36,815 nucleotides of DNA, taken from contig JAEHDC010000015.1 of the NCBI GenBank assembly GCA_016880595.1, forward strand, positions 1 to 36,815, read 5' to 3'. The notes below the pieces were generated by a model that made no database searches, was not told the origin of the DNA, and saw only the letters and a program-made list of their open reading frames with translations. The translations under genes and the position numbers were made by a program. Each line of letters opens with the position of its first letter. Within the stretch, counting starts at the first letter, position 1. Of the stretch, positions 1 through 36,815 are shown in pieces. This DNA is from Candidatus Saccharimonadota bacterium. GTDB taxonomy: Bacteria > Patescibacteriota > Saccharimonadia > Saccharimonadales > EFPC-124.

Positions 1-1
1 C

Positions 2-1852
<1,851 letters not shown>

Positions 1853-1864
1853 AGGAGTTTGTTG

Positions 1865-2374
1865 ATGGATCAAATGCAATCTGCGTTGGGAACTTATTTT
1901 GCGGCTTGGAACGCCTGGAAAGAGCAAAATAAAAGCTACGATTTTAATTGCTTTAAGCCAATGCATTTTGGCTGGAAGGTGCCAAATGAGAATGCAGTTT
2001 CTAGTGAATTTTCGCAGCTTTTGCCTTTTGCCGATCAGGGCCACATTGTAACTGTTAACAATCGTAAGATTATACTTTTGGTTCTTAAGCAGTCAGTAGA
2101 AAACGTGCCGCTCATGCAACTTATCCAGAGACGGCCAGGCGGTATGGAGAATGTCGGCTTGGATCATGTAGCATTTTATTGTAGTGATTTAGAAGCGCTG
2201 ATGGATGCTTTGCAAAATACGCAAATTGATTGGAAGCGCATGAACGGCCCGGCGCACCAGTGGATTTCTTTGCATTTTGGTGCTGACAATATGGAGGCAA
2301 AGATTTTTGACCGCACGTCGCCAGATATTGCTGGCAATGAGCTTTTGCAAGCTGGGTTTAAAATTATTAATTAG
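1865..2374 (+). CDS. VOC (glyoxalase-like) fold protein, function unknown
   Basis: A 169-aa soluble protein. I place the start at ATG 1865, because AAAGGAG at 1851-1857 sits 7 nt upstream; TTG codons at 1859 and 1862 are in frame but inside the ribosome-site spacer. The central part reads GLDHVAFYCSDLEALMDAL, followed by WISLHFG and EAKIFDRT. This is the strand-helix-strand pattern with His and Glu metal-ligand positions seen in vicinal oxygen chelate proteins. The substrate cannot be told. It lies 12 bp after ligA and is probably cotranscribed with it. The fold call is by motif only; the N-terminal 90 residues are unassigned. Confidence 0.6.
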   Translation: MDQMQSALGTYFAAWNAWKEQNKSYDFNCFKPMHFGWKVPNENAVSSEFSQLLPFADQGHIVTVNNRKIILLVLKQSVENVPLMQLIQRRPGGMENVGLDHVAFYCSDLEALMDALQNTQIDWKRMNGPAHQWISLHFGADNMEAKIFDRTSPDIAGNELLQAGFKIIN

Positions 2375-2461
2375 TATTTGCTTGGCGCAAAGAATGTGAG
2401 AAAATAAGTAAGCTCTAGCTGCAAAGTATCGTGTTCATATTGTGATGATTCGGAGGCTTTT

Positions 2462-2908
2462 GTGCCAACAAATTATGCCACTGGTGATGGTATTGGTAGG
2501 TTTATTCGTGATCTCCGGCCAGATATGACGGTGCGTCAGCTAGCTAATAGGCTTGGACTGCATAGGTACTCGGTTATGCGTATGCTAAATAAAATGTCGT
2601 CTAGTCCACTTCAAAGATGGCAGACGTTTTCAACATACGCCGAGGCTGCTGGCATAGAACTGGTAATTTTATTTAGAAACAAGGAAAGTGGTTTGCATTA
2701 TCGGACATTTCGTAGCGCGCATATGGCTGCGGGGTTGAGCTGTGATGCTATTGCACAACTAACTAATCGGCATATCAGAATCGTCTACAAGTTTAGAGGA
2801 AACTGGGATTACGGACGAATAGTTAGACTTGAGACAGCCAGACTGTATGCCGACGCAATTGGCTGCGAACTTGTAATTTATGCTCGTCTTCAATCTAAGA
2901 ACAGCTAG
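2462..2908 (+). CDS. Small protein with two tandem helix-turn-helix units
   Basis: A 148-aa protein with GTG start at 2462, preceded by a GGAGG ribosome site. It contains two copies of a unit about 70 residues long. Residues 20-44 (TVRQLANRLGLHRYSVMRML) are helix-turn-helix-like and are followed by AEAAGIELVILFR at 60-72. Residues 90-115 (AGLSCDAIAQLTNRHIRIVYK) form a second helical unit followed by ADAIGCELVIYAR at 130-142. The duplicated tail is hydrophobic beta-strand-like. This points to a DNA-binding regulator with an internal duplication. Targets are unknown. It stands alone between ligA-VOC and a terminator hairpin. Confidence 0.6.
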   Translation: MPTNYATGDGIGRFIRDLRPDMTVRQLANRLGLHRYSVMRMLNKMSSSPLQRWQTFSTYAEAAGIELVILFRNKESGLHYRTFRSAHMAAGLSCDAIAQLTNRHIRIVYKFRGNWDYGRIVRLETARLYADAIGCELVIYARLQSKNS

Positions 2909-2914
2909 AGCTAT

Positions 2915-2947
2915 GCAGACTCCGCTTTCTTGTAAGGCGGAGTCTGC
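2915..2947 (+). terminator. Terminator-like hairpin after the HTH gene
   Basis: GCAGACTCCGC at 2915-2925 pairs perfectly (11 bp) with GCGGAGTCTGC at 2937-2947 across an 11-nt loop. The following bases are only weakly T-rich (CAAACTTCTT), so termination efficiency is uncertain. It lies 6 bp after the stop codon at 2908. Confidence 0.6.
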
Positions 2948-2968
2948 GCAAACTTCTTAAAAATGTAT

Positions 2969-2974
2969 TATAAT
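2969..2974 (+). promoter_or_regulatory. -10 element of a probable leaderless promoter
   Basis: A perfect TATAAT ends 9 bp before the ATG at 2984. Initiation 7-10 bp downstream of a -10 would place the transcript start at or within a few bases of this ATG, leaving no room for a ribosome binding site; none is visible. No convincing -35 is seen. Confidence 0.5.
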
Positions 2975-2983
2975 GGGTTGAAT

Positions 2984-3670
2984 ATGGACAAATACAAAAA
3001 ATTAAAGTTGTACTGCTTTTCGCCGCCTGTCATGCTTGCAACCTTTATTATAGAAATAGTTTTGGCGGTCTACACGGTTTTGCGGTATAAATTAAATCCT
3101 GTTGGCAGGTTGAGTGTAATTATTTTGGTTTGCTTGGCAGTTTTTCAGGTTGCCGAGTATAACGTTTGCGAAGCTGGCATGATGAACTCTTTGATGGCAT
3201 CGCGCCTTGGTTTTGTTGCAATTACGCTATTGCCGCCACTTGGTATCCATCTTATTTATGAGCTGTCCGAGACAAAAAAGAATCAGTTGGTTCTGCCAGC
3301 GTATTTTACCGGCGCGGCGTTCATTTTTTACTTTTTGTTTGCAACACAATCGCTTAGCGGCCATCAATGCTTTGGTAATTATGTTATTTTTCAGATGTCG
3401 GCAAACTGCGGCTGGCTTTACGGTCTTTATTATTATGGCTGGATGTTGACCGGAATTTGGCTTTGTCTGGATTTGGCTAAAGAAAAGACCAAGCCCACAA
3501 TGTATGGCGTGATGGTTGCATATGCTATGTTCATTTTGCCCACCGCCACTGTTAACTTGCTATCTCCGGCCACGACTATGGGCATCCCATCAATAATGTG
3601 CGGCTTTGCTGTTACGCTGGCTTTGGTGCTGGCGTTTTGGGTTTTGCCGAGAGCTGGATTAAGAAAATGA
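2984..3670 (+). CDS. Seven-TM membrane protein (sensor N-domain-like)
   Basis: A 228-aa integral membrane protein with about seven hydrophobic helices over its whole length. The topology resembles the stand-alone 7-TM sensor domain found at the N-terminus of some histidine kinases, but no kinase or other cytoplasmic domain follows. ATG 2984 (MDKYKKLK) is preferred over ATG 2963, because the upstream ATG overlaps the -10 box. Several cysteines lie in loops. The stop overlaps the next start (ATGA at 3667-3670), so it is translationally coupled to the methyltransferase gene. The ligand and role are not recognisable. Confidence 0.65.
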   Translation: MDKYKKLKLYCFSPPVMLATFIIEIVLAVYTVLRYKLNPVGRLSVIILVCLAVFQVAEYNVCEAGMMNSLMASRLGFVAITLLPPLGIHLIYELSETKKNQLVLPAYFTGAAFIFYFLFATQSLSGHQCFGNYVIFQMSANCGWLYGLYYYGWMLTGIWLCLDLAKEKTKPTMYGVMVAYAMFILPTATVNLLSPATTMGIPSIMCGFAVTLALVLAFWVLPRAGLRK

Positions 3671-4647
3671 TGCGTTATTTTGCAACATTTACGAGCGGCT
3701 GCCAAGAGATAATTGCATCACGGCTACAAAACTTCAGCAACAATCAACTTAAAGTCGAGGAGCTGCACGACGGTTTAGTGATTTTTAGCTCAGACTTGAC
3801 CGTTAACCAGCTTAGCGAACTGCGATTTTTTACCAACATTTTTGGCCTAACAAAAGATTGTGGCGAGCAAAAAAGTCTCGAGGATGCCGCAGGTATTATT
3901 AAAACATCAGATATAAACTGCCGGGATTTTAAAACTTTTGCTACATATCTGCGCCAAGGCAGCCAGCCAGCCAGCTCGGCAGCCTTGGGTAATTTACAAA
4001 ATGTAATTGCGGCTGCAACTGGCGCTCAGCCAACTTCTTTTAGGCCGGATTTAGAGTTTTTGCTTTGGTTACGCGATGACAAGCGCGCTTTGTTTGGCTG
4101 GCGGTTGCCTCTGGCTGGTTTCAAAAAAAGAAGTCTGGAAGCCGGCGAGCTCCGACCGGAAGTTGCGCATATCATGGGCTTGGTGGCTGCGCTTTCGTCA
4201 AAGCACGTGGTGCTTGATCCGTTTGCTGGTTACGGTGCAATAGTTCGCGAATGTTTGCAAGGATTCCATTGCCAAGAGGTAATTGCCGTTGAGCATAATG
4301 AGCATCTTTTGCCGCACCTCAAAAGCATCCCGCATCTTGTTGCTAAGCAAGGCGACGCAGCGCGTTTGCCGCACATTGTTTCGCGCAGCATTGATCGCGT
4401 TATAACAGATCCGCCGTGGGGACGCTTTGAGGCAAGCTCGCCAGAGAACTTGCGGCATTTGTATTTTGCTTCTCTCCAGCAGATGCATCGCGTCTTGCGC
4501 TCAAAAGGTTGCGCAGTGATTTTAACTGGGGTAGACTTCTTGCCAGAGCTGGCCCAGGAAACTGGTTTTATTCAAGAAAAACAGTACAATATTTTGGTCT
4601 CTGGCCAAAAAGCGACGTTGTATAAATTACGAAAACTTGCAACATAA
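3667..4647 (+). CDS. THUMP-like/TRM11-type RNA N2-guanosine methyltransferase
   Basis: A 326-aa SAM-dependent methyltransferase, probably acting on tRNA or rRNA guanosine. The start at ATG 3667 overlaps the previous stop; a longer frame exists upstream but lies inside the 7-TM gene. The N-terminal 150 residues resemble a divergent THUMP/ferredoxin-like RNA-binding region. The C-terminal Rossmann domain has SAM motif I (DPFAGYG, about residues 184-190), an acidic residue after the next strand (VEHN), and catalytic motif IV DPPWG (about 248-252), typical of base-N2 methylases of the TRM11/TrmN/RlmL group. The exact target position cannot be assigned. Confidence 0.75.
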   Translation: MMRYFATFTSGCQEIIASRLQNFSNNQLKVEELHDGLVIFSSDLTVNQLSELRFFTNIFGLTKDCGEQKSLEDAAGIIKTSDINCRDFKTFATYLRQGSQPASSAALGNLQNVIAAATGAQPTSFRPDLEFLLWLRDDKRALFGWRLPLAGFKKRSLEAGELRPEVAHIMGLVAALSSKHVVLDPFAGYGAIVRECLQGFHCQEVIAVEHNEHLLPHLKSIPHLVAKQGDAARLPHIVSRSIDRVITDPPWGRFEASSPENLRHLYFASLQQMHRVLRSKGCAVILTGVDFLPELAQETGFIQEKQYNILVSGQKATLYKLRKLAT

Positions 4648-4658
4648 GCACTTTAGAA

Positions 4659-4664
4659 TATAAT
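4659..4664 (+). promoter_or_regulatory. -10 element upstream of candidate small RNA
   Basis: A perfect TATAAT at 4659-4664 lies 11 bp after the methyltransferase stop and about 7 bp before a structured, non-coding stretch that ends in a terminator. No clear -35 is seen. Confidence 0.4.
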
Positions 4665-4670
4665 AAAAGT

Positions 4671-4792
4671 AGCTAGTGCGCATGGCTCTTTGCGACCTGC
4701 AAAAAACAAAAATACCCGAAAAAGAGCCGGGTGGGCGCGCATTAGCCCAAGTATCATTGCCCGCGCGGCTGCACTTGCAGCTCTTTTTATTT
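4671..4792 (+). ncRNA. Candidate structured small RNA, about 120 nt
   Basis: The 198-bp gap between the methyltransferase and tRNA-Ala holds no ORF but is strongly structured. TAGTGCGC (4674-4681) pairs with GCGCATTA (4737-4744). Inside it GGCTCTTT (4684-4691) pairs with AAAGAGCC (4721-4728), enclosing an A-rich loop of about 29 nt. A final hairpin GCTGC-ACTT-GCAGC (4768-4781) is followed by TCTTTTTATTT, an intrinsic terminator. A TATAAT lies just upstream. The layout promoter-structure-terminator suggests an independent small RNA. I do not recognise it as 6S, SRP RNA, RNase P or tmRNA. It could instead be a complex 3' UTR of the methyltransferase gene. Confidence 0.45.
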
Positions 4793-4827
4793 AAGAAATC
4801 ACGCTTTTTGTATTGGTCAATTTGTGA

Positions 4828-4833
4828 TATAAT
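4828..4833 (+). promoter_or_regulatory. -10 element of the tRNA-Ala promoter
   Basis: A perfect TATAAT lies 12 bp before the mature tRNA 5' end. The T-rich stretch TTTTTG at 4805-4810 is at 17-bp spacing and may act as a weak -35. Confidence 0.6.
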
Positions 4834-4845
4834 TCCTCAAGACGC

Positions 4846-4922
4846 GGGGCATTAGCTCATTTGGCTAGAGCGCTTCCATGGCATGGAAGAGGTGATCGGT
4901 TCGAATCCGATATGCTCCACCA
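4846..4922 (+). tRNA. tRNA-Ala (anticodon GGC), CCA encoded
   Basis: A 77-nt cloverleaf. The acceptor stem GGGGCAT (4846-4852) pairs with ATGCTCC (4912-4918) and includes the G3:U70 wobble, the alanine identity element. The anticodon stem CTTCC/GGAAG encloses the loop ATGGCAT, with anticodon GGC at 4880-4882. The T-arm has GGTTCGAATCC. The 3' end ACCA (4919-4922) is encoded. The phage region starts directly after it, so its 3' half is the probable attB/attL site for the integrase at the right end of the window. Confidence 0.96.
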
Positions 4923-4962
4923 TTACGATTTGTATAAATCGTAAATTAATTTATTCGCTTGT

Positions 4963-4989
4963 AGATCGACTGAAATGTCGATCTTTTTT
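4963..4989 (+). terminator. Intrinsic terminator after tRNA-Ala
   Basis: AGATCGAC (4963-4970) pairs perfectly with GTCGATCT (4977-4984) across a 6-nt loop and is followed by a T-run. A second small palindrome, TACGATTT-GTAT-AAATCGTA (4924-4943), sits one base after the tRNA CCA end and may guide 3' processing or belong to the att region. Confidence 0.8.
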
Positions 4990-5022
4990 ATTTTCCTGGT
5001 ATCATCGCTGATGTCAATGAAG

Positions 5023-5050
5023 AAAGACCGACAGATCACCGGTCTTTTTT
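5023..5050 (+). terminator. Second intrinsic terminator
   Basis: AAAGACCG (5023-5030) pairs with CGGTCTTT (5040-5047) across a 9-nt loop, and the T-run extends to 5050. Together with the preceding hairpin it isolates the prophage left end from tRNA transcription. The next 178 bp (5051-5228) hold no convincing gene; I see only a TTGACA without a matching -10 and a short CACCT/AGGTG palindrome. Confidence 0.7.
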
Positions 5051-5228
5051 GCTCACTAGGCGAGGCTGTCACTCCGGAAGATTGACACCTCACGCAGGTG
5101 ATCCAACGGGATCGCGAGTTTACTGACGACGCCACGAAATCAAAAATATAAGGCGATCATAACAGTAGACTCGGCATTTACAAAAAAGGTGAAGCAGCCA
5201 CCAACTTGACCACCGTTCTGCGGACGGC

Positions 5229-5783
5229 ATGCCGGTCGAGCTTAATCGGAGTTCGATTATTCGACGAAGATTGCTGCTTTATGCGATTGTGATAGTTCTA
5301 TCAATCGCGTTCGTACAGCCGTCGCATTTAGCGACGCAAACAGAGCTATCGAACTTTAACAAGCCAGAGCAACTGCAGGAGCAATCCGAAGTTCCTAGGT
5401 TGGTGTCAACAGAGACATCGGCTGTAGTTGCGGCATCGGAGTTACAGTCGCAAGCGAACGCAACTGTAACGGAAACACAGAATCCGGCATCGGCTGGAAC
5501 ATGTGAGGAAGCCATCATAGCAGTTTGGCCAGCAAACTTACAGGCAGGCGCACGAATTGTAGCCCAAAAAGAGAGCGGAATGCGATCTGACGCTGTAGGC
5601 GCGGTTAACTATGACGGCTCGCAAGATTATGGTTGTTTTCAGATAAACAACTTTGCACATCCAGCATTTTTTGCTGGTGGAAATTGGAGCGATCCGACTT
5701 ACAATGCGCAGTACGCCCTCGCAATTTATAACGGGCGCGGTAACTGGACAGCATGGTATGCGGTTCGCGGCATTCTATGGTAA
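5229..5783 (+). CDS. Signal-anchored lysozyme/lytic transglycosylase
   Basis: A 184-aa exported muramidase-like protein. After a basic N-terminus there is one hydrophobic helix (about residues 15-33), which is an uncleaved anchor or signal peptide. A Ser/Thr/Gln-rich linker of 60 residues leads to an SLT-like catalytic domain. ARIVAQKESG supplies the expected catalytic glutamate (E115), and DYGCFQIN (133-140) is the substrate-cleft motif of the lysozyme superfamily. Cys92 and Cys136 may form a disulfide. No ribosome site precedes ATG 5229 and no other start codon lies upstream in frame, so the start is uncertain. It could be a SAR-type endolysin, a virion-associated lysin or host-modifying cargo. 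Confidence 0.7.
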   Translation: MPVELNRSSIIRRRLLLYAIVIVLSIAFVQPSHLATQTELSNFNKPEQLQEQSEVPRLVSTETSAVVAASELQSQANATVTETQNPASAGTCEEAIIAVWPANLQAGARIVAQKESGMRSDAVGAVNYDGSQDYGCFQINNFAHPAFFAGGNWSDPTYNAQYALAIYNGRGNWTAWYAVRGILW

Positions 5784-5792
5784 GAAACTAAA

Positions 5793-5947
5793 CTCGACAG
5801 CTCCATTGGGCATTTGGCACCTGGGCCTCGTACATTATCTCCAAAATACCCCCTCACGCTTGCCTTCATGGCGGTGAGTTGTAAAAACAAACATGCAACG
5901 TGAATAGGGCAGCTAATAGAAATTGGCTGTCCAATGGAGCTGTCGAG
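5793..5947. ncRNA. Candidate structured RNA element 1, closed by a 17-20 bp stem
   Basis: CTCGACAGCTCCATTGG (5793-5809) is a perfect inverted repeat of 5931-5947. With G-U pairing the stem extends three more pairs inward. The 121-nt interior has further hairpins: CTCAC...GCC-TTCAT-GGC...GTGAG (5853-5878), and GGGCAGC/GCTGTCC near 5907-5931, which competes with the outer stem. No ORF fits. It lies between the lysozyme and a 2-TM protein gene. Two further elements of the same build occur at 9.6 and 9.9 kb. It could be an RNase III processing site or a discrete RNA; terminal repeats of a small mobile element are less likely, since no flanking target duplication is seen. Confidence 0.45.
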
Positions 5948-5978
5948 CGAATACTAGAAAAAAGCGGAGGGTTTTATC

Positions 5979-6335
5979 ATGAGTGAAAGTAAAGAAGTAC
6001 CTGCGCTGCTTGTGGCTGACAATGTTGGCAGTAAACAGCGAAATAAAAATAAAAAGGATGAAAAAAATATGGAAAAGATTAACAAGGCAGTTTTTGGCGT
6101 AATATTTTTAATTTTAAAAATAAGCTTCGTGATCGCGGCGGTGGCGCTATGGCGAATGCCATATGTTGAGCTGATGATAAGCTTGCCGCTATATCAGATA
6201 GTCGGCAGTATAATCGTGGCATTCTTGGCGTACTTGGAGCTTTATGCGTATTTTGCGCAACCAGCCTCTAGGCCCGCTAAAAAAAGCGCATTGGATAAAT
6301 TTAAGCTCGGATACGAAGCGCAACCAATTAAATAA
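5979..6335 (+). CDS. Two-TM protein, possible holin with dual start
   Basis: A 118-aa protein starting at ATG 5979 after GGAGGG. The first 30 residues are polar and Lys-rich. Two hydrophobic helices follow (about residues 36-57 and 68-90) with a basic C-terminal tail. A second in-frame ATG at 6069 (residue 31) is preceded by AAGGA at 6054-6058, so a shorter form starting just before TM1 is plausible. Such paired starts with a charged extension are known from holin/antiholin genes. The neighbour upstream is a muramidase, which supports a lysis role, but another holin candidate lies at 34.1-34.5 kb. No family was recognised. Confidence 0.5.
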   Translation: MSESKEVPALLVADNVGSKQRNKNKKDEKNMEKINKAVFGVIFLILKISFVIAAVALWRMPYVELMISLPLYQIVGSIIVAFLAYLELYAYFAQPASRPAKKSALDKFKLGYEAQPIK

Positions 6336-6354
6336 TTATTAGAGGATTAAAACA

Positions 6355-7089
6355 ATGAACGAGAGCATTGGTTCGCAAGAAATTGAGGTGGTTACGTCAC
6401 GGCCATCACAGCCAGACGCATCAAAGAGCGTATTGACGGATGCGGATAAGAGAGAGCTCAATCTATCTGTGCTGACGCAAAATACAGCCGTCATGAACCC
6501 TACAGAATATGCACAGATGAAAAAAATGGCTGGCGAATTTTGGGCAAGTGGCGCACTGAACGATTCATTTGAAAACGTTGAGCAGGTCATAATGGCGCTT
6601 GCCGCTGGCCGCGAGATGGGTATGGGATTCATAGAGAGCATCAACGGCCTCTATTTTGTAAAAGGTAAGTTGAACATTTATGGCAAGGCTACTCCTTCTG
6701 CTTTACGTAGGCATGGCTGGCGAATTACTTACTCCGAGGAGACTCAAGAGAGCTGTACGGCTACGATTCGCAACATCGATACTGGCGAGGAAATCGTAGA
6801 TACGTATACCCTCGAGGAGGCTGAGCTATCTGGGTTCACAAAGGACAAGTATGGCTTAAAAGTTGGGTGGAAACTTGGCGCAAACCGCAAGCGCAAACTG
6901 CGTTACGGGGTCTTAAGTCTGATCATCCATACGTACATACCTGAAGTGATTGGAGCTGCATCTGGCATCGCTGAGTATAGCCGGGACTACGTGGACGTTG
7001 ATCTCACTAAAGATGCTGCCAAAACAGCCCAAAAAAAACTTGCGGATGCCGGCATCATATCAACAATTAATAAGAAAACTAGGCATTAG
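6355..7089 (+). CDS. RecT-like single-strand annealing protein
   Basis: A 244-aa protein resembling the phage RecT/Bet-type recombinases that anneal complementary single strands during recombination and replication. The pattern is QVIMALAAGREMGMGFIESINGLYFVKGKLNIYGKA, then a beta-rich segment (CTATIRNIDTGEEIVDTYTLEEAELSGF), then a basic helix (GANRKRKLRYGVLSLIIHTYIPEVIG) matching the typical order of that family. It starts at ATG 6355 after AGAGGA. It ends one base before the nuclease-translocase gene, so the two form a recombination operon equivalent to the exo-bet or recE-recT pairs. Confidence 0.7.
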   Translation: MNESIGSQEIEVVTSRPSQPDASKSVLTDADKRELNLSVLTQNTAVMNPTEYAQMKKMAGEFWASGALNDSFENVEQVIMALAAGREMGMGFIESINGLYFVKGKLNIYGKATPSALRRHGWRITYSEETQESCTATIRNIDTGEEIVDTYTLEEAELSGFTKDKYGLKVGWKLGANRKRKLRYGVLSLIIHTYIPEVIGAASGIAEYSRDYVDVDLTKDAAKTAQKKLADAGIISTINKKTRH

Positions 7090-9069
7090 ATGAGCGAAGC
7101 ACTAGTAACACATATGTCACCGTCTAGTCTGGTGTCGTATTTAACCAACCCGATGTATTTCAGAATGAGGTACATACTGGGGCGACGTGACACTCAGAGT
7201 TCAGTTACCGGCGTAATAGGTAAGGCTGGTCACAAGGCTCTTGAGCGTATCTATTCCGGCATGCCAGTCGATGAGGCCATCAGAGACGGCCAGCGCATGA
7301 TCGACAACATGTTGGACATGGAAATTAAGTACAACAGTACCATCAGCGACCGGGCCAAGCTGATTGCAGGCTATACTCGCGCAATCGGTTTTTATGTCGA
7401 TGAGTTGCCGCAGTATCACAAGATCATCAGCATAGAGGAAGCCATCCAAGAAGAAGCTGAAAGTATGCTGCACCAAGGCACCAATTTGCCCTCACCACTC
7501 AGCGTTCGCCTCGACATGCTTGTTGCTAACCAGCAAAAAGAGCTTGAGGTTATCGACCACAAGTTTGCCTACAATTACACCAACCCTGATGTAGACGACT
7601 TCAAACGCTGGATTCAGGCAATGTTCTACTATTACGCAGTCAAGGCCCGGTACGGCATTGCCCCAGCGCGTATACGATATGAGGAATGCAAGACCTCGAA
7701 GAATAAAGACGGCTCGCCGCAAATCAAAGAGTGGGTGTTTGAGTACGATGACCCTCAACACTTTGCAGTTTTTGAGCGTCTGTTTACCGACGTTATGCTG
7801 GACATGAATAACCCAGGCCGTTTGTTTTTGCCGAATCCTGGCGACATGTTTAACGGCCAAGATATGTTTGAGCTTTACCGACAAGACATTATGCCGATCG
7901 ATGCGCCGGTAGTGATAAAACACCGCACCGAGCAAAAAGAAATAGTTGAAAAACACTACACCGCTAGCGTAGGACAGTCGGCTGACACTTCAAACTACAC
8001 GCCCGAGGAAAAGATACGTGCCAAGCTGCAAGAGTTTGGAATACCTGTTGAGATGCAGGAGACTCACGTAGGCGCATCAGTTACGCAATACACACTCAAG
8101 CCCTCCAGGGGCGTTGCAATGTCAAAGATTGCCAAGGTTGGCAGTGACATAGCTATTGCGCTTGGAGCTAAGTCTGTACGCATTGAGGCGCCCATTCGCG
8201 GCACAACGCTTGTGGGCATCGAAATACCGAGCATTGAACGCAAACGCATTGGCCTTGAAGATAAGCATCTAAAGATGGGTTCACTCAGCGTACCAGTTGG
8301 AGTGAACGTTTACGGCGAATTGGTACGCAAAGACCTTACCGAGATGCCGCACTTGCTAATAGCAGGGGCTACTGGATCGGGTAAATCAGTCATGTTAAAC
8401 ACGCTTATTAAATCGCTTACTAAGCAGATGGCGTCAGACCAAATGCAGCTCGTATTGATTGACCCTAAGCGTGTCGAGTTGGCGGCATTTCGCAGCCTGC
8501 CGCATTTGATGTTTGACGTAATAAGTGAGCCGAGTGAGGCCATAGCAGCCCTCGACATGATGGTTGAGCTTATGGAAGAACGGTACGCACGGCTTGAAGC
8601 TACCGGTCACCGCAGCCTTGAAAGTTACAACGAAGAAGCTAGACAGCGCAAAGCGGCAGAGTTGCCGAAGACGGTCATTGTCATTGACGAGTTTGCAGAC
8701 CTGATGATGAACGGCGGCACTGAAAAGCGTATCACCAAAGTAATCGACGGCTATGGCCCTCGTGGCGGTGAAAAAAGTCACAAAGAGGAAAAGCCAAGCA
8801 TTGAGGCGCAGATTGTACGCATTGCCCAAAAGGCACGTGCGGTCGGTATTCATTTGGTGCTTGCAACGCAGCGGCCAAGTGCGGATGTAGTTACTGGGTT
8901 AATTAAAGCTAACATACCGACCAAGATATGCTTCATGACAACGTCAAAAACGAACAGTCAAATTGTACTGGATCGAGTGGGTGCTGAAGAGCTTACTGGT
9001 AAGGGTGACATGCTGTTTCTTGATCCATCTACTAACGGCATGCAGAGGCTACAAGGCCTTTACTGTTAA
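7090..9069 (+). CDS. PD-(D/E)XK nuclease fused to FtsK/HerA-type DNA translocase
   Basis: A 659-aa two-part protein. Residues 1-235 form a RecB/Cas4-like exonuclease: GKAGHKALE (H48), RLDM (D142), VIDHK (D156, K158) and QAMFY (Q176, Y180) give the H-D-(D)xK-QxxxY series. There are no iron-sulfur cysteines. Residues 300-390 resemble the FtsK alpha/beta region (VTQYTLKPSRGVAMSKI). Residues 415-655 are the motor: Walker A GATGSGKS (426-433), IDPKRVE, Walker B TVIVIDEF (528-535) and ATQRP (592-596). The protein stops at RLQGLYC, where chromosomal FtsK would continue to its gamma DNA-recognition domain, so that domain is absent. No membrane segment is present. It directly follows recT, suggesting motor-driven end resection that feeds RecT. 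Confidence 0.85.
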   Translation: MSEALVTHMSPSSLVSYLTNPMYFRMRYILGRRDTQSSVTGVIGKAGHKALERIYSGMPVDEAIRDGQRMIDNMLDMEIKYNSTISDRAKLIAGYTRAIGFYVDELPQYHKIISIEEAIQEEAESMLHQGTNLPSPLSVRLDMLVANQQKELEVIDHKFAYNYTNPDVDDFKRWIQAMFYYYAVKARYGIAPARIRYEECKTSKNKDGSPQIKEWVFEYDDPQHFAVFERLFTDVMLDMNNPGRLFLPNPGDMFNGQDMFELYRQDIMPIDAPVVIKHRTEQKEIVEKHYTASVGQSADTSNYTPEEKIRAKLQEFGIPVEMQETHVGASVTQYTLKPSRGVAMSKIAKVGSDIAIALGAKSVRIEAPIRGTTLVGIEIPSIERKRIGLEDKHLKMGSLSVPVGVNVYGELVRKDLTEMPHLLIAGATGSGKSVMLNTLIKSLTKQMASDQMQLVLIDPKRVELAAFRSLPHLMFDVISEPSEAIAALDMMVELMEERYARLEATGHRSLESYNEEARQRKAAELPKTVIVIDEFADLMMNGGTEKRITKVIDGYGPRGGEKSHKEEKPSIEAQIVRIAQKARAVGIHLVLATQRPSADVVTGLIKANIPTKICFMTTSKTNSQIVLDRVGAEELTGKGDMLFLDPSTNGMQRLQGLYC

Positions 9070-9097
9070 ATAACCTCAAGAAAGGAGTAGAGACACC

Positions 9098-9271
9098 ATG
9101 AGAAATAAACAAAAGCCTATAAAATACATTGTGGACGAGATAAATCGTAAACGATTTCCTGCGCCGCTTTTTACAACGATAGTGACACACATTGTCAATC
9201 AAGCGGCGGTTGATGAATTCCGACGCAAGAACGGTCGGTTGCCGAGACATGTGGCGGAGGAGAAGCAATGA
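9098..9271 (+). CDS. Small basic protein, unknown
   Basis: A 57-aa ORF with ATG 9098, preceded by AAAGGAG at 9081-9087. The reading frame is rich in Arg, Lys and Ile (MRNKQKPIKYIVDEINRKRF...), with no signal or membrane segment. The stop overlaps the start of the next gene (ATGA at 9268), which supports real translation. No family is recognised. The operon position after the recombination genes suggests an early accessory protein. Confidence 0.6.
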   Translation: MRNKQKPIKYIVDEINRKRFPAPLFTTIVTHIVNQAAVDEFRRKNGRLPRHVAEEKQ

Positions 9272-9573
9272 GACCAGAAGCGCAGCAAATTTTGCAGTTT
9301 ATTGACGAGCATGTGTTGACTGATTTGGCGTCGGATGAATTGCAAGAAATCATCAATAATCTACCGATAGATATAGAAGAGGCGGCCAGTAAATTCTGCG
9401 AGCACTTTGGGCTCGGCGATTGGTTTTACGAGGCGCTGATAGCAAGCAATGTAGATATCAGCGCAGAGCTGATTAACATTGGCTTGCGGAAGCAAAAGGA
9501 GGAGCATGAGGCACTGAATGACCAGGTAGAAATTGATCACGATCTGCGATTAGCGCAGGGTGCAATTGTATGA
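9268..9573 (+). CDS. Acidic small protein, unknown
   Basis: A 101-aa acidic, helical protein (MRPEAQQILQFIDEHVLTDLASDELQEII...). Start ATG 9268 overlaps the stop of the preceding 57-aa gene and has GGAGGAG just upstream (9257-9263). It is probably all-alpha and soluble. It is the last gene of the 6.3-9.6 kb block, and its stop codon sits 2 bp before structured element 2. Function unknown; acidic early phage proteins sometimes act as inhibitors of host DNA-binding proteins, but nothing here shows that. Confidence 0.6.
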   Translation: MRPEAQQILQFIDEHVLTDLASDELQEIINNLPIDIEEAASKFCEHFGLGDWFYEALIASNVDISAELINIGLRKQKEEHEALNDQVEIDHDLRLAQGAIV

Positions 9574-9575
9574 GC

Positions 9576-9717
9576 GCTTTGCCTCTTATCAGGAGGGCTA
9601 GTGGTGATCATGAAGTAGGCTGAGAAAATAAAAGGCACCTTGCACATTCTGTACCTTAGCCCTATCTGCACAGATAGATATGTTTTTTGTACCAGCCCTC
9701 CTGATAAGGGGCAAAGC
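9576..9717. ncRNA. Candidate structured RNA element 2, closed by a 26-bp stem
   Basis: GCTTTGCCTCTTATCAGGAG at 9576-9595, continuing to 9601, pairs with 9692-9717. The 26-position stem has only one A-C mismatch and one T-G position; the latter still pairs as RNA. The interior has GGCTGAG/CTTAGCC pairing (about 9620 and 9652) and a TATCT-GCAC-AGATA hairpin (about 9662-9675). A short T6 run lies before the right arm. No ORF fits. The wobble change that keeps pairing favours function as RNA. Same architecture as elements at 5.8 and 9.9 kb, with unrelated sequence. Confidence 0.5.
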
Positions 9718-9756
9718 CATATTGCCAGTAGTTCAACATAAAAGAAAGGATAAAGA

Positions 9757-9897
9757 ATGAAAATTATACGGACAATACGTGCCTGGGTGTATAGCCTTCG
9801 TTCGAATTATGCAGAGCACAGAACAATTGAGCGAAGGCTTGATAGTTTAACTAACGATGATTTTTTGGAAAGAGTAAACAAGGGGAAGCTTGCCTAG
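9757..9897 (+). CDS. 46-aa basic peptide, unknown
   Basis: ATG 9757 is preceded by AAAGAAAGGA ending at 9750, a good ribosome site. The 46-residue product (MKIIRTIRAWVYSLRSNYAEH...) is basic at the N-terminus, with an amphipathic helix and an acidic middle. It is flanked on both sides by candidate structured RNA elements, with the next one starting 13 bp after its stop. No family recognised; the ribosome site is the main evidence that it is a gene. Confidence 0.5.
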   Translation: MKIIRTIRAWVYSLRSNYAEHRTIERRLDSLTNDDFLERVNKGKLA

Positions 9898-9909
9898 CGA
9901 AGCGAGGGT

Positions 9910-10040
9910 ATCGGCCAGCCGAAGCTGACATGGAGGCGCGAAAATGTGATACTGCAATCCGGTCGCGCCGGACGCTGAGCAAGATCGCTAAGTAGCGTGT
10001 CAGGATCGCTACCTGCATGTTTTGGCTTCGGCTGGCCGAT
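9910..10040. ncRNA. Candidate structured RNA element 3, closed by a 16-bp stem
   Basis: ATCGGCCAGCCGAAGC (9910-9925) is a perfect inverted repeat of 10025-10040. Inside, CTGACA pairs with TGTCAG, GGCGCG with CGCGCC, TCCGG with CCGGA, and CGCT-AAGT-AGCG forms a hairpin. ACATG/CATGT gives an alternative pairing next to the outer stem. The interior is compactly foldable, more so than expected of spacer DNA. There is no ORF. It sits directly between two small genes, 22 bp before the ATG of the second. Confidence 0.5.
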
Positions 10041-10061
10041 TAGTAATAAAGAAAGAAAAAG

Positions 10062-10322
10062 ATGTTAGATAAGAGTATTAGCACTACAGATAAATACAAG
10101 CTAAACCACAGAGCGAGTCTTGTGGTGAGGAATGTAAAAATCGTGAGCGAGGGTGGCAGCACCCACTACCGCACTGACTTTACGCTAAAATATCGTGAAG
10201 TTAACGATAAGCCGTTTGTATTTAGCGACGTAGATGAGGTTGCTGATTTCCTTGGTAATCTCGATATTGAAGACAATCAAATGTCATTATTTGAGGAGAA
10301 TTCGAAAAAGGCTATCAGATAA
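10062..10322 (+). CDS. 86-aa protein, unknown
   Basis: ATG 10062 follows the purine-rich stretch AAAGAAAGAAAAAG, a weak ribosome site. The product (MLDKSISTTDKYKLNHRASLVV...) has an alternating beta-strand pattern in its first half (LVVRNVKIVSEGG, YRTDFTLKYREV) and an acidic C-terminal half with NQMSLFEE, which resembles a beta-clamp binding motif (QxxLF-type: QMSLF). That would allow binding to the host sliding clamp, but the motif is short and may be chance. No family recognised. Confidence 0.55.
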   Translation: MLDKSISTTDKYKLNHRASLVVRNVKIVSEGGSTHYRTDFTLKYREVNDKPFVFSDVDEVADFLGNLDIEDNQMSLFEENSKKAIR

Positions 10323-10550
10323 TCAAGCCAAAATGTAAATTGTCAATTCACAAAAACGATGAGAATCGCTGGTGCCCGATGCTCTCTAGAAATAGTGTTT
10401 GCGCCGGTAAAATGAGTGGTTAAATGGCGTGGATAGCTCGAGGTTATCCCGACGCAGCAGCCAGTGGGCAATGAGTCGTGCTCCTTGCGAGGGAAGCACG
10501 ACTCACAGACTTAATTTTCATGAAATTTTAAAAAATGGAGGAGAAATAAA
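10323..10550. other. Non-coding gap with strong hairpin at 10472-10505
   Basis: No convincing gene in 228 bp. TGAGTCGTGCT (10472-10482) pairs perfectly with AGCACGACTCA (10495-10505) across a 12-nt loop, without a T-run. Smaller hairpins are CGAT-GAGA-ATCG and GGATA/TATCC. It may be a fourth structured element of the early region, but it lacks a long stem closing the whole unit. Confidence 0.4.
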
Positions 10551-10694
10551 ATGGATGAAGACTCAAAATTTTTCTTGATTTTTATTGCTGGATTCCTGGC
10601 GCTCGTGCTAGGCCTAACGGCAATAACATGCGCAGCGGCATTATTTATTATGAATTTTATCGATGTTTTAAGAAATCTAGGCGGTAAAAAATGA
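10551..10694 (+). CDS. 47-aa single-TM peptide
   Basis: ATG 10551 follows GGAGGAG (10537-10543), a strong ribosome site. The product is MDEDSKFFLIFIAGFLALVL followed by a second hydrophobic run (TAITCAAALFIMNFI) and a short basic tail (RNLGGKK), so it is one long or two short membrane helices. The stop overlaps the next ATG (10691). Small membrane peptides of this kind in phages include holin-like and exclusion proteins; no assignment is possible. Confidence 0.6.
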   Translation: MDEDSKFFLIFIAGFLALVLGLTAITCAAALFIMNFIDVLRNLGGKK

Positions 10695-10969
10695 CAACCA
10701 AGATTGAATACTGTAATTGGTCATTTGATGAATGCTTGGTAAATAGTAATAAGTGGCTCGTAAAGCGAGATTGCGAAGATGAACCTATAATATTGACAAG
10801 GGGTAGTAGTAAAAATTGGTCATCTTATCAAAAATCACTCGAGCCTAGATACCAAGGTCAACCACAAAATGCGTTCTGCCCTAAGTGTTTTAGAGAAATA
10901 AACGGCGTCAATCCTTACGATGACGGCGAGACGTGGAGGAAATCATGGCAAAAAAAGATCCATTCGTAA
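10691..10969 (+). CDS. 92-aa protein with CPKC motif, unknown
   Basis: Starts at ATG 10691, overlapping the stop of the membrane peptide. It is rich in Trp, Tyr, Ser and Lys. A CPKC pair near residue 63, with earlier cysteines at about 8, 15 and 28, could bind zinc. The C-terminus overlaps the start of the next gene by 25 bp. No family recognised. It belongs to the last early cluster before the terminase leader. Confidence 0.55.
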   Translation: MTTKIEYCNWSFDECLVNSNKWLVKRDCEDEPIILTRGSSKNWSSYQKSLEPRYQGQPQNAFCPKCFREINGVNPYDDGETWRKSWQKKIHS

Positions 10970-11112
10970 ATGTTCGCATTAATTACGCCACATACCAAGA
11001 ATTGCAGATTATCGCTGCAAACATGGACGTCTCAACTACTAAGCTCGTAAATAACCTGCTAGAGCAGGCGGTCAATTCTGCCAAGCTAGCATTGGATCGC
11101 GACGAGCTTTAG
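10945..11112 (+). CDS. Ribbon-helix-helix (Arc/CopG-like) DNA-binding protein
   Basis: A 55-aa ORF with ATG 10945 and GGAGGA four bases upstream. The sequence DPFVNVRINYATYQELQIIA is an RHH beta-strand followed by a helix. NMDVSTTKLVNNLLEQAVNSA is the second helix of the fold with a typical TTKLVNNLL turn. RHH dimers bind operator DNA with the beta-ribbon. Its stop codon overlaps the -35 position of the late leader at 11110, directly upstream of the terminase genes, so it is a candidate regulator of the early-late switch. That role is inferred from position only. Confidence 0.7.
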   Translation: MAKKDPFVNVRINYATYQELQIIAANMDVSTTKLVNNLLEQAVNSAKLALDRDEL

Positions 11113-11184
11113 CTTATGCTTAAGAAATAGGCTATAATAAAGATAACAGAAGCGATCACAATATGTGGTCGCTTTTTTTATTTG
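11110..11184 (+). promoter_or_regulatory. Late leader A: promoter followed by terminator-like hairpin
   Basis: TAGCTT (11110) and TATAAT (11133-11138) are 17 bp apart. Fourteen bases after the -10 begins GCGATCACA-ATA-TGTGGTCGC (11152-11172), a 9-bp stem with one G-U, followed by T7. This is an intrinsic terminator in the 5' leader of the terminase gene, whose AAAGGAAG and ATG lie downstream. The 54 bp 11131-11184 recur exactly at 13289-13342. Confidence 0.75.
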
Positions 11185-11203
11185 CTTTGAAAGGAAGCGA
11201 GCG

Positions 11204-11746
11204 ATGACAGAAAAACACAATAGCCAGAAGCTCGTTCACTGTGGCGAGCGAGATTGCCAGTACGCAGCGAAGTCTAAAGGGGCAATTACGGCGCATTGGA
11301 ATAAAACGCATCGCAAGTCGCATGCTCAAAAGCGCGGTACGCGCAAAAAGAACCAAGACCAGGGCGCGCCGAGCGTTTTAACACCGCAGGTTGTCGCAAA
11401 GCTGGTTGCAGCGTTTCAGAACGGCCTCACCAAGACACAGGCGTTTCGGTATGCTGGCATTAGTAAAGATGCCTACTATGATGGCATGAAGCGCGACTCG
11501 GAGTTTGCCGACAAAATGAGAGCTGCGCAGGAACACCTTAATTTTAAATCGCGTGAGGTAATTGCCAAGGCCATAGAGTCGGGCAGTGATCTTAATGCGC
11601 GGTGGTGGCTTGAGCGTAAGGCTAAGGATGAGTTTAGCCCGCGGCGTGAGGTGACCGGCAACAAAGGCGGTCCAGTCAAAACAGATAACACAAACCGTGA
11701 GGTAGGGGCTACAGATGCCGAACTTGAAGAAGCCCTGTTTAGCTAG
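11204..11746 (+). CDS. Terminase small subunit
   Basis: A 180-aa DNA-recognition subunit of the packaging terminase. Start ATG 11204 (MTEKHNSQ) is chosen because AAAGGAAG lies 7 nt upstream; the longer frame from 11165 would begin inside the leader hairpin. A CxxxxC...H-H like N-terminus (HCGERDCQYA...HWNKTHRK) resembles a C2H2 zinc finger. Residues 57-100 (VVAKLVAAFQNGLTKTQAFRYAGISKDAYY) form the helix-turn-helix typical of small terminases, and NARWWLERKAKDEFSPRREV is a common closing motif. The end overlaps the large subunit by 32 bp. Confidence 0.75.
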   Translation: MTEKHNSQKLVHCGERDCQYAAKSKGAITAHWNKTHRKSHAQKRGTRKKNQDQGAPSVLTPQVVAKLVAAFQNGLTKTQAFRYAGISKDAYYDGMKRDSEFADKMRAAQEHLNFKSREVIAKAIESGSDLNARWWLERKAKDEFSPRREVTGNKGGPVKTDNTNREVGATDAELEEALFS

Positions 11747-13232
11747 TATCACACGCGATGATATTCGCAGGTTAAAACTTAAATATCGTGACGATAAGCC
11801 GCGCCTTCGTGTTTTGCTGCGTTCAATTTTTGCCAAGTCTGAGAATATCCATTTGTTTGGTTGGTTTATTAATAGCAAATATGTGGAGCTGGAGTCGCCC
11901 AAATTTCATAAGGAAATCTTAAAGCTTGCTGCTGACAAAACTATTCGTAGGCTGGCAGTGGTCGCGCCTCGCGGCCACGCCAAGAGTACGACTATTAACT
12001 TTACATTTGTGCTGTGGTCGGCATGCAACAAACAGCATCGTTTTTGTGTGATTGTTAGCGATACTTACACGCAATCAGAAGAGTTTGTGAATGCGCTTAA
12101 AGATGAGTTCGAGAACAATATAATTTTACGCTGGCTGTATGGTGATTTGGTGAGTGAAGACTGGCGCAGTGGCGAATTTGTGCTTAGTACCGGCATTAAG
12201 TTTATCGCAAAAGGCTCTGGCATGAAGATACGTGGTATCCGTCATCGAGCTACGCGACCTGATTTAATAGTGTTCGATGATATCGAAAACGACGAGAACG
12301 TAGAGAGCGCCGAGCAGCGCAAAAAGCTTTACAAATGGTTCACAAAGGCCGCACTGCAAGCGCTTAGCCGTGATGGCCGCGCGATACTTATTGGCACTAT
12401 TTTACATTTTGACAGCCTTGTAAATAAAGTGGCGCTCAAAAAAGATGTGTTCGTGTCTTGGGAGACGCGAATTTATTATGCTATCGTAACTGATTCCAGA
12501 GGTAGGCAGCATGCGCTCTGGCCGGAGCACATGGATCTGGCAAAGCTTATTTCGATTCGCGACAACCCTAAAGACCCTGAGTACATTGGCTCGATTACGT
12601 TTGCACAAGAGTATCAACACAAACCGTTTGACGAAGAAGATGCAATTATTCAACCTGACTGGATACGGTGGGCGGAGCGTGCGCCTGAGGACAGTCGCAT
12701 TGCAGCGTCCGTGCTGACCGTTGATCCGGCCGCAAGTGAAAAAAACAAGGCTGACCCCACCGGTAAGATTTTAGCTAAATTGACACTGGAAGGAGATTTG
12801 TACGTTTGTTATATTGGTAACCAACGCATGTCTCCTAAACGCAACGCAGAGGATGTTAAGCGCTTGTATGACATCTATGAGCCTAACGCCATTGGCATTG
12901 AGGGCGGAGTGCTGGAGCTGATCTTTCGTGATTTGTTGGCAGGGCTGCCGACGATGGAAGTTAAAGCTGACAAGGACAAGGTGCGACGTTTGCTTGCTGT
13001 TGCGCGGTTTTTTGAAGGCGGGCGTGTATATATTGTCAAAAACATCAAAAATGCACAGGCGCTATATGATCAGCTTATTGAGTTTCCGAGCGGCAGCCAC
13101 GACGACATGGTCGATGCATTAGTCTATGCTATCCGCTTGCTGCTTGTTGACGGCATGACTAGCGATACTGATGTAGAGACTGCGGGCGACTACGGACAGG
13201 GTGACCATAGTAGTGACGATGATGACTGGTAG
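11715..13232 (+). CDS. Terminase large subunit (packaging ATPase and nuclease)
   Basis: A 505-aa motor and headful/cos nuclease that pumps DNA into proheads. The ATPase has an atypical Walker A VAPRGHAKST (about 83-92), Walker B LIVFDDIE (184-191) and a coupling motif LIGTIL (225-230). The RNase H-like nuclease has acidic residues at LTVDPAA (D337), IGIEGG (E396) and HDDMVDAL (463-467). Starts at ATG 11715 after GAGGTAGGGG, inside the small-subunit gene. The acidic Asp-rich tail (SSDDDDW) is typical. The Mu gp28-like layout matches the Mu-like head genes downstream. Confidence 0.9.
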   Translation: MPNLKKPCLASITRDDIRRLKLKYRDDKPRLRVLLRSIFAKSENIHLFGWFINSKYVELESPKFHKEILKLAADKTIRRLAVVAPRGHAKSTTINFTFVLWSACNKQHRFCVIVSDTYTQSEEFVNALKDEFENNIILRWLYGDLVSEDWRSGEFVLSTGIKFIAKGSGMKIRGIRHRATRPDLIVFDDIENDENVESAEQRKKLYKWFTKAALQALSRDGRAILIGTILHFDSLVNKVALKKDVFVSWETRIYYAIVTDSRGRQHALWPEHMDLAKLISIRDNPKDPEYIGSITFAQEYQHKPFDEEDAIIQPDWIRWAERAPEDSRIAASVLTVDPAASEKNKADPTGKILAKLTLEGDLYVCYIGNQRMSPKRNAEDVKRLYDIYEPNAIGIEGGVLELIFRDLLAGLPTMEVKADKDKVRRLLAVARFFEGGRVYIVKNIKNAQALYDQLIEFPSGSHDDMVDALVYAIRLLLVDGMTSDTDVETAGDYGQGDHSSDDDDW

Positions 13233-13267
13233 ATTTACGCAAAAGTGCCAATCTTTAATATATGATA

Positions 13268-13342
13268 TCGAAACGTGATTGTTATTGTGCTATAATAAAG
13301 ATAACAGAAGCGATCACAATATGTGGTCGCTTTTTTTATTTG
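13268..13342 (+). promoter_or_regulatory. Late leader B: promoter plus terminator-like hairpin
   Basis: Extended -10 TGTGCTATAAT (TATAAT 13291-13296) is followed by GCGATCACA-ATA-TGTGGTCGC (13310-13330) and T7. Bases 13289-13342 are identical to leader A. The portal gene starts 18 bp further on. Conservation of promoter, hairpin and T-run as one 54-bp block indicates a functional cassette. Confidence 0.75.
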
Positions 13343-13359
13343 TAAAAGGAAAATGAATT

Positions 13360-15573
13360 TTGCACAATTTTTTTAAACATAGCACGGCTGAATTGCCCGA
13401 TTCAAGTAAGGCTCCAGCGGGTCTTTCGAGCGAAGTTGGCGTTGCCGGCGAGGTTGTGTTTACTGGCTTTAAAAACGAGGAGGCACGCACAGATAAGATC
13501 ACCATTGCTCAATATGCAAAGATGATTGACACTGACGGCACGGCGGAGTCGCTTTACAACATACTTACGCTGCCGATTATGGCCACTAGCTATCGCATTG
13601 TGGCCGATAAGGATGATGCTGGTGAGGTTCAGGCTGATTTTGTACGCAAAAATTTATTAACTCCGCCGCACAAGGGCGGCATGGAGACGCCGTTTAATTT
13701 GTTTCTGCGGCAAATGATGCGTGCATTTTATGAGGGTTTTCAGCTTTTTGAGCGCGTTTATACCGTTAAGGAAAGCAAGTTGGTGCTGAGGAAGTTGGCA
13801 CATCGTGACAGCACTGGAATTACGCTTAAGCGCGATGATAGCGGCGGTTTTGGCGGCGCTGTACAACGTGTTAATTATAATGGCGAGTGGAAAGAAGTCG
13901 AGATGTCGGCTCATAAATCATTCCTCTTTACTTACGGTAAGGAGCGTGATTTTTTATACGGTCGCAGCGCATTTAAGGCCGCTTATACTAATTACGATAA
14001 AAAGCGGCGTCTAGAATACTTGGATAGCATTGCATTGCAGGCAGATGCAATAAAGCCAAAATATTTGACGCGCATCGCGAAATCTGTGCTTGGGACGGAT
14101 GACAAGAATAAACTGACGAAAGCTCTAGCCGCTCTGGCAAGACTTGGCGAGCGCAATCCTGTTGCGTCTATCCCCTATGGGTATGAGCTGAACACTATAA
14201 ACTCAGAAGGGCGTGATCCTGGCCCGTCCATTGAGCGGCAGAATGCAGAGATGGCAAGAAGCGTGCTTGCGCAGTTTATTTTGCTTGGCACGCAGGGTTC
14301 GAGCAGCGTCGGTTCGTTTGCGCTGGCCGATAGCAGCGCAGACATATTTAAGATTGCCCTTAAAGGCACAATGCAGAATATTGAGGAACACATAAATTTT
14401 TATCTCATACCTGATTTGATTGATTTAAATTTTTCCAATCCGCATTATCCTGAATTTCATTTTGACGATTTGACTAGCGATGCGCAGAAGGTTATGTCTG
14501 ATGCATTCATGAAGCTAATAGAAAAAGATCGAATAAGCGAAGAAATGGTCAAGGGTATTGAAGACGCTACCGCCAGCAGGTTAGAAATCGACACTAGTAA
14601 AATTAAGAATGAGCTTGACCGCCAGGGGCGGAATGATGAAAATAATAAGCCGCCTACTCCACCAGTGATAGGTAACACTAACAACGATGGAAGTGCTGCC
14701 GGCGGCAGTGGCAAATTTCCAGATCAGCAGCTAAGCGACGATCAACAATGGTGGCGAGCGCTTACGCCTGCCGAACAGACTGTTAAACTATCCGACCTGA
14801 GTAAGCGTATGGATGGCATGGAGCGGCAATTTATTGATTCGGCTGCGCCAATTATTAAAACTGTTACGGCCGATATTATAAAGCGGGCGCAGAAAGACAA
14901 GCCGAATGAGTTCGACGTTATTCTACCTGCTGATTATAGCCGAGCTATTATGGCCTCAATTAAGACATCTTATAATTATGCGAAGACCGGTGCGGCTGAT
15001 GAGCTAAGAGTTAATGCTCCTGCAACCAGTAAGGACGCCTTAGCTGGTATGCAGCAGCTTACGGATTTTGTTGTTGGCAAGCAACAAGACGATTTAAAAA
15101 ATCTTGTGCGCGCCGAGCTATTGAGGGCTGGGCGTACAAAGCAGTTTTCCGACAGCGATCAGCAAGCGCAGGGCGAGGCAGAGACGCCGCCTGTTTTTGC
15201 TGACACCCTAGCGGCACTTCTAGGTGCTTGGTTTGTAGATAAGCTCAAAAAAACGGCCAGCTCGATTGTTGCGCAAGGAGTCAACAATGGGCGCAATGAC
15301 GTGTTTGAGGTTGTGGCAGAAGATGGTGACAGGTTTCAGTACTCGGCTATTCTTGATGGCAAGTGTACGAATGGCATGTGCCCGGCGCTGGACGGAAAAG
15401 TAGTTGACAAAGAGGAATATTTGCGCACAAAATGGAAGCCGCCAATGCACTTCCATTGCCGTTGTATTTGGGTGCTGATTCGTAAGATAGCGAAGGGCGC
15501 GATTGATACGGCAGTTCCGAAAATTACGGGCATGCCAGACACTGCAGGTGGTAAGGCTGGACCTTTATTGTAG
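13360..15573 (+). CDS. Portal protein fused to MuF/gp7 head morphogenesis domain
   Basis: A 737-aa fusion. The N-terminal 430 residues match the Mu gp29-like (DUF935) portal, the ring at the packaging vertex: ISEEMVKGIE and the YFLIPDLIDLNF-like segment. After a Pro/Gly/Asn-rich linker (about 440-465) the C-terminal part is a Mu F/SPP1 gp7 minor head domain with DGKCTNGMCPALDGKVV and MHFHCRC near residue 698. In Mu these are separate genes (29 and 30). The start is TTG 13360, 9 nt after AGGA; an ATG at 13353 is out of frame and ends after seven codons at a T7 tract. Removing one T would join the two frames. Confidence 0.85.
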   Translation: MHNFFKHSTAELPDSSKAPAGLSSEVGVAGEVVFTGFKNEEARTDKITIAQYAKMIDTDGTAESLYNILTLPIMATSYRIVADKDDAGEVQADFVRKNLLTPPHKGGMETPFNLFLRQMMRAFYEGFQLFERVYTVKESKLVLRKLAHRDSTGITLKRDDSGGFGGAVQRVNYNGEWKEVEMSAHKSFLFTYGKERDFLYGRSAFKAAYTNYDKKRRLEYLDSIALQADAIKPKYLTRIAKSVLGTDDKNKLTKALAALARLGERNPVASIPYGYELNTINSEGRDPGPSIERQNAEMARSVLAQFILLGTQGSSSVGSFALADSSADIFKIALKGTMQNIEEHINFYLIPDLIDLNFSNPHYPEFHFDDLTSDAQKVMSDAFMKLIEKDRISEEMVKGIEDATASRLEIDTSKIKNELDRQGRNDENNKPPTPPVIGNTNNDGSAAGGSGKFPDQQLSDDQQWWRALTPAEQTVKLSDLSKRMDGMERQFIDSAAPIIKTVTADIIKRAQKDKPNEFDVILPADYSRAIMASIKTSYNYAKTGAADELRVNAPATSKDALAGMQQLTDFVVGKQQDDLKNLVRAELLRAGRTKQFSDSDQQAQGEAETPPVFADTLAALLGAWFVDKLKKTASSIVAQGVNNGRNDVFEVVAEDGDRFQYSAILDGKCTNGMCPALDGKVVDKEEYLRTKWKPPMHFHCRCIWVLIRKIAKGAIDTAVPKITGMPDTAGGKAGPLL

Positions 15574-15819
15574 GTCTGTTTCCGCCTGGGCCTTGTTCCA
15601 AATTTTGTCAAGATATTCGTCGATTCTATCACTGTCACGCTCTGTTAAGCCGTCGTTACTTTGTAGCGAATCGCTATCAGTACACAGCTCTTTCATCCAA
15701 TCCGACCAGCCAAGCTCAAGCATGAATTCGTAAGAGTCCTTTTTGTCCGCCAAGAACGCTTTGGCCTTGGCTATTAGCTCTTTTGATAGTTCGTCATTAT
15801 AATTTATTATGTCAATCAT
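15565..15819 (-). CDS. Leftward moron-like acidic protein
   Basis: An 84-aa, acidic, helical protein (IDIINYNDELSKELIAKAKA...) encoded against the late operon between portal and protease. ATG at 15819 is 6 nt after a strong GAGGAGG; an in-frame GTG at 15825 overlaps that site. It has its own promoter upstream on the minus strand. Its 3' end overlaps the portal stop by 9 bp. Function unknown. The autonomous promoter, opposite orientation and insertion between structural genes are marks of a moron expressed in the lysogen. Confidence 0.7.
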   Translation of the reverse strand: MIDIINYNDELSKELIAKAKAFLADKKDSYEFMLELGWSDWMKELCTDSDSLQSNDGLTERDSDRIDEYLDKIWNKAQAETDLQ

Positions 15820-15849
15820 TTGCACCTCCTCGTATTACTCTGCTTACGG

Positions 15850-15876
15850 TTTATAATAGAATGCCTATTTTGTCAA
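15850..15876 (-). promoter_or_regulatory. Promoter of the leftward 84-aa gene
   Basis: On the minus strand TTGACA (15876-15871) is followed by TATAAA (15855-15850) at 15-bp spacing, with an overlapping TATTAT. It is the only perfect -35 noted near a matching -10 in the late region, which suggests strong constitutive, phage-independent expression. Confidence 0.6.
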
Positions 15877-15905
15877 TGACTTTTAATTTAAGCAGACGTA
15901 AAGTA

Positions 15906-16016
15906 TTTACAATTCTTTAGCTAATGGTTATAATATAAATAACGAACATGGTCGCATTACGGCCATGTTTTTCTCTTTATAGTGAAGCAAGCAGCGGTCG
16001 CATAATGCGACCTTTT
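15906..16016 (+). promoter_or_regulatory. Late leader C: promoter plus two terminator-like hairpins
   Basis: TTTACA (15906) and TATAAT (15929) at 17 bp form a good promoter. ACATGGTCG-CATTA-CGGCCATGT (15946-15968) is followed by TTTTTCTCTTT. A second hairpin GGTCGCA-TAA-TGCGACC (15996-16012) has T4. The protease gene starts at 16038. Same design as leaders A and B with different stem sequence, so the structure rather than the sequence is conserved. Confidence 0.7.
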
Positions 16017-16037
16017 CGTTATGAAGGATTTAACGAA

Positions 16038-17222
16038 ATGACAGCTGCGCATAATACACATGGTTTTGTTTTAGTCACAACAAATGGCTCTATTGAACTT
16101 GCTGATAATTCTAGCGGCAGGTTTAGACGTTACTGGAAGCAAATTGCCGAGTACGGCAGCTTTGTTGATCCACATGGAGGCAGTGAGCCAATAAAGCTTG
16201 ATCGCCCTTGGGCAGATAAGATTGTTGAAAACTTTAAGGCTGGCGTGCGTGGGTTTGTGCCTGTTCCGCTTGGTCACCCAAAAACTGATTCTGAGCTTGC
16301 TGAGAAAAATCGTGGCGAACTGATCGATGTCGAAGCGCGTGATGATGGTCTGTATGGATTGCTAGAGATTCGTGATCCAAAAACTGTCGAGCAGATCGAC
16401 ACGAAGCAGATACCTGATGTGAGTGTGGCATTTGACGATGACTACCGTGATAAAAAAACTGGCAATTGGGTTGGCGCCACACTTAAGCATGTTGGCTTGG
16501 TTGTGAATCCATATCTTAAGGGCATGACACAATTTGAGCCGGTGCAGATGAGCGACAGCGCCAGTGCTGCCGTGCTATTCAGTGAAGGTGTTCAACAAAT
16601 TAATAATAGTGAGGAGAGAACAGTGGAGACGATAGACGTAAAAAACGACCGAGATTTTGATGTTGAGGTTAAATACACAAATGCAGACGGCGAGCAAATA
16701 AGCGCTGTCAAGGCTGGCGAAAGCATTACTGTGCCAAAAGACCAAGAAGAGGCTGTAAAAAAGCAGATTGTTGATGCTGTCGCACCAGCTACCGATGACG
16801 ACGAGCAGCTTTCTGATGAACAGAAAAAAGCAAAGGAGCTGGCAGAGCGCGAAGCTGCCATTACTGTGCGCGAGGCTAAATTGTCGGAGGCGCAGGCTAG
16901 CGCCGAGTTTGAGCGGCTGTTAAGCGAGGGTAAGATTGTGCCAGCACAGAAGGATCCATTTATTGCGTTGAGCGCCAAGGGTTCGGCTACGGTTGAACTG
17001 TCCGACGGCGCTAAGAAAACTGTTAGCGTTTTATTGTCTGAGTTGTTTAAGTCTGCTCCAAAGGGCAGATATTTGAGCGAGGATGGCGAGAACGATGATG
17101 ATAAGAATGGTGGCGATACAGAAGTTGAGCTGTCCGACGAGGAGAAGTCGTTGGCAAAAGACTTTGGCAATACACCAGAAGAAATCGCTGAGTTCAAGAA
17201 GAGCCAGCAGGTAAATAATTAA
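16038..17222 (+). CDS. Mu I-like prohead protease with scaffold domain
   Basis: A 394-aa precursor. Start ATG 16038 (MTAAHNTHG) follows AAGGA at 16023; the longer frame from 15948 runs through leader hairpins. Residues 1-175 form the protease: EYGSFVDPHGG, PVPLGHPKTD (His) and IPDVSVAFDD (Ser) match the Mu gpI type. The C-terminal half is Glu/Lys-rich coiled coil (QKKAKELAEREAAITVREAKLSEAQ) typical of scaffolding. The scaffold part can probably also be made alone from an internal start. It precedes the decoration and capsid genes, as in Mu. Confidence 0.8.
   Translation: MTAAHNTHGFVLVTTNGSIELADNSSGRFRRYWKQIAEYGSFVDPHGGSEPIKLDRPWADKIVENFKAGVRGFVPVPLGHPKTDSELAEKNRGELIDVEARDDGLYGLLEIRDPKTVEQIDTKQIPDVSVAFDDDYRDKKTGNWVGATLKHVGLVVNPYLKGMTQFEPVQMSDSASAAVLFSEGVQQINNSEERTVETIDVKNDRDFDVEVKYTNADGEQISAVKAGESITVPKDQEEAVKKQIVDAVAPATDDDEQLSDEQKKAKELAEREAAITVREAKLSEAQASAEFERLLSEGKIVPAQKDPFIALSAKGSATVELSDGAKKTVSVLLSELFKSAPKGRYLSEDGENDDDKNGGDTEVELSDEEKSLAKDFGNTPEEIAEFKKSQQVNN
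16623..17222 (+). CDS. Internal in-frame scaffold product (Mu Z-like)
   Basis: GTG 16623 is in frame with the protease gene (codon 196) and is preceded by GAGGAG (16611-16616) with 6-nt spacing, a ribosome site stronger than that of the full-length start. It would produce a 199-aa protein consisting only of the coiled-coil scaffold region. Mu makes scaffold Z from within gene I the same way. Seen: the signal. Inferred: its use. Confidence 0.6.
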   Translation: METIDVKNDRDFDVEVKYTNADGEQISAVKAGESITVPKDQEEAVKKQIVDAVAPATDDDEQLSDEQKKAKELAEREAAITVREAKLSEAQASAEFERLLSEGKIVPAQKDPFIALSAKGSATVELSDGAKKTVSVLLSELFKSAPKGRYLSEDGENDDDKNGGDTEVELSDEEKSLAKDFGNTPEEIAEFKKSQQVNN

Positions 17223-17239
17223 AAAAAGGAAGAACGAAT

Positions 17240-17638
17240 ATGAGTGATACTACCGTAGCGTTAGACGATAAGCGTCAGATTGGCGATCTGCTCGCCATCT
17301 CTCTTGCCGCCGTTAAAGTGGTCAAGGGACAGCTTTTGAGTTTTAATACGTCAGGGTATGCAAAAAATGCATCTGACACTGCAAGTGAAGTGTTTGCTGG
17401 TGTTGCTATTGCCACCGTCGACAATAGTGCTGGTTCAGCTGGTGAGCTGACTGTGCGTGCTTGGCGTCGTGGCGTGTTTAGTATGGCGTGCGCTAGTGCT
17501 GCGCAGTCGTGGGTTGGTCAGAAGGTTTACGCCGTAGATAATCAGACGGTCGCCCTCGCCGCTACGACCACTAACGACGTTCTGGTTGGCACTGTCGTAC
17601 AGTTTGTTTCAACAACAGAAGTAAGGGTTCAGATCTAG
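17240..17638 (+). CDS. Head decoration/capsid cement protein (DUF2190-like)
   Basis: A 132-aa beta-rich protein starting at ATG 17240 after AAAAGGAAG. It lies between scaffold and major capsid. The repeated short strands (VKGQLLSFNTSGYAKNASDT, EVFAGVAIATVDN, VRAWRRGVFSMACAS, VGQKVYAVDNQTVALA) are the pattern of DUF2190-type cement proteins that trimerise on the capsid surface. There is no signal or TM segment. The position fits the gene order scaffold-decoration-capsid. Confidence 0.7.
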   Translation: MSDTTVALDDKRQIGDLLAISLAAVKVVKGQLLSFNTSGYAKNASDTASEVFAGVAIATVDNSAGSAGELTVRAWRRGVFSMACASAAQSWVGQKVYAVDNQTVALAATTTNDVLVGTVVQFVSTTEVRVQI

Positions 17639-17667
17639 CTAGAAACTAGAAGAAAGGCAACATAGAG

Positions 17668-18555
17668 ATGGCTACTATTACCAACGAAGTCCTACAGGGG
17701 CTAAATACCAATATTAATGTCACGTGGCAGAAACGTTTTTCCACAGCTGTAAATGCTGACATCTGGGAAAAGATTGCAATGCCAATGAATAGCAAAAACG
17801 CTAGCGAGAAATACGCTTTCTTAGGTGCTATACCTGACCTGCGCGAGTTTAAGGACGAGCGCGTGCCTGGCACATTAAGTGGCTTTAGTTATGAGATTAA
17901 TAACAAGAAGTTTGAATCGACTATCGATGTCGACCGTGATCTTATTGAAGATGATCGCACGGGCCAGATTATGTTATGGGTCAACGGCTTATCCACAAAG
18001 GCTGGACAGGCCTACACAAAGCTCATTAGCCAGACGTTCAAGCTGGGCTTTTCGACTGCTATTTATGACGGTCAAAATTTTTTTAGTGCTAGCCATACAC
18101 TTGGCAGCAATTACCTTAGCGCCGGCAAAGACATAAATGGCACAAATGTCGACGCAGCAGAATTACTGCTCGCAGGGCAGGTTGATGATAAGGGCAGTCC
18201 TTGTGGATACAAGGGTACGCACTTGATTGTTGGGCCGTACAACCGTGCTGCCGCTAACGCGCTGGTGAATGTATCGACATTGAGTGGTGGTGCGGCTAAT
18301 CCGTACTACAAGCGCTATGAAATTGTGGAACTGCCTTATCTTGCGGTGGGTGATAAGCAGTGGGCTATTGCAGATTTGAGCCAGGGTGTCCTGCCGTTCA
18401 TTATGCAGATCCGCGTGGCTATAACTTTGATGAGCAAGACCGACCTTAACAGCGATCGCGCTTTCGATAAAGATGTGTTTACTTGGGGAACTCGCGGTCG
18501 GCACAATGCCGGCTTTGGTAACCACCAGCTTATTGTTGGTGCCGTTGCTAGCTAG
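17668..18555 (+). CDS. Major capsid protein (Mu gpT-like)
   Basis: A 295-aa major head subunit. The run YAFLGAIPDLREFKDERVPG, then YEINNKKFESTIDVDRDLIEDD, and YDGQNFFSASHTLG correspond to the Mu gpT pattern (WLG-FP-LREW, Y-I-NK-FE-T--I-RDD-EDD, YDGQNFF---H). The start at ATG 17668 follows AAAGG. The middle has a domain with GYKGTHLIVGPYN and a C-terminal HNAGFGNHQLIVG. A stable hairpin follows the stop codon. Among the most secure assignments in the window. Confidence 0.92.
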   Translation: MATITNEVLQGLNTNINVTWQKRFSTAVNADIWEKIAMPMNSKNASEKYAFLGAIPDLREFKDERVPGTLSGFSYEINNKKFESTIDVDRDLIEDDRTGQIMLWVNGLSTKAGQAYTKLISQTFKLGFSTAIYDGQNFFSASHTLGSNYLSAGKDINGTNVDAAELLLAGQVDDKGSPCGYKGTHLIVGPYNRAAANALVNVSTLSGGAANPYYKRYEIVELPYLAVGDKQWAIADLSQGVLPFIMQIRVAITLMSKTDLNSDRAFDKDVFTWGTRGRHNAGFGNHQLIVGAVAS

Positions 18556-18556
18556 C

Positions 18557-18604
18557 AATGATCAAACCATGCTGGGGGGACTTCCCCCAGAGGCTTGATT
18601 ATTA
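18557..18604 (+). terminator. Strong hairpin after the major capsid gene
   Basis: CTGGGGG-GACTT-CCCCCAG (18572-18590) is extended outward by a 12-position stem (18557-18568 with 18593-18604, one A-C mismatch and one G-U). There is no T-run, so it probably protects the capsid mRNA 3' end or acts as a processing or partial termination point rather than a full terminator. It would let the capsid be made in excess over downstream connectors. Confidence 0.6.
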
Positions 18605-18625
18605 AGCAATAAAAGGAGCACTAAT

Positions 18626-18916
18626 ATGAGTAAGGTATACAAGCTGTCGTTGAATCTACCAGGCGATCTTAACTGCGTTGGCCAACGCATACTTGAGGGC
18701 CATGGTGATGTCGTTGTTACTCGCCAAGGTGGTTACGTTGGTAAACTCACTCACGAGCAGTTAAAAATTGCAGAGGCTGATCCATACATCACTGTTGGAG
18801 AAGCCGGTAAGTTGTTTATAGAGGATGAAGATACAGATGTGCCAGAAGCTACCAAGCGCGTGGCGAGCAAACCCGAGGCTGCCGATAGTGACGTGAGTGA
18901 AGGAGGCGCGGCGTAG
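18626..18916 (+). CDS. Small head/neck-region protein (Mu gp35-like position)
   Basis: A 96-aa protein with ATG 18626 after AAAGGAG. The N-terminal half (MSKVYKLSLNLP... VVVTRQGGYVGKLTHEQLKIAEADPYITV) is a compact alpha/beta unit with a peptide-loop GEAGKLFIE. The C-terminal 30 residues are acidic and disordered. The gene order (after capsid, before the connector) is that of Mu gp35/FluMu-type proteins, but sequence identity cannot be claimed. Function unknown. Confidence 0.55.
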   Translation: MSKVYKLSLNLPGDLNCVGQRILEGHGDVVVTRQGGYVGKLTHEQLKIAEADPYITVGEAGKLFIEDEDTDVPEATKRVASKPEAADSDVSEGGAA

Positions 18917-18921
18917 CTTTT

Positions 18922-19614
18922 ATGACGAATTACGCATTGTTGCAATCAATCTTGGAAGAGGCTGGCTTTAGCCATCCTGTTTTTGGCGAGATTCCAAGCG
19001 GCGTGGTTGATGGCAATAACAAGATTTTTACTGTTTGCAGCAAGCCGCTGACTGACACTGATTATTCTGATGTTGTGGACGAGAGCGACGTACGAGTTTA
19101 TGTAAATGGTGTGCCTCTGGAGAATAGTGACATAGATGATATCGACGTGCAGTTTGGCATAATTACGCTGAAGGTTGCGCCTACAGCTAATGCGATTGTG
19201 ACTGTCGACTATAGGTACAGCGCGGTATCTATGCAATTTGCTGACGAGGTGCGACAAGAGGCTCAGGGCTGGATTAACATGAAGATGCGTAAGTATGATG
19301 TTGTGCCATACGGTCCAGCATATGAAGACGTGCCAGCGATCATTCGCAACATATGTAGGCTTTGGGCGGCATCATCATTGTTGTTGCGCGATTATGGATT
19401 TAATAATGACACTGAACTTACCAGTAAAGACGGCGCCGAAAAACTTAAGGCAGTCAAAACGCTAATCACTGAGCTGCAAGAAGATGGTGGTGCGGTGAGT
19501 AATGGTGGTGCGGTGAGTGAGGAAGCACAGGCTGTTGAGTCAATAAGCGACGGAAATCTGTTTGGCGCGTTTGAGCGCGGCGAGCGGCCTGATAGCGATG
19601 GTGAGCGCTGGTAA
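18922..19614 (+). CDS. Head-tail connector/adaptor (gp36/DUF1320-like)
   Basis: A 230-aa protein after the gp35-like gene. Residues 20-95 are beta-rich (DGNNKIFTVCSKPLTD..., VRVYVNGVPLENS, ITLKVAPTANAIVTVDYRYS), resembling a small beta-sandwich insert. The next 80 residues are helical (EVRQEAQGWINMKMRKYD, AIIRNICRLWAASSLLLRDYG), like the bundle of connector proteins that close the portal. The C-terminus contains an 18-bp tandem DNA duplication (GGAVS repeated at 19484-19518) and is disordered. Assignment is from fold pattern and order. Confidence 0.55.
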   Translation: MTNYALLQSILEEAGFSHPVFGEIPSGVVDGNNKIFTVCSKPLTDTDYSDVVDESDVRVYVNGVPLENSDIDDIDVQFGIITLKVAPTANAIVTVDYRYSAVSMQFADEVRQEAQGWINMKMRKYDVVPYGPAYEDVPAIIRNICRLWAASSLLLRDYGFNNDTELTSKDGAEKLKAVKTLITELQEDGGAVSNGGAVSEEAQAVESISDGNLFGAFERGERPDSDGERW

Positions 19615-20033
19615 TGTCACTTATTGACGTTACATTTAACGTAGAGGGTGTAACTGAAGTTGCGGCGATGTTTGATACTGCCGGTAAACGCGCTGGCAAT
19701 ATGCGCGAGCCTATGCAAAATATCAGCCAAGTCATGCTCAAGACATTCGATATTAACTTTGCAGGTCATGGTAGCTTGTTTGGAAAGTGGCAGCGACGAC
19801 AGAAGGATCCAGGCCATCCGCTGCTTGAGGACACTGGCGCCATGCGCCATGGTTTTAAAGGCAAGATTGGCGAAAGCTATGTTACATTGTTCAATACGCA
19901 AGACTACTTCTGTTTTCATCAGAGCAACGCAGCGCGCAAGACAAAGCTACCGCGGCGCATCATGATGATGATTGACGAGGAACGCCGCCGCGAAGTTATT
20001 AAAATTTTACAGCAACACATAATAGAGGGCTAA
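19614..20033 (+). CDS. Phage virion morphogenesis protein (Mu gpG / P2 gpS-like)
   Basis: A 139-aa tail-completion or head-completion protein. It has the family's usual order: an N-terminal helix pair, then FGKWQRRQKDPGHPLLEDTGAMRHGF (the WxxxxxxP-LL-TGxL motif), then FNTQDYFCFHQSN and LPRRIMMMIDEE (the H-xG and PxRxF-x motif). Start ATG 19614 overlaps the preceding stop (TAATG). It lies between the connector and a probable tail terminator, the normal position for this family. Confidence 0.75.
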   Translation: MSLIDVTFNVEGVTEVAAMFDTAGKRAGNMREPMQNISQVMLKTFDINFAGHGSLFGKWQRRQKDPGHPLLEDTGAMRHGFKGKIGESYVTLFNTQDYFCFHQSNAARKTKLPRRIMMMIDEERRREVIKILQQHIIEG

Positions 20034-20036
20034 AAC

Positions 20037-20546
20037 ATGGCGCGATACGAGGACCCAATCCTGATTAAAATTATAAAAGTTCTAAACGAGCACGGTCCAG
20101 TACAATTAAAGAACAAGTATGGGCTTGGGGATCCAATTGTCGTGAACCAGTCACAGCTGCCCATGGCTTTTATCAGCTACGACACTCTAACAGTTGGTGA
20201 CTACACGAATGCCGAGCTTGAGAGCAGATTGAATGTTGTCATTAACGTTGTTTATGACATTAAGCGTGATTTTATGCAAGGACTCAGTAACGTTGAGGGC
20301 CACATGAGTTTAGTTGAGCTGCTAAGCGGTCGTAATTCTGATTACTCGTTACGCGTCAATTCTATTATGGGAGCTTTACGCGCCCATCAAGACCTAGATA
20401 ATAAGCTTTGGATTGATGTGGGCACCCTGAGCGAGGTTGATTACGGTGTTGGCCTAGAAAAACGTGGATCAGGGATATATACAGCCGAGGGCGTATTGCG
20501 GTTTACTGTAATTAATCAACAGTTGAAGCCAGAATATCAAGTTTGA
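20037..20546 (+). CDS. Probable tail terminator/neck protein
   Basis: A 169-aa protein starting at ATG 20037, 3 bp after the previous stop, with GAGGG upstream. The pattern is an N-terminal helix, QLPMAFISYDTLTVGDYTNAELESRLNVVINVVYDIKRD, a helix, and a closing beta-hairpin GIYTAEGVLRFTVIN. This resembles the alpha/beta fold of tail-terminator proteins that cap the tail tube. No direct family match is claimed; position between the gpG-like gene and the tail tube supports it. Confidence 0.5.
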   Translation: MARYEDPILIKIIKVLNEHGPVQLKNKYGLGDPIVVNQSQLPMAFISYDTLTVGDYTNAELESRLNVVINVVYDIKRDFMQGLSNVEGHMSLVELLSGRNSDYSLRVNSIMGALRAHQDLDNKLWIDVGTLSEVDYGVGLEKRGSGIYTAEGVLRFTVINQQLKPEYQV

Positions 20547-20580
20547 TGCGGGTGCAATAAAAAAAGAAGATAAACGCCTC

Positions 20581-20684
20581 TAGCTTAATCAATTTGATGA
20601 TGCTATAATAAAATCATACGAACGTGGTCACAGTATTGGCTGCGTTTTTTTATTTACGGCCATTATGTGGCCGTTTTTTAATAT
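20581..20684 (+). promoter_or_regulatory. Late leader D: promoter plus two terminator-like hairpins
   Basis: TAGCTT (20581) and extended -10 TGCTATAAT (TATAAT 20604-20609) at 17 bp. AACGTGGTCA-CAGTAT-TGGCTGCGTT (20621-20646, three G-U pairs) with T7 is followed by ACGGCCA-TTATG-TGGCCGT (20656-20674) with T6. Bases 20601-20684 recur exactly, inverted, at 35380-35463. It opens the tail operon. Confidence 0.75.
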
Positions 20685-20698
20685 ATGGATCTAAGAAT

Positions 20699-20857
20699 AT
20701 GAGCGAAAAAACCGAAACAGCACCAAAGGTTACGGATAGCAAAGCAGAAGCGCCACTGCAATCTTTTTATTTTCCTGCACAAGATTTGCGCGTGCAGGCA
20801 ATTAGCATGAGCGAAGCGGAGAAAATAGTCAATCAACAGATTAAGGAGGGTAAATAA
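20699..20857 (+). CDS. 52-aa protein upstream of the tail tube
   Basis: Start ATG 20699 (MSEKTETAPKV) is chosen because the longer frame from 20624 reads through the leader hairpins. The ribosome site is weak. The product is hydrophilic at the N-terminus, and its C-terminal half (SFYFPAQDLRVQAISMSEAEKIVNQQIKEGK) may form a strand and a helix. The stop overlaps the next gene's start region, and the tail-tube ribosome site AAGGAGGG lies inside its last codons. Function unknown. Confidence 0.55.
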   Translation: MSEKTETAPKVTDSKAEAPLQSFYFPAQDLRVQAISMSEAEKIVNQQIKEGK

Positions 20858-21837
20858 TGGCAGTTTTTAGTGGGCGACGCGTAAATGTTGGTATTGGGCT
20901 CGAGACAACTCGCGGCACGGCCGTCGCGCCGGCTTATTACATCCCAGAGTTAGATGTGAGCATGAGAGACAAGCCTACGTCACTATATGACGAATCCAGC
21001 TTTGGTAACGTCATGAAATCTAGTTCTAAAGCCACTACGCTTATCAACGGAGACGGTTCGATCTCGAGTAATCTTTGGGCAAGAGGTCTTTATTATTGGC
21101 TAGCCTTATTGTTTGGGCAGTTACCGACTACTACTGACGTTTCAGGAGATACGGCTGCAAAAAAACACGCCTTTGCCCTGTTAAACTCCAATGAGCACCT
21201 AAGTGCCACTCTGGCGCTTACGGACCCGAACCAAGATGTGAGGTATCCATTGGCTATGATCGACTCAGTTAAGATCACTTGGGCTGTAGGCGAATCTCCT
21301 AAAATTGAGGTACAAATAATAACTCAAAAGTCAGCTTCTGCCACTAACACAGTAGCCTACGCTGTCGACTCAAAGTTTGTTCCGACTCAGGCAAGCTTTA
21401 AGTTAGCTGATGCACTTAGCGGTTTAGCCGCTGCTAGCGTGCTGGCCGACATTAAGAGTTTTTCTATGGAATTCAAAAAGAACCTATCGCCGCAACAAAC
21501 AGCTGATAGTAGTGATACGTACAGCGGAATCTACAATACTGATTTTGAGGTAAGCGGTAGTATAGAAAAGCTCTATAGAGACACGACGTATAGAGGCTAC
21601 GCCCTGCAAGACACGATAAAGGCCATGGAATTTGCGCTATCTGACAGTCTCAACAAAGCGGGTACGACGACTCCTACGAGTCTTAAGTTCTCGCTAGCGA
21701 AGGTTGCCTTTGAAGATGCAGAGCCAAATTATGGGTTGAGCGACATTTCTACTGAGACGCTAAAGTGGGCAGGTTTAATGAGCTTAACTGAAGCGCCGAT
21801 TACTGCTGAGCTGATCAATAAATACACCTACGTTTAA
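20857..21837 (+). CDS. Major tail tube protein
   Basis: A 326-aa protein preceded by AAGGAGGG. The opening SGRRVNVGIGLETTRGTAVAPAYYIP is the usual start of siphovirus-type tail tube subunits (an 'ETTRGT' turn and YIPL-like strand), followed by long beta segments and a Ser/Thr/Ala-rich middle. It lies just before the frameshifted chaperone and the tape measure, the invariant order tube-chaperone-tape. No sheath gene accompanies it, so the tail is most likely non-contractile. Confidence 0.75.
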   Translation: MAVFSGRRVNVGIGLETTRGTAVAPAYYIPELDVSMRDKPTSLYDESSFGNVMKSSSKATTLINGDGSISSNLWARGLYYWLALLFGQLPTTTDVSGDTAAKKHAFALLNSNEHLSATLALTDPNQDVRYPLAMIDSVKITWAVGESPKIEVQIITQKSASATNTVAYAVDSKFVPTQASFKLADALSGLAAASVLADIKSFSMEFKKNLSPQQTADSSDTYSGIYNTDFEVSGSIEKLYRDTTYRGYALQDTIKAMEFALSDSLNKAGTTTPTSLKFSLAKVAFEDAEPNYGLSDISTETLKWAGLMSLTEAPITAELINKYTYV

Positions 21838-21862
21838 AAGAATAATTTAGAAGGAGACTAAG

Positions 21863-22231
21863 ATGGCGCAAGAAAATATTACGGTGGAGTTACCTGGTTG
21901 TGGCGGTGAGGCTGTAATTAGGTCTTACATTAAAAATAAGGATCGCAAAGCTATTAGCCGCATGGTTTTTGCTGGTAAAGAATTTAAGCAATCTGAGCTA
22001 GTAGAAGCGAGTAAAAAAGGCGAGGATATTGAGCTAACAATTCCCGGAGTTAACTTAGGAAGCGTTACTAATGAACAAACTCGCCGCTTGCTGATCTCTT
22101 ACGACGGCAATACTAAAGAACCATATGAGGAGATGATGGAGTCGGAGTACAAAGAGGATATGGATGTTGTAGAAAACGTTGTAAGGGCTGTCTTCAGAGA
22201 TCATTCGGAGGATTCAGTTGCAAAAAAATAG
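21863..22231 (+). CDS. Tail assembly chaperone, short form (G-like)
   Basis: A 122-aa protein with ATG 21863 after AAGGAG. It is an alpha/beta N-terminal domain (MAQENITVELPGCGGEAVIRSYIKNKDRKAISRMVF) with an acidic helical end. It corresponds to the upstream product of the tail chaperone pair, which binds tape measure and tube subunits during tail assembly. The stop TAG directly follows the slippery A AAA AAA run, so most ribosomes end here and a fraction shift to make the long form. Confidence 0.75.
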   Translation: MAQENITVELPGCGGEAVIRSYIKNKDRKAISRMVFAGKEFKQSELVEASKKGEDIELTIPGVNLGSVTNEQTRRLLISYDGNTKEPYEEMMESEYKEDMDVVENVVRAVFRDHSEDSVAKK

Positions 22232-22461
22232 ATGGGTGGCACGACCAGTATAAGCGCCACCTCGATGACAATATAGGTCAGGTGCCTACAATTATTGAGC
22301 AGGTGCTGATCATGAAGGAATACGGCTGGACTGACGAAGAATTCGACGACCAACCTGAGGATATAATTTTAGCCATTCGAGTCCGCCGTCAAGTTGAGGC
22401 GGAGCTACGCAAGAAGCAAAATGATGAAATGCAGAGGAGAATACATAGTGCTAAGCATTAA
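21863..22461 (+). CDS. Tail assembly chaperone, -1 frameshift long form (GT-like)
   Basis: Reading the zero frame to 22228 and then re-reading base 22228 in the -1 frame adds 77 codons, open to TAA at 22459-22461. The extension (IDGWHDQYKRHLDDN..., then MKEYGWTDEEFDDQP, ending in a charged helix) is the compact helical T domain that recruits the tape measure. Total 199 aa. The T part has no plausible start codon and ribosome site of its own. Gene order and slippery site match the lambda G/GT rule. Confidence 0.85.
22207..22228 (+). promoter_or_regulatory. Programmed -1 frameshift signal
   Basis: The canonical heptamer A AAA AAA (22222-22228) lies in the correct phase and is followed at once by the zero-frame stop TAG (22229). 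GGAGG at 22207-22211, 10 nt upstream, is placed like the internal Shine-Dalgarno stimulator of E. coli dnaX. I see no obvious strong downstream stem. Confidence 0.85.
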
Positions 22462-22498
22462 TTTACAAGGCCGGATTTTAGCGAGGTATTTTAATGCT

Positions 22499-23041
22499 CT
22501 ACTGTAGACTGTCCTCGTCGCCCCCATATACTACGCTGCTGAGCGTAACATCTTTGATGTCGGTGCGAATTTTTGTCAGTATGCCATCATTTTGTAGCTG
22601 CTCGCCAATTTCATTATTAACAAGATTATCCCAATTGTATGCGTTGAATTTGTCCTTGTCGGTGTTAAAGACTAGGATTGGCTGCATAGCAACATCACCT
22701 GTACTATTTTTTACATCAATAGCAAGAGCATATTGGAATGTTGTACAGCTATCATTCTGGAATATTTGCCGCGCGATATTGATGAAATTGGTCGTACCGG
22801 TCTTAAGCACGCTAGCAGTGCTAAAATATTCTGTTTTTTCATCGCTATACGAACAAATACCGCCAATGTTGTTATTGGACTCAATTTGGGCAACGACCTC
22901 AGAGATGCTATTTGTATCTTGTGCGCCCTCTGCCGATGTTTCGTTGCCCTTGAACAAGCTTGATATTCCAAACCATGCAGCAAAGACAACAGTTGCAATC
23001 ACAACAAGACCGACGGCAGTATTTTTACCATTTTCTGACAT
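22499..23041 (-). CDS. Leftward moron-like membrane-anchored protein
   Basis: A 180-aa protein encoded against the tail operon between chaperone and tape measure. ATG at 23041 follows AGGAGGT with 6-nt spacing. One TM helix (about residues 9-28) is followed by a probably extracytoplasmic domain of 150 residues with two cysteines (GGICSY, NDSCTT) that could form a disulfide. There is no lipobox and no known family. It carries its own extended -10 promoter. A surface-exposed product made from the lysogen could act in superinfection exclusion or host traits; this is inference. Its presence moves the tape measure start 630 bp away from the chaperone. Confidence 0.7.
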   Translation of the reverse strand: MSENGKNTAVGLVVIATVVFAAWFGISSLFKGNETSAEGAQDTNSISEVVAQIESNNNIGGICSYSDEKTEYFSTASVLKTGTTNFINIARQIFQNDSCTTFQYALAIDVKNSTGDVAMQPILVFNTDKDKFNAYNWDNLVNNEIGEQLQNDGILTKIRTDIKDVTLSSVVYGGDEDSLQ

Positions 23042-23067
23042 TGGCGTACCTCCTGAATATTCATTTA

Positions 23068-23076
23068 ATTATAGCA
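23068..23076 (-). promoter_or_regulatory. Extended -10 promoter of the 180-aa moron
   Basis: The minus strand reads TGCTATAAT (23076-23068), an extended -10, with the start expected near 23061. The ribosome site and ATG follow directly. No -35 is needed or seen. The promoter lies about 20 bp upstream of the tape-measure ATG on the other strand, so the two transcripts start back to back. Confidence 0.65.
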
Positions 23077-23092
23077 TAACGATTGCGATATC

Positions 23093-25582
23093 ATGAATGA
23101 CAAAGATATAACAATCACCATTAAGGCCAGCGCTAAAGAATTTGCTGCAGCAATGGCGGCCATGCAGTCGCAGGTAAAAAATGCGAGTCAATCAATTAAT
23201 GATAATCTCGAGAGTACTGATCAAGCGACTAGTAGAACTAGTGACCGCTTCTCTAGTATGGGGACCTATATTCAAAGTGCATTAGTAGCTGTGGCGTTAG
23301 CGGCTAGTACTGCCGGCTTAGCATCGATTACGATGGCCGGAAATTTTGAGCAGAGTATGAATGTGCTTAACAGCGTAACTGGAGCATCTGCCGAGCAGAT
23401 GGCTCAGCTTTCTGAGAGGGCGCGCGAGCTAGGTCAGGATATTTCGTTACCGGGAGTGAGCGCTACTGATGCTGCTAGTGCAATGACCGAATTAGCTAAG
23501 GCAAACCTGAGTGTTGATCAAGTGCTTGCTGCGAGCAAGGGTACTCTATCGTTGGCCAAGGCTGGTCAGGTTGACGTTGCATTTGCTGCGCAAACGACGG
23601 CTCAGGCGCTTAATGCATTTGGGCTAGCTGGAGAGGAGGCATCGAGAGTTGCCGATCTGTTGGCAGCAAGTGCCAACTCATCAACATCGGATGTTGAAGG
23701 TATGGCTTTGGGCTTATCGCAGGTTGGCGCTGGCGCAAAAAGTATGGGCGTTAATATACAGGACACGATTACCGCTCTGGCTATGTTCTCTAATGCCGGA
23801 ATAAACGGGTCTGATGCAGGCACATCGCTAAAGACCATGTTCCAGATGTTGGCAAGTCCAACAAAAGAATCGGCCAAGGCGATGAGCGAGCTTGGACTGG
23901 ACTTTTTTGACGCGCAGGGTAACTTTGTTGGCTTAGCGGACACCGCTGAGCAGCTGCAAAATAAACTCGGCAGCTTAACGGTGGAACAAAAGAATGCTGC
24001 TTTAGCTACGATATTTGGTAGTGATTCAAGCCGTGTTGCTGGTATACTCGCGGCACAGGGTGCTGAAGGCTTTGACCAGATGAGTGCTGCGGTCAATAAG
24101 TCTGGCGCTGCACAAGAGTTAGCTGCCGCACAAAATTCGGGCTTCAATGGTGCGCTAGACAACTTAATTAGTACGATAGAGACCGTTGGCACGGATCTTG
24201 GCATTAAGGTATTACCACCTCTTACTGAGTTTCTTAAATTAATGGCAGAACAGCTGCCACCAGCCGTCAACTGGGCTATTGATAATGGGCAAACGTTAGC
24301 GATTGCTGCTGCATCTATTGGCTCTGCTTTTGCCACAATACGTATAGCCGGCACCATTAGTGATTTTGCAAAGGCAAAGAAAACGCTAGACTTGTTTGTT
24401 GGCGAAAAAAATGCAGTGGGCATTAAGGCCATTGGCTCTGCTTTTATGCACGTGGCGAATGGTGCAAAATCAGCCGTAATCTGGATAGGCAAGGGGACGA
24501 TAGAGATTGCTAGTCATGGTGCAGCCGTTGCTGTATCGACCGCCAAGCTTGCCGTACACGCAGTTGCGCAGGGCGCTGTAAGAACGGCGACAGCAGCATG
24601 GACGGCAGCGCAATGGTTGCTGAACGCAGCATTGAACGCGAATCCGCTTACACTAATTATGGTTGGAGTCATGGCGCTAGTGGCAGGACTGGCGTTACTG
24701 TACGCAAACTGCGAGGGATTCCGCAATGCAGTAAATGCTGCGTTCAGCATGGCTTTGGGCGCAATCCAGGCCGTTTGGAATTGGGCGAGCCAAAACTGGC
24801 CTCTGCTGCTAGCGATACTTACCGGTCCAATTGGGCTGGCGGTATTAGCCATTATTCAAAATTGGGAGACCGTCAAAACGGCATTTGCGGCTGCACTACA
24901 GTTTGTTCAAGGAATTTGGGGCGGTGTTGTTGCGTGGTTTGGCAGCGTTTGGAATGGCATTGTTAGCGTGTTTAGCAGTGTAGCGGATTGGTTCGGTAAT
25001 ATTTTTACCAATGCATGGAATGCAGTTATGAATGTTTTTGCTAATATTGGTGAGTTCTTTGGAAGCGTATGGAATACAATTGTTAGTATTTTCTCCAGTG
25101 TCGGTACGGCCATTGGTGATGCTATAGGCGGCTCAGTGCGGGGTGTTGTTAACTCAATCCTAGGTTTTGCTGAAGACACGATTAATGGCTTCATAGGGGC
25201 AATAAATATAGCGGTAGATACGATTAACGACATTCCAGGAGTGACTATTGGGCGGCTTAGCTACTTGGACATTCCGCGACTAGCATCGGGTGGTATAGCT
25301 AATGCTACTAGTGGCGGTCAGTTGGTTACTGTGGCCGAGGGTGGGCAGGATGAGTGGATAATTCCAGAGAGCAAAATGGCATCTGTAGTGCAGCAACTTA
25401 CATCCAGCGCAAGCAAGAACACTAGCGGCAACACTATAACGCAAAATTTTACGGTCAACGTCACAGTAGAAAATGACGGCACTGACTTTACTCAAGAGCA
25501 GGCCGAAAGCATGGGCAGGACAATTGCAATGGTGCTAAGGGCACAGGGATTAGGAGTTAATGAGATGGGGGCGCTTAGATGA
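23093..25582 (+). CDS. Tail tape measure protein
   Basis: An 829-aa protein that sets tail length, short for a tape measure, so the tail is probably short to medium. The N-terminus is coiled coil, followed by the TP901-type core (ITMAGNFEQSMNVLNSVTGASAEQMAQLSERARELG, about 75-120, then LSQVGAGAKSMGV and ALAMFSNAGINGSDAGTSLK). Hydrophobic helices lie at about 515-600 (LTLIMVGVMALVAGLALLYANC, LLLAILTGPIGLAVLAIIQNW). Trp/Gly-rich repeats follow (WGGVVAWFGSVWNGIVSVF). No ribosome site precedes ATG 23093, which is unusual; the antisense moron sits directly upstream. Its end overlaps the next gene (ATGA). Confidence 0.88.
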   Translation: MNDKDITITIKASAKEFAAAMAAMQSQVKNASQSINDNLESTDQATSRTSDRFSSMGTYIQSALVAVALAASTAGLASITMAGNFEQSMNVLNSVTGASAEQMAQLSERARELGQDISLPGVSATDAASAMTELAKANLSVDQVLAASKGTLSLAKAGQVDVAFAAQTTAQALNAFGLAGEEASRVADLLAASANSSTSDVEGMALGLSQVGAGAKSMGVNIQDTITALAMFSNAGINGSDAGTSLKTMFQMLASPTKESAKAMSELGLDFFDAQGNFVGLADTAEQLQNKLGSLTVEQKNAALATIFGSDSSRVAGILAAQGAEGFDQMSAAVNKSGAAQELAAAQNSGFNGALDNLISTIETVGTDLGIKVLPPLTEFLKLMAEQLPPAVNWAIDNGQTLAIAAASIGSAFATIRIAGTISDFAKAKKTLDLFVGEKNAVGIKAIGSAFMHVANGAKSAVIWIGKGTIEIASHGAAVAVSTAKLAVHAVAQGAVRTATAAWTAAQWLLNAALNANPLTLIMVGVMALVAGLALLYANCEGFRNAVNAAFSMALGAIQAVWNWASQNWPLLLAILTGPIGLAVLAIIQNWETVKTAFAAALQFVQGIWGGVVAWFGSVWNGIVSVFSSVADWFGNIFTNAWNAVMNVFANIGEFFGSVWNTIVSIFSSVGTAIGDAIGGSVRGVVNSILGFAEDTINGFIGAINIAVDTINDIPGVTIGRLSYLDIPRLASGGIANATSGGQLVTVAEGGQDEWIIPESKMASVVQQLTSSASKNTSGNTITQNFTVNVTVENDGTDFTQEQAESMGRTIAMVLRAQGLGVNEMGALR

Positions 25583-25923
25583 TCTATATAAGTAGTACAG
25601 CTTCGCCTCAACAGCCGAGCAGCGTATGCGAACAGCCGGAGCGCGTTAAGACGGATACATACTCTATGGATGGATCTGTTGAGCGCAATCAAAGCGCGAG
25701 CAAAAAGTGCTCCAAGTTTGTGATAAGTATGGCAAAACCGGAAACTTATCGATTCTACGAGGCACTGTACGAGGCGGCTGCACCAGTGACCTATCGAAAT
25801 GACTGTAGTAACGTGGTGGGTGGCGTGCTTGAATTTACGGGCATTATTGATGTTGAGGAGAGCGATTATATTCGTGGCGGATCGTTGATGACGGAATTAA
25901 CTGTAACCGTGAGGGAGCAGTAG
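25579..25923 (+). CDS. Small distal tail component
   Basis: A 114-aa protein overlapping the tape measure stop by 4 bp. It is beta-rich with a charged middle (KVTDTYSMDGSVERNQSASKKCSKF-like stretch, FYEALYEAAAPVTYRNDC). It lies between tape measure and a large tail protein, the position of distal-tail or hub-adaptor proteins in siphoviruses. No family match is claimed. Confidence 0.55.
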   Translation: MIYISSTASPQQPSSVCEQPERVKTDTYSMDGSVERNQSASKKCSKFVISMAKPETYRFYEALYEAAAPVTYRNDCSNVVGGVLEFTGIIDVEESDYIRGGSLMTELTVTVREQ

Positions 25924-25926
25924 GTA

Positions 25927-27522
25927 ATGCAAGCCGTTAGTTCTAAATTTACTGATGCGGTTAGTTCTAGCGCTAAGTCGCCTCGTTTGGGCTGCCTCGT
26001 ATCATGGAAGAAGAACTTAAATAGCGCTGTTAGCTTTTTTAGACTGGACAGTTCTCTTTTGGACGGTCCGGATGTGCTGAAAGGTGCCGGTGATGTCGTT
26101 ACGTTTTTTGACAAATACGATTATCATAATGAGAGATCTTATGTAAAAGGCTTTACTGTTACACGCAAGATTAGCAGTCGTCCGTGGGGGGTAATCATGG
26201 CGACGGCTGAACTAGAGCTAAGCAATGCCACGAAGCGCTTTTTACCAGGCTTTGACAGTGACATTGGAGACTACGTTGGCTTGCCTGAGCGACCAATAAA
26301 GTTGAACATTGGTTATAATGGTGAATCCATCAACTTATTTACTGGCTATACCAGTAGGCCGGATAATCAGTTGGGCGCGCGTACGACCAAGATTACTGCC
26401 TACGATGCTATGACATTCCTGAGTGGCAAAAAGAGCAGTCTTGAGGCATTCGTTAATGTAAAAATGGATGAGATTATTAAGGCGCTATTGTTAGAGCAAG
26501 GATTTAGCGAAAATCAATTCGTTATTGAAAAGAGTCTACAAAGAAGCATTGGTTACTACGCGTCAAGAGATAAGTACGTTACCAACATTTTTACCGAACT
26601 ATGCGAGGCCGAAGCCTACTTGCTATTTGCTGATGAAGATGGCATTATACACGGCTGGAATCGGCTGCATTTTTTGGGTACTAGTGACTCGGTATGGTCG
26701 TTTAGTTTCTCCAACATGACCGACATTAGATGGTCGACGGCTGCAATAATTAATAGTGCAAAGGCCATAGCTAAGCCATACAAAGTTGCTGATTGGAATA
26801 GCATCTGGAGCGTTACGCAAGCTTCAAGTGACACGCTTGTGCCCGCGAATGGCAGCAAAGAAATCTTCGCGGAGTTCAAAGATGACGAGAATAATGAATG
26901 CATGCTAGTTGAGGCTGACGCTCCGGTCTACATTGACAATACTATCGGCAGCTCAACATACAGCACTAACCGCGCGAGTGACGGCTCAGGAGAAGACGCC
27001 GCTAATTATATTACGCTTTCAAGCATATACAACTTCGGTAACAAGTACCTGATGACGTTTACGAATAGCGCAAACTTCCCTATTTATATCACTAATATTC
27101 AATTATTTGGTAAGCTAGCCAAAGTTGACACTATTACTGGAGTTACGCAAGAGAATGACGACAGCATACAAAAATATGGTATCAACCAGGACAACGGCAG
27201 AGTTACATATGAGATGACGAGCAGCGTTGTGCAGGATGCGGCTACGGCGAATACGATGGCGTGGCTGCTGGTGCACTCATTTGGCGACCCTCTGTCTAGG
27301 TTGGACATTGATAATTTTATAATACCTCATCTACAGATAGGTGACACTGTTGGCGTATCTGCAGAGAGCATGTCCAAGTCCTGCAATATTATGGGTATTA
27401 AACTAGCCTGGGGCGAAAATATGAAGCTTACACAATCGCTCTACTGCGAAGAACGATCACAGTTAAGCTATTTTGTGTTGGACAAATCTAAGCTTGATGG
27501 TACTGCGAGGTTAATGCTATGA
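25927..27522 (+). CDS. Distal tail/tail-tip protein
   Basis: A 531-aa beta-rich protein starting 3 bp after the previous stop. Its first 190 residues (RPWGVIMATAELELSNATKRFLPG, LPERPIKLNIGYNGESINLFTGYTSRPDN, TKITAYDAMTFLSG) resemble the beta-barrel hub domains of distal tail proteins (gp27/gpD-like order). The remainder contains further beta domains (YLLFADEDGIIHGWNRLHFLG). It probably forms the tail tip ring that carries the receptor-binding fibres. Cell wall hydrolase motifs are not seen. Confidence 0.6.
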   Translation: MQAVSSKFTDAVSSSAKSPRLGCLVSWKKNLNSAVSFFRLDSSLLDGPDVLKGAGDVVTFFDKYDYHNERSYVKGFTVTRKISSRPWGVIMATAELELSNATKRFLPGFDSDIGDYVGLPERPIKLNIGYNGESINLFTGYTSRPDNQLGARTTKITAYDAMTFLSGKKSSLEAFVNVKMDEIIKALLLEQGFSENQFVIEKSLQRSIGYYASRDKYVTNIFTELCEAEAYLLFADEDGIIHGWNRLHFLGTSDSVWSFSFSNMTDIRWSTAAIINSAKAIAKPYKVADWNSIWSVTQASSDTLVPANGSKEIFAEFKDDENNECMLVEADAPVYIDNTIGSSTYSTNRASDGSGEDAANYITLSSIYNFGNKYLMTFTNSANFPIYITNIQLFGKLAKVDTITGVTQENDDSIQKYGINQDNGRVTYEMTSSVVQDAATANTMAWLLVHSFGDPLSRLDIDNFIIPHLQIGDTVGVSAESMSKSCNIMGIKLAWGENMKLTQSLYCEERSQLSYFVLDKSKLDGTARLML

Positions 27523-27896
27523 GTAGTAGCATGCAAAGCAGCAAAAGCAATTTTATCCAATCGTTAACCGTAGCGTACAGCGACATTATAGAAGTAACTC
27601 GCAGCGCAGGAATCGATACTGGCACTGCGCAATTGGCCACAGGCATAATTGGGGCTCCAATTTTTCTTTGTAGCGTTAAACGACCTGGAGTGTCTCCAGA
27701 GCTGAGCTTCCAAACGCCAGATATCGGCTTCATGGTCTCTGGTTCCGACGCAGGTAAAATCATCGGTCAAAGGCGAGTAGCTTATGATCCAACTAGCGGC
27801 TATGTACGTTTTTATGTCGAGGCCACTGCTATTGCCTCGAACTTCAACCAGAGTGAGACCTGGGAATTCAGCTACTCGTTGGCATACAAAAACTAA
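27519..27896 (+). CDS. Tail tip-associated beta protein, unknown
   Basis: A 125-aa protein starting inside the previous stop (ATGA at 27519). Composition and strand pattern (GIIGAPIFLCSVKRPGVSPELSFQTPDIGFMVSGSDAGKIIGQRR, WEFSYSLAYKN) suggest a small all-beta virion protein. It ends the tail operon started at leader D; the next leader begins 8 bp later. No family recognised. Confidence 0.5.
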   Translation: MSSSMQSSKSNFIQSLTVAYSDIIEVTRSAGIDTGTAQLATGIIGAPIFLCSVKRPGVSPELSFQTPDIGFMVSGSDAGKIIGQRRVAYDPTSGYVRFYVEATAIASNFNQSETWEFSYSLAYKN

Positions 27897-27904
27897 GATG
27901 CTTA

Positions 27905-27956
27905 TGATATAATAAAAACAGCAGAAACGATCACTTGGTGGTCATTTTTGTTTTTT
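27905..27956 (+). promoter_or_regulatory. Late leader E: promoter plus terminator-like hairpin
   Basis: Extended -10 TGATATAAT (TATAAT 27908-27913) is followed by GATCAC-TTG-GTGGTC (27929-27943) and ATTTTTGTTTTTT, then AAGGAG and ATG 27971. The stem carries the same GATCAC/GTGGTC core as leaders A and B. Confidence 0.7.
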
Positions 27957-27970
27957 AAGGAGAAGTAAAA

Positions 27971-28573
27971 ATGTCAGACGCTTTTGTAGCTATAGAATTT
28001 GATCCAAATCAGGTACTAACTAGTACTGAAATGAATCAAATGGCGGATAATCAAGCCAACTTACACAATGGCACTGCTCTTGCCGATGACTGTTTGGCAT
28101 CTAGGCATCTATCTGCCGCTTCTGTGACTCCTGCCAAACTCAGCGATCAGGATTGGCTTAAGAAGATACCAGCTTTTGCTATGAGTTCTGTCGTTGCCGG
28201 TTCGTGGACACAGGATGCTACAAGCGGGACTGGTTCTATTGCCGGCCACGTAGCCCAGCTTTCGGATGGCTCGCAGAATACCGAAGGCCAGTACAAGATA
28301 GTACTTGCGGCCGGCACATATAAGATGTATTTGCACCACGACCGCGACATAAATAGAGGTATTTACACAATTAGCGTGGATGGCACTGCTATCAATACGG
28401 TCGACGCTTACGCTGCTACTCGAGTTGTTGCTGTACTATCAACAGTAACAACAGCGTTGACCATATCGACTAGCAAACTCGTGACGGTCAACATAAAGAT
28501 GGCCTCTAAAAACGCTTCGAGTTCAGCATATTATGCTAACTTCTATGAGATTGTTTTTGCGAGGACGGCTTAA
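27971..28573 (+). CDS. Probable receptor-binding/tail appendage protein
   Basis: A 200-aa protein under its own leader E. The N-terminal 60 residues are helical and attach-like (FVAIEFDPNQVLTSTEMNQMADNQANLHNGT, SRHLSAASVTPAKLSDQDWLKKI), a style common at the start of phage fibres. The C-terminal part is beta-sandwich-like (YKIVLAAGTYKMYLHHDRD, TISVDGTAINTV, ALTISTSKLVTVNIKM), compatible with a lectin-like or carbohydrate-binding head. Role in host binding is inferred. A 170-bp gap with no gene follows (28574-28743). Confidence 0.55.
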   Translation: MSDAFVAIEFDPNQVLTSTEMNQMADNQANLHNGTALADDCLASRHLSAASVTPAKLSDQDWLKKIPAFAMSSVVAGSWTQDATSGTGSIAGHVAQLSDGSQNTEGQYKIVLAAGTYKMYLHHDRDINRGIYTISVDGTAINTVDAYAATRVVAVLSTVTTALTISTSKLVTVNIKMASKNASSSAYYANFYEIVFARTA

Positions 28574-28743
28574 TTGTGCGCGGGGTACGCTTATGTTTCT
28601 GCCAGTATTGCACAGCTGTGAGCCAATTAATCTCTTGTATTATATATTAGTTTTTTTGACTGTCTTTGGCGGATAAGAACGTTTAGTATGGCGAAAATAA
28701 TGAATTATCTATATACTAAAATACAAGGGGTAAGAATAAACAA

Positions 28744-29235
28744 ATGGAAGCTGCAAGAGAAAAAGCGACAGAAGTACTTAATGAGAATTTTGTAACAGCT
28801 CCACCTGTACGTGTAACTGAGATAGCGAGTAACTATGGCTTGCAGGTAAGGATTGTTGATTTAGCTGATTATCAGAATAGAATTGCCGGCTTTATTGATC
28901 TCGAAAAACATCATATCTACGTCAACAAATCCGATGCGTCAACGCGTCAAGCTTTTACCGTTGCGCACGAGCTAGGCCATTGGTTTCTTCACCGAAAGGA
29001 GCTAAGATCAGAGCCGAACAAATATGCAATTCTTTACAGGACGCCTTTGGGTGACGCAAATGTCGATATGGTGGAGCGGCAAGCAAATGCTTTTGCTGCA
29101 ATGCTACTTGTACCGAAAGAATTGCTCGAAAAGTATAGAAACGAGTCTGACAACACGACAATTGCTGATATATTTGGCGTTTCGCCCGAGGTTATTGGCT
29201 ATAGGCTAAAAGATGAGTTCGGGCAGCAAGCTTAA
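28744..29235 (+). CDS. ImmA/IrrE-family metallopeptidase
   Basis: A 163-aa zinc peptidase. HELGH is at residues 75-79 and the third ligand is in ERQANAFAAMLLVP (E111), the family signature. ImmA-type enzymes cleave a partner repressor to induce prophage or element genes. No partner repressor with an XRE domain lies beside it here; the HTH protein at 35.7 kb and the RHH protein at 10.9 kb are the only regulators seen in the phage. A possible -10 (TATACT, 28712-28717) and AAGGGG precede ATG 28744. It overlaps the next gene by 23 bp. Confidence 0.88.
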   Translation: MEAAREKATEVLNENFVTAPPVRVTEIASNYGLQVRIVDLADYQNRIAGFIDLEKHHIYVNKSDASTRQAFTVAHELGHWFLHRKELRSEPNKYAILYRTPLGDANVDMVERQANAFAAMLLVPKELLEKYRNESDNTTIADIFGVSPEVIGYRLKDEFGQQA

Positions 29236-29632
29236 AAAAGACGAGACGGCTAAGGATAGCGATCAGCTCGAACTGAACGATTTGATTGGTGATGTTGGAG
29301 TAGCCCAAGGTGAGGTAACTGCTAAAAAATTAGATAGCGGAATTATCGACAGTGACCGACAAAGGCTTACTAATCAGAAGCTCAAGGAACGCGAGACGGA
29401 GAGAGAGGGATCTGAGAATTACTATAAATTACGCAATAAATGGTCGATTTACATCTGTCGCTTTATTGCAGCGATGCTTATATATCAGGCGGTCCTGACC
29501 TTGTGCATTGGTATGGGGTGGTTTGATTTTATAAACTATCAAACCTTCTTGAGCCTAGCTATTGGTGAAAACTTTGCTCAAATAGTTGGTATGGGCGTGA
29601 TAGTCGCAAAATTTCTGTTTCCTAAGAAGTAA
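29213..29632 (+). CDS. Two-TM protein coupled to the ImmA peptidase
   Basis: A 139-aa protein starting within the ImmA-like gene. The first 75 residues are charged and helical (KERETEREGSENYYKLRNKW). Two membrane helices follow (YICRFIAAMLIYQAVLTLCIGMGWF and ENFAQIVGMGVIVAKFLFPKK), with the N-terminus probably in the cytoplasm. The overlap implies coupled translation with the peptidase. It may be a membrane substrate, a sensor, or an exclusion factor. No family recognised. Confidence 0.6.
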   Translation: MSSGSKLKKDETAKDSDQLELNDLIGDVGVAQGEVTAKKLDSGIIDSDRQRLTNQKLKERETEREGSENYYKLRNKWSIYICRFIAAMLIYQAVLTLCIGMGWFDFINYQTFLSLAIGENFAQIVGMGVIVAKFLFPKK

Positions 29633-29642
29633 TTTGAATTTA

Positions 29643-29678
29643 AAAAACCATTTTACTTATACTAGCAAAATGGTTTTT
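29643..29678. terminator. Bidirectional terminator between converging operons
   Basis: AAAAACCATTTT (29643-29654) pairs perfectly with AAAATGGTTTTT (29667-29678), a 12-bp stem with A/T runs on both sides. It can stop the rightward genes ending at 29632 and the leftward genes ending at 29698. Confidence 0.85.
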
Positions 29679-29697
29679 AACAGTTTACGGGTCTAGT

Positions 29698-29934
29698 CTA
29701 GGCGTCAGCGGCGTCTGCAACAGCTGACTCAGAAGCGGCGTCTACGGTAGTTGTCTCGGGCTCGGAAGAGTTGATCGCAGGAGTAGTTGCTGCGCTATTG
29801 AGCTCGGCCATTCTTTTGTTAATGACGTGCAAGTTGCTTTGAGCTTGCTCGGTGGCTACTATTTGGTCGTACGCTAGAGCTTTTAGTTGCGTAAGGTCTG
29901 TGATGACTGAGGTGTCGATAGTTGAATTATTCAT
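29698..29934 (-). CDS. 78-aa Ala/Thr-rich acidic protein, unknown
   Basis: ATG at 29934 follows AGGAGAAG, a good ribosome site. The N-terminal half is helical (TQLKALAYDQIVATEQAQSNLHVINKRMAEL); the C-terminal half is a disordered Ala/Glu/Thr stretch. It is the last gene of the leftward block, 120 bp after the beta-helix spike gene; the gap contains no clear terminator. It may be a fibre-associated small protein. No family recognised. Confidence 0.5.
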   Translation of the reverse strand: MNNSTIDTSVITDLTQLKALAYDQIVATEQAQSNLHVINKRMAELNSAATTPAINSSEPETTTVDAASESAVADAADA

Positions 29935-30055
29935 ATTTCTTCTCCTGGGTTTCTTAGTGTTCTTTTAGGTCTTAGTTGTGATAGTGCTTTTTATATATAG
30001 AGTTCTTGACCTCAATTCGTTGTTAGTTTTAGCATATCGGCTCGGCCTGTTGGGA

Positions 30056-31537
30056 TCATCCAGATCTAGATATCTCTAGCCAGCCAATAGTAGAATTAAC
30101 ATAAATCAGAGATAATACGGCAGTCGCGTTAGCACTTGTATTTGGCGACCAAGCGCCGCTAAGCAGTGTAATATTGGACGGTAGAGTAAACGTCCAGCCT
30201 CCAGTAGAATCTTGCCGCGTAATGATGATTAGCGTCTGGCCAGCAATAACATTGGTCTCCAGGGTGGATAATGTTGTATTTTGAATTAGTCCTAAATATT
30301 GAATGTCGCCATTCTTTAGCAGAATTGTTGGTGCCGCCGAAACATTGCCATTATTGTGGTAGCGCCGTGTATTATATCCGGTAAAGGATAGAGCAGTTGA
30401 ATTGCCACCTAATATGCTTGACTGCGACGACGAAATAGTATTGGAAACTCTTCCGCCAACAGCATTGACGTAATCTGTTGTACCAGAGGTGCTGAGCCCT
30501 CTATATTGACAAATAGTGCCGCCGTCGTCGTCGTAGATTGCCCCTATAATATCCAACCCAATACAATTGTTGGCTCGTATGCCTGCGTAGGTGCTAGTAC
30601 TATCGGTAGCGCGTACTTGATTGTTGCTCCACAGTTGCGCATTATTAATAGTTATGTTGTTACAGTCATCTAGCAATATGCCATCGTGTTGGTTGCCTCG
30701 GCAGTAAATGTTATTTAAGTTCAATTCATCACATCCGACAAGATTAATCCCTTTTAAGGTGGAATTATAAATTTGTACATTGCTTATATTAGCTCTTATT
30801 CCAGCTCTTGTAGTTGAGGTGTATACATTATTTATGGATAGGCCACAAGTACCTGCGTTAGACGCATAGATGTTGTTTAACGCAAAATTGTATACATCTG
30901 ACCCCAAAAACAACCCCTCAGCAAAACAACTAGTTGCCCTAATGTTGTCCAGGGTAAAATTATTGCAGCCAACCGTACAGATAACCGCACAGTCTGCTTC
31001 GTATGCCTCAATATTCTTGGCTGTAAATCCGTAGCAAGAGTCCCTAAAACGCAGCACTCCACTGGCTACTCTAGTGCCGTAAATATCTTTTACGGTAAAA
31101 TCATGGCTGCCATGACGGATGTAAATTGCATGATACTCTACACCATCTACACCTGTTTGCAACACCGTAAGCCCACCGTTAAAGCGTAGGCCGTAAATAG
31201 AGAAGTTGCTAATTTCTTCTGACGTTTCAAAAGCATGAAAGCCATCATTTGGAGATACTGGCACGCCATTAACATGGCCAGAGTTAAAGGTTATGACTAC
31301 TCCAGGCAAGCACGTAATGTGCACGTTAGACTTTGGGTTGACGCTGGCGGTGAGCGTGCATGAGGCGTTTATGACTATTGTTGCACCAATAGCTGTTGAC
31401 GCGTCTATCGCTGCCTGGATTGCGGCCTGGGGAGAAGCGTAATTAGAGAAGTTGTAGTGAGCGTCTGTGCCAACTGTAATGGCCGTTGATGCGTTTATGA
31501 ATTCTTGATTACTTACAACTTCACCTAGCCTAGTCAT
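30056..31537 (-). CDS. Right-handed beta-helix tail spike
   Basis: A 493-aa protein starting in overlap with the fibre gene stop (TAATG at 31537). After an N-terminal region with a predicted helix (YASPQAAIQAAIDASTAIGATIVINA, a pectate-lyase-like opening), repeated short strands and Asn-rich turns occur (NFTLDNIRA, NFALNNIYASN, NINNVYTST, ELNLNNIYCRGNQHDGILL, NITINNAQLW). This is the coil repeat of parallel right-handed beta-helix proteins. Such spikes bind or cleave surface polysaccharide. Catalytic residues cannot be assigned. The C-terminus (LEISRSG) follows a small beta domain. Confidence 0.8.
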   Translation of the reverse strand: MTRLGEVVSNQEFINASTAITVGTDAHYNFSNYASPQAAIQAAIDASTAIGATIVINASCTLTASVNPKSNVHITCLPGVVITFNSGHVNGVPVSPNDGFHAFETSEEISNFSIYGLRFNGGLTVLQTGVDGVEYHAIYIRHGSHDFTVKDIYGTRVASGVLRFRDSCYGFTAKNIEAYEADCAVICTVGCNNFTLDNIRATSCFAEGLFLGSDVYNFALNNIYASNAGTCGLSINNVYTSTTRAGIRANISNVQIYNSTLKGINLVGCDELNLNNIYCRGNQHDGILLDDCNNITINNAQLWSNNQVRATDSTSTYAGIRANNCIGLDIIGAIYDDDGGTICQYRGLSTSGTTDYVNAVGGRVSNTISSSQSSILGGNSTALSFTGYNTRRYHNNGNVSAAPTILLKNGDIQYLGLIQNTTLSTLETNVIAGQTLIIITRQDSTGGWTFTLPSNITLLSGAWSPNTSANATAVLSLIYVNSTIGWLEISRSG

Positions 31538-33705
31538 TACGCTAACAACCCTACGCTTTTTAATACTGCTTTGATGGCAACTAAATCTGTGGCTATGGTG
31601 CCGACTACATCGGCGATTTCATCAAGAGACGTAGCATTGGCATCATAAGCTCTATCTATGGTTAGATTAGAGACTGAATAGCTGAAATCCGTCGTAAGGG
31701 ATGGTTGTATGATAGGAGTGACGCCGTAAAAGGAAAGTTTTTGAGATGCAGCAGTCCCGAGCTTTGTTCCAGCCGATGCCCCGAAGATGATATTAGCAGC
31801 ATCTGCCAATGTTGTATTACCGCTATTGTCGACATTGAATTTACTAATACTTCCGACTTGCAAATCAAGTAATCTTTTTATGCCTGAGCCTGTTGTTGTC
31901 TCGGCTGCGTCAACTAAAATCGCCGAGTATCCAGCTGTACCTGATTGCGTAATGGTTGGACTAATCTTTAAAAGCGTCTGTGTGCCGCTAGACGCTGAGT
32001 ATGCGCCGTTGACCAACAGTGTTATGGCCGTGGCACTTGATGTTGAGCCGTACGCCTGCACGAACCCACTAGCACTGCTCGTATTCATTTGCAAATAACC
32101 AGTAGCCGCGGTGCCAAAAGCTGTAAGCTTTATCGGACGCGCTGTTCCAGTTCCAAGACTCTGAGTCATAATTACAAGAGCTGAGCCATTGTGATAAATC
32201 ACGCCACGCTCATAATTTGTGGTTTGATCTGCCGTGTTGTGAAATGCAACGCCGGTAGAACTAGCTGGCAATGTTACGGCGTGCGTGGCTACTGTAGTTG
32301 CATCGCCAATAGTGGCCATGCCGTTAACTGAGAGCGTCGACGCTGCATAGCTATTGCCACCTCCGATTAGCACACGAGCATTAACGACGTCGACTCCAAA
32401 GACCGTTGTCGTGTCAGCACTGTTTTTAACTCGAAAGGCTGTGAGTGTATTTGTTGTCGGCATAACGAGTACGTCACCAGCAACTTGCAGTTTTGTTGTC
32501 GGTGACGCGACGCCAATACCGATTCTATTTGTGCTTGCATCTGCATACAACAAATTTGCATCAGAAACGCCTTCAACGCGAGTGTCGGCATCGGTAGCGT
32601 CGTCATTTATTATAGCTGCGCTTTTCAAATTAAGCAGTCCAGCGCCAGAAATGCTAGCTTTTGTAGCCCAAGTTGAAACTCCATCGTAGTTGATAAAGTT
32701 TATGATTCCGGTGGTAGTACCTCCACCGTATACGAGTGATAGCTCACCGGCTCTAGTTGAATGCGAAAAGCCATATTGCTCAATCGCAGCACCGGCGTTA
32801 CTCGCGTAGCCGACGTTGAACTGATTGGTTGCGGGTGTAATCGTACGACTACCGCCAAAATCAATATAAGAACTGACTGTTATTGCTCCTGCGACGTCTA
32901 GCTTAGTCGTAGGCGTGGCCGTACCTACTCCGACACGATTATTGCTGGCGTCAACGTAGACCAGGCTACTATCTGTAGTCCCCTTTACGTTAACGTCAAG
33001 ATCGGTTGCATTGTCGTTGATGATGATTCCGGTGCTAGTAACCTTGAATGCTCCTGTCGGTGTATTTGCCTCAACAGTCAGCGGTTGAGTGTTGTGCGTA
33101 ACATCATAAACTCCACAACTTCCAGTGTTATTACAAAAAGTCTCAAAGATTTGGCCATTGTCATTATTATAAAAAACAGACGCTGATCCGCCAGTAGTAG
33201 CTGGCTTAATAGTTTTGGCGCCGGTGATTATTTCGGCGCCGGTGGCGTGGATTACTGCGGCGTCTGTGGCTTTAGTAGAGAGATCTGATACTAGGTTGGT
33301 TATTTTGCTTTCGGAGATGGCTGAGACATCAGCGTCTACGATGGCGAGGGGGGCTAGTTTAGATTTGGCTATGGCTGCGGTGTCGGATACTTTTGCATTC
33401 GTGATGGCGCCCGATGAGATGACTGGCGCTGCGGCTGTGGTGCCCGTGCCTCCGAGGTCTCCGGCGAGTTGGACGACGCCTTTGGTTGTGGTGGTGGCGT
33501 CTACCACTACGTCCTCTATTGATGATGCAATCCAGGCATCATTAGCGGCGTTGCGCTGGATTACGTAATTGGCCTGCGGGCTATTGGCGGTGACAATAGT
33601 GCCCTGCGGACCTGATGCTAACACACGAGGTCTCACGATGTATTGAGAGGTCGTTATTCTTATTTGTTGACCACTATAAATAGCCTTTGCTTTTATAGTG
33701 GTCAT
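31537..33705 (-). CDS. Tail fibre protein with repeated triple-beta motifs
   Basis: A 722-aa fibre. Residues 80-180 contain TTKGVVQLAGDLGGTGTTAAAPVI and repeated AISESKITNLVSDL segments, typical fibre shaft. A long unit occurs twice: NDNATDLDVNVKG...LVYVDASNNRVGVGTATPTTKLDVAG and NDDATDADTRVEG...LLYADASTNRIGIGVASPTTKLQVAG, about 125 residues apart. It ends in a coiled coil (DEIADVVGTIATDLVAIKAVL). No S74 chaperone peptidase is seen. Start overlaps the previous stop (ATGA). Likely trimeric and part of the adsorption apparatus. Confidence 0.8.
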   Translation of the reverse strand: MTTIKAKAIYSGQQIRITTSQYIVRPRVLASGPQGTIVTANSPQANYVIQRNAANDAWIASSIEDVVVDATTTTKGVVQLAGDLGGTGTTAAAPVISSGAITNAKVSDTAAIAKSKLAPLAIVDADVSAISESKITNLVSDLSTKATDAAVIHATGAEIITGAKTIKPATTGGSASVFYNNDNGQIFETFCNNTGSCGVYDVTHNTQPLTVEANTPTGAFKVTSTGIIINDNATDLDVNVKGTTDSSLVYVDASNNRVGVGTATPTTKLDVAGAITVSSYIDFGGSRTITPATNQFNVGYASNAGAAIEQYGFSHSTRAGELSLVYGGGTTTGIINFINYDGVSTWATKASISGAGLLNLKSAAIINDDATDADTRVEGVSDANLLYADASTNRIGIGVASPTTKLQVAGDVLVMPTTNTLTAFRVKNSADTTTVFGVDVVNARVLIGGGNSYAASTLSVNGMATIGDATTVATHAVTLPASSTGVAFHNTADQTTNYERGVIYHNGSALVIMTQSLGTGTARPIKLTAFGTAATGYLQMNTSSASGFVQAYGSTSSATAITLLVNGAYSASSGTQTLLKISPTITQSGTAGYSAILVDAAETTTGSGIKRLLDLQVGSISKFNVDNSGNTTLADAANIIFGASAGTKLGTAASQKLSFYGVTPIIQPSLTTDFSYSVSNLTIDRAYDANATSLDEIADVVGTIATDLVAIKAVLKSVGLLA

Positions 33706-34073
33706 GTAGGAAGCCTACGGCTTTCTGTATATTTTATCTCTAATGGTTGGTTTGGTATAAGGACACAAGCTGTATTATCTGCATTGAATATCTTACAATC
33801 CCAGTAGTACGTGCCCTCCTCGCTCAAAGTCAGCATTTGTGAAGTAGTAAAAGCAATAATTAGCGCTTGACTATTGCTGCTGTCAAGATCAGTTGCACCT
33901 ACAACAAAGTCTTTAATAAGAACTGCATTTTCGTCAGGCAGCTTTCTATCTTTTTTGATCGAGCATATTACTTTTTTATCGACAAGATTAACGTCGGTTG
34001 CAATCACGTCCGAAAGATCGATAAGAAGCGTGAGGTCAAAGCCTATATATGCCGTATTTGGTTTTGGAGGCAT
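33702..34073 (-). CDS. Fibre-base/baseplate-attachment protein, beta-rich
   Basis: A 123-aa protein (MPPKPNTAYIGFDLTLLIDLSDV..., YYWDCKIFNADNTACVLIPNQPLEIKYTES). The strand order and the closing PLEI-K motif resemble N-terminal attachment modules of upper-baseplate fibre proteins, but no family is claimed. It is translated just before the fibre gene, with a 4-bp ATGA overlap. Weak ribosome site. Probably links the fibre to the tail tip. Confidence 0.5.
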   Translation of the reverse strand: MPPKPNTAYIGFDLTLLIDLSDVIATDVNLVDKKVICSIKKDRKLPDENAVLIKDFVVGATDLDSSNSQALIIAFTTSQMLTLSEEGTYYWDCKIFNADNTACVLIPNQPLEIKYTESRRLPT

Positions 34074-34109
34074 GTCTTTTTCTCTCGAGTTACGCGAAGG
34101 ATGGACGCA

Positions 34110-34508
34110 CTAAAACCCTACCAACCCACTCGCATCAATATTTACATTCTTCTTAAGCCACTTATCTAAAAACACGCCACCACCATAAATCCCCAAAGTC
34201 AGCATCTCCGTCAAGCTACCATCCGGAGTAAAAGTAACGTTAAAGTGCTGTAAAACCGAGCAAATAACGCCAATGATCGTCACGGCAATAGTAGATGCAA
34301 TAGATAGAATAATGGCATTGCGCCCAACGGTTTTACCCGCCTCAGTTACGGCAACACTTGAGGTTGTACTCATAGTTGCAGCTGTACTTGCCGTGGCCTC
34401 AGCAGCAATAGCCTCTATAGGCATTGCAGTCGCACTTGTGCCAGCCAATGCGTCCTCAGCGGTAATTACAGCTGTCGTCTCGTCACTAGTTATGTTTGTA
34501 GATTCCAT
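34110..34508 (-). CDS. Holin candidate with long Ala/Thr-rich N-terminus
   Basis: A 132-aa protein with ATG at 34508 after AGGGAGAG. The N-terminal 65 residues are Ala/Thr/Glu-rich without structure. A hydrophobic helix (NAIILSIASTIAVTIIGVICSVLQHF) follows, then a second weaker one (EMLTLGIYGGGVFLDKWLKK) and a basic end. It lies 13 bp downstream of a C39-type peptidase, so a holin-endolysin pair is likely. The long disordered N-terminus is not typical of holins, so a structural role is possible. Confidence 0.55.
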   Translation of the reverse strand: MESTNITSDETTAVITAEDALAGTSATAMPIEAIAAEATASTAATMSTTSSVAVTEAGKTVGRNAIILSIASTIAVTIIGVICSVLQHFNVTFTPDGSLTEMLTLGIYGGGVFLDKWLKKNVNIDASGLVGF

Positions 34509-34521
34509 TTTTTTACTCTCC

Positions 34522-34866
34522 CTAATTAGTTATTGACATCTTAGTATTAATCGTTTCTAATAATTTAATTACATCATCAAGCTTTGTAGTGTCGATCTGA
34601 GCAGTAGCAAGCTCTTCTTTAAGCGTTGTAATTAGCGGCCACGCCTCCTCATGCAAAACCTTAGTCACAAAATCGCGCTCATCGCGATGTAAAATCATAC
34701 GCTTCCTCAGAATCTCAATATTCTGATAAGTCAAATCACACCAGTTATGCGTTGTGTACGTGTCCAAATCGCCTTGAGCTGGGTCAACATCCTGGGTTTT
34801 ATTAAAAACCCAAGTAACGTCCTCCGCCTTAGGATGCGCAATGCCATCACCTTGTACTGCTGCCAT
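34522..34866 (-). CDS. Internal start product: C-terminal domain alone
   Basis: ATG at 34866 (codon 167 of the peptidase gene) is in frame and preceded by AAGGAG (34880-34875) with 8-nt spacing. The signal is made by the Lys-Lys-Gly-Glu-Glu codons at the domain border. It would give a 114-aa helical domain. Several endolysins make their binding domain separately this way. Seen: the site; inferred: its use. Confidence 0.55.
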   Translation of the reverse strand: MAAVQGDGIAHPKAEDVTWVFNKTQDVDPAQGDLDTYTTHNWCDLTYQNIEILRKRMILHRDERDFVTKVLHEEAWPLITTLKEELATAQIDTTKLDDVIKLLETINTKMSITN

Positions 34867-35364
34867 ATTTTCTTCTCCTTTTTTAATAAATTTATCAATT
34901 CGATATAGTACCGTTGCTGGATCACCATATACAGACAACATCTTTTCAGTGCCTGTCCACGGATCTAAAATAACTAAATCGCTACCAGTGGTGCCAACAA
35001 CAAGCACAAAGTGCGACTGCAAGCCAGATTGTGATTGCGTGCTGTCGATCAAAGCTATATATCTAGTGTTATCGTCGAGAGCGCAAGCCGATAAATTAGC
35101 TGCTCCTGACCATTCTGTAGATCCGCCCCACTCCAGTAGCTCCGGATAAAGCAAACTTGGAGCTTGTCGATTGTTAATTATATCGTCGGAAAAATAGCCA
35201 GCCGCCTTCAGCTTCTCATTAAGCTCAGGCGGATTGACAGCTCCGCCTGCCCAGGTTATTAACTCGGCCATTGATGTCAGATAGCATCCGTAGTTGCCTA
35301 TGGCGCTACTGCTACTATTGCCGAGCAGTGTGTTGGACCAGTTAGCGTCTCTTTGGCTGTACAT
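34522..35364 (-). CDS. C39-like cysteine peptidase (endolysin candidate) with C-terminal helical domain
   Basis: A 280-aa protein. Residues 1-150 are a peptidase C39-like fold: MYSQRDANWS..GNYGCYLTS (Cys27), SHFVLVVG (His118), VILDPWTG (Asp134) give the triad. Residues 167-280 are a separate helical domain (YQNIEILRKRMILHRDERDFVTKVLHEEAW, TTKLDDVIKLLETINTKMS). There is no signal peptide, so release needs a holin, which may be the next gene. ATG at 35364 follows AAAAGGAG. It is the first gene after leader F. It may cleave peptidoglycan cross-bridges; alternatively it could process a phage protein. Confidence 0.7.
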   Translation of the reverse strand: MYSQRDANWSNTLLGNSSSSAIGNYGCYLTSMAELITWAGGAVNPPELNEKLKAAGYFSDDIINNRQAPSLLYPELLEWGGSTEWSGAANLSACALDDNTRYIALIDSTQSQSGLQSHFVLVVGTTGSDLVILDPWTGTEKMLSVYGDPATVLYRIDKFIKKGEENMAAVQGDGIAHPKAEDVTWVFNKTQDVDPAQGDLDTYTTHNWCDLTYQNIEILRKRMILHRDERDFVTKVLHEEAWPLITTLKEELATAQIDTTKLDDVIKLLETINTKMSITN

Positions 35365-35379
35365 TATTGCTCCTTTTAA

Positions 35380-35463
35380 ATATTAAAAAACGGCCACATA
35401 ATGGCCGTAAATAAAAAAACGCAGCCAATACTGTGACCACGTTCGTATGATTTTATTATAGCA
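35380..35463 (-). promoter_or_regulatory. Late leader F: promoter plus two terminator-like hairpins
   Basis: Exact inverted copy (84 bp) of 20601-20684. On the minus strand TGCTATAAT is followed by the two hairpins with T7 and T6, then AAAAGGAG and the peptidase ATG at 35364. It drives the leftward lysis-fibre block. Confidence 0.75.
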
Positions 35464-35483
35464 CATGCACGCTGATAATAAAA

Positions 35484-35535
35484 AATGTGTATTCAACGGT
35501 GGGAGCACCTGATAACCCACCGTAAAACACACATT
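35484..35535. promoter_or_regulatory. Large inverted repeat between divergent promoters
   Basis: ACGGTGGG (35496-35503) pairs with CCCACCGT (35516-35523), and AATGTGT (35484-35490) with ACACATT (35529-35535). It sits between leader F (leftward) and leader G (rightward). No T-run follows on either side, so an operator is more likely than a terminator. Confidence 0.45.
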
Positions 35536-35582
35536 CGTTATTGTTATTATATCGCATATATACATAAGCGCAATAGGTTAAG

Positions 35583-35675
35583 TTGCGATTTTTCCTTACT
35601 CATGGTAGAATTAAGATAATTTCCGGAGTGATCACAACAGCCTCAATCCAAGGTATTGGACGGGGCTGTTTGCTT
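35583..35675 (+). promoter_or_regulatory. Leader G: promoter plus terminator-like hairpin
   Basis: TTGCGA (35583) and TAGAAT (35606) at 17 bp. The leader then reads GATCACAACAGCC; AACAGCC (35636-35642) pairs with GGCTGTT (35664-35670), with an inner TCCAA-GGTA-TTGGA, followed by TGCTTTT. The gene starts at 35707. Same design as leaders A-F. Confidence 0.65.
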
Positions 35676-35706
35676 TTGTGAATGGCTCCACTAAAGCGAG
35701 GGTAAC

Positions 35707-36018
35707 ATGGGCAGAGAACAGGTTAAGCTGCACTCTAAGCAGGCTGTACCAGTGTCACCCGAATTAGTGCGCCTACTTAATGGTAACGTCGCTTCAGCTT
35801 ATTTTTATCGTCAACTGCAATTTTATGCAAATTTGCAGGATGGTTGGTTCGAAAAAAGTTCGACTGACCTAGAGAGAGATTTGGGCATTAGCCGCTATCA
35901 ACAGCGCCGAATACGGGAGTCGCTAGAGAAAATGGGTATAATCGAGACGCAATCTATACGTGGCGGAACAAAACCGGCCATTAGATTTCGAATACTCATT
36001 AATTATTGCCGGCCTTAA
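35707..36018 (+). CDS. Winged-helix protein, possible replication initiator or regulator
   Basis: A 103-aa protein starting at ATG 35707. Residues 35-95 form a winged helix: FYRQLQFYANLQDGWFEKSSTDLERDLGISRYQQRRIRESLEKMGIIETQSIRGGTKPAIRFRI. This pattern (WF-S---ie---GISR-qQR---e-Le--GIiet---G-p--rfRI) is common at the N-terminus of phage replisome organisers and plasmid initiators. It is monocistronic, with leader G before and a terminator after. A cluster of DnaA-like boxes and direct repeats begins 67 bp downstream. Alternatively it could be the lysogeny repressor. Confidence 0.65.
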   Translation: MGREQVKLHSKQAVPVSPELVRLLNGNVASAYFYRQLQFYANLQDGWFEKSSTDLERDLGISRYQQRRIRESLEKMGIIETQSIRGGTKPAIRFRILINYCRP

Positions 36019-36044
36019 CCCTCGCTAGCGCGTGAGTTCGTCGC

Positions 36045-36070
36045 CCCAGTCATCTGTTGACTGGGTTTTT
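36045..36070 (+). terminator. Intrinsic terminator after the winged-helix gene
   Basis: CCCAGTC (36045-36051) pairs with GACTGGG (36059-36065) across a 7-nt loop and is followed by T5. Confidence 0.85.
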
Positions 36071-36084
36071 ATATGCGTATAGTT

Positions 36085-36147
36085 TGTGGATAATTTGGTT
36101 AAAACAGTGGATAACAAGCTGATTTTAGTGGATAAGTCTGTGTATAA
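36085..36147. other. Cluster of four DnaA-box-like sites (origin candidate)
   Basis: TGTGGATAA (36085), AGTGGATAA (36106), AGTGGATAA (36127) and TGTGTATAA (36139) are in one orientation. The first and last are perfect reverse complements of the TTATNCACA consensus, the other two match 8 of 9. The first three are spaced exactly 21 bp, two helical turns. With the neighbouring 20-bp repeats and a winged-helix gene this looks like a replication origin, or an attachment-side regulatory region. Confidence 0.55.
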
Positions 36148-36152
36148 CACCA

Positions 36153-36208
36153 ATATCATAGTGCGATTTGGCACATTGAGCCACCTCTATACCATAGTGC
36201 GATTTGGC
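36153..36208 (+). repeat. Two 20-bp direct repeats (iteron or operator)
   Basis: ATAYCATAGTGCGATTTGGC occurs at 36153-36172 and 36189-36208, 36 bp apart, differing at one base. The interval to the integrase (36209-36476) has no convincing gene; it is A/T-rich and contains only imperfect inverted repeats (AGTC...GACT around 36335-36362) that might be integrase arm sites. Confidence 0.6.
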
Positions 36209-36476
36209 GCGCGCATATATAAGGAATATAAGAATAATAAGATAATAGTAGTCAGACGTCTTGGTAGTTTACTTTAGCAAAAAAACTATCAAATACCATA
36301 ATTCTTAATTATATCAAGTAGCGCTGTAGTTGACCAGTCTTGTTATCGCCGAGATGATAGGACTATAGTCAAGATAACCAATTGGTTAGGAGGGCGAGAA
36401 ATAGCCTTTATAGCGTCGGGCGCTCGATAATTATTAGTGGTATAAGTCTGTGGGTGTGGAGGGGAAATGTTTTTTA

Positions 36477-36815
36477 ATGATGCCAATTGATTATCAGATC
36501 GATGAATATTTAACTTATTGCAGCAAGCGCATGACGCAGCAAACTATGCACAGCAAAGTGCACATATTAACAAAATTTAATGAATTTAAATTTATACATG
36601 ATATGTGTGAGTTTACAAACACGATATTCGAAAAATGGGTAGCTTGTCAGCTAGCGACAGGAGCATCTGGACGTACCGTTAATACAAGGATTGCTCATAT
36701 GCGCGCTTTTTGTCGATGGCTGCTTGACATGGGATACGAAATTCCGTTGAGATTTAGCCTGTTAGAAAAAATTGAGGAGAAGCCGCCGCGCAGGAATTAT
36801 TTTACGCGAGAACAA
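36477..36815 (+). CDS. Tyrosine recombinase integrase (3' truncated by window)
   Basis: A 113-aa open frame to the window edge, starting MMPIDYQIDEYLTYCSKRMTQ at ATG 36477 (or 36480). The visible part is the N-terminal SAM-like core-binding domain: TMHSKVHILTKFNEF, then TGASGRTVNTRIAHMRAFCRWLLDMGYEIP, then KIEEKPPRRNYFTREQ, which leads into the catalytic domain of phage integrases. Catalytic Arg/His/Tyr lie beyond the edge. GGAGGGG is 12 nt upstream of the ATG, rather far; an in-frame GTG at 36456 is an alternative. It would catalyse insertion at tRNA-Ala. Confidence 0.85.
   Translation, partial: MMPIDYQIDEYLTYCSKRMTQQTMHSKVHILTKFNEFKFIHDMCEFTNTIFEKWVACQLATGASGRTVNTRIAHMRAFCRWLLDMGYEIPLRFSLLEKIEEKPPRRNYFTREQ

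Follow-up and report, generated by a model that had tools for sequence, protein, structure and literature searches.

Bacteriophage T7 carries 10 RNase III sites (PMC9135205), and E. coli RNase III cuts between the rpsO and pnp cistrons (PMC8708148). The Correia or NEMIS elements of Neisseria, ~107-155 bp long with terminal inverted repeats of ~24 bp, give rise to transcripts that can be RNase III substrates (PMC2229807, PMC2649163). The ~168-bp palindromic YPAL/RU-2 elements of Yersinia are intergenic, have target sites that span or adjoin dyad symmetry, and might affect the stability of the upstream transcript (PMC2229807). Template-switch hairpins and quasi-palindromes (PMC8794818) offer a further comparison, since they account for a perfect stem formed in one step around an arbitrary loop, although they represent a mechanism of origin and not a function. 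Here we compare with these systems three long inverted repeats in the prophage of a Candidatus Saccharimonadota bacterium.

The window, by which we mean the whole stretch of 36,815 nt that was analysed, is one contig (C63) of a host genome of 0.95 Mb in 76 contigs that is 86% complete and whose size and gene content most likely place it in the Saccharimonadales (Patescibacteria). Chromosomal genes, such as the gene for NAD-dependent DNA ligase, lie left of ~4.85 kb, a tRNA-Ala gene (4846-4922) occupies the junction region, and the prophage runs from the right of this tRNA gene towards the contig end. It encodes terminase subunits, portal, protease, major head protein, tail tube and tape measure. 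Upstream of these, the gene for a RecT-like protein (6355-7089) adjoins one that encodes a PD-(D/E)XK nuclease fused to an FtsK/SpoIIIE motor (7090-9069), a pairing that looks unusual for a phage recombination module. All three inverted repeats are found in this early gene block, at ~5.2-10.3 kb.

Element 1 (5793-5947, forward strand as for the other two; arms 5793-5812 and 5928-5947) is 155 nt long and is closed by 20 pairs, 19 Watson-Crick and one G-U, around an interior of 115 nt. Element 2 (9576-9717; arms 9576-9602 and 9691-9717) spans 142 nt, with an interior of 88 nt and a stem of 27 pairs, all Watson-Crick (25) except for one G-U (9584/9709) and one A-C. The 131-nt element 3 (9910-10040; arms 9910-9925 and 10025-10040) has 16 perfect pairs that can be extended to 19 by two G-U pairs and one A-U pair. 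A repeat finder recovered precisely these three pairs, and the coordinates, sizes and stems given in the original prediction are borne out, as are the absence of a plausible gene from the elements and their lack of relation to one another in sequence. When our own search scores arms as Watson-Crick pairs minus 3 per mismatch, elements 1, 2 and 3 reach 19, 23 and 17, far above chance, since no repeat scored above 14 in any of 150 dinucleotide-shuffled versions of the window. A fourth repeat of similar size, which had not been predicted, is located at 24618-24749 inside the tape-measure gene; it has a perfect 16-bp stem and a 100-nt spacer, and its score of 16 likewise exceeds every one of the 150 shuffles. 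Outside repeat families, the rest of the scanned host genome has no counterpart to elements 1-3 except one longer repeat of 245 nt, in a scan that took the contigs in pieces no longer than 20 kb and covered longer contigs up to their ends, the ends themselves excepted.

Each of the three elements sits between co-directional early genes, ahead of the ribosome-binding region, starting 2-12 nt past a stop codon and ending 21-40 nt ahead of the next ATG. Element 1 begins 9 nt after the stop codon of a lysozyme-like gene (5229-5783, forward strand as for all genes here; Pfam SLT_3) and is followed after 31 nt by a gene for a 118-aa protein of no family (5979-6335). Element 2 lies 2 nt behind the stop codon of a gene for a 101-aa protein, again of no family (9268-9573). 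Between elements 2 and 3 we read by eye a putative small gene of 46 aa (9758-9898), whose ATG is preceded by an AAAGGA site. Downstream of element 3, a gene encoding an 86-aa protein of no family (10062-10322) starts after 21 nt; the C-terminal end of this protein, also read by eye, is ...NQMSLFEENSKKAIR, and its QMSLF resembles a sliding-clamp binding motif. With the elements subtracted, the intergenic gaps come to ~32-42 nt. Other gaps in the early block are often short, but because some are large, such as the 230 nt at 10323-10552, the compactness of the block is only suggestive.

The original prediction also described internal hairpins as part of a common architecture, which our folding does not support. 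As whole sequences, elements 1, 2 and 3 fold with z-scores of -5.5, -7.2 and -8.2. Once the closing stem is removed, the interiors give +0.99, +0.39 and -1.86, such that elements 1 and 2 have no interior structure beyond chance and element 3 is weakly structured. The folding signal is thus that of the closing stem, and the shared architecture reduces to a long stem with a loop of ~90-115 nt, unlike a conserved structured non-coding RNA, for which internal structure beyond chance is expected. Folding of the reverse strands is nearly as strong (z -4.65, -6.49 and -6.21). We note as a caution that a strong z-score for a whole element can, as here, derive from its closing stem alone.

Compared with described systems, the elements resemble the intercistronic RNase III sites of T7 in being stem-loops between phage genes in the presence of a host RNase III. 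T7 RNase III hairpins, for example R1.1, are compact, with loops shorter than 88-115 nt, while the window elements combine near-perfect stems with an unstructured loop of 88-115 nt, and their cleavage is only predicted. With Correia/NEMIS they share size and the presence of terminal inverted repeats. NEMIS, however, are multi-copy elements whose sequence is conserved and which have TA ends and target duplications, whereas the window elements are single-copy, mutually unrelated and without target duplication. They are also intergenic and palindromic like YPAL/RU-2, but these form a repeated family with target duplications, and the window elements have no family.

Searches for relatives found none in the collections covered. 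Blastn of the elements detected no homologues among GenBank phages or in samples of 393 genomes from the class and 393 from the order (the two samples overlap, and full scoring was limited to two candidates from each genome, such that weak relatives may have escaped), and exact 20-22-mer core probes had no match in IMG/VR. Weak matches were rejected on inspection, since they appear to be due to chance and fall mostly within coding sequence. With the FtsK fusion, RecT and terminase as protein anchors, we reached nothing but chromosomal FtsK and distant phages, the latter mostly at ~25-42% identity. At the positions of elements 1-3, Rfam covariance models gave no match even at E up to 5. Each element is single copy in its own genome, where its arms do not recur above chance level in 854 kb, and no target-site duplication abuts the repeat ends. 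With no further arm copies in these 854 kb and no target duplications, the elements do not fit a MITE or Correia-type repeat, and the degraded transposon ends named in the original prediction are unsupported. Integron attC sites, considered because a stop codon precedes each element, were dropped when inspection revealed no GTTRRRY-like ends. Scans for promoter-like and terminator-like sites found 7 and 3, respectively, against 8.0 and 5.5 expected from shuffles, and none frames an element.

Palindromes of another kind are abundant in G002, a genome of the same family. We found 48 of them with loops of at least 30 nt in 363 kb, which by core belong to families C (18), D (16), T2 (9) and E (3) or are singletons (2). 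Conserved cores of ~50-100 nt are enclosed in near-perfect inverted arms of ~20-41 bp, and in families C and T2 the outer arms vary from copy to copy (dispersed C, D and T2 copies at L078 2386-2551, 8914-9016, 14695-14813 and 14812-14912; L217-L246; L295-L314). Two D copies have identical arms and cores in opposite orientations (L304 11870 and L305 15737); such spacer inversion is among the reported results of template switching between inverted repeats (PMC8604942). Insertion at sites of dyad symmetry has been reported for YPAL (PMC2229807), to which the G002 repeats are closer than the window elements are. The arm-core-arm organisation could have arisen by inverted duplication on insertion, by template switching, or by insertion into existing hairpins. 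The genome that contains the window has palindromic repeats of its own. One, of 157 nt with CTCGAC...GTCGAG ends, is found at contig ends (L064 1-157, L125 1-157 and L247; contigs C7, C48 and C34) and is probably a miniature transposable element, to which other genomes hold weaker relatives; element 1 has the same CTCGAC/GTCGAG ends and a near-identical length (155 versus 157 nt), and the interiors are unlike. Another, of ~97-117 nt with CCTGAATCTCAAAACC arms, has about nine chromosomal copies (L070 5625-5721 and 15123-15231; L072 785-901; L133 5676-5774; L248-L252).

Near-perfect stems in this family may therefore be products of DNA-level processes, and in a lineage whose chromosomes may abound in near-perfect DNA palindromes, perfect stems are not in themselves evidence of RNA selection. 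The G002 repeats do not show the window elements to be such products, since the latter occur once each and lack a repeated core. The same comparison bears on the G-U pair of element 2, which had been taken as a hint of RNA-level selection. The pair is real, but it is accompanied by an A-C mismatch in that element, and the clearly DNA-level arms of G002 likewise deviate mostly by G-T. Among 1,496 arm pairs in G002, 25 are not Watson-Crick (16 G-T, 7 A-C and 2 others). Since the search method prefers G-T over A-C, this comparison does not count as evidence for RNA selection. An RNA-level and a DNA-level origin cannot be told apart by G-U pairs, and we set the asymmetry aside as uninformative.

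We tentatively favour the interpretation that elements 1-3 are intercistronic stem-loops for processing by RNase III or for stabilisation of the mRNA. Processing sites of this type had been one of the original suggestions, and they are the best fit left: the 16-27 bp stems between co-directional genes of the early block provide the long RNA duplex between cistrons that marks RNase III sites, and the host encodes RNase III (PF00636 match, E 4.2e-24; genome G000, contig C7). In this model, the early genes would be transcribed as a single mRNA, and host RNase III would cut both arms of each duplex, such that the loop drops out. Cutting would part the upstream from the downstream cistron and give each its own lifetime, as proposed by analogy to the T7 RNase III sites. 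What would count is the near-perfect closing duplex of 16-27 bp right behind the stop codon, the loop being mostly unconstrained filler, and unstructured interiors within near-perfect stems are as expected if the duplex alone is selected. The stems would need no pair-by-pair build-up, since one template switch during replication could have created each, with possible retention by selection. Selection on an mRNA duplex also fits better than random insertion, because three unrelated sequences form duplexes of one type, each at a gene junction of a single block, with hardly any counterpart outside repeat families in the scanned remainder of the genome. We infer co-transcription, cleavage and the effect of cleavage from this arrangement. 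Several observations speak against the RNase III interpretation, namely that the collections searched hold no homologues to show conservation or covariation, that the 88-115 nt loops exceed those of compact RNase III hairpins, that the reverse strands fold almost equally, and that DNA-level processes in this family can yield equally perfect arms. Our confidence stays a little short of even, because the evidence is at the level of DNA, and because a neutral DNA-level process would need no function to account for arms that are perfect and interiors that are random. Should the stems be RNase III sites, this would point to control of mRNA processing in phages of Patescibacteria, whose molecular biology has hardly been studied. 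A broader idea, that phages of these ultra-small hosts generally cut and tune polycistronic mRNA by means of fast-diverging stem-loops set between early genes, with template switching making and renewing stems whose architecture is kept and whose sequence is not, is speculative and, we think, rather doubtful.

The main alternative, to which we give clearly less than an even chance, is that the elements are DNA-level palindromes with no selected RNA role, small insertions or template-switch products tolerated between genes. Near-perfect arms around random interiors are what such events would leave, and one template-switch event can give a perfect stem (PMC8794818). The dozens of repeats inside near-perfect, locus-specific inverted arms in G002 make it plausible that the lineage generates such structures, and the own genome has palindromic repeat families (A and B). 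Unlike the repeats of either genome, however, the elements are single-copy and share no core, they have no target duplication, and it would be a coincidence for three independent events to fall within 4.3 kb when the rest of the scanned genome has almost none outside repeat families. Chance or an assembly artefact would account for the elements being known from one genome only, yet it is very improbable given that 150 shuffles produced nothing comparable, that spacers of 88-115 nt are unlike those of fold-back chimaeras, and that all three cases fall at gene boundaries.

The original prediction also raised the possibility of new phage non-coding RNAs. Discrete small RNAs, each a folded species of 130-155 nt acting in trans, would agree with the strong whole-element folds and with the weakly structured interior of element 3. 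We consider them unlikely and the suggestion unsupported, since elements 1 and 2 lack interior structure, promoter- and terminator-like sites are no commoner than in shuffles and frame none of the elements, and neither an Rfam match nor a homologue was found in the collections searched. Nor do the elements match an RNA family of related prophages that has a promoter, a terminator, a conserved core and covariation (see below). The decoys for host defence that had also been suggested find neither support nor contradiction in our results. A function as single-stranded DNA, in replication, recombination or packaging, is suggested by the RecT-like gene and the nuclease-FtsK fusion in the same block. 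We regard it as improbable, as three different sequences are scattered between genes, and our analysis identified neither a protein-binding motif nor a replication initiator.

The leader-RNA family just mentioned came from the same screen, in related prophages and chromosomes, and together with the G002 repeats it is a stronger finding than elements 1-3 (alignments A1 and A2, model R1; L158 1521-1690; L160-L164, L166, L170 and L174; L013 2961-3117; L088 1313-1470; L092 8449-8604; L096; L327-L335). A TATAAT-like promoter lies a few bases upstream of a long closing stem whose start is usually UGUCUAG, the inner motif is similar to GGCAGCUACG, and a terminator hairpin, which reads GACAGUCCAGCGUGGCUGUC in the majority of the first 13 copies, is followed by Ts. 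Behind the terminator there is usually a Shine-Dalgarno site and a start codon. In 13 copies, 11 of the 31 pairs have changed on both sides, and the covariation score was reached by none of 500 shuffles. Across the alignment 96.5% of cells are paired, a share that drops to 37% or less once pairing partners are shifted by 1-3 columns; this control favours the structure, which was derived from the same alignment. The covariance model matches 71 of the 393 order genomes (E <= 0.001), and Rfam has no match at the leader-RNA position of the loci checked. In the window, the best match to this model has an E of 0.37 and lies away from elements 1-3, which have none of the features of the family. The genes behind the leader are varied accessory genes, encoding DUF4352 proteins, an Exo_endo_phos protein and a GIY-YIG protein, and in several prophages the leader comes right after the gene for the large terminase subunit. 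This covarying family may outweigh the finding that began this analysis.

The window itself contains a module, CTATAATAAAGATAACAGAAGCGATCACAATATGTGGTCGCTTTTTTTATTTG, in which a terminator-like hairpin stands directly behind a promoter-like box. It is present twice, before the small terminase gene (11131-11185) and after the large terminase gene (13292-13345).
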